DNA from: Calycina herbarum
Lineage: Eukaryota > Ascomycota > Leotiomycetes > Helotiales > Pezizellaceae
Direction of reading: 5' to 3'
Assembly: GCA_001414485.1 (NCBI GenBank)
Contig: LLEY01000061.1
Location: forward strand, 248,001 to 312,000
Length of the DNA stretch: 64,000 bases
The notes under the pieces are model-generated. The model made no database searches. It was not told the origin of the DNA and saw only the letters and a program-made list of their open reading frames with translations. This document shows, piece by piece, positions 1 through 64,000 of the stretch (within the stretch, counting starts at the first letter, position 1; every line of letters begins with the position of its first letter). A program made the translations under genes and the position numbers.

Positions 1-372
1 AAAGCCTGTGGCGACGAGGGAATCCTCATGCGATGGTTATTCGCTGATGATGTGGTGTTGCATAATGGATTTACTATTGTGGAATATCCAAAGGGGATCA
101 ATAGTACGGAATTGAGCCAAGTGGAGTTTACGTTTCCGGATGAACAACATAAATATATCCATCGTATTGGACCGCTTCGACCTGCGAAGACGAAGGAGGA
201 GAAGAAGACCATACGGATGGAGGATTCGGAAATCATCGCGAATGTGGGTGTGCGCCAGACGTATGTTGAGCGAGCGCCGAAACATATCAAAGCCGGCACC
301 AAGAAGGGAGCGAAGATTGAGGAGGAGAGTGAGGGTGATGATCGGGTTGTTGAGTTGCTGTGGTTGTTTTGA
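1..372 (+). CDS. C-terminal part of an unrecognised protein (cut by window edge)
   Basis: An open frame enters from base 1 and ends at a TGA at 370-372, giving about 123 residues. The first ATG is at 28, but the frame is open before it, so this is the 3' part of a longer gene. The tail is charged, with Lys/Glu-rich stretches, and ends in the hydrophobic residues ELLWLF. I recognise no domain. The 3' side is T-rich non-coding DNA, which fits a gene end. It could also be a chance frame, but the length and base composition resemble the real exons nearby. Confidence 0.5.
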   Translation, partial: KACGDEGILMRWLFADDVVLHNGFTIVEYPKGINSTELSQVEFTFPDEQHKYIHRIGPLRPAKTKEEKKTIRMEDSEIIANVGVRQTYVERAPKHIKAGTKKGAKIEEESEGDDRVVELLWLF

Positions 373-1105
373 TCTTCTCCTTTCTTGATCAAAGTTCTTT
401 TCTTTTGTTTCTATACCTTTGATTTTTGACAGCCACATATTTGCGACGGCGTATTTGGGAGGGATGGTCCTCGGTGGCGTTTACTTTTTTTTGGGTGGCT
501 GTTTGAAAACTGCATTCCTTTTTTTGCATTTGCCCTTTGCATTACGATGGCGATTAGGGAGGTTACCTCGGTGGAACCTAGATGGATGACCTTGTACTTA
601 TATGAGATGAGATAGATTTGATACCAGACAGGACAGGGCCACCCGAAACAGTCGGGTTGGCGTGTACAATTTCCATGGGAGCAGATAGCTTGACCCAAAA
701 AAACCAAACGATTTAAATGAAGAAACCCCTTTTTTTGATCAAATGTGTTTGGTTTGAGAAGTGAAATTTGTTATTCCCTGTCATCTTGGGTAAATCCTCG
801 AGTCTCCGTGGTCAAGCTGTCTTTGATACACCAGGGTGTCATTGAAATTCGTAATTGGTTAGTCCCTCTTCTCTGCTCGCTCAATTTTTCAACTGAGACT
901 TGGTCAATTTTTTGTAGTCGGCTCTGAAAAGGGCATGGGCAACCCTTGATGGCGAGATGTTAACTTCAGGGTAGTAGTATTCAAGTTATAGGTAGGGTTT
1001 GCATTGAGGGTATTGGAACTATCTATAAGTATACTATCTTCAAAAAAGAAATTCGTCATAAAGTTGAAATCAAAATGAAAATGAAAAACACGTAGCTTGG
1101 GACTC
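373..1105. other. Intergenic, convergent gene ends
   Basis: This stretch lies between the end of the partial + strand gene and the end of the - strand hydrolase. It contains T-runs (around 485-525 and 730) and only short frames without family resemblance. It is probably the 3' UTRs of both genes. Confidence 0.6.
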
Positions 1106-1146
1106 CATCTCATCTCATCTCATCTCATCTCATCTCATCTCATCTC
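1106..1146. repeat. CATCT pentanucleotide microsatellite (8 units)
   Basis: Eight uninterrupted CATCT units. The array runs into the TGA stop codon (1145-1147, - strand) of the hydrolase gene, so unit loss or gain could change that protein's C-terminus. Confidence 0.9.
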
Positions 1147-3687
1147 AAAATCCAGCTTTCATCAAAGCCCACATCGCTGTATCCAGCTCCTTTGCTTCAT
1201 CTTCCTCTGCACCCTCCCCCAAATTCTCCGAGGCTATCTTTTTATTTGCGGGTTTTGATGCATCCCACCACTTCTCAAAAGGCAAGTAATCCGATTCACA
1301 GACCGTGGACGGAGGAGGTAGTGTTGCGTTTTGGAAGTAGGATTTTATTGCTGCTGCTGTGCAGCGGGAGGGTGTTGAGAGGGTTGTGTGCTTAGTTGTG
1401 TGTTAGATTTTTGGGGCTTTTGATTTTGGGGTTTGGGTTTTGATTGAAGGAGTGAGGGGAGGGGAGGGGAGGGGAGTTGAAGGGAGTGTTTTGGAAAAGG
1501 GAGGAAGTCAGTTTTGCCGTGGGAATGAACGAGGGGTGGGGACGGGAGTTGAGGGAAGCTACTGAGTCGTTCCTTCCCATCTTGCGAAAGAACAGCAACG
1601 AAGCAATTCTTGCCGCAAGCGTGCCGAGTTGGGAAGGAACGACCAAGGTCTCACGTCCCGACGAAATTCTTGACTTTCTCTACAAGAAGGGGAGATGATT
1701 ACGAGGACAAGAGGGAACGGAAGACGTACCCCATAAGCATCTTGCACCAGAATCTCTGAGCCTGAAAACCCAACCGCGTTTCTTTGCGCGGATTTTAGGG
1801 GTGTGACGTTATCGGCTGTGTTTGCTATAAACAGGATTGGTGTTGCGGTTCCGTTTGGGGCTTTGAAGGGTCCTGTTTATTTGTTTTGTCAGCATCTTCC
1901 TCCCATATCTTGCTTATACCAAAACCAATATTCAAGTTCAAAAAGGAGGAGGAAACATACCAGTGAACCTCCACTTAGCCTCAACCCCCCACCCAACACA
2001 TCCTAGCCTCATCTCCGCCATCGTACTCCCAACCATGGGACCAATCCCCATAAGCTCATCCACATACTCAGCATACATCTCCACACTCTCATGTACACCC
2101 CCATTATCAGAACACATAATTGCCAATGTGGCATCTGCACTTCCTTCCGTGTCATCGTCCTCGAACCTGTCTAACGCTGGTAATGGATTGGCTGTCGAGC
2201 ATTGGAAGGAATCTTGAGATATTGGGGGAATGAGTTCAAGATACGGCTCTCCATCTCCCTTCTCCAAAGCTGCTAAGATTTTTGCCAAGGTGGGAAAGAG
2301 AAGGATTGGTCGGTAGAGGGTACTGGTTATTAAGCGTTTGATGTCGGAGTATGTTATTATTGCTGGGGTGAGGGAGTTTTCGGTTCCGACTACCACAACG
2401 GGTTTCTTTCGCAAACTTTCTAACAAGTTGTCTAACCTCTGACGAATCTCCTCTTCGGAGGGAGAGAAAAACGCACAGCCTTCGGAACCAGCGAGGAAGC
2501 AGTAGTGGAAGAAAGCGGTTATTATCTTTTCTGTGTCGGTGATGAATGTTACACCCCTCGAAGAAGTGTATTCCTCAGCTTCGACATTACCATCGAGAAT
2601 CATTCTTCCAACCTTGTCGGGGTAGAGAGAGGCGAATGTTAGACCGAGATAAGTCCCGTAGCTGAAGCCCCAGTATTGGAGGGAAGGAAGGTGGAGTTGC
2701 GTCATTAGTTCGTACATGTCTCTTGCTGTAGAAGCCGTGGAAACATATGATAGGGGGCTTGGGTGTGTGTTTGAGATATTTTGAGAGGAGGATGTTGAGG
2801 TGAGAAGACATTGTTTTGAGAATGCTTTTGCGTGGGCATATGCGTCATGGAGAACTCCTGAGTGGGCGTCTAGGACTGGAAGGGAGAGGAGAGACCAGAG
2901 GAGGGAGGATTGAGGGGTTGGGAAGCAGGCTGCTTTTGGGGTTGAGTGTCCGACTGTTTCTCTTGTAAGTAATCCGAAGAAAATGAGGGGTTGAGGGACA
3001 TGCCTCCTCGTGGATCAAAAGATATGATATCCTGGTTTTACGTAAGTATTTTTCTCGTTTAGAAAGGGGGGAGTGGCTTACAAAGTTCTTTCCTGCTATA
3101 GCTTGGTAGTATCGTGCTAGGTTTTTGACGAACCAAATTCCGGATCCTCCTGGTCCACCTGTTTTTTGTTAGTGATAGGTTTGATTTCGTTTTGGAAGGG
3201 AGTAGATACCTGGGTTTATGAATAGACTCCCTTTGTATTCCTTTTTGCTTGTTGCGTTAAAACGGATAATTGCGATACTAGCTCGATGTTCGTCTGAAGG
3301 GTCTAACCAGTCTAGCGGGACCTAGTTTAATTAGCCTTACTCTAAATATCTCGAGCAAAAATAAGACGGGAAGAAACAAACATCAAGCATAGCACAATCA
3401 TAAGCCCCGTCATAACAACTATGCCACTTCAACTCCTTATCCGCTCTCGCCCTACTCCAAGTCCAGCCCTCTCTTCTCTCTTCATCAACCTCTCCACCAG
3501 TTAACAGAAGTTTACTCCAAGAATTCAAAAATAGAAACTTCGCGAATAGTAATCCAAGAAGTAATAAAATTATCTTCCGATATCGAATCCACTTCTTCTC
3601 ATGAGCTGCAACTTCATCTTGAAATATGGCTTCTGAACGGGGTATCCCTTCTAACGGTAGTAAATGTGTTTTCTCGCAGGATTCCAT
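1145..3687 (-). CDS. Membrane-anchored alpha/beta hydrolase, TAP-like C-terminal domain (S33-type)
   Basis: Seven exons on the - strand: 3687-3382, 3321-3210, 3158-3082, 3031-3004, 2953-1961, 1872-1730 and 1390-1145, joining in frame to about 634 aa. After a charged N-terminus there is one hydrophobic segment near residues 37-57 (IILLLLGLLFAKFLFL), suggesting a signal anchor. Family landmarks are the oxyanion-type NPGGPGGSG, the strand DIISFDPRGVGHSTP, the nucleophile elbow GFSYGTYLG (Ser), and the TAP-like end with PILFIANTADNVTP (Asp) and YGHTTLSTPSRC (His), so the triad looks complete. Relatives are secreted tripeptidyl or proline-type peptidases; the substrate here is unknown. Intron 2954-3003 starts with GC instead of GT, and intron 1391-1729 is unusually long (339 nt) and holds an inverted repeat. 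Introns 1-3 (50-60 nt) are canonical. Confidence 0.88.
1566..1643. repeat. Inverted repeat (14-bp perfect stem) inside a long intron
   Basis: GTCGTTCCTTCCCA (1566-1579) is matched by its exact reverse complement at 1630-1643. An inner pair, CTTGCG (1581-1586) and CGCAAG (1614-1619), extends the fold. It sits in the 339-nt intron of the hydrolase gene, which is six times longer than the other introns. It may be a small inserted element or an RNA hairpin. Confidence 0.75.
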
Positions 3688-4749
3688 GGTGTGTGTTATC
3701 GTATGGTCATGGTTTACAAGGAGCGTCGAGTTGTGAGTTGCGTTGCCTCGTTGTCTTGTCTCGTTCTTGAGGATGAGTTGTCCCGAAACTGTTGCGGTCA
3801 GGGTCTCGTGAGTGGATCCCTACTTGTGGATGGGTGGGTGGGTTTCGGGGGATTGTCGGGGGATCTGATAAGGATTCTTATTTTTGCTTTTTCAACGGTT
3901 ACAGGGGTAGCGAGGGGAGTGGTGCTGGTGAGGTATTTTGGGTCACTTGATATACGAAGAATTCCGTGGAATTTATCAAGGTCCATGTAAAGTATTGAGT
4001 TCTAATAAGAGAAGATTTCCAGAGTTCGACTCTTCTTAACTTTCACAAAAATTTCCCTTCTTATCCGACTACCCGAAAGAGTTATGAGAATCAGGATCTT
4101 TATCTCGTAACACCCCGGCATTATTTATAGTAAGTCAAGGAAAGATTTGAAGACTTACGAAAGAGCAAGTGTTCAAAACCAAAAAGCATTTCGCCTTTAC
4201 CGAATGAAGATTTCTCGTACACCAGCGAAGCAAATGGGATCTCGGGATTGGGTCAAAGGTACTCGTCTACTTGAAGGAAGTTTTAGAGCACCACAGTTCC
4301 TCGAAAGTCACTCGGCGTTCAAAGAAGAAGATGATTCAACCCCTTTCGGAATCTACAGTTGTTTGCCAGATACATGGGTAATCGAATCATAATAACCCTA
4401 TCATTATTGTATTTCAAGCCATTCTGACTCAAGCCTCTCTACTCAAAATGCAAAGGAGAAACTCATGACATGCCTTAGGTAAAACTGATGGCGAAAGACT
4501 TCGCGGAAAAACCTCGAACATATCACGAATCAAAAACCCCATCATTATAGAAAGATTATATCGATTTATTTTGCGAGGTAGTTCAGATGCTGCTCAAGTC
4601 CCTACATACGAAGAGAACCCCCGTAATTCTCAATCAAATCCCCTACTGACAACGTCAAGTATTTTAGATTACTAAAGGCTCAGGACCTTGGAAACTTGAA
4701 ATCTGCTAAAGAGAGTAATTCATGGGGGAGAGTATTTCAAGTGAAGAAG
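3688..4749. other. Intergenic between hydrolase promoter and 2EXR gene end
   Basis: This is upstream of the hydrolase start and downstream of the 2EXR stop, both on the - strand. Frames at 3664-3990 and 4147-4392 exist but show no family resemblance and no splice-supported extension. I see no RNA gene or mobile element. Confidence 0.5.
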
Positions 4750-6096
4750 TTATCCAGAGCCACTTGCTGACTTGTGTGTGGCAATCATGAATTTGATGAC
4801 CTCTGGCAAAGGCCATGAAGATGGCAGATGGTGTTTAGGGTACCATGAAGATGGCAGAGAGTGGTCAGGGTAAAAGTCGTCGTAAACCTTACGCCCTTCA
4901 GGCCCCGCATGATATTCCTCCCAGGAGGCTTGCAGACCCCTCCAAAACTCCGCGTTCTTGTTCTTCGTAGTCTCCGCCGACCACCCACTTTCAGGGACGG
5001 GGTCGTAAAGGTTAATGTCTACTTCACCCTTTAGTTCGGTTGGTTCCACGTCCCAATGAAACAAAAACACCTCCTTTACGTTGCCAAAGCAAGCAAGAGC
5101 ATAGCCCAAATCACGATATTCGTGGAGAGTTGGAGATTCCCGTTTAGAGCCCAAGACTGCCAGTTTTTGAACCTTTTCTCTATCTTCGCATAGAAGGCAA
5201 GAGAGAATCTGATTTGATGAGTAACCCACAGAATGGCCAGTCAGAACAAGAGAATCGCTTTTAGGGTTGAAATAGTTCTCCCCGATAGTTCCGAAAGAGG
5301 AAAAGGATAGCCAAGAGCGAGAAGCGACGTTGAATGCTTCTCGACAGGCTGTGAGGGGACTAGGTAATGCACGAGTTCTTCGCCATCCAACAAGTGGTTC
5401 AATCGTAGGGATTAAATCACCATCTTCGTATTCGATCTGGATCCAGTCACCGTCGTCGCCACCAAGAACTCTCGTTGTATAGTTCCAATTCCGTGCAACG
5501 CTGACAGCTTCAGCGTTTCCATAAACAATTCCAGCGCTACCTGGCTCGTGTTCGTCAAACCACATGCTGTGTGTGTATGGATACGGACGACTTCGTTTGC
5601 CCGGGTATAGTTCTTTCATGTAAGCTGTAATCGACGTGAAGTCATTTCTGGTATTTTGCATTCTAGTTAACTGCCCAGGGCTGAGTATAACCGTTCGCAT
5701 CTGTCTTTCGTCAGGTGGCTCCGCTCCGATCGCAACATCTGATCGCACTCTTAGGTATTGATCGTTGTGTGTATATGCTTTCCAGTAATTGAGATACACA
5801 TTTCTTGGCTCTGTCCCCTCGAGAGCGAGCTCCCAGATCATCTCTCGAATCTCGGTGGGAAACTTTCCGAACAGTTGGAACTTGGTTAGGGGGTTTGTGG
5901 TTGAGGCTTTACCATTGTCTTCGTTCGATACTGTTGAAGATAAGGTATTTTTCTAAGTAGGGTCAGTATGTGGTAAATCGATATGTTACACGTATCTCAT
6001 ATATACCTCATTTTTCGAGGGGGAATCACCAGAGCTGGGTCGTATCTCCAACGGAGGAAGTGCCTCTTGTTGAGGGGTACTTGGGTCAGGCGACAT
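4750..6096 (-). CDS. 2EXR-domain protein (F-box-like, intact copy)
   Basis: Two exons, 6096-6007 and 5952-4750, with a 54-nt GT-AG intron in phase 0, give 430 aa. The start MSPDPSTP is followed by a Pro/Ser-rich leader. The conserved 2EXR opening FQLFGKFPTEIREMIWELAL starts near residue 51, then PRNVYL and a second block of the family near residues 190-230. The C-terminal part (GNVKEVFLFHWDVEP, SSWYPKHHLP) is typical of these fungal proteins. Their biochemical role is not known; some are guessed to be adaptors. A tandem, broken paralogue lies just upstream (6895-8484) and shares the exon-1/intron-1 layout, showing a local duplication. Confidence 0.85.
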
Positions 6097-6894
6097 GATG
6101 TTGAAGTTTCGTAGTGGACCGTGGTTGTAAATAGCAAAGAGCTTAGTACTCTACTTAGGGCAAAGACCAACTATATATATTCAAGCTAGTTAATAACCAT
6201 GTGACTGGGAAGTGAGTCAAAGAAATGCTATTCACTTAATAGTCATGTTTTGCGACAAAAGATTTGTACCCTCAGCGTATTAAGGGAAGGTTTTGATTTA
6301 GGATGGATGAGAGAGTTGGATTCCGTAGTGTCACTTGAGACTTGTATGATTTAGGGGTGCCTAGGAATTGGTTTGAATAAAAATCCACAACAGCCATATA
6401 AACAATTATTACTACTAACTTTGACAGTAACTACTTATTACACATTGACAGCAAAATCCACTTGAGAAGCTACTGGATGAACGTCAAAATAACTCGGGAG
6501 TACAGCAAAGTGGCTTGGTTAAAAGTTTAAAGAAGCTTAAAAGGAGTTCGCCTCAGTTGAAAAGACCTCCAAGGCTTACAAGAATAGAAACGAGGCCTGA
6601 TTTGAGTCCAAATAGCTCTCAGCATCTCTTCTTCGATAAATATCTCGGTCAAGTACACGTGGGATTAATACTATTATGATTGAACTCATTTATTTAGTCA
6701 ATCAAAAAACCATTTGATGTAAAAGAAGTCACTAGGAAAAGCATATCATATCTAAGCAAAGCTGGCCAGCAGTAGAATAAGATTGCGTAGAAAAGTTTGG
6801 CAAATGGGAGTTTGGAACATCCGTAGTATAAAGAGCAGAGTTGAAATCATCGTTGTATTAACACGCTTTCGCAAAGCGAGAGTATCAACATTGT
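6097..6894. other. Spacer between the two 2EXR copies
   Basis: About 800 bases hold the promoter of the intact 2EXR gene and the 3' flank of the broken copy. It is moderately AT-rich. I see no further gene. Confidence 0.5.
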
Positions 6895-8484
6895 TTAGCA
6901 ATGACGGGATTTCCATTCTGCCCAGTAATCCTTCAGAATCTGGTCCTTTGACTTCATATCTTCGATATTTGCCTCTTTTGGCCTGCGAGTTGTAAGCTTC
7001 AAGTCCAAGATCTTTTGAGGAAACCAAGTCGTTGGCCAGTCAGAGTGGGTACCCCTGGGCGTTTCGTACTTCCAGTGAGACTCATAGGATTGGTTATAGT
7101 TCTTGGAAAATTCTTCCAGTTCGCTTCGCACCTTGGTGATTCCGGCATTTCTTTCCTCCACGGACCACCCTTCCTGACTCACGCTTTCAAATTCGGGGTC
7201 GTGGAGCTCAATATCGATCTCAACTTCTTCTCCAGGATCCATCTTCTTCTTCTCTTCATTCCAATGGTATGCGTAATGATGCCTTTCGTCATAATAAAAT
7301 GGTGTTAGTTCTTTTACATTTTTGAAGAGAGCTAGTGTTGAGCCCGTTGTAATCAACCGTTTTTCTGCCGACCATAATTGCCATCCTTTGAACTTTCAGT
7401 CTTTCTTTGAGGGAAATACCAAGTAGTACCTCGTATTGGTGTGCTACCCGAATTTTATGAGGACGCTAAGTTTGCGAAAATGATGCATCATCCAATACCA
7501 GAATGTCGCGCTTGCTGTTGAGATAATTATTCCCTAAAGTACCGAGGGTTGGTAATGATACGCGGAAACGAGACGCAACATCAAACACTTCTCGGCATGT
7601 GAAGAGGATAGTTGGCAGTGCACAAGTCCTTACTATCCATGAACTCGTCTTATCTGTTTCACAAGAGCCTCGTCTTCGTATTCAATCTGGACCCAACCAT
7701 CATCACTAAGGAGTCTTTTTTTGTACCAAGTCCACCTAGAATTTCCTTCGATTGGGCCGCTAACGCCACAAAATAAACCCGGGCTGCCTGGCCCAGTTCC
7801 ATCAAACTGTATGCTATGCATACGTGGATACGTAGGGCTTGGGTTGAATCTTCCCCCAATGTAAGAAGTGAGTGATTTGAACGTTGCCATATCACTTCTC
7901 AGTTGCTCGTGCTCGCTGGGACTGAGTATGACCGTTCTTATTGATCTTTCATTAGGGTGAGTAGCTCCAATAGGAATATCCGACCGTACTCTATCGCCTA
8001 GAGTCCAAGGAACGGGCACGCTCTTTTCGTTAAGATAAACGTTCCGTGGTTCCAAATTATCAAGAGCAAACTCCCAGATATTCTCTCGTACTGCGGATGA
8101 TCTCGAACTCAGTATTGCCATTTCTAGAAGTGTGTCTGAGGATGAAGCAGAGTTGTAGGGGAGGAACTGGGTTTCTGAGGGGGAAATAGTGTTTTAATCA
8201 TCTTAAAACAACCTGAAAGAGGAAAAAGGAACTTGGGGAATACCTACTTTCCAAGGGAAATTCTCTAAACAAATGAAAATTTAGTTGACAACTTAGAAGA
8301 AGTGCTACTGGCTTCGTTCGATACCTCCTAGGTGAAGTTAATATGTGGTGAGGACCTGAGTATCTAGATGCTAGTTTCATACCTCTTTTTTGACGGAAGA
8401 GTCATTTTCGGTGTTGATACGGGGTGGTATCTCCATGACGGGAAGAGACTCTCCTTGTGGGATGGCAGTGGAGTTGGTAGACAT
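6895..8484 (-). pseudogene. Broken tandem paralogue of the 2EXR gene
   Basis: Alignment by eye to the intact neighbour shows exon 1 at 8484-8383 (MSTNSTAIPQGESLP versus MSPDPSTPQQEALP), intron 1 at 8328-8382, exon 2 at 8327-8248, an extra intron at 8091-8247, and exon 3 from 8090. Joining exons 2 and 3 restores FPLEIRENIWEFAL, the counterpart of FPTEIREMIWELAL. Lesions: a one-base shift in a T-run near 8265-8270, a one-base loss after IRRVHG near 7635, an in-frame TAG near 7470, and another frame change near 7360 before LALFKNVKEL. Homology continues to the stop at 6895. The decay looks moderate, so sequencing error alone is unlikely to explain all four. The extra intron is shared with the aldolase gene at 48.9 kb. 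Confidence 0.8.
8091..8247 (-). mobile_element. Introner-like element, copy 1 (157-nt intron in the 2EXR paralogue)
   Basis: On the - strand the segment begins GTAGGTATTC and ends CATCCGCAG. Removing it joins GGAAA to TACGAG and restores the conserved codons L-E-I-R-E. The intact tandem paralogue has no intron there. Shared blocks with the aldolase intron at 48897-49016 include GGTATTC, TTCAGGTTGTTTT, CTATTTCC, ATGGCAATACTGA and GAGATCATCCGC, in the same order. AGTA occurs at both junctions, a possible target duplication. It is in sense orientation relative to the host gene. Confidence 0.75.
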
Positions 8485-9847
8485 GATGCTGAATTTGCGT
8501 TGTAACTTTACTGTAGTGGGGAGTAGTAGGTGCAAGGATCAGAGAAACATGTGGGTTTTGTGCAAAATAGCGTGATGAGATTAGTGGATCAACCAGGAGA
8601 ACCGGGAGTTGAATAGAGTTTGTGTATCTGGTTGTAAAGTTGTGGAAAGGTGGAGGTTAAAGAGAGGTTATGTGTCTAGCTTGGAAAGGTAGTTGAATAA
8701 CGAAGTCTAAGAAGCTTCCAAAGCGGGGTATTACATTCACGGATCTATCCCATGCTCCTATGACCATTTCTCTACGTCATCAACCTATTCGCCGACATTC
8801 CATCGTGATTCATTACTGGGTCCTTTCTCTCGCTTGAAAAAGAAGCACGCTCTCACAACAACCCAGTCAGATTATTATCTTCACTATCTACCCACTAGAA
8901 TAAACCTGTTGGGTGCATTCTTCTCTTAGACAGTCTCTAAGATATTTCGTTTCTTTACTGTGTGGCACCAAACTGTGCACCTTTTAAGATTACTTTGTAA
9001 ATTGAAGCAATGTGGATTTTCCAATATGAAGTCTTTACTAGAAAGCAGAAGTCCCACAATGAAGAGCTAATAAAAAGCTGATTCAAATTGAAGAAGGCTA
9101 GATGACTCTGGTCGAAACCAAGCTCTTGTGTGCGCAGGGCTCTTAGTTTCCATCGCTTATTAACAAGCAAAACAATCGACAGTAACAGTTTAAACGAAAA
9201 CGGCTGCTTGGAAATTGCAAGTTCTGAGCAGGGCACCCAGTCCACAAACAGTGGCTTTGCGTTCAAGAACATCTAGCTGCAATATACCCGTTTAATTGAC
9301 TTTCCTTTGGTTGTAAGAGTCCTCGTTCCATGAACAAAAAGAATTATACGAAAAGTTTAGATTAACGAAATGAAGTGAACAAACTTACAAGGAGACTTCA
9401 ACCTATAGATTCTTATTAACTTTTGCTACACTGTTGGATTCATTTCATTGTTCCAGACCTTCTAGAATAAAGTGTTTTGATTATATATTGTTCAGGTGAA
9501 CGAGAAACTTTGGTAGAGACTCTTACTCTTTGCCCATTGACCACTTGATGATAACTTGTACGCACTGAGTGAGTACTTCTTTATAACAAGGGATTTGTTT
9601 GATATCTAACTATGGTTCCATGCATTCAGGTTGTAGTAACTTGTGACGTGACATCCAAGACGTTATATATTTGTTCTCGAGGTTATACCAGTTAAACTAA
9701 TTTACAATAATCTACAAAATTTCAACTCACCATGAGTCAAAAGTAGAGTTGAGGGGGTATACCAAACACCTTCCAACCATGTAATCCCCGGCCCAAAACG
9801 AGCCCCAGAGTAGAGAATAATCTTTTCCCATCCCCCACACCCAACAC
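8485..9847. other. Intergenic, 1.36 kb, no gene seen
   Basis: This is upstream of the 2EXR paralogue and downstream of the Zn-cluster gene (both on -). The 105-codon frame at 8955-9272 has no recognisable motif. No RNA gene or repeat was found. Confidence 0.5.
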
Positions 9848-12324
9848 CTACCAATCATTCTCCCCACTAACAAACTGCTTCGTCCCAATCCCCCCCATCC
9901 CCTCAAACCCCGTCATAAAATCCCCATAAATCGCAGAATTCGCATCCTCATTCCCCCTCCCCCCAACAACCCCCACCATACCCATCCCCATATCTCCCAT
10001 ATCCCCCAACCCCTCATTTCCAAAACCCATATCCATACCCACCATGTTCCCTCCCGTGCCCCCAATCCCCATACCCATGCCCATGCCTATATTTTGATCT
10101 CCCCCCTGCCATCCCGTCCCCCAAAACCCTTCATTCATCTCATTCCCCGTACTCATTGCCTCCAGTGTAAGCGAATTAGGCGAACTCTCCGTCGTACTCC
10201 CCCTCTCCTCCCGCTTCTTCTGAAGAAGCACCATCAAATCCCTAATAATATCTGGAACCTCAGTTACATAAGGAGCTCTCGCTACTTCTCTCGCTTCCCA
10301 AGCTTTGATTGTGAGATTCGCCATAGCCAACTGGATGGTCGAGACAGAATGTGTGATTTCCTTCCATTTATTGTAGCTACTTCCTACCCGTATACGACCA
10401 GATTCAATGAGAGCATCCCATGCGCGATCAGCGAGGGGACCGGTGGTACGGGTTCGCAGCGCGACGAGGAGGTAGACGTGTGCTGGAAATGGGAAGTTTT
10501 TGAAGATCATCCAGTGGAATTTTTCGAGGATGGGGGAGGTGGTCATTGCTTGGTGGGATTCTACCATCTCCAAGCTCAACTGGAAAATTCGTTCTTTTTC
10601 GGCGTCAGAGATTACTGCTGGACGCATGTAACTTGCTGGTTGTCTCCCTCCCAGTTTTGCGCGGAGGATTTGGGAATGTGTATTCAGGATTGCGAGTTTG
10701 TGGACGGGAATTTGGGGATCGCAGTATTTTAGGTACTTGGAATTGAGGGATTCCTCGAGGGCTTCCATTGCGCCCGAGGGGATGTCTACTATTCCCATTG
10801 GGGAACACATACTTTTGTGTTTTAAGAGGAATTTACCGACTTCGCACCGAGGGAGGACGAAGATCATCTCTGTTGCTCCTGGGTGTTCGGCGGGTGGCTC
10901 TCGCATGTCGGGAAAGAGGTCAGAGTCGTTTACGTTTAGAGGTAGGCGGGTGGTGCGGAGATGTTGGAGCATCGAGGGACCACTGCCGGAAAGTTCTCCT
11001 ACTCGCGAATCGAGGAAGACGATTTGCCACCAGAGACGACGACGCATTTCGGTTTCGAAAGGGGGGAGGGCGTAGGTTGTTCCGTCAAAGTTTAGACCCA
11101 TGCGTTGGCCTATGCGGATTGCTATTCCGGTTAGGCAGAAGAGGGCACGAGGGTCGACTGTGAAGTTAAGAGCTGAGTGCTGGAGTGATGTTAGCTGCGA
11201 ATAGTGGATAGGGGGTGGTTGTCAAGGGTAGAGGGGAGAGACAAACTAGGTACAAGACGTAACCTTGGAGGACGGGCATGTCTGCTGTTCGGAGGAAGCT
11301 TGCTCTGATGAGGGCTTGTCGACAGCCGTTTTGATATTTCTTTAGAAGAGGTTTTTTCTCTTCGCCAAACATTGCTTCGCATTCGTCGAAATTTAGGGAT
11401 GAAATTGCCATGGCGTAGATACCAAACATAAGCACATGCATACTTTTTGAAACCTTGCTAAGGTCTGCACTCGCATCCAAGACTTGCTGTTGAACTGTTG
11501 GAGCATGGAATAATTTGAGGAGAGGGTTGACATTGTCAAGAAATGTTTGCCATAATCGGAAGATTTGAACTGGTTGAGGATGAAGTATTGCGATATCTTC
11601 CACTGATGGTGCTGCAAATAATAGATCATCTGGATCACCTCCTATCTCATCATAGGTCTTGGTGATGGGGTCGTTGAACATTTCATCCTCAGATGAACCT
11701 TGAAGTAATTCTTCGGCATCTCGGAACTAGTGTATATTAGTATGCCACACAACACGAGAGAGTAAAATTTTAGCACCTACTTCTTCATTGACACCAGACC
11801 AGAAATTACTATCAACATCATCAGCATCAATCCCTCCAAAACAGGGTAAGAATACATACTTCTCAACATGCTTCAGAGACCTTCGAACCGACAATGATCT
11901 ACAACCAGCTTCAAGTTGTTGCATAGTAACCTTTGGATGATGTACTGGTTCCTTCAAAGGAGGTGGAGCTTCTTCTCGGTTAATTGCCTCCACATCGGCA
12001 CCATAGTTTCTCAGATGAGCCTCATACTTTCGTAGTCGTGCAAGCAGTTCCGCCTCGGGGAATCGTTTTTTCCGTCTTTTTGGAGGAACGTTGGATGCTG
12101 ATACACATTCTATTCGTGCTTTGGTGCAATTGGCGCAAGGGTCGTTTCTATCACACTTTACTTTACGTTGTTGACATAGTACACTGGGGCAGTGGATGAT
12201 TAGTAATTAGATGTGTTTGACATAGGGAGTGCGCTCGGCCAAGAATTGGGGGATGACTTTACCATGGATGTTTTCTTCGGATTTGTGCAATTTCTTTTGC
12301 CGAAGGGCTCTCGTTGTCGGACAT
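9848..12324 (-). CDS. Zn2Cys6 binuclear-cluster transcription factor with fungal TF domain
   Basis: Four exons, 12324-12263, 12183-11781, 11726-11247 and 11179-9848, join to 758 aa. Intron 1 splits the first zinc-binding Cys codon (TG|T). The joined cluster is CVLCQQRKVKCDRNDPCANC followed by TKARIEC, with all six Cys near residues 20-47. A basic linker PPKRRKKR follows, then the fungal-specific regulatory domain with LQGYVLYL, LTGIAIRIGQRMGL and the signature RRRLWWQIVFLDSR. The C-terminus is unusual: a Gly/Met-rich tract of GM dipeptides (10000-10090) and a Gly/Asn-rich tail, perhaps an activation region. It acts in the nucleus. The target genes are unknown; no obvious biosynthetic cluster adjoins it. 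Confidence 0.92.
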
Positions 12325-13890
12325 CGTGGGCTATACAACAGGATAAATCCAGGGGAACTACACGTCGCACGTGGCAAGTCGAACTCCTTGTTGGATGTTG
12401 TTGGGGGAGCACCTTGAATTACAACAGTCAGCTAAACCAATCGAAGCAGCAACAACACTGTAACACAGGACTTTGATGCCAATGGAAACGAAGGTAGTAT
12501 CTAAACATACAAAAGCAATAAAGCTACCCCTCTTCCAAGCGATTAACCGACAAGATGATAGGAGAGAATAACCTTATTCCGCAACCCAAGACAGTACACG
12601 AAAAAAGACCGCCTCTCCAACGGAAAAGTAAGTTGTCCGAGAGAAAACCAAAAAGATTATAAATGGCCACAACCAACCTCGACGCGTGGAGATACACCAA
12701 GACAATGGAAGCCTGTTGAATAAGAAGTGTGTCCAGAAAGTAATTGTCGGAAGAATCAAACGGCCGAGAGATGCAAAGTCCGGTCGGAAGTTAGATCTTT
12801 CCGAATCTATACCACTCTTGGCATGCGAGAGTGAGAGATCTTTCAGGTGTGCGAAAGATCAACCATGTATTAGAATCTGCGCCGTTAAATTGTATGATAT
12901 TGCAGCTTTCTGTTGAATGGAGTTTTGGATTCAGCTGTGCCGTTGGAGAAAATAGAAATGACCCGGCTTGCTGACGTACTACATAATAAAAACGAATTGT
13001 CATGTGACTGCTTTGGGACAAGAGCAGTACAAAGGTCGAGTTTCTATTGTTCTCAGAACTAAAGGGAGTTTTTCGTCATTGAAGCTGTATGAGCGATAGA
13101 GGTGTCTTTTTGTTCTTGACAAGCAAGGAAGAAGTGGATGTGATCGAGTGTCAACTAACACCGCGTGATATGATACTTGAACAATCTAAGAAATTGTAAC
13201 AAGGTGTTCTTTTCAAAGAGAGAAAGCAAGGCATGGGCTGACTAACATCCCCAATTCAGTTTGAGTAAGACCCTAAGGCCAGTTTCGTTTTCTACTTAAA
13301 GAAGAAATAAACCACGATGAAGTCGGGTCATCAATTGAGATTGCAGAAAATCTTCCCTTCAAACCTGGAACTGTTGTGAGCTGCACATCACTTGATATTG
13401 ACTCACATAATTGATTCAAGGCATCGAAAAAAGAAGAGGCTAGATACCGAGAGTCTAGATACAGAGAGTCTAGATACAGAGTAGCAAACCACAAATGCGA
13501 TACTAATTTATATTCATCACGTGTAGAGGAATGGCTGACGAATGGAGCAAGTTGATTCGGAGAGTGCGAAGAATGGACCCACTTTTTTCGTGTTCCCTAT
13601 CCTATCCGCATGAACTGTGGTTAGGTTGCTGTTCGACCATCGTCGACGCCCTCATCTGCCAACATAGAAATCGCAAGCTCGCGATATCAAAATTCATCTC
13701 AGCAAGTCAACCGCCGTCATCGGATCGCGATCCCTTGAGACCTTTGCTGTTCTTGAGGCTCCGCTTCCCCCTGGACGAGTGCGCTGCGCAACGCAACCAC
13801 ACAGACTCTGTCTGTCCTTTACCAAGTCGACCCGACCCACCTTGAAACAACTAACAGGCCACTCCCCTTGCCGTATCTCGGCCATCAAAC
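12325..13890. other. Divergent promoter region between the Zn-cluster gene and the YTP1-like gene
   Basis: These 1.57 kb separate two divergently transcribed genes, so both promoters lie here. Short frames (12686-12916, 13531-13845) have no family resemblance. A CT/CA-rich stretch just before 13891 resembles a fungal core promoter and 5' UTR. A short tandem repeat is listed separately. Confidence 0.5.
13441..13481. repeat. 15-bp tandem repeat (2.7 units)
   Basis: The unit TAGATACMGAGAGTC (M is A or C) occurs at 13441 and 13456, with a partial unit from 13471. It lies in the shared promoter region. Confidence 0.85.
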
Positions 13891-15489
13891 ATGGCGCCCT
13901 CCCAAAGTCGTGCCATATCCTTCCGCACCATTGGCATTGTTACCGCGACCATACTATCTTCTGCTCCAGCTGCAGTAACAGCACACGGCGGCCACGGCAT
14001 GTCTGAAAAGGTTCAAGAAGGAGAGGCTGCTTCGCCAGACCCAATGGTATGTTTATGTTGGCGGAAGACGCCTCGGAGTTGCGGATGGGATGGTGGTGTT
14101 GACTGAATAATGTAGGACTCGATATTATGGATTCACATCCTACTGATGATGCTGGCTTTTGGCATCATCTTCCCAACTGGAATGGTTCTTGGGGTATGTA
14201 GCAATCTCCCCGCCACTACCGGAACATTTCTAATCGCAAGAGTAGATGACGAAGAATCGATTCCATGTGCCGGTGCAAGTAATGGGGACGGTAATCGCGG
14301 TATTGGCATACTTTTTAGGACACCTACACAAAGGAAAGGCATTCTCGAAGAACGTTCACGCCGGCTTCGCCAACTGGTTGATGCTCATGCTAGCCGTCCA
14401 AGTCACATTTGGCATCTATCTTAAATTTCACATCACAAAGGGGTTCCACGGGAAAATTAGAAAGGTGGCGGTTCATGGCCACGGGATTGTCGGAAAGGCC
14501 ATGCCAGTGGTAGCTTGGACACAAATGCTGTTTGGAGGTATTACGGCCTTGGGATTCTGCAGGGACGACCATTTGGGACAATGCCTTGCCCATTTCATCA
14601 TGGGAAGTGCTTTTATCGCATACGGTATCCTTCTTACCGTGGTTATGTTGGTTGGGCAGCATTGGTTGGAGAGAACCGGACGGTCGCAAGAATTCTTCGA
14701 TTCAGCAATTATCGCCGCCTGGGGTTGCGTAAACACCTTCACCGAACACAGATGGGGTGGGGCTTGGGTCGCCAATGATATTCAGCATACCACTATGGGA
14801 GTTATTTGGTGGGCCGCAGGTCTGGCAGGTGTTTGGTTGAGCAGAAAGAGGGATGGAACACCAAAACGGAACTTCATCCCCGGATTTGTTATTTTCCTGA
14901 CTGGTTGGGCAATGTCGGGTCATCCACAACATCTGCCACTCAGTACAATGGTTCATACCGTTTTCGGATACACCTTGATGGCTGCAGGAATTACCAGAAT
15001 TATTGAGGTTGCATTTGTCTTGAAAGACAAGAATACCATTTCCGAGGACGGAGATGCTAACAGCTTCCAATATATCCCTCCATTCGTAAGTTTTCTGTAC
15101 CAACACAAGTTGGAAATTACTGACAGATCTAGCTTTTATACGCTTCTGGCTTTCTTTTCATGGGAGCCACCGAAGAACAGATGAAACTCATCTCCGATGC
15201 TGGCATAACACATGTTTCTTATGTCCTTGTTTTATACAGTTTCTCCTTCCTCATATTCCTCTTCACGAATATGCTCCTCCACCTTTACGCGGTAAACTCG
15301 GCCCCAGCAGTTCCACCGAAAGACGGCGATGCGCCACCCAGAGCCCCTAGAATGAATGGACACATACATTCGGATTCAAGGCAGATTAGGGATGCAGAGG
15401 AGTTCGAATTAGCGGGGTTAATGAGCGATGACGAAAACCCAGAAAGTCCCAGTACGCTAGGAAAAAACAATGAGGGAAGGGTCGATTAG
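13891..15489 (+). CDS. YTP1-like multi-pass membrane protein (DUF2427 plus Ytp1 domain)
   Basis: Four exons, 13891-14046, 14116-14193, 14246-15085 and 15133-15489, give 476 aa. A signal-like N-terminus leads into a His/Gly stretch (AHGGHGM), then hydrophobic helices with ILWIHILLMMLAFGIIFPTG and HVPVQVMGTVIAVLAYFLGH, as in the DUF2427 half. After a basic loop, the Ytp1 half has FMGSAFIAYGILL, WGCVNTFTEHRWG, QHTTMGVIWWAAG and HTVFGYTLMAAGITRI, rich in His and Trp. About ten membrane segments are expected. The tail (last ~60 aa) is Pro-rich then acidic and probably cytosolic. Relatives are uncharacterised; the repeated His residues in helices recall cytochrome b561-type proteins, but that is inference. 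Splicing restores GMVLGMTKNRFHVPVQ across intron 2. Confidence 0.88.
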
Positions 15490-15988
15490 GCATTTTAGGC
15501 GTGGGACCAATAGATGGGGTTTTGAGTCATTTCTTTTTAGTTGGAATCATTGCATGGCGTGGGCGTTTGGAATTTTTGGAAAATTAATACATTGTAAGAA
15601 TTTACACTTCAAAACATTTTTCTTCGTGTAACCTGTTGGGATTTACTTTCTTGCTACCCTCTCCACTAGTTGGCTAGCTTGCAGGAGCTGTCTTGAAAGT
15701 CCGGGGAGTACAATGTGTCCGATTGGGAAGGATATATCAATTTCAAGTGACGCGGATGAGGGTAACGATGCCTCTGTACAACCAGTTCAGACGGTAACCA
15801 CTAGTTGGGCCAACGGTCTCCATTAGTGCCTATTCAACAATTGCAACGCAACAATTATTGGTGCTTGCACTTGCCAATTCTTGCGCTAATGGATTGAAAA
15901 GAAATCGAAATTCTCATTTCCGTCCCTTTCCTTCCTTTCCTCTTTCCATTCAGTACAATCCCTCGATTTCGAACTTGCCTCAAGAAAC
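15490..15988. other. Intergenic, same-strand spacer
   Basis: This is the 3' flank of the YTP1-like gene and the promoter of the next secreted-protein gene. A CT-rich run at 15920-15955 precedes the start codon. Nothing else was seen. Confidence 0.5.
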
Positions 15989-16966
15989 ATGCAAATTTCA
16001 CTCGCCCCAACACTTGGCTTCGTTGCTGCCATCAGCGGCGTCACAGCAAGAGTTCCTAAGCATAAGGATGATGGTAGTTCGTCTACGGTTTACTCTGCTA
16101 CTTCGACCAGGGTCTATTCTTCTTCGCGCACTGGAAAGGATGGGAAGACCACTGTCACCTCCGCTTCGAGCTCGTCTTTGACTCGCACGACGACTACTGT
16201 GGTTGTTATCAGTACTTCTACGACTACCGTTTCTGGTTCGTCTTTGATTCAGGGTACGACTACGATGGGTTCTGCTACTACGACTACTCCTGTATGTATC
16301 CTCCTTCCTCCCGTGCAATCACCTTTTGCTAATGACCGTTGGACAGGTCGACTGCGCTACCCCTATTGTCAATTCTGGATTCGAGTATACGTCTATGGTC
16401 CAATGGAAGCGACAATATCCTAACCCTGAGACTCCGTATGATTTCAAGGTTACGAGTGATGTCACTGCTCCTCATACCGGAAATCAATCTGCTTCTATCA
16501 TGTATACCAAGGGAGCTATTGGGTATGAGACTTGGTTTAATCAGTTTATCTCGTTTTGTCCTAATACGCTTTATAATTTCCGATCTGTAAGTTTTCCCCT
16601 TCTTTCCTGTGCGATCGCCTATTCCATCCGTCACCCTGCCACATCACAATCCTTCCGCGCACGCGATCGCAAGCAAGCTAACAATATACATTGCAGTTCA
16701 CCAAGGTTTCCAAGGAAGGAACAGGCTGCTCAGTCTCCTACTCAATCGGCGACCGCAATGGTACCCTCCTCGCTGGTTTGGTTGGTCATTCCTCTCAGGA
16801 TTTAATGACCGAGTGGCTTGGTGGAAGTGCTACTTATCGTTCGGGTATGGGGGTTGATGCTGTGAAGGCTGCTATTGATGTTAGAGTTAGTTGTTATGGG
16901 AGGGCGACTGAGGATCGGGCTTGGTATTTTGATGATGTTAGTTTGGTTGCTGCTAAGCATACTTAG
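15989..16966 (+). CDS. Secreted protein with Ser/Thr-rich linker and CBM-like beta-sandwich domain
   Basis: Three exons, 15989-16291, 16347-16586 and 16697-16966, join in phase 0 to 270 aa. The N-terminus MQISLAPTLGFVAAISGVTA reads as a signal peptide. Residues ~30-100 are a Ser/Thr-rich, probably O-glycosylated tract. From residue ~102 the protein reads CATPIVNSGFEYTSMVQW, a start pattern shared with CenC-type carbohydrate-binding modules. The end has RVSCYGRATEDRAWYFDDV, with the 'YFDDVSL' ending typical of that fold. It is probably exported and cell-wall associated. The ligand is not predictable. The CBM call rests on pattern resemblance only. Confidence 0.75.
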
Positions 16967-18333
16967 ATTGAAGGGGACGAGGGAGGGAGAAATTAGCATT
17001 TGAGGGGATGTTTGCATGGGAGTGGGAAGGAGGAAGGAGACACTTAGTGTCTGGTCTCCTGTTTGGATCGAAGGCTTTTTTTCCTTTCGGTTTCCTTGGA
17101 GTTTTAGGTTCTTCTGGGATGAGTTTTACTGGATTATGGAAGGCATCTTTTCATAGAGTAATAAATTATATATTCTTTGCTCTGGTGTACTTTATTCGCT
17201 AATTGTGATATTAACTAATTATGTTACTACTTAATAGTATTAAGTAATAAGTCCAGTAAATTCAACTATTGAATAATCTGTAGACAGAACTAATCAATGT
17301 TGTATCTGGTGAATAAAGCATACTATCTTGGGCAAGCACTTGGAGTGGATTCGCTTAACATTTTCACACGTGATGCGCAAGACAAAACCCTTGTCAGACA
17401 AACCATCACGATCTTTTTGTCTTACTCCATCACAGAGATCACGAGTCCCAACAGAGGCTGAGCCCACACCTCATGAAAATGGTGGGTGTCACAATCTGGT
17501 TTTGGTTCTCACTGGTTGGTCATGCGAAGGAGGATGCTGATACGTTGGATATGGCATTTTTTCTTTGTGTGACCCAGATGCCTCAGTGAAGTCCCTGATT
17601 CACTACTGAAGTTCGCACAAATTGGGGTTGTTCTGTTCCTTGATTCTTGGTTTTAGGCTTTTCTTGGGAATGTTGGGGAGGCAGTGATGCCAGGATGTCA
17701 GCCAGTGATGTTGGAGTTCAGCTTGGGGATGCTGATAAGGTATCGTGACCGTATTTACGAGGCGTTGATGTAATCCCTTTTCCAGTTTCCACATATTGGA
17801 GGCATGGTTCGCAGATGATGAGATCTCTTGTTCTGATATTTTGGGGCATTTTTTTACCTTTTTTCTCGAAGAATGCTGGGCGGCAGCGATTTCAGGTATT
17901 TGGGGAGGGGTCATAATACCTTGGGAGGGTCATGTACTTGCCTGAGATGTTGGAGTTCAGCTCGAGGGTGCTGATGGGGGGTCATGACCATATTTACGAG
18001 GCTTCGAAGTTGGTTTTCTTTTCTGAGGATGCAAAGGTCGTAATGCTGATCATTTCTCGAGAGGCTGGTGGAGGCGTTTGTGGGTGTTTGACAAAAAGAG
18101 GTGAATATCTTTTTTGATTTCCTCTTCTTTCACTTCGCGAATATTTGTCGATTTGATTTGCCTCTTTTTGAAATTACCCAATTTTGTTTGTGGTGGACTT
18201 CGATCGTTTTGCCACATATATTTTTCGATTCCCTGCTTCTGCATCTTTTTGTCTTTTAAGATAGACATAGGTATTGTCTGCCAACGCATTTGTCTTGAAA
18301 GTCAGGCGATCCACCAGCACAATACGAGGCAAG
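16967..18333. other. Intergenic, 1.37 kb, with a diverged duplication
   Basis: This lies between two + strand genes. It carries an AT-rich patch (17160-17290) and a diverged tandem duplication (listed separately). No long frame has family features. Confidence 0.5.
17690..18005. repeat. Diverged tandem duplication of about 85 bases
   Basis: The stretch 17700-17770 (GATGTTGGAGTTCAGCTTGG, then GGATGCTGATAAGG and CGTATTTACGAGGC) recurs at 17945-18003 (GATGTTGGAGTTCAGCTCGA, then GGTGCTGATGGGG and CATATTTACGAGGC). Flanking sequence upstream of each copy is also related, so the duplicated unit may be about 240 bases. Confidence 0.7.
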
Positions 18334-19238
18334 ATGGGCAAGATGAGGAGGTCGGATCCAGACTATCATAAGAGAAGATTTTCTTTGAGAGATCTCTTTA
18401 CTATGCACTCTCCATCTAGAAAGCAACACGTTCATCGGAGATCGCATTCTCATTCCCATTCTCACTCTCATCATCCGAGTCATCATCACCATCATCATTC
18501 TCATTCGGGTTCGAGTAGAAGAAACTCGCATTTACCAAGAGGAGTTCCGATCTCGTCTTACAATTACAATTATCCTTCGAGTTATACCCCGGCTGGTTTG
18601 TTTCCCTGACCCCAAATCCCGGATTCCACAAACAAGAAGAACAAACTAACAAACAAACAATAGATTACTACGCCCAAGACCAACCCACCTACTCAACACC
18701 CTACACCTACCAGCCAACTTACTCAACACCGCAAACCTACGAACCAGCCTATAACCCCACTCCCTCCCGTCACGGTCGCACAAACCTCAACACCCTCCCC
18801 CCGGAATTGAAACACCAAATCCACACAATTCTCGACCCCGTTTCCTCAACTTGTCTCGGTCTCTCCTCGAAATCCTACTATCCAATCCATCGCTCCCATC
18901 ACCCAAGAACTTCTCTTTTCACCATGGCTGAGCCTGAACCTTCCCGCCACCACTCGTCTTCCCGCAGACATTCTAAATCCTCGCATTCACATCCTCTCTA
19001 TATTTATTTAAATAGAGATGCGAATTCCGTCTATGCACCCAGAGATAAGGTACTTGATCCTAGGACTGAGAAGTATGTTGATAAGGAGAGGTATGCGGAG
19101 ATGGAACGGAAGAGGGATGCTAGGGGTGAACGATATCTTTGGGAGGAGGGTAGGGACGAGAGGGAGAGGGAGTTGAGACGTGTTTGGGGAAGGGAGGGGA
19201 AGTTGGGAAGGAGGAGGGGTAGGGGATGGATTTGGTAG
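18334..19238 (+). CDS. His/Ser-rich protein with F-box-like motif
   Basis: Two exons, 18334-18595 and 18664-19238, joined by a 68-nt GT-AG intron, give 278 aa. The start MGKMRRSDPDYHKRR is basic. Residues ~35-60 form a striking His/Ser tract (SHSHSHSHHPSHHHHHHSHS). A Tyr/Pro-rich tract with repeated YSTP and QTY-type motifs spans the exon junction. The motif LPPELKHQIHTILDPVSSTC followed by LGLSSKSYYPI (near residues 145-175) resembles a short F-box. The C-terminal ~70 residues are highly charged (YLWEEGRDERERELRRVWG). Function is unknown; substrate adaptor or metal-binding roles are both possible. Confidence 0.8.
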
Positions 19239-19623
19239 TTGAATTGTTTCGGAGTTTCGATGATGCCTTAGAGGGGGAATTAGAGGCTTGGAGGTGTTGC
19301 TTTAGGTGTTTGGGAGTTCACTTGCATTGAAAGGTCTGGATTTTTAGATTTTTGGTGTCGTGTTTGTTTGGGAGTGGTTTTATGTGGGGATTATTTGCAC
19401 ACGGAATTTGGTCTACTTACAGCGGGTTTGCATCTTTGGAGTTTTTGATTTGGGAATTTACAGGGGTTGTATTTCGATTTGGATTTGATATGCACAGTGG
19501 AGTGGAGTTGAAGTTGGCATATGTTTACCATTTTTGTATCACATTAGCAAAGCTGGTACTTGCTCGCCTACGTGCGCTACTTAGGTTGAGACTTCTACTG
19601 AAATTTGGGTCAATAAGATATTA

Positions 19624-20321
19624 GAGAGTTTTTAACCGAGGTATTCTGTTTACACGGCGCTGTTCCTACTTCCGATACAACGCTTTCTAGCAATGTGCTA
19701 TTGTCACGCGGACCGATAAGTACCGATGGTACATGTGGAGGTGCGGATGCCATTACATGCACTGGCAGCACATTTGGAATTTGTTGCTCAGGTTTTGGAT
19801 TCTGTGGTAGTACAGCAACTCATTGTGGAACCAGTCTCGGTTGTCAACCAGCTTTCGGAAGATGTGCCACTACCACAATTTCACCCGATGGGTCTTGTGG
19901 AGGAACAATTGGATTTACCTGCACGGGCTCCACGTTTGGTACGTTCTTCTACTAAACTTTATCCTAGTAGGCCGTAGCAATGATATACTGACTGGGCCAC
20001 TGAAAAATAGGCACCTGTTGCTCGTCCAGCGGGTTTTGCGGAACTTCAGTTGGCTTTTGTGCTCAAGGCTGTCAACCCACTGCTGGAGCGTGCACAACTG
20101 GCGCGGTACCCTCTCTTACAGGGGAGTGCGGTGCAACCAATGGAAACTTCACTTGTGCTGGAGGACCTCAAAATGGGAAATGTTGCTCATCGAGCGGGTT
20201 CTGGTAAGTCTTTGCTGTATTAACATTTTGGTTCGGTATTTTACTAAAATTACGAATTAGTGGTACAACATCTGGATACTGTGGAACTGGTTGCCAGAGT
20301 AGCTATGGAAGCTGTACTTGA
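19624..20321 (+). CDS. Multi-hevein (chitin-binding type 1) protein, 5' end not found
   Basis: Recognisable exons are 19624?-19938, 20021-20203 and 20261-20321. Splicing restores the repeated chitin-binding pattern: GTCGGADAITCTGSTFGICC with SGFGFCG; GSCGGTIGFTCTGSTFGTCC with SSSGFCG; GECGATNGNFTCAGGPQNGK with CCSSSGFCG. Three hevein-like domains of about 45 residues each end at a TGA after YGSCT. Introns fall at matching places inside domains 2 and 3, so the domains probably arose by duplication with their introns. No ATG lies in the open frame upstream of the first domain (open from 19624), so a signal-peptide exon upstream is missing from my reading, or the gene is 5' truncated. Such proteins are usually secreted and bind chitin oligomers. 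Confidence 0.75.
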
Positions 20322-20446
20322 GCATGAAGAACATATGGCGGCGTGGAAAATGGCCCCAACCTATGTTAAATTCATTCAAAATTCCGCAAACAGCCAAGTA
20401 CAAGTGTAGTTGTATTTTGTGAAAGCGAACCGGCGACGGTCGGTCC

Positions 20447-21233
20447 CTAGTCCTCCCAGATTTCCGAATAGCCCTCCGTATATCCCTCAATGTAATCAAC
20501 CAAGTTACCATAAACATCGATCTGATCAAAAGAGTATGTAATAACATACATCCATCCAATTTCTTTGAACTCGCTATAATTTGGATCTCCCGTACATTTT
20601 CCATATACAACATGCGACGCGCCCTCGTGCCCGGACCCACCTGTTTGAAACCCTACAAGAAGCTCCCATCCATCTTCCAGCAGCAAACCAGTTGACCGTG
20701 ATAGGTCCTCTGCAGGTTTGCCTTCGGCAACAACGGCCACAAGAGCTGTCACTATGGTGGTTTCTTGCAACATTGGGAATCCAGGTCCCACGATCCCGCC
20801 AGTCAGAGTTGCGAGAATTTTTATCTCTTCGGGAATTGCGATTGGGCGGTAACTCTCAGCAATGAGCTGATTCAGTGACAGTTCAAGTTTGGTGAATACT
20901 CTGGTCTGAAGTTCATGGTCCTCAATTGGTGTTGTGCCATCAGGAATGTGCTTGTAAATATCAGACACCTTGTGAAGATCTGCCTGAAGAGCTCGCAAGG
21001 CGGGACCACCACCCCATAAGTGGTAGAGGATAGTGGATATATCTCTGGGCTTACCACTTTCTTTGTCGATATGACACTTTGATATTTCACTATCGAGAAT
21101 TTGTTTGTTGTTCTGCCACATTTTCTCACGATAGCGGGTAAGGCAGGCAAATATTTTCTCTCTTGAAACATCTGTTTCGATGTTAGCACTCACATCGAAA
21201 CATCTTTCAAGAAACTAGCATACCGTTATCCAT
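20447..21233 (-). CDS. Uncharacterised fungal protein
   Basis: The main exon 21171-20447 encodes about 240 aa from VSREKIFACLTRYREK to YSEIWED. The frame has no good ATG of its own. A 10-nt first exon (21233-21224, M-D-N-D) with a 52-nt GT-AG intron supplies one; this tiny exon is inference. The sequence has a helical first half and a second half with VGPGFPMLQETTIVTALVAV and TGGSGHEGASHVVYG, suggesting a globular cytosolic protein. I do not recognise the family. It converges with the hevein gene, leaving only 125 bases between stops. Confidence 0.6.
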
Positions 21234-21768
21234 TTCTTTTGTTGGATAGCTATGCGTAGACGACAAGAAGTTGTGTAAGTTGATATTACTGGCAGTTCGT
21301 ACTTTGGGAGACGGTTATGGATTGCAAAGGTAAGGCCGCAAAGTATGATGAGATAACTTTGACCTGGAGAGAGCGTTGGCGGGATTATTTTCCTTCCAGA
21401 AAGATGATCCACACAACTAGCCACGGTGGGGCGGCGCTTACCTCATGCATCAACCTCGGCTAATTCCAGGGGAGACGGCAGCCAAGAACTTATCACGTAC
21501 AATTATTTCCTCACGATTTTGCTCCATACCACCTAGCTTCCAAGGAAAGACAGCCGAGCTGTGGATTACTCCGTCAGGATTCAAAGACCTACAACCAGAT
21601 TGTCGGGTTGGCCACCTCAGCCCACACATTTCTACCCCAGAAACTACGTGATAGCGGGCCGATACAATTTGTGGCATTTTTGCCATCGCAATTTTTTTTA
21701 AAAGTACGGGCATTTTAATTTCTAAACGAAGTGACTTTTTCTTGATCTCAATCTCCCTGGGCACCTTC
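21234..21768. other. Divergent promoter region
   Basis: This lies between the unknown - strand gene and the + strand mannosyltransferase-like locus. A short frame at 21215-21424 on - has no recognisable feature. Nothing else was seen. Confidence 0.45.
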
Positions 21769-24076
21769 ATGGCTTCAACGTATACACAGAAAAGGTCATT
21801 ATTATCGCCATGTACCTTCGTACTTCTCTTCCTATTTTACCACTCCCCCTATACAAATATCTATCCCGACCACGTCCATTCAGTACTTGCCTCCTTTCTC
21901 CAACACGGTCAATTGATCATCGAACTCTACGCGCCCTTAAGCTTTCCACTTCGGCAATATCTAAGTGATTGGTCGTTCTTAGCACACCATAGTCTAGTAA
22001 AAGCATGCATATCAACTTGCGTCGTCTACCCCTCCTTTCAAGAGCAAAGGAAGAATTCCGCGCTTTGGAAATGGATCTCGCTCGCCGGACCACTTCAATT
22101 TTCGTTCATTTTGAGAATTATGGATAGAACAGAGGCTGTGGGAGCTGGCTACGCGATTGGAGAAATTTTTCTTACCTTGAGTGTGACTAGATTTTTTCCT
22201 GAATGACAACGTTGAAAGTATGTTTTCTGGGGTCTGGGTCACGATTTGTTTGACCTTGGCACCATTGTTCGGTTGTAGCACCTTTGACTGGTTCTTTTTG
22301 AGCCTCATAGCGGGAATATCCAAGGTGGTTACGGTTTTGCAACATTTGGATAAAAAGAGTACTTCTTTTGTAAGTTGTTTGGGGACCTTTGTACTCACCT
22401 CAACCAGTGTTCAAGCATTAACCTTTTGCAGAAACGTCTATGCATAAAAACCACCAGGAATATTCTATTAAACTCACTACTTTCTGTAATGATAGTTGTA
22501 CTCGTCTTTTCGCTAGTCTACCCAACTTCAGAAACAAGTTCGGGAGGAAATTTCAACCTCCGTTACCTATCAGCTCAACGTCGAAGAAAAAACAGACAAC
22601 AAGATCAACGTCCCAAAAATTTCAAGTCGCCCATTCCACAAACCACGCGTCCTAAGTAAATTCTCTTCACCTTTCCAAATCGTAAAAATACTTATTCAAA
22701 AGCAGATACGCAATGATCCCAAACCACCCATTATCAATCTACATGCCCTCAGCAGGCTTCCTCTGGACCGACCCTTTCGCATGGAATGAAGACCACTCAG
22801 TTTTTATCCCCAACTCACACCAAAATTCAATAACCCTTTTCAACTCCTCCTCCAGTCAACGAGCAGTTTTCTCAGATCAAATATCTCGAGTCGGTTCGTC
22901 CCCTTCCAAATTCCATCCCCAGAAATACACCCCAAAGCGATTCTAACACTTCCCAAAAAAGAACCCTGGATCTTCAAGCAAGCAATGTCCACAGACTATG
23001 ACCCTACAAACCCCCACATAACCTCCTACCTCTGGTCGGGCGAAGCCATCCATCTCGTCCCCTTCTCCTCTCCCACAACACTCTACCTTTCCATCTCCTC
23101 CAAAACCAGTGTTCTGGACCGTATGATCTCCCCCGACGAAGAAACCAACCCCAACGATGAATTCATCCGTTGGGAAATAGAAGTCACAGAGAAAGCTACC
23201 TCGAAGAGTTTTTGGACTATCCAATATGATCCAGAAAAAGACTCGGGTTTTAGACTATGGAACACACATTCGGGTTGTTACTTAGCGACTTCTTGTCGTT
23301 CTTTTCCCGAGTGGGATGGTGAGAAGAGAAATGATACTGTGTTGAAGGAGCTGAAGATGGAGTTGGAGGGGACTTGTACGAGGGGTGTTACGAGGGGGGC
23401 TTCTACTTTTTGGGCTGTTGATGGTATGTACAGTATCACTTCTCTTCGCTCAAAAAGAAAATTACAATCAACAGTACAAGAAAATGGGCTAATCTCAACC
23501 AGGCACTGAACGGGATTCTGGATCAAAATCTAGCATGTTCCCTCGTTTTTTGGTGACAAGGTGGGAACATAGTCTTGATATTCTAACAGCGATGTTCAAA
23601 CTGTTTGCTCCCCCTCCTCAATCCCTCCCCATAAACCTAACTGACAGCTCAACAGCTACAACTTTCGAATCAAACACGCATCCCTTCAAGATACACCCCC
23701 AGAATTAACCTCAACTCACCGACCACCTCTCAACCCATCCCCTAAAACCACATCAAATGTGGCATGCATACTCTTCATCTCAACATATCTCGTATCTCAA
23801 TTCTACATCAAAAGTTCAACAGGATTTCTAGGATTAGGAGTTCTAAGACAAACGAAAGCAAAAACAGTGAAGCGAGAATTGAGAGAAAAGGGGAGAAATA
23901 GGGTAAGTCCCAAAGAACGTTCAGCACAACTTCAAAAACTGAAATTGTATTTCTACACTTGGTTCGTAGGTATAAGTATCTTAGGAGATATGATTGGTTT
24001 TATTTCTATATCTGGGACTGTTCAAGTTGCGATTTGTGCTATTGGGTGGCAGATACTTGTACTTTCTTATTCTTAG
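21769..24076 (+). CDS. Very divergent or decaying protein O-mannosyltransferase-like gene (GT39 with MIR motifs)
   Basis: Hydrophobic exons in several frames line up, in order, with PMT landmarks: YPDHVHSVLASFLQHGQLII (compare the family's D-E-x-H-F block), a membrane part SGVWVTICLTLAPLFG and AGISKVVTVL, the loop SLVYPTSETSSGGNFN (compare the LxxSGPGD region), MIR-like segments around 22760-22850 (SIYMPSAGFLW, NSITLF) and 23010-23430 (IRWEIEV, FRLWNTHSGCYLATSCRSFP), and a final hydrophobic part (23759-24076). A frame change near 22870 is not explained by an obvious intron, and the acidic catalytic residues are unclear. Either it is a fast-evolving family member with many introns or a pseudogene. 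Exon limits are unresolved, so the span is approximate. The product would sit in the ER membrane. Confidence 0.45.
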
Positions 24077-25170
24077 TTTCGTTAAATGGTACTGAAATGG
24101 GTTGAATACAGAGAGTTAATACTGTACAGGCAGCTTAGGAGAGAAGAAAAAGACTCGGTAAAGCAAAGATAAAGGTTAACTTATTCTACAAGCAATCTTC
24201 GCTTGATATAATGAACATCCCCTTCGAAGTTAATGATTCAAAACTAAAGATCAAACCAACGAGCATTCTAACACCATTGTGTTTGTTGCTTCTCCTCCTA
24301 TGATATATCATGTGAGAACTGCTAATCCTATTTTACAAAGTAAATCCCCCATTGCCAATTTTTCAAAAATCTTTCTTTGAAGATCTCACTATCCCCCTTC
24401 TATTCAAGGAGAGAGTAATACCGAACCTATACCCATATCCTTAACAACATACTCTCCGTGAATTCTCAAATGACCACCCCCCTTTCAATCTCCATAGCAA
24501 GCCTAAAACCAACAAAGACCCACCTCAAGGCCAGTCCAGCCCTAACAAATCATAATTCACGGCCTATTCTACCATCTTGTATACTCTATACACCTACACT
24601 CTGACTCAGAACATCATGATGAGAATCCTCCTTCACCAAGTCTTTGAACAGCATTTCAATGAAGCAGAACATAACTAGCGCGGCCTGGCCTGGCCTGGCT
24701 GGGGTACATAAGAGCCCTCCTGCTGGTTTACCTTCTGAGAAGTAACATATCTTCAACAACCTATAACAATCTTGTGAGGATATCGTAAACGGCACGGCAA
24801 CTGAACAAGACACTCTTTGGGGGGGCCTTTCAGACACCCTCTAGGTAAGAAGTCCTCATGGATGTGAAGTGTGAAGTGTGAAGAATGCTAACATGTTCCC
24901 TCTCCTGCTATAGACAATCCACCTCTTTGTGATCCTTTCAGAAAGGATTCTTCAACTTGTCCCGAGTAGCGTACGCAACGACTCGAGAGACAAGCGATTC
25001 ATCAAGGGTAATCATCACCACAGCTATATGCCATTTCAAACCTGGGCTAAGCCAAATAGGACTGGACCAGAGAAAGACGAGGTAAAGAAATCAAGCCCAA
25101 TGTTATAGGTCTCACTTCAAGCTAATGAAAACATGTATAGACCAACAGCAACTCTCCATCGAAGAACAGA
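24077..25170. other. Intergenic, 1.1 kb
   Basis: This is the upstream region of the coiled-coil gene. A short GGCCT-type direct repeat lies at 24680-24700. No gene was seen; 24586-24837 on - is open but unremarkable. Confidence 0.5.
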
Positions 25171-26472
25171 ATGTCCCTTCGCAAGTCCGCTCAAGCTTGG
25201 GCCCACCATGAATGGGACAAGATTAAGGACTTCAAGCCTGGCACTTCTCGCAGCAGAAGTACCTCACTGAATGGCAAGGCGGAGCCCCCTTTGGATCCCG
25301 AGAAGGTGAATGAGCGACTGGAAGAAGAGTTTGGAGAGCTGGGAGGAATTAACAACAACTCCAAGAAAACCGAAAACGACTCCATCGAAGAAAAGTTGGC
25401 CAGAATGACAAATATGTATGAGAGCGTCGGGGCAAAGTTCAACGACCGGCAACAAGAACTCCGAGTTCTGAGAAATGACAAGGCAGAACGCGATGCGAGT
25501 CTGCGGTCTCAACAGAAAGAGCTTCTTAAGTTGCGCCCGGAAAACCAGCAATTGGAAACCTTCAATGCCCAGATTTACGGATCCAGGGAGGAACTCCGTG
25601 CACAGTACGAGGGTCAGGTACTGGAATTGACGAAGACGAATTCCGAAACTCTCGAGAAAAACAAAAAGGAGTACGAGGCAAAACTAAAGGGATACCAAGA
25701 TGAGATGGAAAAGAAGAACAGAAAAATCGAAGAACTTCAATCGGAAAAAAACGACTTGAAGAAAGAGGTTCTTGATCTCAACATTCAACGTGAGCAAGAG
25801 TCCCTCTCCAATTCAGGTTTCTTGGACAAGGAGCCGGCGGTTGTTTCCTCAGAGAAATGTCAAAACTGCGAAGACCTACAGAAACAGCTCGAGGCCTCCA
25901 ACAAGACGATTGGCCTTCTGGAACCAATGGCCCAACAATTATATTATCTTCGGCACAGGTTCCTGGATTCCAAGAACAGACTTTACGCAGAGGCTTCCAC
26001 GAAATTGTTGGGCAACAGAGCTGCACACGATGGAAACATTGTTGTGGATGTCAGCCTATTTAAAACTGGCAAACACTTCAACATCGAAGACCATGCGTTC
26101 ATCTTCGACCGTATGTATGACTATCCAATCGCGGACTTTTTGCACGAGGATTTCGATTTTGAAACTTTCAAAAATATGCCCACTGTCTGCAAAATCTTTG
26201 GATACCGAGCAACAATGGCGCATCAGAACTCCTTTTGCCATGAATCGTTGACTAAATATCACGACAAGCAATATAACTTCTTGGAAAGGCAGTTTAAGGT
26301 TTATTGGGAAAGACGGCACGACCCAGCTGAGTTAGCGGCTCTGGAAAACATGGCTGAAATCCGGGAAATAGAGGCAGCAATGAAACCTCTCATGGAAGCC
26401 GTTACTAAGAAGGCATCTGAGCGACTGAGACCTAAGGGCAAACCTAAGGGCAAGTCAAATCGTCGCCACTGA
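25171..26472 (+). CDS. Coiled-coil protein, intronless, function unknown
   Basis: A single open frame of 433 aa starts at MSLRKSAQAWAHHEWDKIKD. Residues ~60-220 are strongly heptad-like and Glu/Lys/Gln-rich (ELRVLRNDKAERDASLRSQQ, KNRKIEELQSEKNDLKKEV), predicting a long coiled coil. A short CxxC (EKCQNCEDLQKQL) precedes the C-terminal half. That half, with AFIFDRMYDYPIADFLHEDF and KIFGYRATMAHQN, looks globular. The end is very basic (RPKGKPKGKSNRRH). Absence of introns is unusual in this window. I do not recognise the family; a cytoskeletal or scaffold role would be guesswork. Confidence 0.75.
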   Translation: MSLRKSAQAWAHHEWDKIKDFKPGTSRSRSTSLNGKAEPPLDPEKVNERLEEEFGELGGINNNSKKTENDSIEEKLARMTNMYESVGAKFNDRQQELRVLRNDKAERDASLRSQQKELLKLRPENQQLETFNAQIYGSREELRAQYEGQVLELTKTNSETLEKNKKEYEAKLKGYQDEMEKKNRKIEELQSEKNDLKKEVLDLNIQREQESLSNSGFLDKEPAVVSSEKCQNCEDLQKQLEASNKTIGLLEPMAQQLYYLRHRFLDSKNRLYAEASTKLLGNRAAHDGNIVVDVSLFKTGKHFNIEDHAFIFDRMYDYPIADFLHEDFDFETFKNMPTVCKIFGYRATMAHQNSFCHESLTKYHDKQYNFLERQFKVYWERRHDPAELAALENMAEIREIEAAMKPLMEAVTKKASERLRPKGKPKGKSNRRH

Positions 26473-27683
26473 GGGATTCGGCAGCGGGTTAGGATATGGC
26501 GTCAAGCAAGGGCCAGAATGAAGAACTGGCGGATAAACAGGGTGACTTTGTCGAGAAAGATTTTGGAAAATGGGGGCAATGAGAATTGGGATTGGAATTG
26601 ATGGAGCCGGCTTCTGTTTCTGGCTTGGTTATTAGTTCTGTCCATAATAAAGTAATATTAATTTCATTACTCCTAACGTTGAACTTTGTGACTTAGACTG
26701 ACCTGCTTTCTTTGAACGAGTTTCTGGACTTGGACAACCCATGTAGATTGAAGTCTTCTTTTGGCATGTAAGCTGTAGTTATGACGATAGAGGGCAAGTC
26801 GAAGCCGAGGATTTCAGAACTGCAAGCATCGGCGGCGAGGAGGATCAATTTATCGAAAGTAGCGAAAGTAAAATTGAAATGGTACAATCGATTTCTGTTT
26901 CTGTTCATCAGTATTAGTCTTGCCTGTAACAAACTTTGAAATTGATACCTGTGTCGTATCATGACCTGCTCTTTTGTGTCGACTTTCGGAGCCTGGATAC
27001 TAGTAGGGTTGAAGTCTGCTTTTGGTAGGTATAGCTGCACTGTCATGGCAAAAGAGGACCTCCCAGTCCATTTCCAAACCAACGCAATCGTTAGTTGTTC
27101 CCTTCCTGATTCCATTGATGGGAAGGTTGGTGGAATCGTGTGTGAGGTGGGAAGTTCTGATGGTTGAAAATCAATACCAAGAGCTCAAGCGACCCCCTAT
27201 AGATCTGCTGCCGCTTTTACTTGGATATAAATCAAGCCTTTGTGCCTGATGAGGCCACGACAACAAAGCTCTATGCGAGTGCGAGTCGGGAACCACCAAA
27301 CATAGTTTCGGGATTCCCATGGTTTTGCTTTCGATATGAAGGCCGAGATGACATGGGACACGCTGCGAGTGGAGGAGACCCACATAGGCAATTCTGAGAA
27401 GACCTCCATAAACGCAGGCGAAAGTGGAATCTATTGCTAAATAGAGGGAATTAACCAATCAGGGTGGCTTTGAATAAGCTTACCCATCGGAGTCGATATC
27501 CCCACATCTCGCACCGCCGCCGTTGGCTTTTATGTCAGTCACTTCTCTGGTTGACTCTTCCTCCTCCTCTCTCTCACCGCATATCCTCTCGACAGGAGAA
27601 AACACCAATCCCAAGATCACAATCCCAAGATCACCATTCGAAATTTCCAACCCGCTTACGAGTACCCCTCCTCCACCGCCACC
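26473..27683. other. Intergenic, 1.2 kb, with possible decayed coding sequence
   Basis: This lies between the coiled-coil gene and the aminolevulinate synthase gene. On - a 140-codon frame (26693-27115) contains an internal duplication (listed separately) but no known domain. 27480-27680 is the CT-rich promoter/5' UTR of the synthase gene. Confidence 0.5.
26700..27060 (-). repeat. Two diverged copies of a ~80-base segment
   Basis: Bases around 26739-26800 (TTGAAGTCTTCTTTTGGCAT...) resemble 27010-27060 (TTGAAGTCTGCTTTTGGTAG...). On - they translate to LPKADFNPTSIQAPK and MPKEDFNLHGLSKS, so the repeat is visible at protein level in one frame. It may be a relic of a tandemly repeated coding sequence. 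Confidence 0.5.
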
Positions 27684-29590
27684 ATGGACGCCGTTCTTCG
27701 CCAGTCGAAGTCGATGTGTCCCTTCTTGAAAAAGACTTCGCCCGCGACTCTCCGTTCCCTCTCGACCTCTGCCCCGACCCGTCATGCCTCACCATGCGGT
27801 GGCAGCATGTCCAACTTGCAGACCATTGCCCGTCGCTGCCCCGTCATGGGAAAGGCCCTCGCCGTTCAAACCGCAAAGACGAGCAAAGTGGGAATGGGAG
27901 GCGTGGCTGCCATTGGACCCATCCGAGCTTTCACTGGGAAGTCCGGCAACAATGGGACTGGCAAGGCGCGAATTCATACCACTCGTCCTCGTGAAGCCAG
28001 AGCCATTGAGGATACATTGTTCAATCGTGAGCGTGGTACGTTTGGTCCGATGGCAGAAAATTAAAGTGTTACCCCGCTAATTCCCGAATAGTTCCCCTTC
28101 CCCAACACGTCAAGCCTCCTAAGGTTCACCAACCCAAGAATGCCCCCAAGTTCGATTACGAGGCCTTCTACAATACCGAGTTGGATAAGAAGCACAAGGA
28201 CAAGTCTTACCGCTACTTTAACAACATCAATCGCCTCGCAAAGGAATTCCCGCGCGCTCACAAGGACAGCAAGAGCGAGAAGGTGACGGTTTGGTGTTCC
28301 AATGATTACCTCGGAATGGGTCGAAACCCAGAGGTTTTGAAATCGATGCACGAAACTCTCGAGGAATATGGTGCTGGAGCCGGTGGTACCCGGAATATTT
28401 CTGGTCATAACCAACACGCCGTAAGCCTTGAGAACACATTGGCAAAATTGCATGCCAAAGATGCTGCATTGGTTTTCACCTCTTGCTATGTTGCAAACGA
28501 TGCTACTCTTGCTACATTGGGAAGCAAATTACCAGACTGTGTCATTTTGTCGGACAGCTTGAATCATGCTTCAATGATTCAAGGAATTCGCCACTCTGGT
28601 GCAAAGAAACTCGTATTCAAGCACAATGATCTCGCTGATCTCGAGGCCAAACTTGCATCACTTCCCTCGGATGTTCCCAAGATCATTGCCTGGGAATCGG
28701 TGTATTCTATGTGTGGTTCAGTTGGTCCAACTGAGGGAATATGTGATTTAGCCGAGAAATACGGTGCCATCACCTTTCTCGATGAAGTCCATGCTGTTGG
28801 CATGTATGGACCAAATGGAGCTGGTGTAGCCGAACATCTTGATTACGAAGCACATCTTAATGGCCGTCCTCGTGGTACAGTCATGGACCGAGTTGATATT
28901 ATCACCGGAACCCTGGGTAAAGCGTACGGCTGTGTAGGTGGTTACATTGCCGGTTCCACCAAGATGGTTGATACCATTCGTTCCCTCGCACCTGGTTTCA
29001 TTTTCACCACTTCCCTCCCACCTGCCACCATGAAAGGAGCCGAAACCGCAATTGAATATCAAATGAAGTACCAAGGCGACAGACGCTTGCAACAACTTCA
29101 CACCCGAGCAGTCAAAGATTCCCTTGCCGAACGCGACATCCCCGTCATCCCAAATCCCAGTCACATTATCCCCTTATTAGTAGGCAACGCCGAGCTAGCT
29201 AAGAAGGCATCTGATTTACTCTTGGATAAACACGATATTTACGTCCAATCCATCAACTATCCCACCGTTCCCGTTGGACAAGAACGTCTCCGTATTACTC
29301 CCACGCCAGGCCACACACGTGAATTCCGCGAACACCTAGTTTCCGCCCTCGAATCCGTTTGGACCGAATTAGGAATCAAACGCACCAGCGAATGGGCTAG
29401 CCAAGGTGGATTCATCGGCGTTGGTGAGCCTGGCGTAAATGATCCCGAACCTCTCTGGACCGACCAACAACTTGGTGTTGATAAGGTGGTCAAGGAGATG
29501 AAGAGGGATAATGTTGCTCCTGTGGGAATCATGGAAGCACTTCTTGAACGAGAGCGCCAGGAGAGTGTGAGGGCTGGTGCTGCTGCTTAA
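27684..29590 (+). CDS. hem1: 5-aminolevulinate synthase, mitochondrial
   Basis: Two exons, 27684-28035 and 28092-29590, give 616 aa. The enzyme condenses glycine and succinyl-CoA to 5-aminolevulinate, the first haem-synthesis step, with pyridoxal phosphate in the mitochondrial matrix. The Arg/Ser-rich N-terminus fits an import presequence and contains two heme-regulatory-type Cys-Pro motifs, KSMCPFLKK and [10 protein letters not shown], which in this family let haem inhibit import. The catalytic core is complete: [48 protein letters not shown], the PLP lysine in TGTLGKAYG (about residue 394), and [20 protein letters not shown]. The single 56-nt intron falls after the presequence. Length matches fungal relatives. 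Confidence 0.97.
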
Positions 29591-31228
29591 TTTCGTACCT
29601 ACCCCCATTTTTCGTTCGAATACGAGGGGAAGGACAGAGGAAGGGAGTGCTCATCAGACCCGACACCACATTCTTTGGAGCGGGTGAGATATGCTATGAT
29701 TTGATTGAGATGACGATGATGCTTTTTAGCTAGCTAGTTTACATGAATTTGAAAACTTTCGCGGCTACCATTTGCCTTTTTATCTATCTATATATGATGA
29801 GATTTACCAATTTTCTAGTTTGCACAGCAGATAGTAGATGTTTCGTTGTACAAGTGTACCTGAACCCCGAGGCACACCAGTAGGGAGATTAAGGTTGTAT
29901 TTCTCATCCTTCAATATTTTCCTGGGAACAAGACACCACCAGTCAAAGGAAATTGGGCAAAGATTCCTTCTCATGTTCCTTTGTCGGTTCATTTCATTAT
30001 TAGTGTAGTTTATTCTCTTGAACTCATAACGGCGCAGGTATATGATTACGTGACTCACATCGACCTGAGACATTTCGCACATAGCTCCGACCGTGGTACT
30101 GTTTACTTGACGAAATCATTCAGGTACAGGAAGTAGAGCAGATGATGTTCTTCTCATCGTAAAGTGATTAATTAATTACAACGATGAGATTTGACAAGAA
30201 TAGGCAAAATCCACTCCCGCCAGGAACCCGAACTTGAATAGTGGATAAATCGTCATCGCGCATATAATATAGGGCCTTATAACTTTCTTTCTGAAGAGGG
30301 ATAGACCACTGATATCACCTTAGTTTCCATAAATATTAGAGAGCCGGAAAAACGGATTCCAGAAGGCTGAGAAAACCTGGTTTTCGGCGTGCAAAAGCAT
30401 GCGAAAGTTTGATGGTTCCAGGTTTCCCAGCCACCTAGGTGGAAGTCCGCAATATGACCCAACGAACCCAACCTCCTACAAGTGTAACGGGTACATGGAC
30501 TCGAGACTTTGACTTGACAATCTGATTGTTACTCGACTTGACAACAACTAATAGTTTATTGTATTACTCTTGTGTCGCATCGCACAATAATTCTATAATT
30601 TTTTTCACAGAACAACTCACCGCACTATCACGAGAAAGGCCAATCGCGGGAAACGACACGCACATCGAAACGCTATCGATAAGACGGCGACGGTTCCTTC
30701 CCAAGCTCCCCCGCAATCATCAACCTTCCTTTCTAGTTCCCGCTGGGTTCAGACGGAGAATCTAAATCCTTCAGCTTGGGATCTAGACGGTCATTTTACG
30801 ACGGCCTTGCCACTTGTACTACTACTGGTACACGTATTTGTGTACTTGGGAGAGAGACAACAACAACAACAAATCGATCTATTTCGGTTCTTCATCGTCC
30901 ATAGAAATTGTCACATTTTCTGTCCTCGGTCGCACGGCCATATCACGATTGCCTCAGATCATTATCAGCCACATCCGCGTCTCTGTTACACGCGTGCGAG
31001 AATAGCAGAAGCAAACCCTGGTACGAAGGGGAAGAGAAAGAGGATTCCACGCATGAATCTTATATTCTCCCACCCACCAATCCTATAGCAATATTAGAGA
31101 ATCATCTGTACTCGAAACATCAACGCCGCTCCACGACTCATCCGAAAGAAGAAGCGAACCTCCGAACACTCTTTTATGCAAACCACCAATGCATTGAACA
31201 CCGCCTCGCGCCCCGGAATCTAGCCATA
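29591..31228. other. Intergenic, 1.6 kb
   Basis: This holds the 3' flank of the synthase gene and the long upstream region of the next coiled-coil gene. A small inverted repeat (CTCATCGT and ACGATGAG, about 30153-30188) surrounds a TTAATTAAT core. The frame of the downstream gene is open back to 30908, so some of this could be coding or 5' UTR. Confidence 0.5.
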
Positions 31229-32884
31229 ATGCAAGACGAAAACTCTCCCGAAGACCTCTACACCTCCCTTTCACCAGACATTACACGCAAGGAAACACAT
31301 CAAAGGGCTCATTCGACGAAATCGATACCACCGCGAAACTGCTCACTGCAGAAAGCATGCTCTGATTATTACACCGACAATAATGCTGCTGTACAAGAAA
31401 CTGCTACCCTCTCCTTCGAACCAGAAACAGAAACATCCCCAAGATCTGCCGTCCCAACAACGGATGCACGCACGATCTCTGCTGCAGTCGATCAACCACC
31501 ACTCTGGGGCCGCCAGCGCTCCAACCCCACACTATCTCCCTCCCGCTCTCCTAGACTGAACTCAACCTCACCCGAACGAAGCACGAAAAAGGAGAACATC
31601 GTCGAGTTTATGGCCACCCTTACGGGAGACAAGGACGGTGTCATAAAGGTTGCAGATAAATCGAAAGGGGGATTTGGATCTTGGTTCTCTGGGACATCTG
31701 CACCTGTGCCTTTGGGGATACCAGTTGGAGATACGGAACTATCAGCACCACCATCTTCGACCTCTCGATCGACATCACCCGAACGAACGACGGGAAAACT
31801 GAAGAAGAGACCAACGATGCCTATAGAAGTGTCCAAACCAGCGACGGGGAAACCCCAAACCACAGGCCTATTCGGATTCTTCTCCCCCAAATCCTCCTCA
31901 CTAAACACCGATAAAACAAAAGACCTACCAAAAGAAATCATGGACGATGAATTCCTCTCCCTCGATATAAACACCGCCCTCTTCCCCAGTGGAACCGCAG
32001 ACCCTTTCTCCCCCGCTGCATTCAACAACCTTCTCATGAACGCCGAAGGCCTCCTGCTTAAACTACAAACCGCATATAAACTCCGCACCCTCTCGCTCCA
32101 CGAAATTACCGCTGAGAAATCCGCCATGGCAGAAGAATTTGATGAAGCAGGTACACGAGCACAAATGCTCAAGTCACAATTGGAAGACATGGCAAGCAGA
32201 GTTTTGGAACAGGATATCGCTATTGCGGAACTGTCGACCGAATTATCCCGCGAGAAAGCCGCACGGAGTTTGGAAAAGGCTGCGAGGGAGAAGAGTATTG
32301 CGTTGGTTCAAGCAAATGCTAGACTTTCGCAGCAGAGTGTTCCGGAGATTACGGAAGAAGACCTCGGTATTGCGAATGCAGTATCTCCTACGGCTGGGGG
32401 TCGTAAATGGAGGGGCAGTGCGGATCTGAGTACGGAGGGGGAGAGCGATGCGGAATCTGGGGGTGCGGAATCTGTCTTCTCCCGATCGAGGAGTCCTACG
32501 TTTACGATGAACTCTGTTTCTACGCGCGAAAGTACGCCGGAGATACATCAGGCGACTTTTGGGAGGATGGTTGCTAATACGAATCCCCCTACCACACGAC
32601 CTAAACATATTACGCAGCAGAAGAGTACGTTTCAGAAAATCATGTCGAATATATCACCGATCGTTGTTGAAGAAGCGGGGGAGAAGAGGGGCAGCTGGGT
32701 TGGAAATGAGGGTATCGGAATGGGTGAGCAGGGATGTAGTAATTGTCGGGGGAAGGATGCTAGTGTTGCTTGGGATACGGTGGGACTACTACGCGCGGAG
32801 AACAAGGAGTTGAAGGAGCAGGTTGGGAGTATGGAGGAGGGAGTTGATGGGGCGCTTGCGGTGCTTTATGGGTATGGGCTGTGA
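31229..32884 (+). CDS. Ser/Pro-rich protein with a central coiled coil, function unknown
   Basis: An intronless frame of 551 aa from the ATG at 31229 (MQDENSPEDLYTSLSPD); the frame is open upstream to 30908 and a longer start cannot be excluded. The first ~260 residues are low-complexity and Ser/Thr/Pro-rich with repeated SP-E-R motifs (SPERSTKK, SPERTTGK), likely phosphorylation sites. Residues ~270-370 form a helical coiled coil (AEGLLLKLQTAYKLRTLSLH, LEDMASRVLEQDIAIAELST). A CSNCRGKD motif and a second short coil (GLLRAENKELKEQVGSMEEG) close the protein. The layout recalls Sec2-type exchange-factor coils, but I cannot assign it. Expected in cytosol. Confidence 0.75.
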   Translation: MQDENSPEDLYTSLSPDITRKETHQRAHSTKSIPPRNCSLQKACSDYYTDNNAAVQETATLSFEPETETSPRSAVPTTDARTISAAVDQPPLWGRQRSNPTLSPSRSPRLNSTSPERSTKKENIVEFMATLTGDKDGVIKVADKSKGGFGSWFSGTSAPVPLGIPVGDTELSAPPSSTSRSTSPERTTGKLKKRPTMPIEVSKPATGKPQTTGLFGFFSPKSSSLNTDKTKDLPKEIMDDEFLSLDINTALFPSGTADPFSPAAFNNLLMNAEGLLLKLQTAYKLRTLSLHEITAEKSAMAEEFDEAGTRAQMLKSQLEDMASRVLEQDIAIAELSTELSREKAARSLEKAAREKSIALVQANARLSQQSVPEITEEDLGIANAVSPTAGGRKWRGSADLSTEGESDAESGGAESVFSRSRSPTFTMNSVSTRESTPEIHQATFGRMVANTNPPTTRPKHITQQKSTFQKIMSNISPIVVEEAGEKRGSWVGNEGIGMGEQGCSNCRGKDASVAWDTVGLLRAENKELKEQVGSMEEGVDGALAVLYGYGL

Positions 32885-34714
32885 GTGTTATGAGGTGGTG
32901 TGAAAGAACTAGTGTTGGAGTGCGAGAGGGTGGTTAAGTGGTGTTTGGTTTTCTATTCTCTTATATCATCTTGGGAGTCGGGACGGGATATATTTCGCAT
33001 TGGCATTACTTGCATTGCATAGGTATAAATTGCATGGGATAGCTTGGGTTTATGAATGGGTTATGGCTGGGTATGGGATTTCATTACACTACCGCTCGAC
33101 GACATATCGAGGGGGGATTTTTTTTGGATTGGGTCTCATTTGTCGCTTTCATATATCGCCACGGCTATCATCATCGTCACTGGAAGGAAGAGAGAAGAAC
33201 TACAGAGAGAAGAAAGAAGAAGAAAATCGTTTAGTCCACCTTTAGCTAGCTATTGATACCCAGGTGGTTTCATCTCATTAGAGAAAGATGAAAAATTTAA
33301 AAAAAAGCATTAAATTGAACTGAAACTCTTGCTTCTTTTCTTGTGATATTGTCTTGTCGTCTGTTTGATCAACAGCTGGACTGGACTGGACTGGACTGGT
33401 AATTAGGAGACCCGGAGAGCTGGAAGCTGGAAATGCACTAATGAGTCTAGAGATTCTAGGCCGACCGCTGGGGTGCCCGAAATTTGGGCTTCTAGTACGC
33501 TACTCCCAGCGGTCGAATGTATGATGACTACGGGGCCAAAGTGCCCTGGAGGATGCTTATTCGCAGTCAGTTCAAATTAGAGCAGGCGAGCCTGTAGAAT
33601 TTTCTCTGAGCCCTGAGTTACAAGGAGGTTGCAAAGAAAAGGGAAAAACAAAACAGAAAGCTTGAGGAGGTCTATTGCTTCGAAACTTCTGAATTTGTAG
33701 CGCGTGGTGGTTGTGGTTTTGTTGAGAGTTTTGCGATGGTGCCTCGTGTTGCTGAAATTTGAGGATCCCCCATCGCTGGTTCACGATCGTACGCACGCTG
33801 TGGAAGTTGGAAGTTGGAAGTTGGAATATTTCTTGAGATGTGAACTTAGGAATTCTTTCTAGATCTTGTGTTTGGATGGATTTGAGATTTGGAGATTTGT
33901 AGAGGGGGTATTTTACGTTTAGTGGGGGTAACTGGGTGGAGAAGTTTTGGCGTGGGAAGGGGGGAAAAGTTCATGCGTTGTTAATAGAAGTAGATACAAC
34001 TGGTATATTGAAATAAGCTCGATTCTATTATAGTATTATTTGGACACGTTCTAGTTTTTTTTAAATACTTTTCTAAGCTCTTTTGGAATTTTTGTAGGTG
34101 TAGTATAGAGAAGAAATATAGATTATCTATAGAGAGTGTAAGAAAGAAAGAGAAGATCTACCTTTAGCTAGGTATTAATACTTATAAACTATTCTATTAT
34201 ATCTGAGAGAAATTGAATGATAGAAGAAAAGTAGGCTTCTGTGTCACTTTTTATCATTTGTATAGTTATCGATTATAGGGGACTTTATTTCAGTGACCGT
34301 GGAATAAGGAGGTTGAGATTGGGATATCTCTCCGAAAATCGGGCATATTAATCCAGGAGGTTGGTAAAATTGATATTCCCACTCTCATATTGTCTAACTT
34401 TTCTTCGTCGAGTAAGTCAATCAAGAGTAAGCACCTAGTAAGCTGCCAAAAAACAGCCACTCACGTGCCACTACCCCTCCTTTTCCCTCTTATTTCCCCC
34501 TAAATGACACCGGTGGAGATTTGTTCGAACGGAGGCAGATTGGTTCTACTGAATTTAAGTCCCGGACTCATTATCTAATAGTTTTTCGTCAGCAACTCAG
34601 CTTTTATAGATAAACAGGTGCAACTCGCTTAGATCGATTAAGACCTTTCTTGTTTCTCCTGTTACTTCTTACCTCTCAACAAAAACTTCTATTCGTTCTT
34701 GATTCATCATTATC
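32885..34714. other. Intergenic, 1.8 kb, repeat-bearing
   Basis: This lies between the coiled-coil gene and a small secreted-protein gene. It holds short direct repeats (GGACT units at 33379-33398, TTGGAAG units at 33806-33825), an 11-bp perfect inverted repeat (listed separately) and AT-rich DNA from 33980 to 34270. No gene was seen. Confidence 0.55.
33462..33515. repeat. Perfect 11-bp inverted repeat with inner palindrome
   Basis: CGACCGCTGGG at 33462-33472 pairs with CCCAGCGGTCG at 33505-33515. Between them is GCCCGAAATTTGGGC, itself nearly palindromic. It stands in non-coding DNA. It could be a regulatory hairpin, a site for a dimeric regulator, or the remains of a small transposon. Confidence 0.75.
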
Positions 34715-35261
34715 ATGTTTCTCAAAACTATCCTCATCTGCTTTCGCTCTCTTATTGCTGTAGCAAGCTTCGATACAACACTTCCACCCGCCAAAAGAAT
34801 GAGTACAGAATGTGGAGGCAAGAAACCATTGTTTTGTTCGTTACATGTGGAAAAGTAAGTCTTCCCAAGTTCATCCTTCCACTTTTTATTTCCCCCTTAG
34901 ACAGGTTTGCTCTTGCTCATCCTTAGAAAAAATATGCGTCTAGAAATAGCAATTAATACTATTTCTTAACTACAGTAACGTTTACGCGCCTTGTTGTTCG
35001 GTGCAAGGGGAGTGTGGCTTTAACAAGGCGCATTGTATGGATCCTTGGGTCTGTCAGCGGAAATTCGGGAGGTGTGACAGGAACTGGGTTGGTTGTGAGG
35101 GGGGGGGAAGTATGAGCAATGTAATTCTTAGAAGGGGATGTAATAGTGATGGTAAAGGCTGGGAACTCGAGGGCGGGGTGCTGCTATTTGTAGGTTACCT
35201 ACTAATTGACATTCAAACTTGCTGGATGCTATTCATGGGTTACCGAGAAATATCACTGTGA
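34715..35261 (+). CDS. Small secreted Cys-rich protein with one hevein-like domain
   Basis: Two exons, 34715-34854 and 34976-35261, give 141 aa. The N-terminus MFLKTILICFRSLIAVAS fits a signal peptide. The joined core reads STECGGKKPLFC, then CCSVQGECGFNKAHC and CQRKFGRCD, matching the spacing of chitin-binding type 1 domains. Such proteins are exported and can bind chitin fragments. The tail is odd: a run of nine G residues (35099-35107) encodes GGG, and the last ~25 residues are read out of a minisatellite, ending in hydrophobic sequence. The true C-terminus may therefore lie earlier, or the tail is new. The next locus (36004) has a similar N-terminus. Confidence 0.65.
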
Positions 35262-35436
35262 AATATTTCTTGCTGTTTACAGGCTACTCATAGATAGAGA
35301 GACTTTTCAAACTTGTGCTTTTCTATCGACTGGAAATAATCTGCAACTGCCATTTCTAGGTAACCTGTAAATAGAAACTCGAAGAATTTCTTGCTATTTA
35401 AAGGGTACCCGGAAATAGACTAACGGAGAACCGCGA
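35182..35436. repeat. Minisatellite, about six copies of a ~44-bp unit
   Basis: Copies start near 35182, 35227, 35271, 35316, 35348 and 35392. Each begins TGCTATTT or a close variant, followed by AGG-TACC-type and AATAGA-type motifs. One copy is shortened to 32 bases. The array overlaps the 3' end of the hevein-like gene and includes its stop codon. Confidence 0.75.
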
Positions 35437-36003
35437 TATACAACAAAAGAGGTAGGGTGACTGAGGGGGGTGTGACTCTTTGAGCTGATCGAATATATTG
35501 GAAATTGTCTTTCTCTCAGAGAATTGAAAACTTGCACAGCCACGAATAATTCTGGGGGGCTTTCCAGTTCCCTTCTCATTATGTTAGAAGAGTTTTAGTG
35601 TCCAAGTAGTACAGTAGGTACGTAAATTCTGCCGACGGTTGTTATACTTCGATGTTTTGAGTCGCTACACTGTGAAGTTGGCTGAAACGGTAGGCTGGGA
35701 GCTGAATGAGGTTGGAGCTGGATCCCTCGCTTATTTCTCCAGCTGTTGATCTAGTAAGACTCAGCTGAAGAGGCTATTTCGCGAAAGATTTTAAACGACT
35801 TAGATAGTCTTAAACGATTCCACTGAGTTGGACGATCACATGGTTTCTCCAACACCTCAGCTTCTGTGATGTAAAGACTTCTCTTAAAACAAATCCCACA
35901 CCTAAAGAAGAAAAGAACACCACGTCCACATCTTATTCAACACCCCGAACACGATAGACAACAAAAGCAATAAAACTTCCCAATTTCCAACTAAATCACT
36001 ATC
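35262..36003. other. Repeat-rich spacer between two small secreted-protein genes
   Basis: This holds the rest of the minisatellite and one copy of a 20-base block, CCTCGCTTATTTCTCCAGCT (35725-35744), which recurs exactly at 36406-36425. The stretch just before 36004 is A/C-rich, like a 5' UTR. Confidence 0.6.
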
Positions 36004-36186
36004 ATGTTTTTCAGGATTCTCCTCCTTCGCACTCTTGTAGCTTCAGGAGTAATTGGAAGTCGCAACATTACTCCTGCTGTCGGTTCTTATCTATGCGGCG
36101 AGAAGGCTATAAATTGTGCGAGATATAGAGATATCCGCACCGAGTACGGAACTTGTTCTGGGTCTAGTAAGTGGCATTGTGACTAG
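36004..36186 (+). CDS. Small secreted Cys-rich protein candidate (possibly only the first exon)
   Basis: A frame of 60 aa begins MFFRILLLRTLVASGVIGSR, a signal-peptide pattern, then has four Cys (YLCGEKAINCARY, TCSGSS, WHC). The start resembles the hevein-like protein 1.3 kb upstream (MFLKTILICFRSL), suggesting a duplicated, diverged pair. A GTAAGT donor-like site at 36166-36171 means the gene may continue in a downstream exon that I could not identify. It may also be a decaying copy. Confidence 0.45.
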   Translation: MFFRILLLRTLVASGVIGSRNITPAVGSYLCGEKAINCARYRDIRTEYGTCSGSSKWHCD

Positions 36187-36675
36187 AATTTGGGGTGTCA
36201 AAAGGAGTTTGGGAGTTGTGATAAATAGGGTTGTTGTTGGTTTCCTGGTGTATTACTCCAGCTACTGTGTCCAAGAAGTTCTCATCAGCTCCACTTAGTT
36301 AGAGAATTACATGTGCGGGTAGAGAATTCAACAGTCTCCCTAGAAACTCAGGGGTGTGGTCTTCCTGCATTGAGGTTCGTTGGGCTGAGAGCCGCATGCT
36401 AGGTTCCTCGCTTATTTCTCCAGCTACTATATGTAACACTTGTTGTTTATGTTAGTACGGCCCTAGGACCATCTGTTCCAGATCCAGGTAGTACTTCATA
36501 ACCTACAAACTCGTCCTTTTCGACTCTCCCTCAAGTTGTTAGACGAAGGTGATATTCATAGAGCAAGTCCAAACCAACACTCATATCTCATAAGAACATT
36601 CAATTCATGTATTACCCCCAGTATTTCCTTTTATGTACCACCCCCCCTTGCCCCAAAAATTAACACACCTCAAAT
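36187..36675. other. Spacer with second copy of a 20-base block
   Basis: CCTCGCTTATTTCTCCAGCT at 36406-36425 repeats the block at 35725, and a shorter relative (ACTCCAGCTACTGTGT) is at 36255. It also holds the 3' flank of the S41 peptidase gene. No gene was seen. Confidence 0.6.
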
Positions 36676-39248
36676 CTAATTAATAGACACCTTCTTCCCA
36701 TGTCTAACATACCAAAGCGGATCCCTCTGCAACTCCGCCCTCTTCTCCATCGGGCGTCTATGAATTGGCGTTCCCTTCACAACTCCACTCTTCCTCTTCT
36801 CAACCTCCCCATCCACATTTCTCTTCTTAATCCCGCCCGCAACGCACTTTCCCCCCTTGAAAGCCGCAGTCGCAGCCGATTTCCACATAGCAGTAATATC
36901 ATTAACCATCGCAGGCGTATAAAACAACCTACAATCCGCTTCCTCATAAACGAATTGCGCGGGTAAGCCATCATTAACATTATCCCTTAATATAGCATCA
37001 CGCACATTAATCCCATTACCGACCGATCTTGAGACGGGGGTGCTGGTTATCGTTTTCAGTGCTGAGACATCGTCGGGTGGGGTGGTGAAATTTGCGTAGT
37101 TAATCGCTGTCTGCGCGACGGAGAGAATATTAGGGAATGACAAGATTTGCGCTCCTTTCACACCACCGATAGCTTGCACCTGTCCTTCTTGCGGACGACC
37201 ACCCATCATGATGACTTTTACGCCGGCTTGGATACGCATGAATTCCGAGAAGAGGGTGCATGTTGAGGCACAATATCCGTCAGTTAACATGATGATATCC
37301 TCCGCTGCAAATGGTTGGGTGAAGTTTTTTCGTGATCCATAGCCAGTGATGTCCATTCCCATTCCATAGGTGTTGTTTATGGTGGTAATAGGATCATCGA
37401 AGTTCCAACGCAGTAGATTCGTGAACTTGTCACCGCGGAGTTCGACAGGACCGAATTTAGCTTCGAAATTCTCGAAAGGTTGATTGCTGATGTTGTAGTC
37501 GTAGCGGTAGTTGAAGTATGTCTCGTAGATATTGATCAATGTGGCATCATCTGAAGTTTGGGGATTGAAATCTCCTCCCACGATATCGGAGTAGACATGC
37601 GCGGCTTCGATGAAGGTATCGCTTTCACGGAGTCGGGAGAAGCCATCTTGAATTATATCTGGGAAGAGTTGACGGAAGAGATCGTAGCCTTGTAAGATAT
37701 AGCCTCCTCCGTTGACACTCAAATCAATCACAAGCTTGGTTTTACCAGCGGCTTTGGCTTCGGCGAAGAAGGTTTCGGCAAGCCCTTGGAATTCGTAGGG
37801 TTGATCTGGTTCGAAGTTCAGAACGCTGAGGACTGCAACATCTTCGAATCCTGTTTCATTTATGTAATATCCGCCGATGGAAAGATCGTCGAGGAGAATT
37901 TGGGGATCTGGATATCCTGGGACAACTGCGCCGCTGGGTGCTGCTTCTTCTGCGACCTCGGCCTCTGCTGTTGAGAAGGCACCAGGTCCAAATTTTTGGA
38001 AGAATGATGATCCATCTACTACTCCGCTCCAGTTGCTCAATACGTTGGCGAGGTTTTGGACAGTCTGGGTGGTTCCGTTTTCGAATGTGTAAGTGGTGTT
38101 ATCTCCGGGGTAGATGAATCTGGAGAAATTATTAGCTCTCGTCTTTCGTCCACTGCAATTGGAACTTACCTTGTTCTACCAGCAGTAGACCAGAGTCCTC
38201 TCACCGAAGCGCCACTTCCAGAAATTGCCTTGGAATAGAAAAGAGTATTGTAACCTGCATCAGCATCCTGATTGAAAGTGGCTGAGAAGATGAAATCTTG
38301 CAGGACCTTGGTAGCGTCTTCTCCATTGATTTTCGTGATTGCTGATGCTGCGTCTGGTGAAGAAGAGATATCATCCTTCATGTAGATCTGCGGGAGTGAA
38401 GTTCCGTCCTTGCTAATTGAAACCAATGATGTTGGCTTCACCCATCGGAGCCCATTTGAAAGTACATCAGGATAGAAAACCAAATGTCCATCATGTGCCT
38501 TGGCGAAGATATTGTAAAAGTCCAATTCGAAAGCTGCCTCGTTTGCATATGAATCGGCTTCGAGCTTTACTTTTACTGAAGCTAGGTATCCGAGAACATC
38601 GTGCGGTGGGTAGAAGTATGTGGAAGGGGGGTTCTTCAACCAAGCGAGATCTAAAGAAGTTAGCCAATTGAAATGTTTTGACAGGCCGAGCTATAAATTG
38701 CGACATACCACTTTGCCACTCCAGATAAGGTTCAATCTCATTCACTAGTTTTAGTGCAGCTTCCTTGTTTAGAGGAACTGAATTGAGACATTCTTGAGCG
38801 AGTTTGGCGGGAACTGTTGGAGTTGCTAAGACAATTGTTAGCCTTTTTCTAAACCAAGCTGGTCGTATTTTAACTTACCTGATGGTGCAGTGGCGACTTG
38901 AGAAGCGGATAACAGGCTAACACTAGCACAAGCAGCACCTGTAGCACTTGGACCTGTTGTCGTAGATGAGGTGGATCCGGTCGTAGTAGTTGCAGCAATA
39001 CAATTACAGGCGCTCGAAATTCGTACTGTCAAATTGGCATTCTGGTTCTGCTGGCATGCTTCAACCGCATAGGTAGGAATTGCTGAAGCTGCAACCACAG
39101 TTTTGGTGAAAGTTCCACAGAATGCCTGGGCAGACTCGAGACGACCTGGAACTTGTGTAGCTCTCAATGCTCGTAAGCAATTATCGGCATCACAAGCAGC
39201 TGAAGCCAAACTGGCCGCGAACAGAACTGCACCTCCCAAGTAAAGCAT
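36676..39248 (-). CDS. Secreted S41-family serine peptidase (CPAF/tail-specific protease-like)
   Basis: Four exons, 39248-38879, 38825-38709, 38650-38170 and 38119-36676, join to 803 aa. The start MLYLGGAVLFAASLASA is a signal peptide. Residues ~20-110 form a Cys-bearing domain followed by a Ser/Thr-rich linker. Then comes the protease part: PPHDVLGYLASVK, AHDGHLVFYPDVLSNGLRWV, the strand TKLVIDLSVNGGGYILQGYD, and the nucleophile region IMLTDGYCASTCTLFSEFM, where Ser of CASTC is the expected catalytic residue. Fungal relatives are secreted and share the extra N-terminal domain. The C-terminus is basic (KKRNVDGEVEKRK, RRPMEKRAEL), with Kex2-like KR sites that may be processed. It precedes another secreted protease on the same strand. 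Confidence 0.9.
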
Positions 39249-40789
39249 TGTATTGCTGGTTGACACAGAAAGTGAGCGAGTGGAAGAACCAAGCTCTCCA
39301 AAAGTTTTTGGGTGAGCTAGAGATATATAGCTGTGCTGTCCAGGATATCTACCTGGTTATCACCCCAGGACTTGCATTCACTGCTGCAGTCTTGCTGCAC
39401 TGCTACAATCAGCTTCTCCATTGGGATAAATTGCTGTGTCCAGCATGGCAGACTCATGTTGACAAGTGCTTTGACCCCACGAGGTAATACCGACACGATA
39501 AGGACGGACCAACAAGTTCGAGGAAGCCAATTGATAGGATCAATGGCAGTCCCGGGAGTTTTTTTGTACCTGCGCCGAGGTGTACAGAGGCACACAGCTG
39601 GTTGGAGATCCTCCGGAAGCACCGTATAGACATGGGCCACTCTCGCTGCATGCCGCGATTTTGTGCTCCAATGCCAGCAAGTGCACATAATCGAGGGGTA
39701 GAAAAGTGCCTGTGGGGAATTCACCCATGGGAGAAGTGGCATAATTGCGTAAAATTGTAGTTGAGGATCGACGTAGACTGGGGCAGGAGGCTCAAAAAGG
39801 AAGGTTGATATTGATAGCCGCTGTGCCTGAATGAGGAGCTCGACGGAGCTTGCGAATTGGACAGCGATTCCTGCAGAGCACGAGTCGCCCTTCAAGACTG
39901 GAAACGGCCGTCGAATTCATTAAATTTGCTCTTTTCCACGATGGTTTCCAAGTAACGAATCAAAGGCAAAAGAAGGGCTCAATTGCTTCCTATTTTCTTT
40001 TCAATTGAAGCTTTCAGAGCCGCCAGCACCCTTGCGATGCTCGGAACCACAAGAGTGCTTTGGCCGCGGATCATCTCGATAGCGGAGATTTCGCCCATTT
40101 ATCCAACTTGGGTTCTGGAGATTTGCCACGACCATGGGATTGAGGTGATTGGATCAGAATAGTGTGGCTATGGTTATGTGAGCCCATGATGAGAAGAAAA
40201 ATGCAACGACAGGAAGACGTTGAAGTGAAAGGAGGGAGCGGGAGTTGAGAGAAACTTCTTACTAGTACCAAAAAGGGGTGGCGGGAGATTCAGCCACCAA
40301 TGGTAGGCTGACAGCGCTGATTGCGGGGTACGTGTACGCCGACGACAACAACATCGAAACACGAATATATTTCCAATCTTTCTTTTCAAGAGGAAGAGGG
40401 GTTATTCGAATACACAAAACCCCTTTATGGGAGAAATGGCTCGAGAAACGCGCTTTTGGGGGCACCTCGACGGCCTCGACGCGACCAAAGTTGCTTGGCG
40501 CCCAGCAACTCAAGTTAGAGATATAAATCCCCCGATGAACCAACCCACCAAATTTACGGACATGAAAGTTCCAAGTTGAGTTTGCCAAGGGGCGCATTGA
40601 ACAGTAAACTGAACGAAACATCTGAGAAACTAAGTTCAGAATGAGCTGACGAGGGACTTCAATTGAGACGATTTTGGGAAGATTGGATGGCCTGTTCCAT
40701 TCAATTCTGAGGCTAAAATATATACTACTGAAATGGAGCAAGTGCCCCTGGTTTGGTGTACAAATGGTGTTGAGTAAGTCCTAACCTCC
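39249..40789. other. Intergenic, 1.54 kb, between two secreted-protease genes
   Basis: This is the promoter of the S41 gene and the 3' flank of the metallopeptidase gene. A 192-codon frame on - (39317-39895) is Cys-rich but has no signal peptide or known motif, and other frames of the same strand are also open, so I do not call it a gene. Confidence 0.5.
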
Positions 40790-41823
40790 TTACAAGCTAT
40801 ATCTCGACTTGAGGTTTCTCCACCAGTCTCGTGCCATCCACTTATCGAATTCGGTCACAACCAAAGAAGCACCAGCATTCATGATGAACTCAGTCATACC
40901 AGTAGGAGTCCAATCATAGAAATCTGCAACAAGTCAGTATCCCATCCATCCACAATCAGAACAAAACCGAAGACTTACCGTCCAAAGCAAAAGTATGCCC
41001 CATCTCATGAAGAACAATATGAATAGAATCATCATCAATAACCTCCATAAAATACTCCTGTCCAACCCGCTGCCCCCAATCACCACCCGCACCACCATCC
41101 ATCCCATCCGTCAACCAGAGACTCATGTCATAATGTCTATCCGCACCCCCCGGACACGAGGAGTAATCCCCATCTTGATGGAAGAAGCGTCCACATCTAG
41201 GGTCACACTCTGCAATTCCACCTTCATCAGTGGTAGTGTATACATTTACATCTGACGTGTTGCCTGAGAGTAGACTGGCGCTTTTGACGGCCCATCCAAC
41301 AACGTTCACATCAACCGTGTCGTAGGGCCAGGAATCGAATCCGGCGAGAGCATCGATCCATTTTTTGAAAGAACGTTGGATTGCAACCTCGACATTTTGG
41401 CGTTGTGCGAGGGTGGCGGTTTTTGTGCTTTCCCAGCGGACACAGTAGTTTATCTTGCCCTTTCCGGCGATGACTTGGTCGTAACCATAATTCATGAAAG
41501 TGAGAGGGGCGGAATACGTTGATACTTCATGGTCCCATACCTATTCCCGTCAGTCTTTTGCTCTACTTGGAAATTTGAGAACAGCATACTTCTTTCAAGG
41601 GGGCAACGAGAGCAGATGGCGGATCCCAAGTCGAGTTATCTCTCTTCTCAACCTCAACCTCTACAGCGGGCTTAGCCCAGACCATCTCATCCTGCGGTTT
41701 AGAATTAAAATCTCTCGCATTGAACTGACAAACTTCCTGCCCTACACCCCTTGGAATAGCGCCAGCCTGGGCGACGCCGAGGGCGGAAATGGCGACTAGG
41801 GAAGAGAAAAGGAATGAAGCCAT
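40790..41823 (-). CDS. Secreted zinc metallopeptidase (HExxH type)
   Basis: Three exons, 41823-41590, 41540-40979 and 40923-40790, give 309 aa. MASFLFSSLVAISALGVAQA is a signal peptide; a short propeptide ending near VEVEKRDNST has a Kex2-type KR. The mature part has NYCVRWESTKTATLAQRQNV, then CDPRCGRFFHQDGDYSSCPG, which suggests disulphides, and the zinc motif VLHEMGHTFALD split by the last intron, continuing DFYDWTPTG and FIMNAGAS. HExxH followed by a further metal ligand and a Met-turn-like FIMN fits the metzincin type; the third ligand appears to be Asp rather than His. Related fungal proteins are secreted. The substrate is unknown. Confidence 0.88.
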
Positions 41824-43759
41824 GATGAAAGAATGGTATGGTACAAAGTATACAAGCGAAGAAGACTTGCTTGAAGAAGCCTAAAACAGGAAGTCCTGTC
41901 ACTTCCTTTTATACTTGAACAATTCGTCATTCTCGGAAATTTCAAAGAGATATTCTGGAACATTTATATAGTGCATCCAAGCTTAAACTCCCCATCTGCA
42001 CCCCACAAACATCCGTTTGACAAATAAAATCCGAATGCGCCTCCGTCCATGGAGTTTTGAGTCCGTATACGTGAACTTGGCACTTTACAAGAGATCCAAC
42101 TTATGTTTCGCCAAGTATAATTCGCGGAGATGAAGCGATGGACGGGGGATTTATTTTGTTTCAGGATGCGAAGCGGGCCGGTGGGTGGGTTGGGATGAAA
42201 AGCGGGGAGATGTGCTTAGTATCTTGCTTTTCGTCATGAGAAAGTTATATATACGCGATTTACAAAATAAGTTCTCATTTTGAAGGGCATAATTATATAA
42301 ATGTAATGTTTTATGATTGATCGGGTCCTTGTGAATGATCAGAGGTTGTGTTGTTAAGAGCAATTCAATGCGATGGTTACGAGCATTGGCCGTGAGGGGT
42401 ATCGAAGGGGGAGTGACCACCGTCGCTTTCAAATTTTTTCAGGCCATCTTTTCAGCAATAGGAACCCCAGCTTCTAAGGTGTTAAAATACGTTGGTATAG
42501 CATAAGTATGTGGGCATTCGTTGTTCTGCTTACTCGCGAATTCTTTGGCTTACTCATGTCCGCTTTTTGGCCCCCAATTGCACCTGGCTTACTCGGTAGT
42601 TGTTTGGCTTACTGGCTAACTCATAGATTACTCGATAATGTCCAGCTTACTCGTGACCCCAGTTTTTGGCCCCCAAATGCGTCCGGCTTAAGAAAGTGGG
42701 TCAGACAAGGAATAGGAAGGGTGTATTATAGTCACTATTAGTACAATTCACGGTGTCCTTCGGGACACTTTGGCGCATTGGTTCACAATACCTCTGTTTT
42801 ACCCCCCTTCAACTGCTTACTCGGTATTTCTTGCCTTACCTACTCGATACTCATTTGGTATACTCGCTGCTCCTAGAGTTACACATAAACTTGTACTTCG
42901 GTAAACACTCAAAGCTAACCAATTATCCGGAAGCTGTGGTTTCTTGCTCACCAGGTTACAAACCAGGTTACAAGGAGCATTATAGTCCTTATAGCCGATA
43001 TTTGAATACTTGAGTCGGTTGGGGTTGAAATGCGTTGCAGCTGTTACGCCAACGTTGCGCTAAATTGAAGGTTGTGTCTACCAGGCCAGCAGCAAGTTTC
43101 TAATGTTTATCATTTCATGCAAAACTATGATTCTAGTCCTTATCCGCAGGGAGGTGACTCGGGAATGAATGTATTATCATGATGCATAAACACTTTTTTT
43201 AGTCTTGGACTTTTGACAACTATGGCAGTGCAGTGAATGCAAAATTTCATGAGATTAGTCAGAATTTTTGAGAGTGAATCCTTTTGTTCTTTCTCCAATG
43301 CTCTTTGGGAGCTAAGTTGAAACAGCAATAAAGCACATCTCGTTTGGGATTGAGATGACTTGGAGTTCTGAATTGTCCTAATTAACTGAAGGCTTGGAAC
43401 TGTCCATTACGCAGAGTGAGATTGGTCTCCTAGCATGCATCAGGGGAAATTTCAGTCTCATAGCTAAGCGAAGCTTTGAGGTTTGAAGTGGTTGTCCAAT
43501 AGCGTTGAGTTGAGAAAGCCTAGAGATATTGCATATTGTTGGCCATCTTGAATGCAAGAAAAAATTGGCAATCAATTTACTAGCACAAGATTGCGCTTTT
43601 TGTATTGACATCTCAGGGGGTGGTTGAGAAATATGGAGCAGGGGAGCACGAAGGGTTGGGTTGGATTTTGCTAGGCTAGAAAATTATTTACCAAGGCTTT
43701 ACATATTCACCAGCTGCCAAAACACATTCACCAGGACTACCCAATCTACCTTGTTCGCC
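41824..43759. other. Intergenic, 1.9 kb, with GGCTTACTC-type repeats
   Basis: This is a divergent promoter region between the metallopeptidase and the O-methyltransferase genes. From 42520 to 42860 the word GCTTACTC and variants recur many times, and the block TTTTTGGCCCCCAA occurs at about 42565 and 42662. ACCAGGTTACAA is repeated in tandem at 42950-42972. No gene was seen. Confidence 0.55.
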
Positions 43760-45451
43760 ATGTCATCTCCCACGCACCACCACCGCCTGCAACCATTGGT
43801 TGCAGAAGTAGGAAGAAGAGGATTAATTGATATCGATGGTTTGATGAAAGCTCTGAAAGAAGCAGAGCTAGAGCAAAGAACAGGATCAATCCTGCATAGA
43901 AGAGGCGCCCTCAAATACTCTCAAGGGCTTCAACCGCCACCCCAAGTCCCACCACCTTCAAACGTAATGGCACACGATGAGATTCCTCACGAGGCGTTGA
44001 AGATCCTTGAGAAATTCAACAGATTAGCAACAACATCCGCCAACAACCAACCTGGGGCAAAGGAGCTGCTTTTTGGAGCTGTGTTACAAGTTGGAGACAG
44101 TTTTGGAGAGTCCCGATGACTTCATCCAGAAGATTCGAGCGGAGGTAACCTTTTTCTCCTCCGTTTCGCTGGGAATTACAATGCTAATAGTTTTACTAGC
44201 CAACTAGATATACCTCTATCAAGATTGCACTCGACCTTGGGTTTTTCGAGATGCTTACCGAGAAACCCATCGATGCTGGGACTCTGGCATCTAAGTGCGA
44301 TGCAGATAAACTGCTGGTTTGTACGTAGGTCTAATTGCTTTCATGAAACTCTAACTGATTCTCCTCCTTTTCACAGCTCGAATTATGAAACACTTGGGAA
44401 CCTCTAACATCGTGGTGGAAGTTGGAAATGATACATACAAAGCAACACCTCTTTCAGTTGCTCTTGCAGATCCCGAGAACAAAGCAGTGATCAATTTCTC
44501 GTAAGTGGATTCCCTCCATGAGAAAAGATAAACTGACCACCTTTGCACAGCTATGAAGTTGTAAATCCTATTTTCCAATCCCTCCCGACCTACCTCGCAA
44601 TGACAGAATACTCGTCTGACCCAAATGCCGCGATTTCCGCCTTCCAATTTGCTCATAAGACCCATCTCAAGATGTTCCCTTGGCTCCAGGCTCACCCACA
44701 ACATATGGCAAGCTTCCAGGCTCTGATGGACTCTCGGTATACAAACCCACGAACCTGGTTTGATGTTTACCCGGTTAAGGAGCGCATTCTCAAGGATCTC
44801 CATCTTTACTTTCAAATTCAACCCAGACCAACAAAGGATAGTGATGTGGTGCTTGTAGACGTCGGTGGAGGTACCGGGAAAGATCTTCTGCGATTCGCAG
44901 AGAAGTTGTTCCCCTTGTGGGCGGAGATTCTTGCTACACGGGAAATGGAGCTTCCCATGGAAAGACCGAGATTTGTCCTACAGGATCTTCCAGAGGTACT
45001 TGAGAAGGCAGATGCCCAGCTTCTCGCGTACAATAACATCGAGCTCCTGAATCATGATTTTTTCTATCCCAATCCAATCAAAGGTGATTTCCCCTGTTCC
45101 CTCCTCCAGGGTGATGATTGCTAACACTTTGCAATAGGTGCTCGAGCCTATTACTTACACGCCATTCTCCACGATTGGGACGATAAGGAATGTACTAAGA
45201 TTTTGGAAAACATTGGAAAGGCAATGAAGCGTGGATGGTCTCGCCTCCTTTTGCAAGAATGGGTTATTCCCAGCTCCGGCGCCAATTTCCGTGCGACGAG
45301 AACAGATATTGCCATGATGGCTTTGAATTCGGCTAAGGAGAGAACTGTGGCTCAATGGGATATCCTCTTGGCGGGCGCTGGATTGAAGATCGTGAAGATC
45401 TACGAGATTGATCGGGGTTTTGAGAGCTTGATTGAGGCGGAATTGGCATGA
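43760..45451 (+). CDS. SAM-dependent O-methyltransferase (plant/fungal COMT type) with a frameshift in exon 1
   Basis: Exons by splice sites and frame: 43760-44144, 44200-44320, 44377-44500, 44551-45083 and 45138-45451; exons 2-5 join cleanly. The N-terminal helical part starts MSSPTHHHRLQPLVAEV. The winged-helix segment ARIM/SRIMKHLGTSNIVVEV is followed by the SAM motif VVLVDVGGGTGKDLLRFAEK, RFVLQDLPEVL, and the catalytic region ARAYYLHAILHDWDDKE with the His-Asp pair. In exon 1 the frame reading KELLFGAVLQVG must shift by one base (near 44085) to reach KLETVLESPDDFIQKIRAE, which exon 2 continues. No intron explains this, so the gene is broken, or the assembly has a one-base error. Substrates of such enzymes are phenolic or polyketide compounds; no core synthase adjoins it. 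Confidence 0.8.
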
Positions 45452-46380
45452 TGGCTTTGGCATTGATGCGCTTTGGTGATCACCCTGAGCGATAACAATG
45501 AAATGATGCGGAATCATGGTCTGGATGGCATCCATCGTTTTCTAATTCTCTGGATTTCTAGTAAATAAAGACCATAGACTCTAGAGAAATTGATACTTTG
45601 AAAGCCTGTAAGTTTTGGTGTTGATGTTATGCGAAATGTGGAGCGAAAACCGGAGGAGGCTAGAAATACCCCTGTAACATTTTGATGAGGCTAACCTACT
45701 GTACATCCCCAACCTCCCTTTTGTTTTGAAATAGCACAAATACCTCCAAGGTGCAGATATCACTTCCAGCACGGGTGAAAACACCACAGAAACCAGGAGG
45801 CATGTGCCAAAATCGGGCGTTGCTGCCCCTAAAACAACGTGCAATTGAAAACACTGTTAGTATTGCCTGAATGCCCTGGAATTTGTAGCCTGATGACTGA
45901 TTTATCTGCAGAACTGCTCCAGCCCACCAGACGATCACCGCAACTCCTCTTCCTGCCATTCCGAATTGCAAAACAGTGCGAACCATAACCAAAGCCCTAT
46001 AGCAATTCAAAGATTGTCTCATGGGTAACAAGCACACTGCTAGCACCTACACGCGGGGCCAATGGCTACAAGCGTACCAAATCTAAGCATTGAATAACTT
46101 CAATCAATTGGCAATGAATGAAGGATGTGGTGGGATGGCAATCGATTTCACATACATACGCATCTGAATCAATGGCAGGTTTCGAGGCCTCCCATCAGAA
46201 ATATTTGAAGAGCACCCATGGAGGCGATATTGAGTTGCAGATAGTATGGTTGGTCCTTTGATGTTCCTCGGTGGCAAGTCCAAGATGAGTTGGGAGAAGG
46301 CATCTCTTTGAAGTACTGAGCAGACTGCCATTATTGCCAAACCCCCTTTCCATTTCATTCTCAGAATATTTTCGAAACTA
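45452..46380. other. Convergent intergenic region
   Basis: This lies between the ends of the O-methyltransferase (+) and amidohydrolase (-) genes. A hydrophobic 116-codon frame on - (45696-46046) has no family resemblance and no supporting splice structure. It may be chance. Confidence 0.5.
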
Positions 46381-47969
46381 TTATTTCAAGGGCCATCCCC
46401 CTTTGACTTTTTCTGTCAATCCAGCCCTCCAAACGACATCTCGTCCCCTCTTCTCGGCATCTTTCCAAACTTCCTCCTCATTCATGGTCATTAACTTCCC
46501 TCCTCTTACAACTTCCTTTCCATCTACGACGACCATTTCGACATCTCTGCCAGTAACGGAATAAACCACAGCGCTGACTGGGTTGAACCATGGTTGTAGG
46601 TGAACCTTCCTAGTATCAATAACCACGAAATCCGCCTTCTTTCCTATGGCCAAACTTCCTGTATCTTTCTCCAGTCCCAGAGCTTTCGCTCCATTGATTG
46701 TCGCCATCTCCAGAACCTGTTCGGCAGATATTATAGTAGGGTTATAAGATATGGCTTTATGGATAATACCCGCCAATTTCATTTCTTGGAGAAGATCGTT
46801 CGTATTATTGCAAGGGGCACCATCGGTTCCGAGTCCAACATTGACTCCCGAGGAAAGAAGAGAAGGAAGACGGCATATTCCAGAGGCGAGTTTGGCATTT
46901 GATGTTGGACAATGGGCAACATGAGTGCCAGTCTCTGCGAGTGCCGCAATGTCGCTATCGTCAAGATGAACCATATGAACCAGCACGGTTTTCGGACCCA
47001 GTAGACCAACAGATTGGCAGTATGACATTGGCGTGTGGTTTTGGGAATCGAAGAATTCTCGATCAGCACGCACTTCGGCGCAATGCATGGTTATCGGGAT
47101 ATTCTTCAGCCTTGAGATGGATGTCATCTCCTTGTACAAAGCGTCGGATACACTTCGAAATTTAGTGATGAAGTTAAAAGATTTCTCCGGGGCTTGGTAG
47201 TACTCACCCACCAGGAGTCCTCGCCCCAAACCAGACCCGGATTCGATCATCTGCTTTCTTATCCCATTTCTCCCACATCTTCATAGCACCAACAAGCGAT
47301 ATCTCACGATCTTCGACGAGGCCTGGATGCATAGCCCACGCAGAGTCCTTCGCGTATGTTGCAATGTCCATGACGATCTTCCCAAGGCAACCACGAATAC
47401 CACTCTCTTCAACGGCTTTACACAGTCCATCGAATCCATATCGATCAGCAAACTGAAATCGCCGTCAATTGAAGGTGTTCTAAGTGGAAAGGGAAGTACA
47501 CCCACCATACTTTCGAGAAAGCATGTTGTTCCACTCAACAGCATCTCTGCAATGCTGCTTCTTGCAGCGGCGTATCCATCTTCGACTGTGAAGTTACCTT
47601 GGAGCACCCAGATTCTTTCACACAACCAAGAGACGAGCTCCAAATCATCCGCGGCACCTGTTTTACGGAATTTCCAAGATCAGTAAGTATGTCTCTCCGC
47701 CTGTTAAACATTATGTGATGTTCCAAGTGGGACTTACCCCTCAACAATGTTTGGGCAGTGTGCATATGAGTACTGATAAGCCCGGGAATCATTATTCTCC
47801 CAGATAAATCGACCAATTCTTCGGTTGGGTACTTTTCTGAGAGCTGCTTTGCAGTCCCTATGTCATCAATTTTGTTTTCACGAACAAGGATACCGCCATC
47901 GAGGAATACATCTCGGCTGTCGTTAATGGTTATAATAGTTGCGTGGAGATAGAGCATTTTGATAGACAT
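46381..47969 (-). CDS. Amidohydrolase of the chlorohydrolase/adenosine-type deaminase group
   Basis: Four exons, 47969-47738, 47657-47506, 47452-47208 and 47152-46381, give 466 aa. The metal-binding set of this superfamily is intact: ISTHMHTAQ (H-x-H), ITMHCAE (His), AHCPTSNAKL (His) and GLGTDGAPCNN (Asp). RTPGGVSDALYKEM across intron 3 and the C-terminal MVVVDGKEVVRGG are also typical. Relatives hydrolyse amino or chloro groups from purines, S-adenosylhomocysteine, methylthioadenosine or triazines; the substrate here cannot be chosen. No signal peptide is seen, so it is probably cytosolic. Its neighbour upstream is a class II aldolase on the same strand, which may or may not be functionally linked. 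Confidence 0.92.
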
Positions 47970-48333
47970 CAACTAGGTTGAACAGAGCCTTGGGAGGGAA
48001 ACGCTCAAAGATAGAAAAGTTCAATTAAGAAGCGTTGATTGAAGAATCCAAATATATCACCATTTCAATAGATTGAAAAGGCAGGAAAATCTTCCCCTCT
48101 CCGGTATCAATTGATGTGAGGGTCGCTAAGAGGAGATACGAGGATCACGGCGTGTTCCGATATCGTTTCTAATTTGCTACGCTCACTGCAACCCTACGGG
48201 TCGTAGCGAATAAAAAGTAAGAAGTCAAGCCTCCAATATGTGGGGGAAAAAGAAAACATCATTCCTTGATAAGAGAATACTAAAAGATGGTCTTCTCAGA
48301 TAAGTTACGATATCCTTATTATGAAACGCGACA
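47970..48333. other. Short intergenic spacer
   Basis: 364 bases hold the promoter of the amidohydrolase gene and the 3' flank of the aldolase gene. Nothing else was seen. Confidence 0.5.
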
Positions 48334-49427
48334 CTAATTCAAAAATTCTCCCTTGGTTTTCTTCAGCATATTAGTGTAGTATGGCTGAAAATTGAGCCAT
48401 CCTCTGTGCCTTGTTCCAATGCGTTGCTCCGTGAAAAATGCAGTCTCATGGTCAACCAATTTGGGCTGATTTCCTGTGCCAGCCGCCGCGGCATCAATCA
48501 TCAATTGTGCTCGACAGCACCTATCAAAGCACAAAAACCAATAGGCAGCCTCATCAATGGTCTCACCAACCGACAACAGGCCATGATTTTGGAGAATTGC
48601 GACCTTATCCTGCGGTCGCAGAACAGCAGCAATGGCCTTTCCCTCATCGGAAGAAAGCACAACTCCGCCATAGTCTGGATTGACAACATGCGTTCCGTAA
48701 AAACGCAAAGAGTCTTGCATGATAGGTGGAAGAGGCTTGCCGAAGACGCTGTAGGCTTTTCCAGCAATTGAGTGTGCATGACATACAGCGTTAATCTGGG
48801 GATGGGCTTTATGGATTTCGGAATGGATGGAAAAGCCAGCTGCGTTGATAGCATGATCCCCCACAATGACTTCCGCATCTTCGTTCACACAGACAACTAG
48901 CGGATGATCTCGGAGTCAGTATTGCCATTTTTGGAAGTATGTCTGAAGAGGAAATAGCGTCTTAATCCTCCTAAAAACAACCTGAAGGAGGAAGAGATAA
49001 CTCCGAGAATACCCACGATCGGAAACTGTGACGTCCTCGAAATGCATGCAATATCTATTTGTTTATTAGAAAACCAAACCACAACATCATTACAACGAAT
49101 CACTCACGGATTGATCCAAAAGTAATGGGGATTGATGGGGTCTCGTAGGCTCATGTGCCCAGCCACACCCTCATCGAAACCGTTGGCAGCAAAGACCCGG
49201 AAAGCACAAGCGAGGTGCTCTTTGCAGTATTTTTGTTCTTCTTCTTTGCTTTTGAATTTTGGGATATCTGGTACTGCACTTTCTCCGTTCTTTTTGACTG
49301 CACCAACGGCCATGGATTTCATGTCCGTACCTTTGGTGTTGAAGATGGCGGATTTGGCATCGAATGTTGCAGTTGCCGGGGCTTCCGCGGTCTTCTCGCC
49401 AGCTGTAGGTGTTGCTGATGGGGCCAT
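48334..49427 (-). CDS. Class II aldolase/adducin-domain protein
   Basis: Three exons, 49427-49108, 49054-49017 (38 nt) and 48896-48334, give 306 aa. The N-terminal ~70 residues are Ala/Thr- and Lys/Glu-rich. The domain then reads ACAFRVFAANGFDEGVAGHM and SLRDPINPHYFWINP, exon 2 supplies YCMHFEDVTVSD, and exon 3 gives LVCVNEDAEVIVGDHAINAA, VCHAHSIAGKAYSVFG (zinc His pair) and VAILQNHGLLSVG (third His). Fungal members may act on sugar-phosphate-like substrates, but function is mostly unknown. Intron 1 (49055-49107) is at the usual family position. Intron 2 (48897-49016) is related in sequence to an intron in the 2EXR paralogue at 8.1 kb. Confidence 0.9.
48897..49016 (-). mobile_element. Introner-like element, copy 2 (120-nt intron in the aldolase gene)
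   Basis: On - the intron starts GTGGGTATTC and ends CATCCGCTAG. Removing it joins GAT-C to TT-GTC, giving the conserved SDLVCVNED. It matches the 157-nt intron at 8091-8247 along its length, except for a gap of about 37 bases. Near its ends, TCTCGGAGT and ACTCCGAGA can pair (9 bp), and inside, TCCTCCT and AGGAGGA can pair (7 bp), so the RNA could fold with the splice sites drawn together. Confidence 0.75.
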
Positions 49428-49953
49428 GGTGTTTGGAGACGTTGCTTCTTGGAGTTTGAGGGATTTTGCTGAAGAAAGTTGGGCTATTTAGGTTTTGAGT
49501 GTACGATGTGTAGGACAACCCCACTCTGGTATATCACATCATCCAACTTTGGTGTCAACACAAAGGTGGGGAACAACCCTGCAATGTCCTTCCTCGTCCA
49601 TACAAAACATTAGAATTCGTAAACCTGGCTGGGAGTGTCCAGTCAGGGAGTACAATACGCGGGGAAGCTACCAATGAGCACCACCCTAAAAAGAAAAACA
49701 TGTGGGATAAGTACATTCATTGATAAGGAAGGAGGAGGTTCGGGAGGCTTGAACTTCTAGAGCGCTTTCACAATTTCATAAAGAATTTGAGGAAGTTCAC
49801 CTCCTCGCTTCTATGCCGTACTTTTCTCCTCTCGGAGAATGCTATTCAACTATTGACATTGCATTTGCGAAAGTATGCGAAGTAAGAGCTACTTGGGAAC
49901 GGACAATAGAGCAGATACTACGGTGTTGCATAACAATTTCAAAAGGCAAAAAT
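49428..49953. other. Intergenic spacer
   Basis: This is the promoter of the aldolase gene and the 3' flank of the exonuclease-like gene. A CT-rich pattern on the - strand precedes the aldolase start. Nothing else was seen. Confidence 0.45.
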
Positions 49954-50637
49954 CTAATGCATCTTCGAACCAAAAAAAAGCAGATACTCAAAATCCAAAG
50001 ACAACTCCCGGTCCCACAACGTTGGCATGTACTGGACACCTTGGATACAATACAGTTTTACAATCTCTGGCAATGGTCGAGCATTGAATACCTCATAGCT
50101 CCTGCTACGTTCAGGTGCAACAAGCTCCAAACCTTTCTCCTTGATCTCCTTCCATATCTTCTTGTCGGCTTCGTTCAATTCCAGGTCCAAATTCACGCAC
50201 TTAGCCAGGCCATTTACACGACGCTTTCTGTATGCCGGTCGGCCGGAGAGCTCCATGAGTTGAAGGTCTTGAACTCCCCCTAGTTTGATGCCAAAATGAG
50301 CATACAATGCGTCGGAGTCACGCCGAATATCGAAGATGACTTTGGGGATTGTTGCAGCTTCCAAGATTGACTCAAGCGTTTCGCCAGTTGACCCAGCAGT
50401 AGAGAAGGATGTTACTTCAAGGGTGTGAGCATCGATGAGGTGAGTGATGTTGGTTGGATAAACAAGAATCTGAAGTATCGAGCTAGTGCCGAAACGAGAA
50501 AGTTTGACTCCTTCAAGGTCGATATATATTGCTGGTGGATTGATGGGAAGTCCAACGATGGAATCGATAAGTCTGGCCACGGCAGCAGTTGTGTCGACGA
50601 GAACGGGTGCATCTTGAGAAGACTGAATAGCAGCCAT
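49954..50637 (-). CDS. 3'-5' exonuclease-like domain protein (DEDD type), possibly truncated
   Basis: An open frame of 227 aa from MAAIQSSQDAPVLVDTTAAV. Blocks AIYIDLEGVKLSRFGTSSIL (Exo I, D-x-E), KVIFDIRRDSDALYAHFGIK (Exo II, with Asp) and YCIQGVQYMPTLW (Exo III region, where relatives have an Asp one residue from the Tyr; here Gly is present) mark a fungal 3'-5' exonuclease-like protein. The family usually continues 30-60 residues past YMPTLW; here the frame ends soon after, next to a run of eight T/A bases near 49972. That suggests a truncating indel, or a missed 3' exon. The altered Exo III residue argues against full nuclease activity. No signal peptide. Confidence 0.75.
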   Translation of the reverse strand: MAAIQSSQDAPVLVDTTAAVARLIDSIVGLPINPPAIYIDLEGVKLSRFGTSSILQILVYPTNITHLIDAHTLEVTSFSTAGSTGETLESILEAATIPKVIFDIRRDSDALYAHFGIKLGGVQDLQLMELSGRPAYRKRRVNGLAKCVNLDLELNEADKKIWKEIKEKGLELVAPERSRSYEVFNARPLPEIVKLYCIQGVQYMPTLWDRELSLDFEYLLFFGSKMH

Positions 50638-52042
50638 AACTTTGGAAAACGTGTTAGCTAACTGAACATAGGATGTATCAAGTCCCCATTGGACAAAACT
50701 CACTATGGGAAGTTGGAGGGTTGAGTGTCGATTTGACCATACAATTTTGACAAGATTCCAGCTTCGTTCTCACATACTTGAGAGGATGTCTTTGGAGATG
50801 AAAAATTTAAAATAAAGTAGGAGAGCTCCTAGATATACCGCAAGAGCTGATGGTTCCAGAGTACTCCCGAACTAGATGGCAAGCCCTGAGCTACATTCCC
50901 ATTGGGAAAACTACTTGTTTGGCCTCAATGCCAAAAAACTGTGCTGCATAAAGCCGAAATTTGAACTGGTGAGGAATGCGAGAACGCTAACAGAGACCAA
51001 TCATTTGAACAAGACATGGAACAACTGGTACTGTTGTTCATCCATTTCGCAATCCGAGAAACAATGTATCGAATGGTGACGAGTAAGCAGATATTCATCA
51101 AATATTCAAGCACCTTGCCGTTATTCTGAATCGCAGCTCGAAACAGAAGCCCCACTGCAACCTGTCAATTATTAGCATTGTTGTACAGTATCACTGGGAG
51201 GATCTGCAAAGAGCCGCAGCGCACGAGGTCATGCATCCTCAACGAGATCGGTGCATCGCTTGGTGCGACAACAAACGACGATGAGCACTGGAAGTTAGCA
51301 AGTGGTTGGATGTCAGTTTAACTCAACATTTTCAAGGTATGTGGTATTGTGACTGAGAATTGTTTCTAGATATGTCGCAAGCCCGAGGTTGACTAGAATG
51401 TTTTTGATGCCTAGGATGGCTGAGAAGTTGTAGTCGAGGCGGGTCAAGGTCCAGGCCGACCGACATCGAAGGCCACCCGCAGAGGAAGGAGCGACTATTG
51501 AATTTTTGATTCGACTTGTTTTTCAAGCCTCTATCTATCTTATATAGTATACCACTCTTTGTTATCTAATTTTCCACTGTCAAGTGCTAAAGTTAGCGGC
51601 TTTGATACTATTTTAATTTTAAAAATAGTCTTTAAATTATTAGCTATTACTAGTTTTTATAAAAAGTATTAATATTAGACTATAAGACTTTTACTATTAG
51701 ATTTTCTACTAAGTTATATAGAAAACTAATATAATACTTTTAATTTAGATTATAGTTTCTATTAGTATTAGAAGTTTAAATAAGTAACTAGTTTATAAAG
51801 AACTACCATGGCGCAGGAAATATTCAAACTGCAGAGCCGAATTACCAACTCATGATCCGATGAGAGCTCAAGGCGCAACCCATACGAAACATACTTATAC
51901 TAGTATATTCCCACTTCCAAATCTATACAAGAAGCAAGCACGCCTTCTCTACAACTCCTTTCAACAACTTTGTTTCTTTATTCTGAAAAACTTTCAATCA
52001 ATTTTATTTTTTCTCACTCGAGAACCACTCCTTACCACAAGA
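50638..52042. other. Intergenic, 1.4 kb, with a small AT-rich relic
   Basis: Bases 51590-51800 are extremely AT-rich with TA steps throughout, like the RIP-mutated block at the right end, so a decayed transposon fragment is likely. The rest has no recognisable gene. A CT/AC-rich stretch before 52043 is the promoter of the lectin gene. Confidence 0.6.
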
Positions 52043-52586
52043 ATGCATTTCAACCCCTCCTTCCTCATTTTCTCCGCATTCTCTGTTACAACTGTTACAG
52101 CGGAGTTTCTCAAGACATGCAGTTCCCCGACACTGGAGAATGGAATTGCTTATCAGGGCGTCCTGACATCAATCTGTGAGAACGGCAACTACCATGGAAT
52201 AGTCACATCGCTCGATCCCAATACATGCATAAACACTAAAGACGCGAAACTTTATGTGAGATCTTCTCTTTCCTTGTGGTTACTTGATGTGCTAACAAAA
52301 CCTTTAGTGCGGCGGGTAAGCTAAAGAAACACGTTTGGAGTCGAAAGCATACTAATATGTTTCTTATAGGAGTGGTTTCCTGAATACCTGTAACCACGCT
52401 TGGTCGCAGTGTACTGTCGATACGGCTAATGGCGGTGCAATTCTTCATTGTGATTGTGGTAATAAGGACGTTACGCTTGATCTTGGTACGTTTTGAAGAA
52501 GTATAGGTGTGCTTTACTGCTAATTACTTTTTCCTACAGATAAGTGTTTATCCAATCTATCGGGTCGGTTAAGTTGCAATCACTGA
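52043..52586 (+). CDS. Secreted cyanovirin-N homology (CVNH) lectin, with an 8-nt microexon
   Basis: Four exons, 52043-52255, 52308-52315, 52370-52485 and 52540-52586, give 127 aa. MHFNPSFLIFSAFSVTTVTA is a signal peptide. The mature protein shows the two-lobed CVNH pattern: FLKTCSSPTLENG, SICENGNYHGIVTSLDPNTC with INTKDAKLYCGGSGFLNTC, then AILHCDCGNKDVTLDLDKCL with SNLSGRLSCNH. Exon 2 is only TGCGGCGG. It supplies C-G-G of LYCGGSG and keeps the frame; skipping it gives a stop after seven codons. The CVNH fold binds oligomannose sugars, and fungal members are often secreted. The eight Cys in the mature part suggest disulphides. Confidence 0.88.
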
Positions 52587-53330
52587 ATTGTAGATTGGTC
52601 TCGGATTTGTTTGATGGGATTGAGGACTAAAGGAGGAGACATTCCGGGCTTCCGGTTGTGGAATTGTTGCTATGTGTTTGAAACCAATGTGCTTTTAGAG
52701 GAGTATTGATGATCTTGGATCATAGAAATGGTTTCAGTCTACTAGTTCCTAAAAGGATGACAGGTTTTGACATATGTTGACGCATTCCCGGTGCAATAAA
52801 TTATCAATAAAGAAAAAATCATTGAAAGGAGACTTTTTTCTCGCATACCTTCCACTGCTAGTAAGATGACCAGTGAACACGTATTTTCGGTGACTCGTAC
52901 TGGTTTAGTCGCGAATTTGCTACGTTCAGGGTTGTCGAAATCTGTGATCTTTTCTTTTGTATGGACGCATATTATGCCAAGGGTCCAGTTTTTGTCAAGA
53001 TACGACGCCCTCAAGATATCAAGATACCGCCTAGGCTTATACTGAATCGATAAGACTATATAAAGAAATGTAGTAATATATTAAGTTTGGAGTATGAATC
53101 AAGATCCCATAAAGTTTGATGCTATTCATTCAATACTATACTATGCTATTTACTGTTTTGAGCTTTCTTTCATAATATAAGGTATATGTAGAATGATAGC
53201 CTCAATTCTGACACTTGCTATTACTGGGAACCTTTATTGGACAAAGATATCGCTGAGAAGATGTAGTATAGTGAAGATAATGACAATAGTCTGCTAGTGA
53301 AAGCTACAAGTTTGTACCAAAGCTAAAGAC
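52587..53330. other. Intergenic, convergent gene ends
   Basis: This lies between the CVNH lectin (+) and the unknown gene (-). AT-rich 3' flanks; I see nothing else. Confidence 0.5.
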
Positions 53331-54191
53331 CTAGTCTAAACTAGCCATAAAGGTTGCAGCTTTAAATGCCCAAACCCTCGCTTCCTCACTGAGATCACCT
53401 CTCCTCGCGAATTCCTCAAGTTTTGCCTGCCAGAAAGCCCATCTCTCGTTGCATAAATCCGCCGGCCCTGTGTAACCATCCGATTCACCTGGCCTCAACG
53501 CATGATCATCCTTTGTACACCTCAACTCCTTGCCCTGGTTCTTATGATACCATGCCCCAAAACCCGCTATAGCAAGCCTTTCCGTTGTCCACGGCTCGGC
53601 GACTTCTCTTGCGACAAGCAATGAAAGAAATTGGTTCATGCTCAACCATTCCTGTCGTGACCATGTAGAATTCGAGGTCCGCCCGTATCTGGTTTTATAT
53701 TGAAAATCATCTCGTTGCTGGGATAGGAATGTCGGGAATTTGTGCCATGTGAACTCCACGTCGGCGTAGATAATATTGTGGGCTACACATACAGCAGTTG
53801 GCGGAGTTGGCTGATTTCTAAAGGCTTCCATGAGCTCTACCAGGCGTTCGATCCATGGGTGGTCATATTGCAGTTGTTCTACAAAGCTGTATATTTCGCA
53901 GAACATCGTCCAAGGATAGAGTTGTGCTCCCATTGGGTCGTTCCGATCTAAGTCGAGGATAGTTTCGTGCAGTAAAGGCTTGACGAGGTCTAGGGCTACT
54001 TTGTTAGGATCTGACGATGAGTGGAGGTATGCTTTCAATATGGAGAAAGGTGGGGAGGGAGGCTCTGCAAGCTCTTCAGGAGTCGGGTCGGTCTTAAGCA
54101 TGTAGAGTTTTGCAGTTCTTAGGACAGGCACGTTGTCTGATTGAAGAGATTGTTGGGGTGAAAAGTCGATATATGGGGCGGGTTCGTTCAT
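53331..54191 (-). CDS. Uncharacterised fungal protein (DUF3632-like)
   Basis: An intronless frame of 286 aa from MNEPAPYIDFSPQQSLQS. Blocks such as AQLYPWTMFCEIYSFVEQLQ, the Trp-rich centre and AIAGFGAWYHKNQGKELRCT, and the ending DLCNERWAFWQAKLEEFA with LSEEARVWAFKAATFM resemble a fungal-only family of unknown function (DUF3632 as I recall; not checked). No signal peptide or membrane segment. It is the last intact gene before the transposon block. Confidence 0.75.
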   Translation of the reverse strand: MNEPAPYIDFSPQQSLQSDNVPVLRTAKLYMLKTDPTPEELAEPPSPPFSILKAYLHSSSDPNKVALDLVKPLLHETILDLDRNDPMGAQLYPWTMFCEIYSFVEQLQYDHPWIERLVELMEAFRNQPTPPTAVCVAHNIIYADVEFTWHKFPTFLSQQRDDFQYKTRYGRTSNSTWSRQEWLSMNQFLSLLVAREVAEPWTTERLAIAGFGAWYHKNQGKELRCTKDDHALRPGESDGYTGPADLCNERWAFWQAKLEEFARRGDLSEEARVWAFKAATFMASLD

Positions 54192-54757
54192 TGCGAATTT
54201 ATTGAATGAGTGAGCGAACGATGAATTAATTTGAGCGAAGAATATTTAAGACAGTTTTGTTGTTGAATTTCAGCGAAATATTGGAGAATTAAACTTGAGG
54301 ACAGTCTTTCTTTTGAAGTGTTAGCGCGCTTACATTTTCACGTAACGGTGTTGGTTGTTGGTACATGCTGGTTGGTACAGTCGCAAACCCTAGAAATAGT
54401 TTTACGAGTTTCTTGGTATGATACAAATTACGGCATCGAACAATTAATGCAATGGAGACACCGAGTCTCGAAGTAAAATTGCTATTTGCATTTTCTCTGT
54501 TGCTCAATGTGGAGGGAAGCACGTTTCCAAATTATTTTCGGGGATGCAACCCATCTGCTTCCCAACCACCCCTGCAATTTCAAAACATTTTCTCCAACTA
54601 CCCTAACGTTATTTCCTCAGGGTCTACAGCTGACCGGGCTGTTTTTGTATAGGGCACGTGATCAAAATAAGTAACGCGGGCTAGCTGTAGAACCATTTTC
54701 TACATCTGACTTAGATTTCTTAAACTTAGGAAAGAACGCGTCCTCAGGCCTGCTACA
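54192..54757. other. Boundary between genic and transposon-rich DNA
   Basis: This is the promoter of the preceding - strand gene. Base composition is still mixed. From about 54660 onward the sequence becomes relic-like, with many TAG and TA steps. Confidence 0.5.
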
Positions 54758-56240
54758 ATGCCTGAACTAGACCGCCAGGTACTACTGCCAGTGCTACTTA
54801 TACTTAAGCCATAGATCGTATTTAATAACGCTTTTAAGGTATTGTTATATGTGCGCCTAGAGTGTCAACGCGCAGTCTCGCCTAGCGTGCTTAGTCAGCA
54901 TTTGCAACGAAAACATAAGGCTAATATCTAGCTACGACGAGAGGTTAATAGTTATATTAAGCAGTTTCTTCAGAGATATGTTAATTATAACTTCTGGATA
55001 GTGCTACTGCTACTAGGAGGAGGGCTGCTATTGCTAATTCTCTCAGTTCTTGATAGATTTTAGTATCTTAACTGCTACTTTAAAACATAGAATCGGTTAA
55101 ATATATAAAAGCATGCTAGCAAAGAATATAACCAGAAGGGTGCTAAGGACGAGGATATATGTAGGAAGGTCTAGCTATAGACGTGGTTTGAAGAGAGGAG
55201 GGCGCGGTACTGGGTAGTAGACGCGTTAGGAGAGTTACGTGATGTTAATAGTAGCTAGAGCGGTGGCAGTGGCAGTGATGATGAGGATAGTGGGGATGTA
55301 GAGGCTGTGATTAAGGCTGAAATTGAGGAGTGGATAAAGAAGGAAGAGAAAGAGTATAAAGCGAGTACTGTAGCGACTGAAATCGATCCGTGGCTATAGT
55401 ATACCGGCTAGGAGGAGGTGCTAGCTGGTTTAATATACGACTTGGTTACGACTGCTGGATTTATAGCCACTGCTACTACTACTAAGCTAGAACTAGAACA
55501 CGTTTGCTAGAGCTGGGAGCGGATTCTACAGCGGAGTCTAGGCACGCTTGCCGCTGTTAGCTAGTATAAGGATATTCTTAAGTAGTAGGCGTTGCTTAAG
55601 AACGAGGTAGCAAGCTAGTAGCTGTTTAAACTACCCTAGAACCATAGGAAAACCGTTCCTTAGTATAGCTAAACGTTTACTCGATTGCTCTGCTACGTCA
55701 TACGAGCTGCCCCTGAACTAGGCGAAGAGAGCGAGATAGAGGCGACGTTTTCGGAATTACAGTTATAGTATATTAAGGAGGTAAAAGAGGCGGTGGCTAC
55801 GGTCGAGACAGTGGCAGTAGTAGACGATATAAGGAGCATAGACGGGGCCGTGGCCGTAGTAGACGAAGCTAGAAGCATAGACGAAGACATAGATAGCGAT
55901 GCTAGAGAAGGGTTTACAGTGGTAGTGGCAGAGAACTATCTTGACAATACACTTATAGCATTGATTATTAGTCTTCTAGCGTAAGATACTAGCTAGCTGT
56001 TTCTATACGAGTCGCCGGTTATATACTACTTAGCTATCTATGGTATTAATCCCTAGACTAAGCGATTCTACCTATTATTTTAATATACGACATATCTAGT
56101 ATATATGATATAGATTATTTAACTAGTTATACTTAAGGTAACAGTATCTAAGCAGGGCTGGCCAGAGCTAGGCTTACCGAGTCGGAAAGTTATAAGTAGC
56201 TGCGGGTTAGGGTTAGCACAGCGGCAGGCGCGGGACTTAG
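54758..56240 (+). pseudogene. RIP-mutated gene relic with a C2H2-like N-terminal region
   Basis: Reading from MPELDRQVLLPVLLILKP, the frame is repeatedly broken by TAG where Trp (TGG) or Gln (CAG) is expected, while the rest reads well: YVRLECQRAVSPSVLSQHLQ with RKHKANI (a Cys/His finger-like pattern), TFTRLLCYVIRAAPELGEES, YLDNTLIALIISLLA and LFLYESPVIYYLAIYGINP. This resembles N-terminal parts of repeat-associated fungal proteins with DUF3505-type regions, often linked to telomeric helicases or transposons; that assignment is tentative. Stops are mostly TAG, as expected when C-to-T changes hit coding DNA. It ends at a 22-A run. Confidence 0.6.
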
Positions 56241-56262
56241 AAAAAAAAAAAAAAAAAAAAAA
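56241..56262 (+). repeat. Run of 22 A residues after the relic
   Basis: An uninterrupted A22 directly follows the last readable part of the relic (GCGCGGGACTTAG before it). It may be the poly(A) tail of a retro-inserted copy or non-LTR element, or a simple homopolymer. Confidence 0.9.
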
Positions 56263-56338
56263 GAACTAAATCGACGTAGAATCCGCTGTTTACTGTTTAT
56301 TCTTCTCTTAGAATATCCCTCTCTCTATATTTTACTAT

Positions 56339-56410
56339 TCTCTCTTCTTAGTACGCTGCTAGTCTCTCTCTTCTTAGTACGCTGCTAGTCTCTCTCTTCT
56401 TCTCTCTCGC
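56339..56410. repeat. 26-bp tandem repeat, about 2.7 units
   Basis: The unit TCTCTCTTCTTAGTACGCTG with CTAGTC recurs from 56339, 56363 and 56389 (last one partial), inside a CT-rich patch. It may be part of a 5' LTR or untranslated leader of the adjoining gypsy element. Confidence 0.75.
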
Positions 56411-56899
56411 TAACGCATAGACTACGAGACGTACTCGTATACTAATCGGCCCTCTTATTAGAGGGAGACCTTATCTTTACATCGTAATATATTATACGAA
56501 TAGCTATATAGAATAGGTTCTAAGTCTTAGGATAGTAGTAATTAAAAGACTATTTATATACGCGAAGTTAACTATAGTTAACTTCCTATAGTTAACTTCA
56601 CTCTATAGTAATAAGTTATACTTCTAACTAGAACCACTTTTTAGATTATAAAGAGAGGCTTTATAGATTCGTAGTACTAGAGTAGTATCTTAAATATTAT
56701 TTATTATAAAAAGAATCTTTATTAAACTTTGGTTATATTCTATAGTATTAGAATATATTATACTAGAAAATTAAGAAGTTAAAGATTATTAGCTTTTAAC
56801 TAACTATAGAAAGGTAGGTCTATTACGTTTTATTCTTGTTTTAATTAGCTAGATCCGTTCTTTCTACTCTAACTCTTATTCGAGAGAGACCTTATCTTT

Positions 56900-59800
56900 A
56901 TATTATAATATAAATATAACTTATAAAGCTCTTATTTAGAGAATAACTACTAGACTTACTAGAAACTATTTTAAGCCTCGATACTAGTTAAGAGTCTATT
57001 TATATTACTTTTCTTAATTATTAAGATATAATTAAACTCTTAAATTTATATTTCTTAACTAGATATAAAGAGAAGAATATATAGAATACTTTCTAGACTA
57101 TAAGTATAGATAATAAGAAATACCTTAGAGAAATATTTACTAAATTTAAAAGTTATTTTTTAAGTATAGTAATACTTAGAGAAATACTAGATTTAAAATA
57201 ATTCTACTATATATAGAAGAAGATTATACTATAGTTATAAAATATAGCTACTTTAAATAAAAGGCGATAAAACTATAACTTTACTAAAATAGTAGTAGAT
57301 CTTTTAGCTCTAGATAAGAAATAATACTAAAATACTAAACTATATTTAGCTAGTATAATTAAGCTAGTAGTTATTTTAGTAAAAAAGACTACGACTTTCT
57401 AACTCTTATCTAGTACTAATCTAAAACCTTATATACTTATATAGAGACCTTTCTCTACTATTTAAACTACTTCTTAGATATTTAGACCTACTCTAACTAG
57501 CGAACGTTAAAAGACTACTAAATATATAGTCCTAGCTAGTTTAGTATATTATTAATATAGAAAGCTAGGATATTTTAAACTTAACTACTCTTAGCTACTA
57601 TATATTAAAAAAATTAACTAAGAAGTAGACGAAGATAAACTATAAGCTCTTAATAAGTACTTCGATTCTAAATTATATTAGAGAGAAAATAAAGTAGCCT
57701 AGATAAAGACTTCTTCTTAGGCTTATATAAATATAATCTATTAAATCTTAATCTTTCTAGACTTATAAGAGGAAACTAATTCCTTATAAATATAACTCTT
57801 AGTATATATAGATATAGAATTAAGTTATAAGCTTTAATAGATATAAGAGTAAATAGATTCCTATTTTTAAATTAACTTTTAGTCTTATAACTATCTTAAT
57901 TATTAAGGTTATAGATCTAAAAACTACTTTACTTAGTATCTATCTATAGATATAATAGTAGTATTAAGAGTAAAATAACCTAGTTTATATAACTATATCT
58001 AAATCTAAATAGACGTTATATTTATAACTATTCTTTTATAGTCTTAGACTTAGAATAATAAGATTTAATTATTAATAATAAATAGTTAAAATACTTTAAT
58101 ATTCTTCTTAACTTTACTAAGAATTAACTTATTTAGCTAACTAAAACTCTTCTAACTCCTTGTTATAGAAAGAAGATCTTACTTTTTTTAAATTCTAGTT
58201 AGATCTAGAAACCTAATTTAAATATATAATTAGATATAAATTAAAAGGATTATATACTCTACTAAGATAAAAAATAATATAAAAATAGTAAACTCTTAGC
58301 TAAGTTATTACTATCTACGATTTTAACTCTTAACGTTCTCGCTTCTAACCTTAGTATAAAGCCTCTCTATACTACTAGTATAGCCTAGATAGACTAGACT
58401 CTATACTTATTTATCTACGAAATAAATATAAATACTTTATATTTTAATATAAAGCGACCTAATACTAAGTTCTTTATTACTAGTATTTATAAATTAGACT
58501 ATATACTTAATAAGAAATTAGTACTATCTATAGATAATAAGAAGACTTATAATCTAATATAGTCTTACCTCTCTAAACATTATTCCTTATTCTAGAATAT
58601 ATTCTTAAAGATAGCCTTAGATTAACTTCCTTCTTATTAAGAATATAACTATAAAATTACTTTAAATAAACTACTTCTAACTTTCTACTCCTTATTATAT
58701 TAATAGTTAACTATAGAGCTATAGGCTATAAAAGAGTATCTTATAGATAATTTAGTAAAAGGATTTATTATTAATAGTAATAGTTATTTTATCTCTCTAG
58801 TACTCTTTGTTAAAAAGTTAAATAGTAATAACCTATAGTTCTATATTAACTATTAGAAACTTAATACTCTTACTTAGAATAACTCTTACTTAATTCCTTA
58901 TATCGACGAACTTCTTTTAAGACTTAGAATAGCTATAATCTTTACTAAGTTAGATATATAATAAGCTTTCTACTATATCTAAATAAATTCTAACTTAGAA
59001 AAGATAACTATATTTAGAACTAGATATAGTATATATAAGTATAAAGTCCTTCCTTTTAAACTCTATAATAGACCTACTATCTACTAATATTATATAAATA
59101 ATATTCTAATTAACTATTTAAATGACTTCTATATTACCTACTTAGATAATATACTAATTTATTTAAATAATATTAAAGAATATAAGAAATAAGTTAAGAA
59201 GGTTTTAAGTTAGCTCTAGAGAGTTAGACTTTAAGTAGATATTAAGAAGAGTAAATTTAGTATTACTAGAGTTAAATATCTAAGATATATATTAACTATA
59301 TAAAGACTTAAAGTAGACTCTAAGAAAGTAGAACCTCTATAAAACTAGGTTTAACCTAGTATTATAATAGGTATAAAATCTTACCTAGGCTTTTATAGAT
59401 TCTATTAATAATTTATTAAGAACTTTAATAAAATCGTAAAACACTTAACTACTATAATACGTCTCTTAGAGCTGTTTTAGTAGATACTTAAATATAAGAA
59501 AGTCTTTAAAAAGCTATAAACCTAGCTACTTTTAGTTTAAGCTTTATATTACTTTAACCTAGAACTTTCTATAAAGGTAGAAATAGATTCTTCTAATAGA
59601 GTAATAGTAGATATACTTTCTTAATAATATAGTAACTAATAATACCTAGTAGTATTTTATTCCTACGTACTAGTTAGATATAAGATAAACTAGGAAATCT
59701 ATAATAAAGAATTATTTACTATTATCGAAGTATTTAAGAAATAGTAATCTAAACTTATATTATACTAGTACTATATTAATATATTTTTAGACTACTAATC

Positions 59801-61850
59801 TCTAGAATACTTTATAATAACTAAGCTACTTATATCTAAGTAATTATAATAAATAGAATTCTTATCTAATTTTAATTTTTAGATATAATTTATCTCTAGA
59901 AAGAATAATTAAAAGGTAGATATATTATTCTAATATAAATATAATATTAAAATATAGAACTAAGTTAAACTAGATAGTTATTTATATATACTTTTAAAAC
60001 CTATAAAGTTAGATCTTTAGATTAATATAGATCTAGCTTAAACCTTTATTTAAAAATAAGCTATATCTATTAGTATAATTTAGCTAGATATTATCTCTAA
60101 AACTAACTTAGAATTACTTTAAAAGCTAAGAGAAGATAATTTATAATCTTTTTAAGAAGAGTGTAGAAAACTAAAGAATAACTATACTTTCTCTTTAGTT
60201 AAATTACTCTTATATAGAGGATAGCTTTATATCTAAAGGAATATAACTCTTTATATAGACCTAATTTAAGAAGTATATAACTAAGTCTCTAGTGCTTACC
60301 TAAGCGTTTATAAAACCTACTAGTTATTAGTACTAGCTTATTATTAGATTAGAATAGGTTTAGATTATAAGATATATATAGCTAACTACTAAGTATATAA
60401 ATACTCTTATTCTTAATAGATTAAATAATAAGGATTCCTTCACCTACTACTAGTACTTAACTATCTAATATAATACTTATATATAGACTTTAAGTCCTTT
60501 TTAAAAGATAAGTATAGATATAATACTATACTAGTATTTATTAATAAACTTAGAAAGGATTTAGTTTTAATACTCTACTATTCTACGACTAACGCTAAAG
60601 GACTAGCTTAGTTCTTTATATAGTAGATCTACTGTTTTAGATACTATTTTAAATCTATTATATTTAATAGAGGACTTTAATTCGTCTTAGCTTTTTAGAT
60701 AGAATTCTATTATATAATTAGTATTAAACTTAAGCTATCTATAGCCTACTATAAGTAAACTAATAGTTAGATAGAGATTATAGACTAATATATTAATTAG
60801 AGACTAAAGCCTTTTATAACCTATTATTAAAATAGATAAGATTAAGAGAAAAGCTTAGTCTCTGTCGATAGTTACTACTAGAGACGTAGAAATCAGAAGA
60901 AAGCTTTAATATTATTATTACTAGAGAAAAGATAGAAAGAGAGTATAATAGAGGTTTCTTATAAATTAGTTAGTACTAATAATATAAAGCTCTCTACTAC
61001 TTATTTTATACTTAACTCTAGTACTTTAACTAAAGCTTTTATTAATTCTAATTATATATAATAAAATAACTTTACTCTTAAATCTTTAGTAAAGCCTTAT
61101 CGCTTTTATATAGCTAATAGATCGTCTTTATTAATTAGTAACCTTATCTATTTTATTACTCTTAACCTATATATAAGCTAGTATATTAACTACTAGTAAT
61201 ACTTTTATATTACTAAGCTTAGCTCTTATAAGATTATACTTAGAAAGCTCTAGCTTATAAAATATAATCTTTTAGTTAACTAGAGAAAGAATACTTTATA
61301 GTTTAATTAAAGCTATAAGTATTATATAAAGAAGAACAAAGTGCTTATCTATAGTTATACTAAAGCTATTAAAAGCACTTTAAAGATAATTAATATAGCT
61401 ATATTCTATACTTATACTAAGTAATAAGATATAGAAGTATTCTCTCTATTACTATATAAAATCGACTAGAGACTAAGAGAGCTTACTAGTTAGTAATATC
61501 TTAACCTACTAGTACTAACTAAGTACTAAATAGATAATAGTTATAAGTGTATAAAAAAGAAACTCTATTTTAAAAGAGAAGTAGTATACTAGTAGTCTTA
61601 ATATTACTAGAAAGCAGCTAAGCTATATCTTTAAGAGGCCTTACTTAGCGATATTTAGAAAAGCTTTAAAAAATATAATAACCTAAGAACTATTAATCTA
61701 GCCTTTTTACTATCTTAGTAGTACTATTAGCATCTTCTGCTTTTCTAGTTATAAGTAGTAGATAAGTTACTCTCTTACTAGAACTATAATCTCTATATTA
61801 AATTAAAACTAGAAATAAGAGTATCTTATAGCTTATTATATAATATATCT
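56900..61850 (+). mobile_element. RIP-degraded Ty3/gypsy LTR retrotransposon
   Basis: Very AT-rich DNA in which + strand frames still show gypsy order. Near 57545 a zinc-knuckle relic reads RKLGYFKLNY, with Cys and His codons turned to Tyr. Around 58800-59170 is the reverse transcriptase: TKLDI, then YKYKVLPFKLYNRPT and YLDNILIYLNN (59139 on), the mutated YLDDILIY motif. Around 60560-60900 is the integrase: FNRGL-stop-FV and KLSIAYYK with TNS, relics of SDRGSQFVS and KLSTAYHPQTDGQTE. Stops are everywhere. Borders are approximate because I could not pair two LTRs by eye. Confidence 0.75.
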
Positions 61851-61853
61851 ATC

Positions 61854-62960
61854 TGTAACGAAACTTAAACGAACTAAACAAAGATAACTAAGTCTCGAAG
61901 GTTAGTATACAGGTAAGAAGTATAAATACACCGGGTTGTTCACTTAGAAGTAAACTCGTTACTTATATCAAAGATATTAAATAAGTTAATAAGATTAATA
62001 ACTAAAGTTAAGCACGAAGCTCCTATCTAATAGCAGACGTGCTAGTCTTATATAGGACTGTAGTCCTCCGTTCTAATCGCTCTAGTCGCTTGCTCTAATC
62101 GCTTTAGTCGACAGGCGACTTAAGCGACTTAGGCGACTAGGTTACGTAATGTCCCTTACTAAAAGAAATCCATAGATCGCTTAGCTAGTCTAATAATCCC
62201 TCTTCTATAAGAGTTTCCGATAATGCTTAACCTATTAGAGCACTGCCTAGTCTTTACTTATTATATACTTATATATAATTCGTAATACTATCCTCTTCTT
62301 AGCCTAGCATATCTCTACGCTTAAGTATAACCTAAGAAATACCGTCAGAAGGCTAGCAGCCTTCTCTTACTATAATGTTTTTAATAACACTATCTATAAA
62401 AGATAAACTAAAACAAAATCGTATTAATAACGCCTTCTATATCGATTAAGTAGGATCTGAAATATCCTCTTATACTCGCTATCTTACCTCTATATCCAGC
62501 TATTGATATATATCTATTACTAGGGGTAAGAAATGTTCTAAGTATACTAGGAAGAGTAAAACTTATAATATCGAGGAGTAAAATCGAATACCTTTAACTT
62601 TTAAGTAGGAATCTCTTAACACGTAGAAACGTCGTCTACGGGTCGAGGAAGAGACGGCTTATTAGACCTAAGAAAAGGCCTTTCGAGCCTAGTAGAAAGC
62701 AATATTAAAGGTTCTCTGTCTTCGAGCATAGCAACGTCTTCTTAACGAGCGAGAATAACAGATGCTTCGTCGTAGACTTAGTACCTTTTAGGAGCTAGAT
62801 AAGGCTAAGAAGAAGGAGGAAAAAGAAAAAGAAGAGAAGGAAAGAAGAGAGGAGGCCGCTAAGCTAGCCGCCTACTCTACCCCTACTACTTCCAACCCTG
62901 CTTTCGACCTAGGTCTCGATCCTAGTTTCCTCGAGGTCTTCTTTATTAATCACCTAATAT
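61854..62960 (+). mobile_element. Mixed transposon remnants (possible LTR, then transposase-like tail)
   Basis: 61854 starts TGTAACGAAAC, an LTR-like start, and continues less AT-rich than its surroundings. From about 62560 to 62960 a + strand frame (with TAG breaks) reads RLLNEREQQMLRRRLSTFQE (with Q from a stop), then a Lys/Glu-rich coil and LGLDPSFLEVFFI. This resembles the charged C-terminal tail of fungal pogo/Fot1-like transposases or related elements. The family call is weak. Confidence 0.45.
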
Positions 62961-62999
62961 AGACAACCCTAGGTTTTAATAATAGAAGTTCTAAAGTTC

Positions 63000-64000
63000 T
63001 TTTAAGTACTAGTTAATGTTTTTTCTAAGTTCTTAAGTGTTTTTTAAATATAGGTAATCTAACTATTTAATTAAATACTTAATCTTACCTCTAATAATCT
63101 TATAGTTAAGAATCCTTTTAACTTTATATTCAGTATTTAAATTAACTAGTTGAATTTCTATAAATAGAGCTAGTAGTGCTCCTAGTAGTGCTAGTTTAAG
63201 TAGAGATATATAGAATACTAGGTAGATATTTATTATCTTTAATAGTACTAATTTATAATTTAAAGGTCTTTTAACTTGTTTAATTTTAAATAGTCTAAGT
63301 TTTTTATAATCTAGTTTATTACTTAGTCTTTTTATATTAATATTTTTCTATACTAAGTAGACTTTATCCCCCTCTTTTAGTATTAGCTTCTAACTACGTC
63401 GTTTATTATAGTAGTATACGTTTCTTTCTATAATAAACTATAAATCTTCTATAAGTTCCTTATATAACCTCTTAATTTTTAAGACCTAAATACAAGTAAG
63501 CTAGTTGTCGATAGTCGTAGATAGTAGTTCTTAGTATACTAATAATTTATATCTAAAGTTAGTATAGAATAGTATAACAAGTGTTATTTCTATTACTAAA
63601 CTATTATAAGTAAACTATACTAAGGGCAGTAGTTCTACCTAGTTGTTCTACTAGTAGTTTATATAATAACAAAGGTATATTTTAACTACTTAATTTATCT
63701 ATTTATTTCCTCTACTTATTTAAGAGTAAAAAGCTATTAAAAGCTTTCTTTTTATACTTAATCGTTTTATAAGAGTAATCTAAAATTTCAAGGTAAAGAG
63801 CTTGTCTCTATCTAAGAGTATCTCTTTAAATAGCCTATATCTTAAGACTATTTCTCTAAGAAATGCGAATACTAATTCCTTAGCTATACTTAACTTTATA
63901 TATACTACTAAAATTATATATTTCGTAAGTTGTTCTATAATAACTAGGATCGAGTTATACTTAACTTCTATTATTAGATTTTTAGATTTAGGTAATTTAA
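63000..64000 (-). mobile_element. 3' part of a second gypsy-type element, RIP-degraded, continuing beyond the window
   Basis: On the - strand, around 63740-63840, the translation gives DRDKLFTLKF, a relic of the integrase block seen as DRDKLFTSKFW in gypsy elements. Downstream on the same strand come fragments compatible with the HPQTDGQTE and TYNNS region. Stops are frequent. The reverse transcriptase should lie to the right of base 64000. Confidence 0.55.

Follow-up and report, generated by a model that had tools for sequence, protein, structure and literature searches.

The window, a stretch of 64,000 nucleotides, carries two genes on its minus strand that are each interrupted by a copy of one and the same sequence (Table 1). 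W1, the shorter copy, is located in a gene for a class II aldolase, and W2 interrupts a gene for a 2EXR-like protein. An initial sequence-only reading had proposed that these two introns, which lie 41 kb apart in unrelated genes, represent a single element. This proposal was confirmed together with the coordinates and the lengths of 120 and 157 nt: all five sequence blocks that had been quoted and both ends are common to W1 and W2, and both copies are oriented in sense to their host genes. The alignment of W1 with W2 falls into two pieces, 75 nt at 79% and 54 nt at 87% identity, with E values near 1e-11 and 1e-13, computed against a local database of small size.

Upon removal of W1, the aldolase joint reads ...EDVTVSD|LVCVNED..., and the Pfam domain Aldolase_II crosses it with 155.5 bits. 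Also a Clonostachys protein crosses the W1 joint without a gap at 78% identity. Judged from this one gene only, the host protein is most similar to that of Hymenoscyphus fraxineus (94%), followed by Clonostachys (77%); Hymenoscyphus belongs to the Helotiaceae, Helotiales, Leotiomycetes (NCBI taxonomy), so that the genome is probably one of the Helotiales. The joint in the W2 host reads FPLE|IRENIWEFAL and is spanned by a 2EXR match of 22.0 bits, under the Pfam cut-off of 24.8, which is the single and weak indication for this putative joint, and a search with the W2 host protein found no named relative. The database open reading frame P0122 starts inside W2 and runs into the exon; it is a mechanical reading frame and uninformative on splicing. 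Elsewhere in the window, a stretch of 117 bases (61942-62058) is 93% identical to one in the sampled locus L048, and a direct repeat of 71 bases occurs at 17701-17771 and 17940-18010 (80%).

Table 1. Positions of W1, W2 and the parts of their host genes within the window.
Feature	Positions	Strand	Remarks
Introner copy W1 with internal shortening, 120 nt	48897..49016	-	intron 2 of class II aldolase gene, phase 1
W1 5' splice site GTGGGT	49011..49016	-	same hexamer in 56/66 copies
W1 near-terminal stem, 5' arm (TCTCGGAGT)	49000..49008	-	W1 fold (z -4.27) and family stem
W1 probable branch-point motif ACTGAC, branch A at 48916	48915..48920	-	family RCTRAY motif
W1 near-terminal stem, 3' arm (ACTCCGAGA)	48908..48916	-	almost wholly between branch point and acceptor
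W1 host exon 3 (class II aldolase/adducin family)	48337..48896	-	Pfam and paralogue search
W1 host exon 2, 38 nt	49017..49054	-	sequence reading; joint kept in P0001-P0003
W1 host ordinary intron 1, 53 nt, GTGAGT..TAG	49055..49107	-	single copy in genome; control
W1 host exon 1, begins at ATG	49108..49427	-	spliced peptide and paralogue search
Introner copy W2, 157 nt, phase 1	8091..8247	-	in gene for 2EXR-like protein
W2 5' splice site GTAGGT	8242..8247	-	same hexamer in 7/66 copies
W2 host exon 3' of intron	7633..8090	-	stop codon at 7630-7632

Within the genome (68.8 Mb, 379 contigs), the element occurs in about 200 copies. An 18-base pattern for the 5' end was found at 201 places with up to two mismatches, compared to 2 for the reversed pattern, and at 392 places (83 reversed) with up to three. 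The corresponding 20-base pattern for the 3' end (up to two mismatches) was found at 119 places and a 23-base pattern from the middle (up to three mismatches) at 90, the reversed patterns yielding none in both cases. As the pattern counts exceed those of the reversed controls, about 200 copies represent a fair lower figure. The exact 5' 18-mer occurs at 55 places in the 68.8-Mb genome versus 4 stretches in a prokaryote genome collection. Direct searches of the genome gave at least 66 matching pieces with W1 (40 of 113 candidates scored) and at least 40 matches with W2 (40 of 90 candidates scored); 34 of these 40 W2 matches start with base 1 of the intron, and every one of them extends to within 5 bases of its 3' end. 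The 53-nt ordinary intron of the aldolase gene, used as a control, matched only itself genome-wide. Among nine candidate proteins from other organisms that might read through the element, none had an E value of 0.01 or lower, and an exact match to the 21-base block of the 3' end was not found in viral contigs. The 5' pattern, with 201 places, is commoner than the 3' pattern with 119 and the middle one with 90; the patterns differ in length and permitted mismatches, and other subfamilies sharing the 5' end may exist.

From 60 loci and the window, 67 copies were obtained after merging of pieces. One copy on the plus strand (L030) was left out of the analyses of 66 copies and is included in counts of 67. 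The loci were chosen from the W1 search (20), from 5'-pattern matches (39, of which 38 were exact and one had one mismatch) and from the W2 search (one, L064), covering 54 of the 55 exact 5' places. Conservation of the 5' end is therefore partly a result of choice, since a 5' end with no more than one mismatch was the selection criterion for 39 of the 60 loci. As had been predicted for further copies that coincide with introns, among the about 200 places 65 of the 67 copies examined begin with GT and end with AG (64 of 66 without L030); one copy (L036.2) begins with GC. The family profile matched to the last base in 48 of 66 copies, all of which end with AG. In the other 18 the profile match stopped early and the 3' end was shifted to the YAG that followed, without success in one copy (L060.1), so that these 18 ends are partly chosen. 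Inside the element, the information per position is mostly 1-2 bits with the lowest value, 0.15, at position -8 from the 3' end; outside, it does not exceed 0.39 next to the donor and 0.20 next to the acceptor.

The first six bases are GTGGGT in 56 of 66 copies and GTAGGT in seven. A [D1,2] stwintron, considered on account of the similar stem, was rejected because bases 2-3 are then not GT; moreover, the base before the intron is a G in no more than 28 of 64 copies. Of 64 copies, 61 contain within their final 40 nt the motif RCTRAY (ACTGAC in W1), which we take to be the probable branch point, whereas W2 and two others lack it there; in 49 of the 61, 18 nt lie between the A of the motif and the intron end. 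When 56 close matches to the 3' pattern were compared with the 100 of the 201 5' places that were listed, at least 33 could be paired with a 5' end, and none had a partner on the opposite strand; 14 of the 33 partners are exactly 167 bases apart, and 23 of the 56 3' places are without a known partner. The element measures 146-168 nt in 53 of 66 copies. The median of 32 predicted regular introns was 54.5 nt, with a predictor that allowed 45-90 nt only.

Several irregular loci were observed. The copy in L045 (C157:310312-310672) spans 361 nt because of an interruption close to base 45, where about 200 bases of foreign sequence are inserted. Four loci (L035, L036, L059 and L060) hold two copies each on the same strand; those in L035 lie 97 bases apart, one being shortened to 70 nt, and L060 contains the apparent remains of a third copy. 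A second repeat of about 200 bases with the ends GTAAG..CTTAC occurs at L041:2193-2394, L044:830-1031 and L059:2-169 and 3036-3250, and is perhaps a small inverted-repeat transposon and not an intron.

Joining the flanks of the element restores reading frames with three-base periodicity. Frames of at least 50 codons were open on both sides in 36 of 65 copies at the true joint, in 31 and 33 copies when the 3' border was slid by 3 bases, and in 6-12 copies when it was slid by 1 or 2; with a threshold of 20 codons, the contrast was weak (53 versus 40-48). Frames of at least 15 codons on both sides were obtained for 59 of 66 introners versus 64% of random excisions from the same loci. Codon scores were higher for sense than for antisense in 56 of 66 copies, W1 being among the ten exceptions, and higher for the true joint than for both shifted joints in 46, leaving 20 in which they were not. 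Spliced peptides submitted to Pfam were, except for W1 and W2, chosen for long open frames; in 15 of these 20 a domain above the cut-off spans the joint, always on the sense strand of the element, three (W2 included) have a weaker domain across the joint, and two have none spanning it. According to these peptides, the host genes belong to many unrelated families. Seven of the 66 copies do not have a joined frame of 15 codons on both sides. These and five further copies were inspected by eye. In several of them a sense gene can be followed across the joint, and in others a sense reading frame lies upstream; among the twelve, not all of which were assignable, no antisense or intergenic copy was recognised. 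The copies mostly reside inside sense-oriented reading frames, the coding context of some being unclear.

Retention of the element would introduce an in-frame stop codon in 43 of the 50 copies with a trusted phase, and in 37 of the 50 the length is not a multiple of three; the copy in L044 would bring neither a stop nor a frame shift. We infer from these sequence features that each copy is probably spliced out of the mRNA. Phase 1 was found in 24 of 51 copies, a lean that is not convincing. The second reading frame of the element is free of stops in 21 of 53 copies of at least 140 nt, versus 2 and 10 for the other frames, and gene finders may read the element as an exon.

The ends of the element are imperfect inverted repeats with 15 pairs over the first 18 bases. 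In the resulting near-terminal stem, bases 1-6 pair with 160-165 and bases 9-19 with 147-157 (13 and 153 being mismatched), and most of the 3' arm is placed inside the gap between branch point and acceptor. The mean pair probability along the stem, averaged over 53 copies of at least 140 nt, was 0.41-0.92. The end-to-end duplex had an energy of -18.0 kcal/mol versus -10.4 for shuffled sequences (sd 3.2), and swapping the 3' ends between copies changed it little (-17.9). Within an alignment of 34 copies, 94.5% of the stem cells were paired versus 26-49% when the arms were slid, and no covariation beyond that of shuffles was detected in the stem. The unconstrained consensus fold of 50 copies was weak (-1.45, z -1.08). 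As there is no excess covariation and the consensus fold is weak, conservation of the stem may reflect its sequence and not selection for a structure. Individual folds had a mean z of -2.4 over 42 copies, with four, W2 among them, above 0. The 9-bp stem and inner hairpin that had been suggested earlier were recovered in the 120-nt W1 (z -4.27), but the 157-nt W2 is unstable on its own (z +1.25).

Neither 376 comparisons of offsets nor three tests for repeats revealed a target-site duplication; the highest z, 3.8, stems from an isolated pair of positions. Comparison of the exon-1 suffix with the exon-2 prefix gave a mean of 0.47 versus 0.43 for mismatched copies, that of the exon-1 suffix with the intron end 0.53 versus 0.52, and that of the intron start with the exon-2 start 0.20 in both cases. 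Relative to the flank composition, A(-3), T(-2), R(-1) and T(+1) were enriched (chi-square 20-38, 3 df); relative to the 32 predicted regular introns, only A at -1, T at -2 and T at +1 stood out, with p values of 0.017-0.032 that are uncorrected for seven tests. A specific target-site preference, weak by the latter comparison, is therefore not claimed. Between the loci, flanks of 500 bases produced nine partial matches, all of them touching L035, L036, L059 or L060. As the flank matches are confined to these four multi-copy loci, the copies do not share a larger common segment.

Matches to host proteins elsewhere in the genome bear on intron gain. A sugar-transporter peptide (L043) had 48 matches in the genome, two of which represent its own gene, broken at the introner; 40 of the other 46 run uninterrupted over residues 88-108, where the joint lies, 5 of them holding stop codons. 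The aldolase query identified three paralogous places, one of which covers residues 52-133 through the W1 joint at 43% identity, and two of which do not cover the joint. From paralogous matches at 25-45% identity, in which the sites appear unbroken, we infer that the introns were probably gained; the timing of their arrival is not dated thereby. Identity between copies had a median of 80%, and the best pair among 64 copies reached 97.0%, slightly under the 98-99% that passages of PMC4457414 quote for introner copies in two active species. In the copy tree, most branches had poor support, with 10 of 61 nodes at 0.9 or higher, and a cluster of short-branched copies was present. Near-identical copies, by which recent multiplication would be recognised, thus appear to exist in this family.

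Taken together, the family to which W1 and W2 belong is almost certainly an introner-like element. None of the outcomes that would have spoken against the earlier reading, namely a lack of further copies, a repeat unrelated to introns or similarity at the level of chance, was observed. That two introns merely resemble each other by chance is practically inconceivable in view of the genome counts against their controls and of the neighbouring ordinary intron, which is without a second copy. An ordinary dispersed repeat might instead have landed inside pre-existing introns, and other short dispersed repeats do occur in the sampled loci; however, the repeated unit is the whole intron, bounded by GT..AG in 65 of 67 copies with nothing left over, and paralogues are intronless at the site in the two genes examined, which renders this explanation highly improbable. 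To the same degree improbable is the spread of one intron through duplication of genes or segments or through gene conversion, without insertion. Conversion of introns between genes is a known process, but here the hosts come from many unrelated families and the 500-base flanks have no segment in common.

The element could also be a small non-autonomous, MITE-like DNA transposon with imperfect terminal inverted repeats that carry the splice signals and with a transposase provided in trans. Over some 18 bases, the two ends are imperfect inverted repeats of each other, and most introner families outside the ascomycetes show signs of DNA transposition according to parts of PMC9860276. However, a target-site duplication was absent in every form tested, and among the copies examined, some unclear and partly judged by eye, none was recognised as antisense or intergenic. 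As intergenic copies of a transposon would be neutral and visible, their lack among these copies counts against such an origin, which we regard as unlikely.

The observations as a whole are very probably best explained by a mobile spliceosomal intron unit. Taken by itself, propagation through an RNA route appears somewhat favoured, because no target-site duplications were found and the copies are in sense orientation wherever the host gene was recognisable. As selection alone could purge antisense copies from exons, the argument from orientation rests on the lack of intergenic copies, which was judged in the copies examined only. An RNA route of this sort is discussed in passages of PMC8469720. 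The sequence features consistent with such a unit are ends that coincide with the splice sites, the signals GTRGGT, RCTRAY and YAG, and the complementarity of both ends. In the proposed mechanism, a spliceosomal intron, most frequently of 145-168 nt, would multiply as a unit: the intron RNA released by splicing, as a lariat or after debranching, would have its ends held together by the near-terminal stem and would be inserted seamlessly into transcribed DNA, either by reverse splicing into an R-loop or by capture at a break. The inserted RNA would then be copied into DNA, and a formerly continuous exon would thereby be split in two by a new intron. This kind of element is already known and represents a known but uncommon way of intron gain.

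Introner-like elements of Dothideomycetes were reportedly described by van der Burgt in 2012. Passages of PMC4457414 name such elements for Fulvia fulva, Dothistroma septosporum, Zymoseptoria tritici and relatives. The family described here resembles them in consisting of repeated canonical introns in unrelated genes, with degenerate and less degenerate copies side by side, in its foldable ends and perhaps in a length above that of regular fungal introns; it differs in its host class, the Leotiomycetes as judged by one host protein. Also the AG/GY preference of the Dothideomycete elements, as given in parts of PMC8469720, is rare here, with AG preceding the intron in 5 of 64 copies and AG/GY occurring in 2 of 64.

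With the sister [D1,2] stwintrons and cropped sister introns of Xylariales, the element shares near-terminal inverted repeats that pair the ends (passages of PMC8469720 and PMC12403724). As in these stwintrons, the 3' arm occupies a gap of almost constant length from branch point to acceptor, the gaps in Xylariales being 14 or 19 nt in parts of PMC12403724, and integration is seamless without target duplication as far as those passages describe it. Unlike the Xylariales stwintrons in those passages, it is a single canonical intron that is not nested, and bases 2-3 are TG or TA, whereas an internal donor would require GT there. Its roughly 200 copies within a single genome compare to 23 sister stwintrons in one Hypoxylon genome and 288 over 14 species in the same partial accounts.

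Like the introners of algae, protists and animals covered in parts of PMC9860276, the element is an intron-generating repeat bounded by splice sites; many of those introners have target-site duplications, whereas none was found here. The same parts of PMC9860276 present ascomycete introner families as outliers without duplications or inverted repeats, a contrast that the imperfect inverted ends found here soften. In the open-access literature searched, introners are paired with Leotiomycetes in PMC3510045 and with Helotiales in PMC11889510, and no paper linking them to Hymenoscyphus was found. The supplements of the survey PMC9860276 may list Helotiales genomes.

The origin of new spliceosomal introns is an old open question. 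The Helotiales and Xylariales families have the same layout, with the 5' arm overlapping the donor or just behind it and the 3' arm in a near-constant gap of about 14-19 nt from branch point to acceptor, and this common pairing of the ends provides a testable mechanism. As a tentative and rather doubtful generalisation, the near-terminal stem might be the mobility determinant of ascomycete introners in general, with the spliced RNA closing end to end and inserting in this form. If true, one common RNA-based mechanism of intron gain would operate in unrelated sequences, and not many domesticated DNA transposons. Hymenoscyphus fraxineus, the ash-dieback fungus, has been sequenced from many isolates. 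With about two hundred copies in a genome within or close to that genus, some pairs of which are 97% identical, intron gain would become directly observable as presence or absence between isolates.
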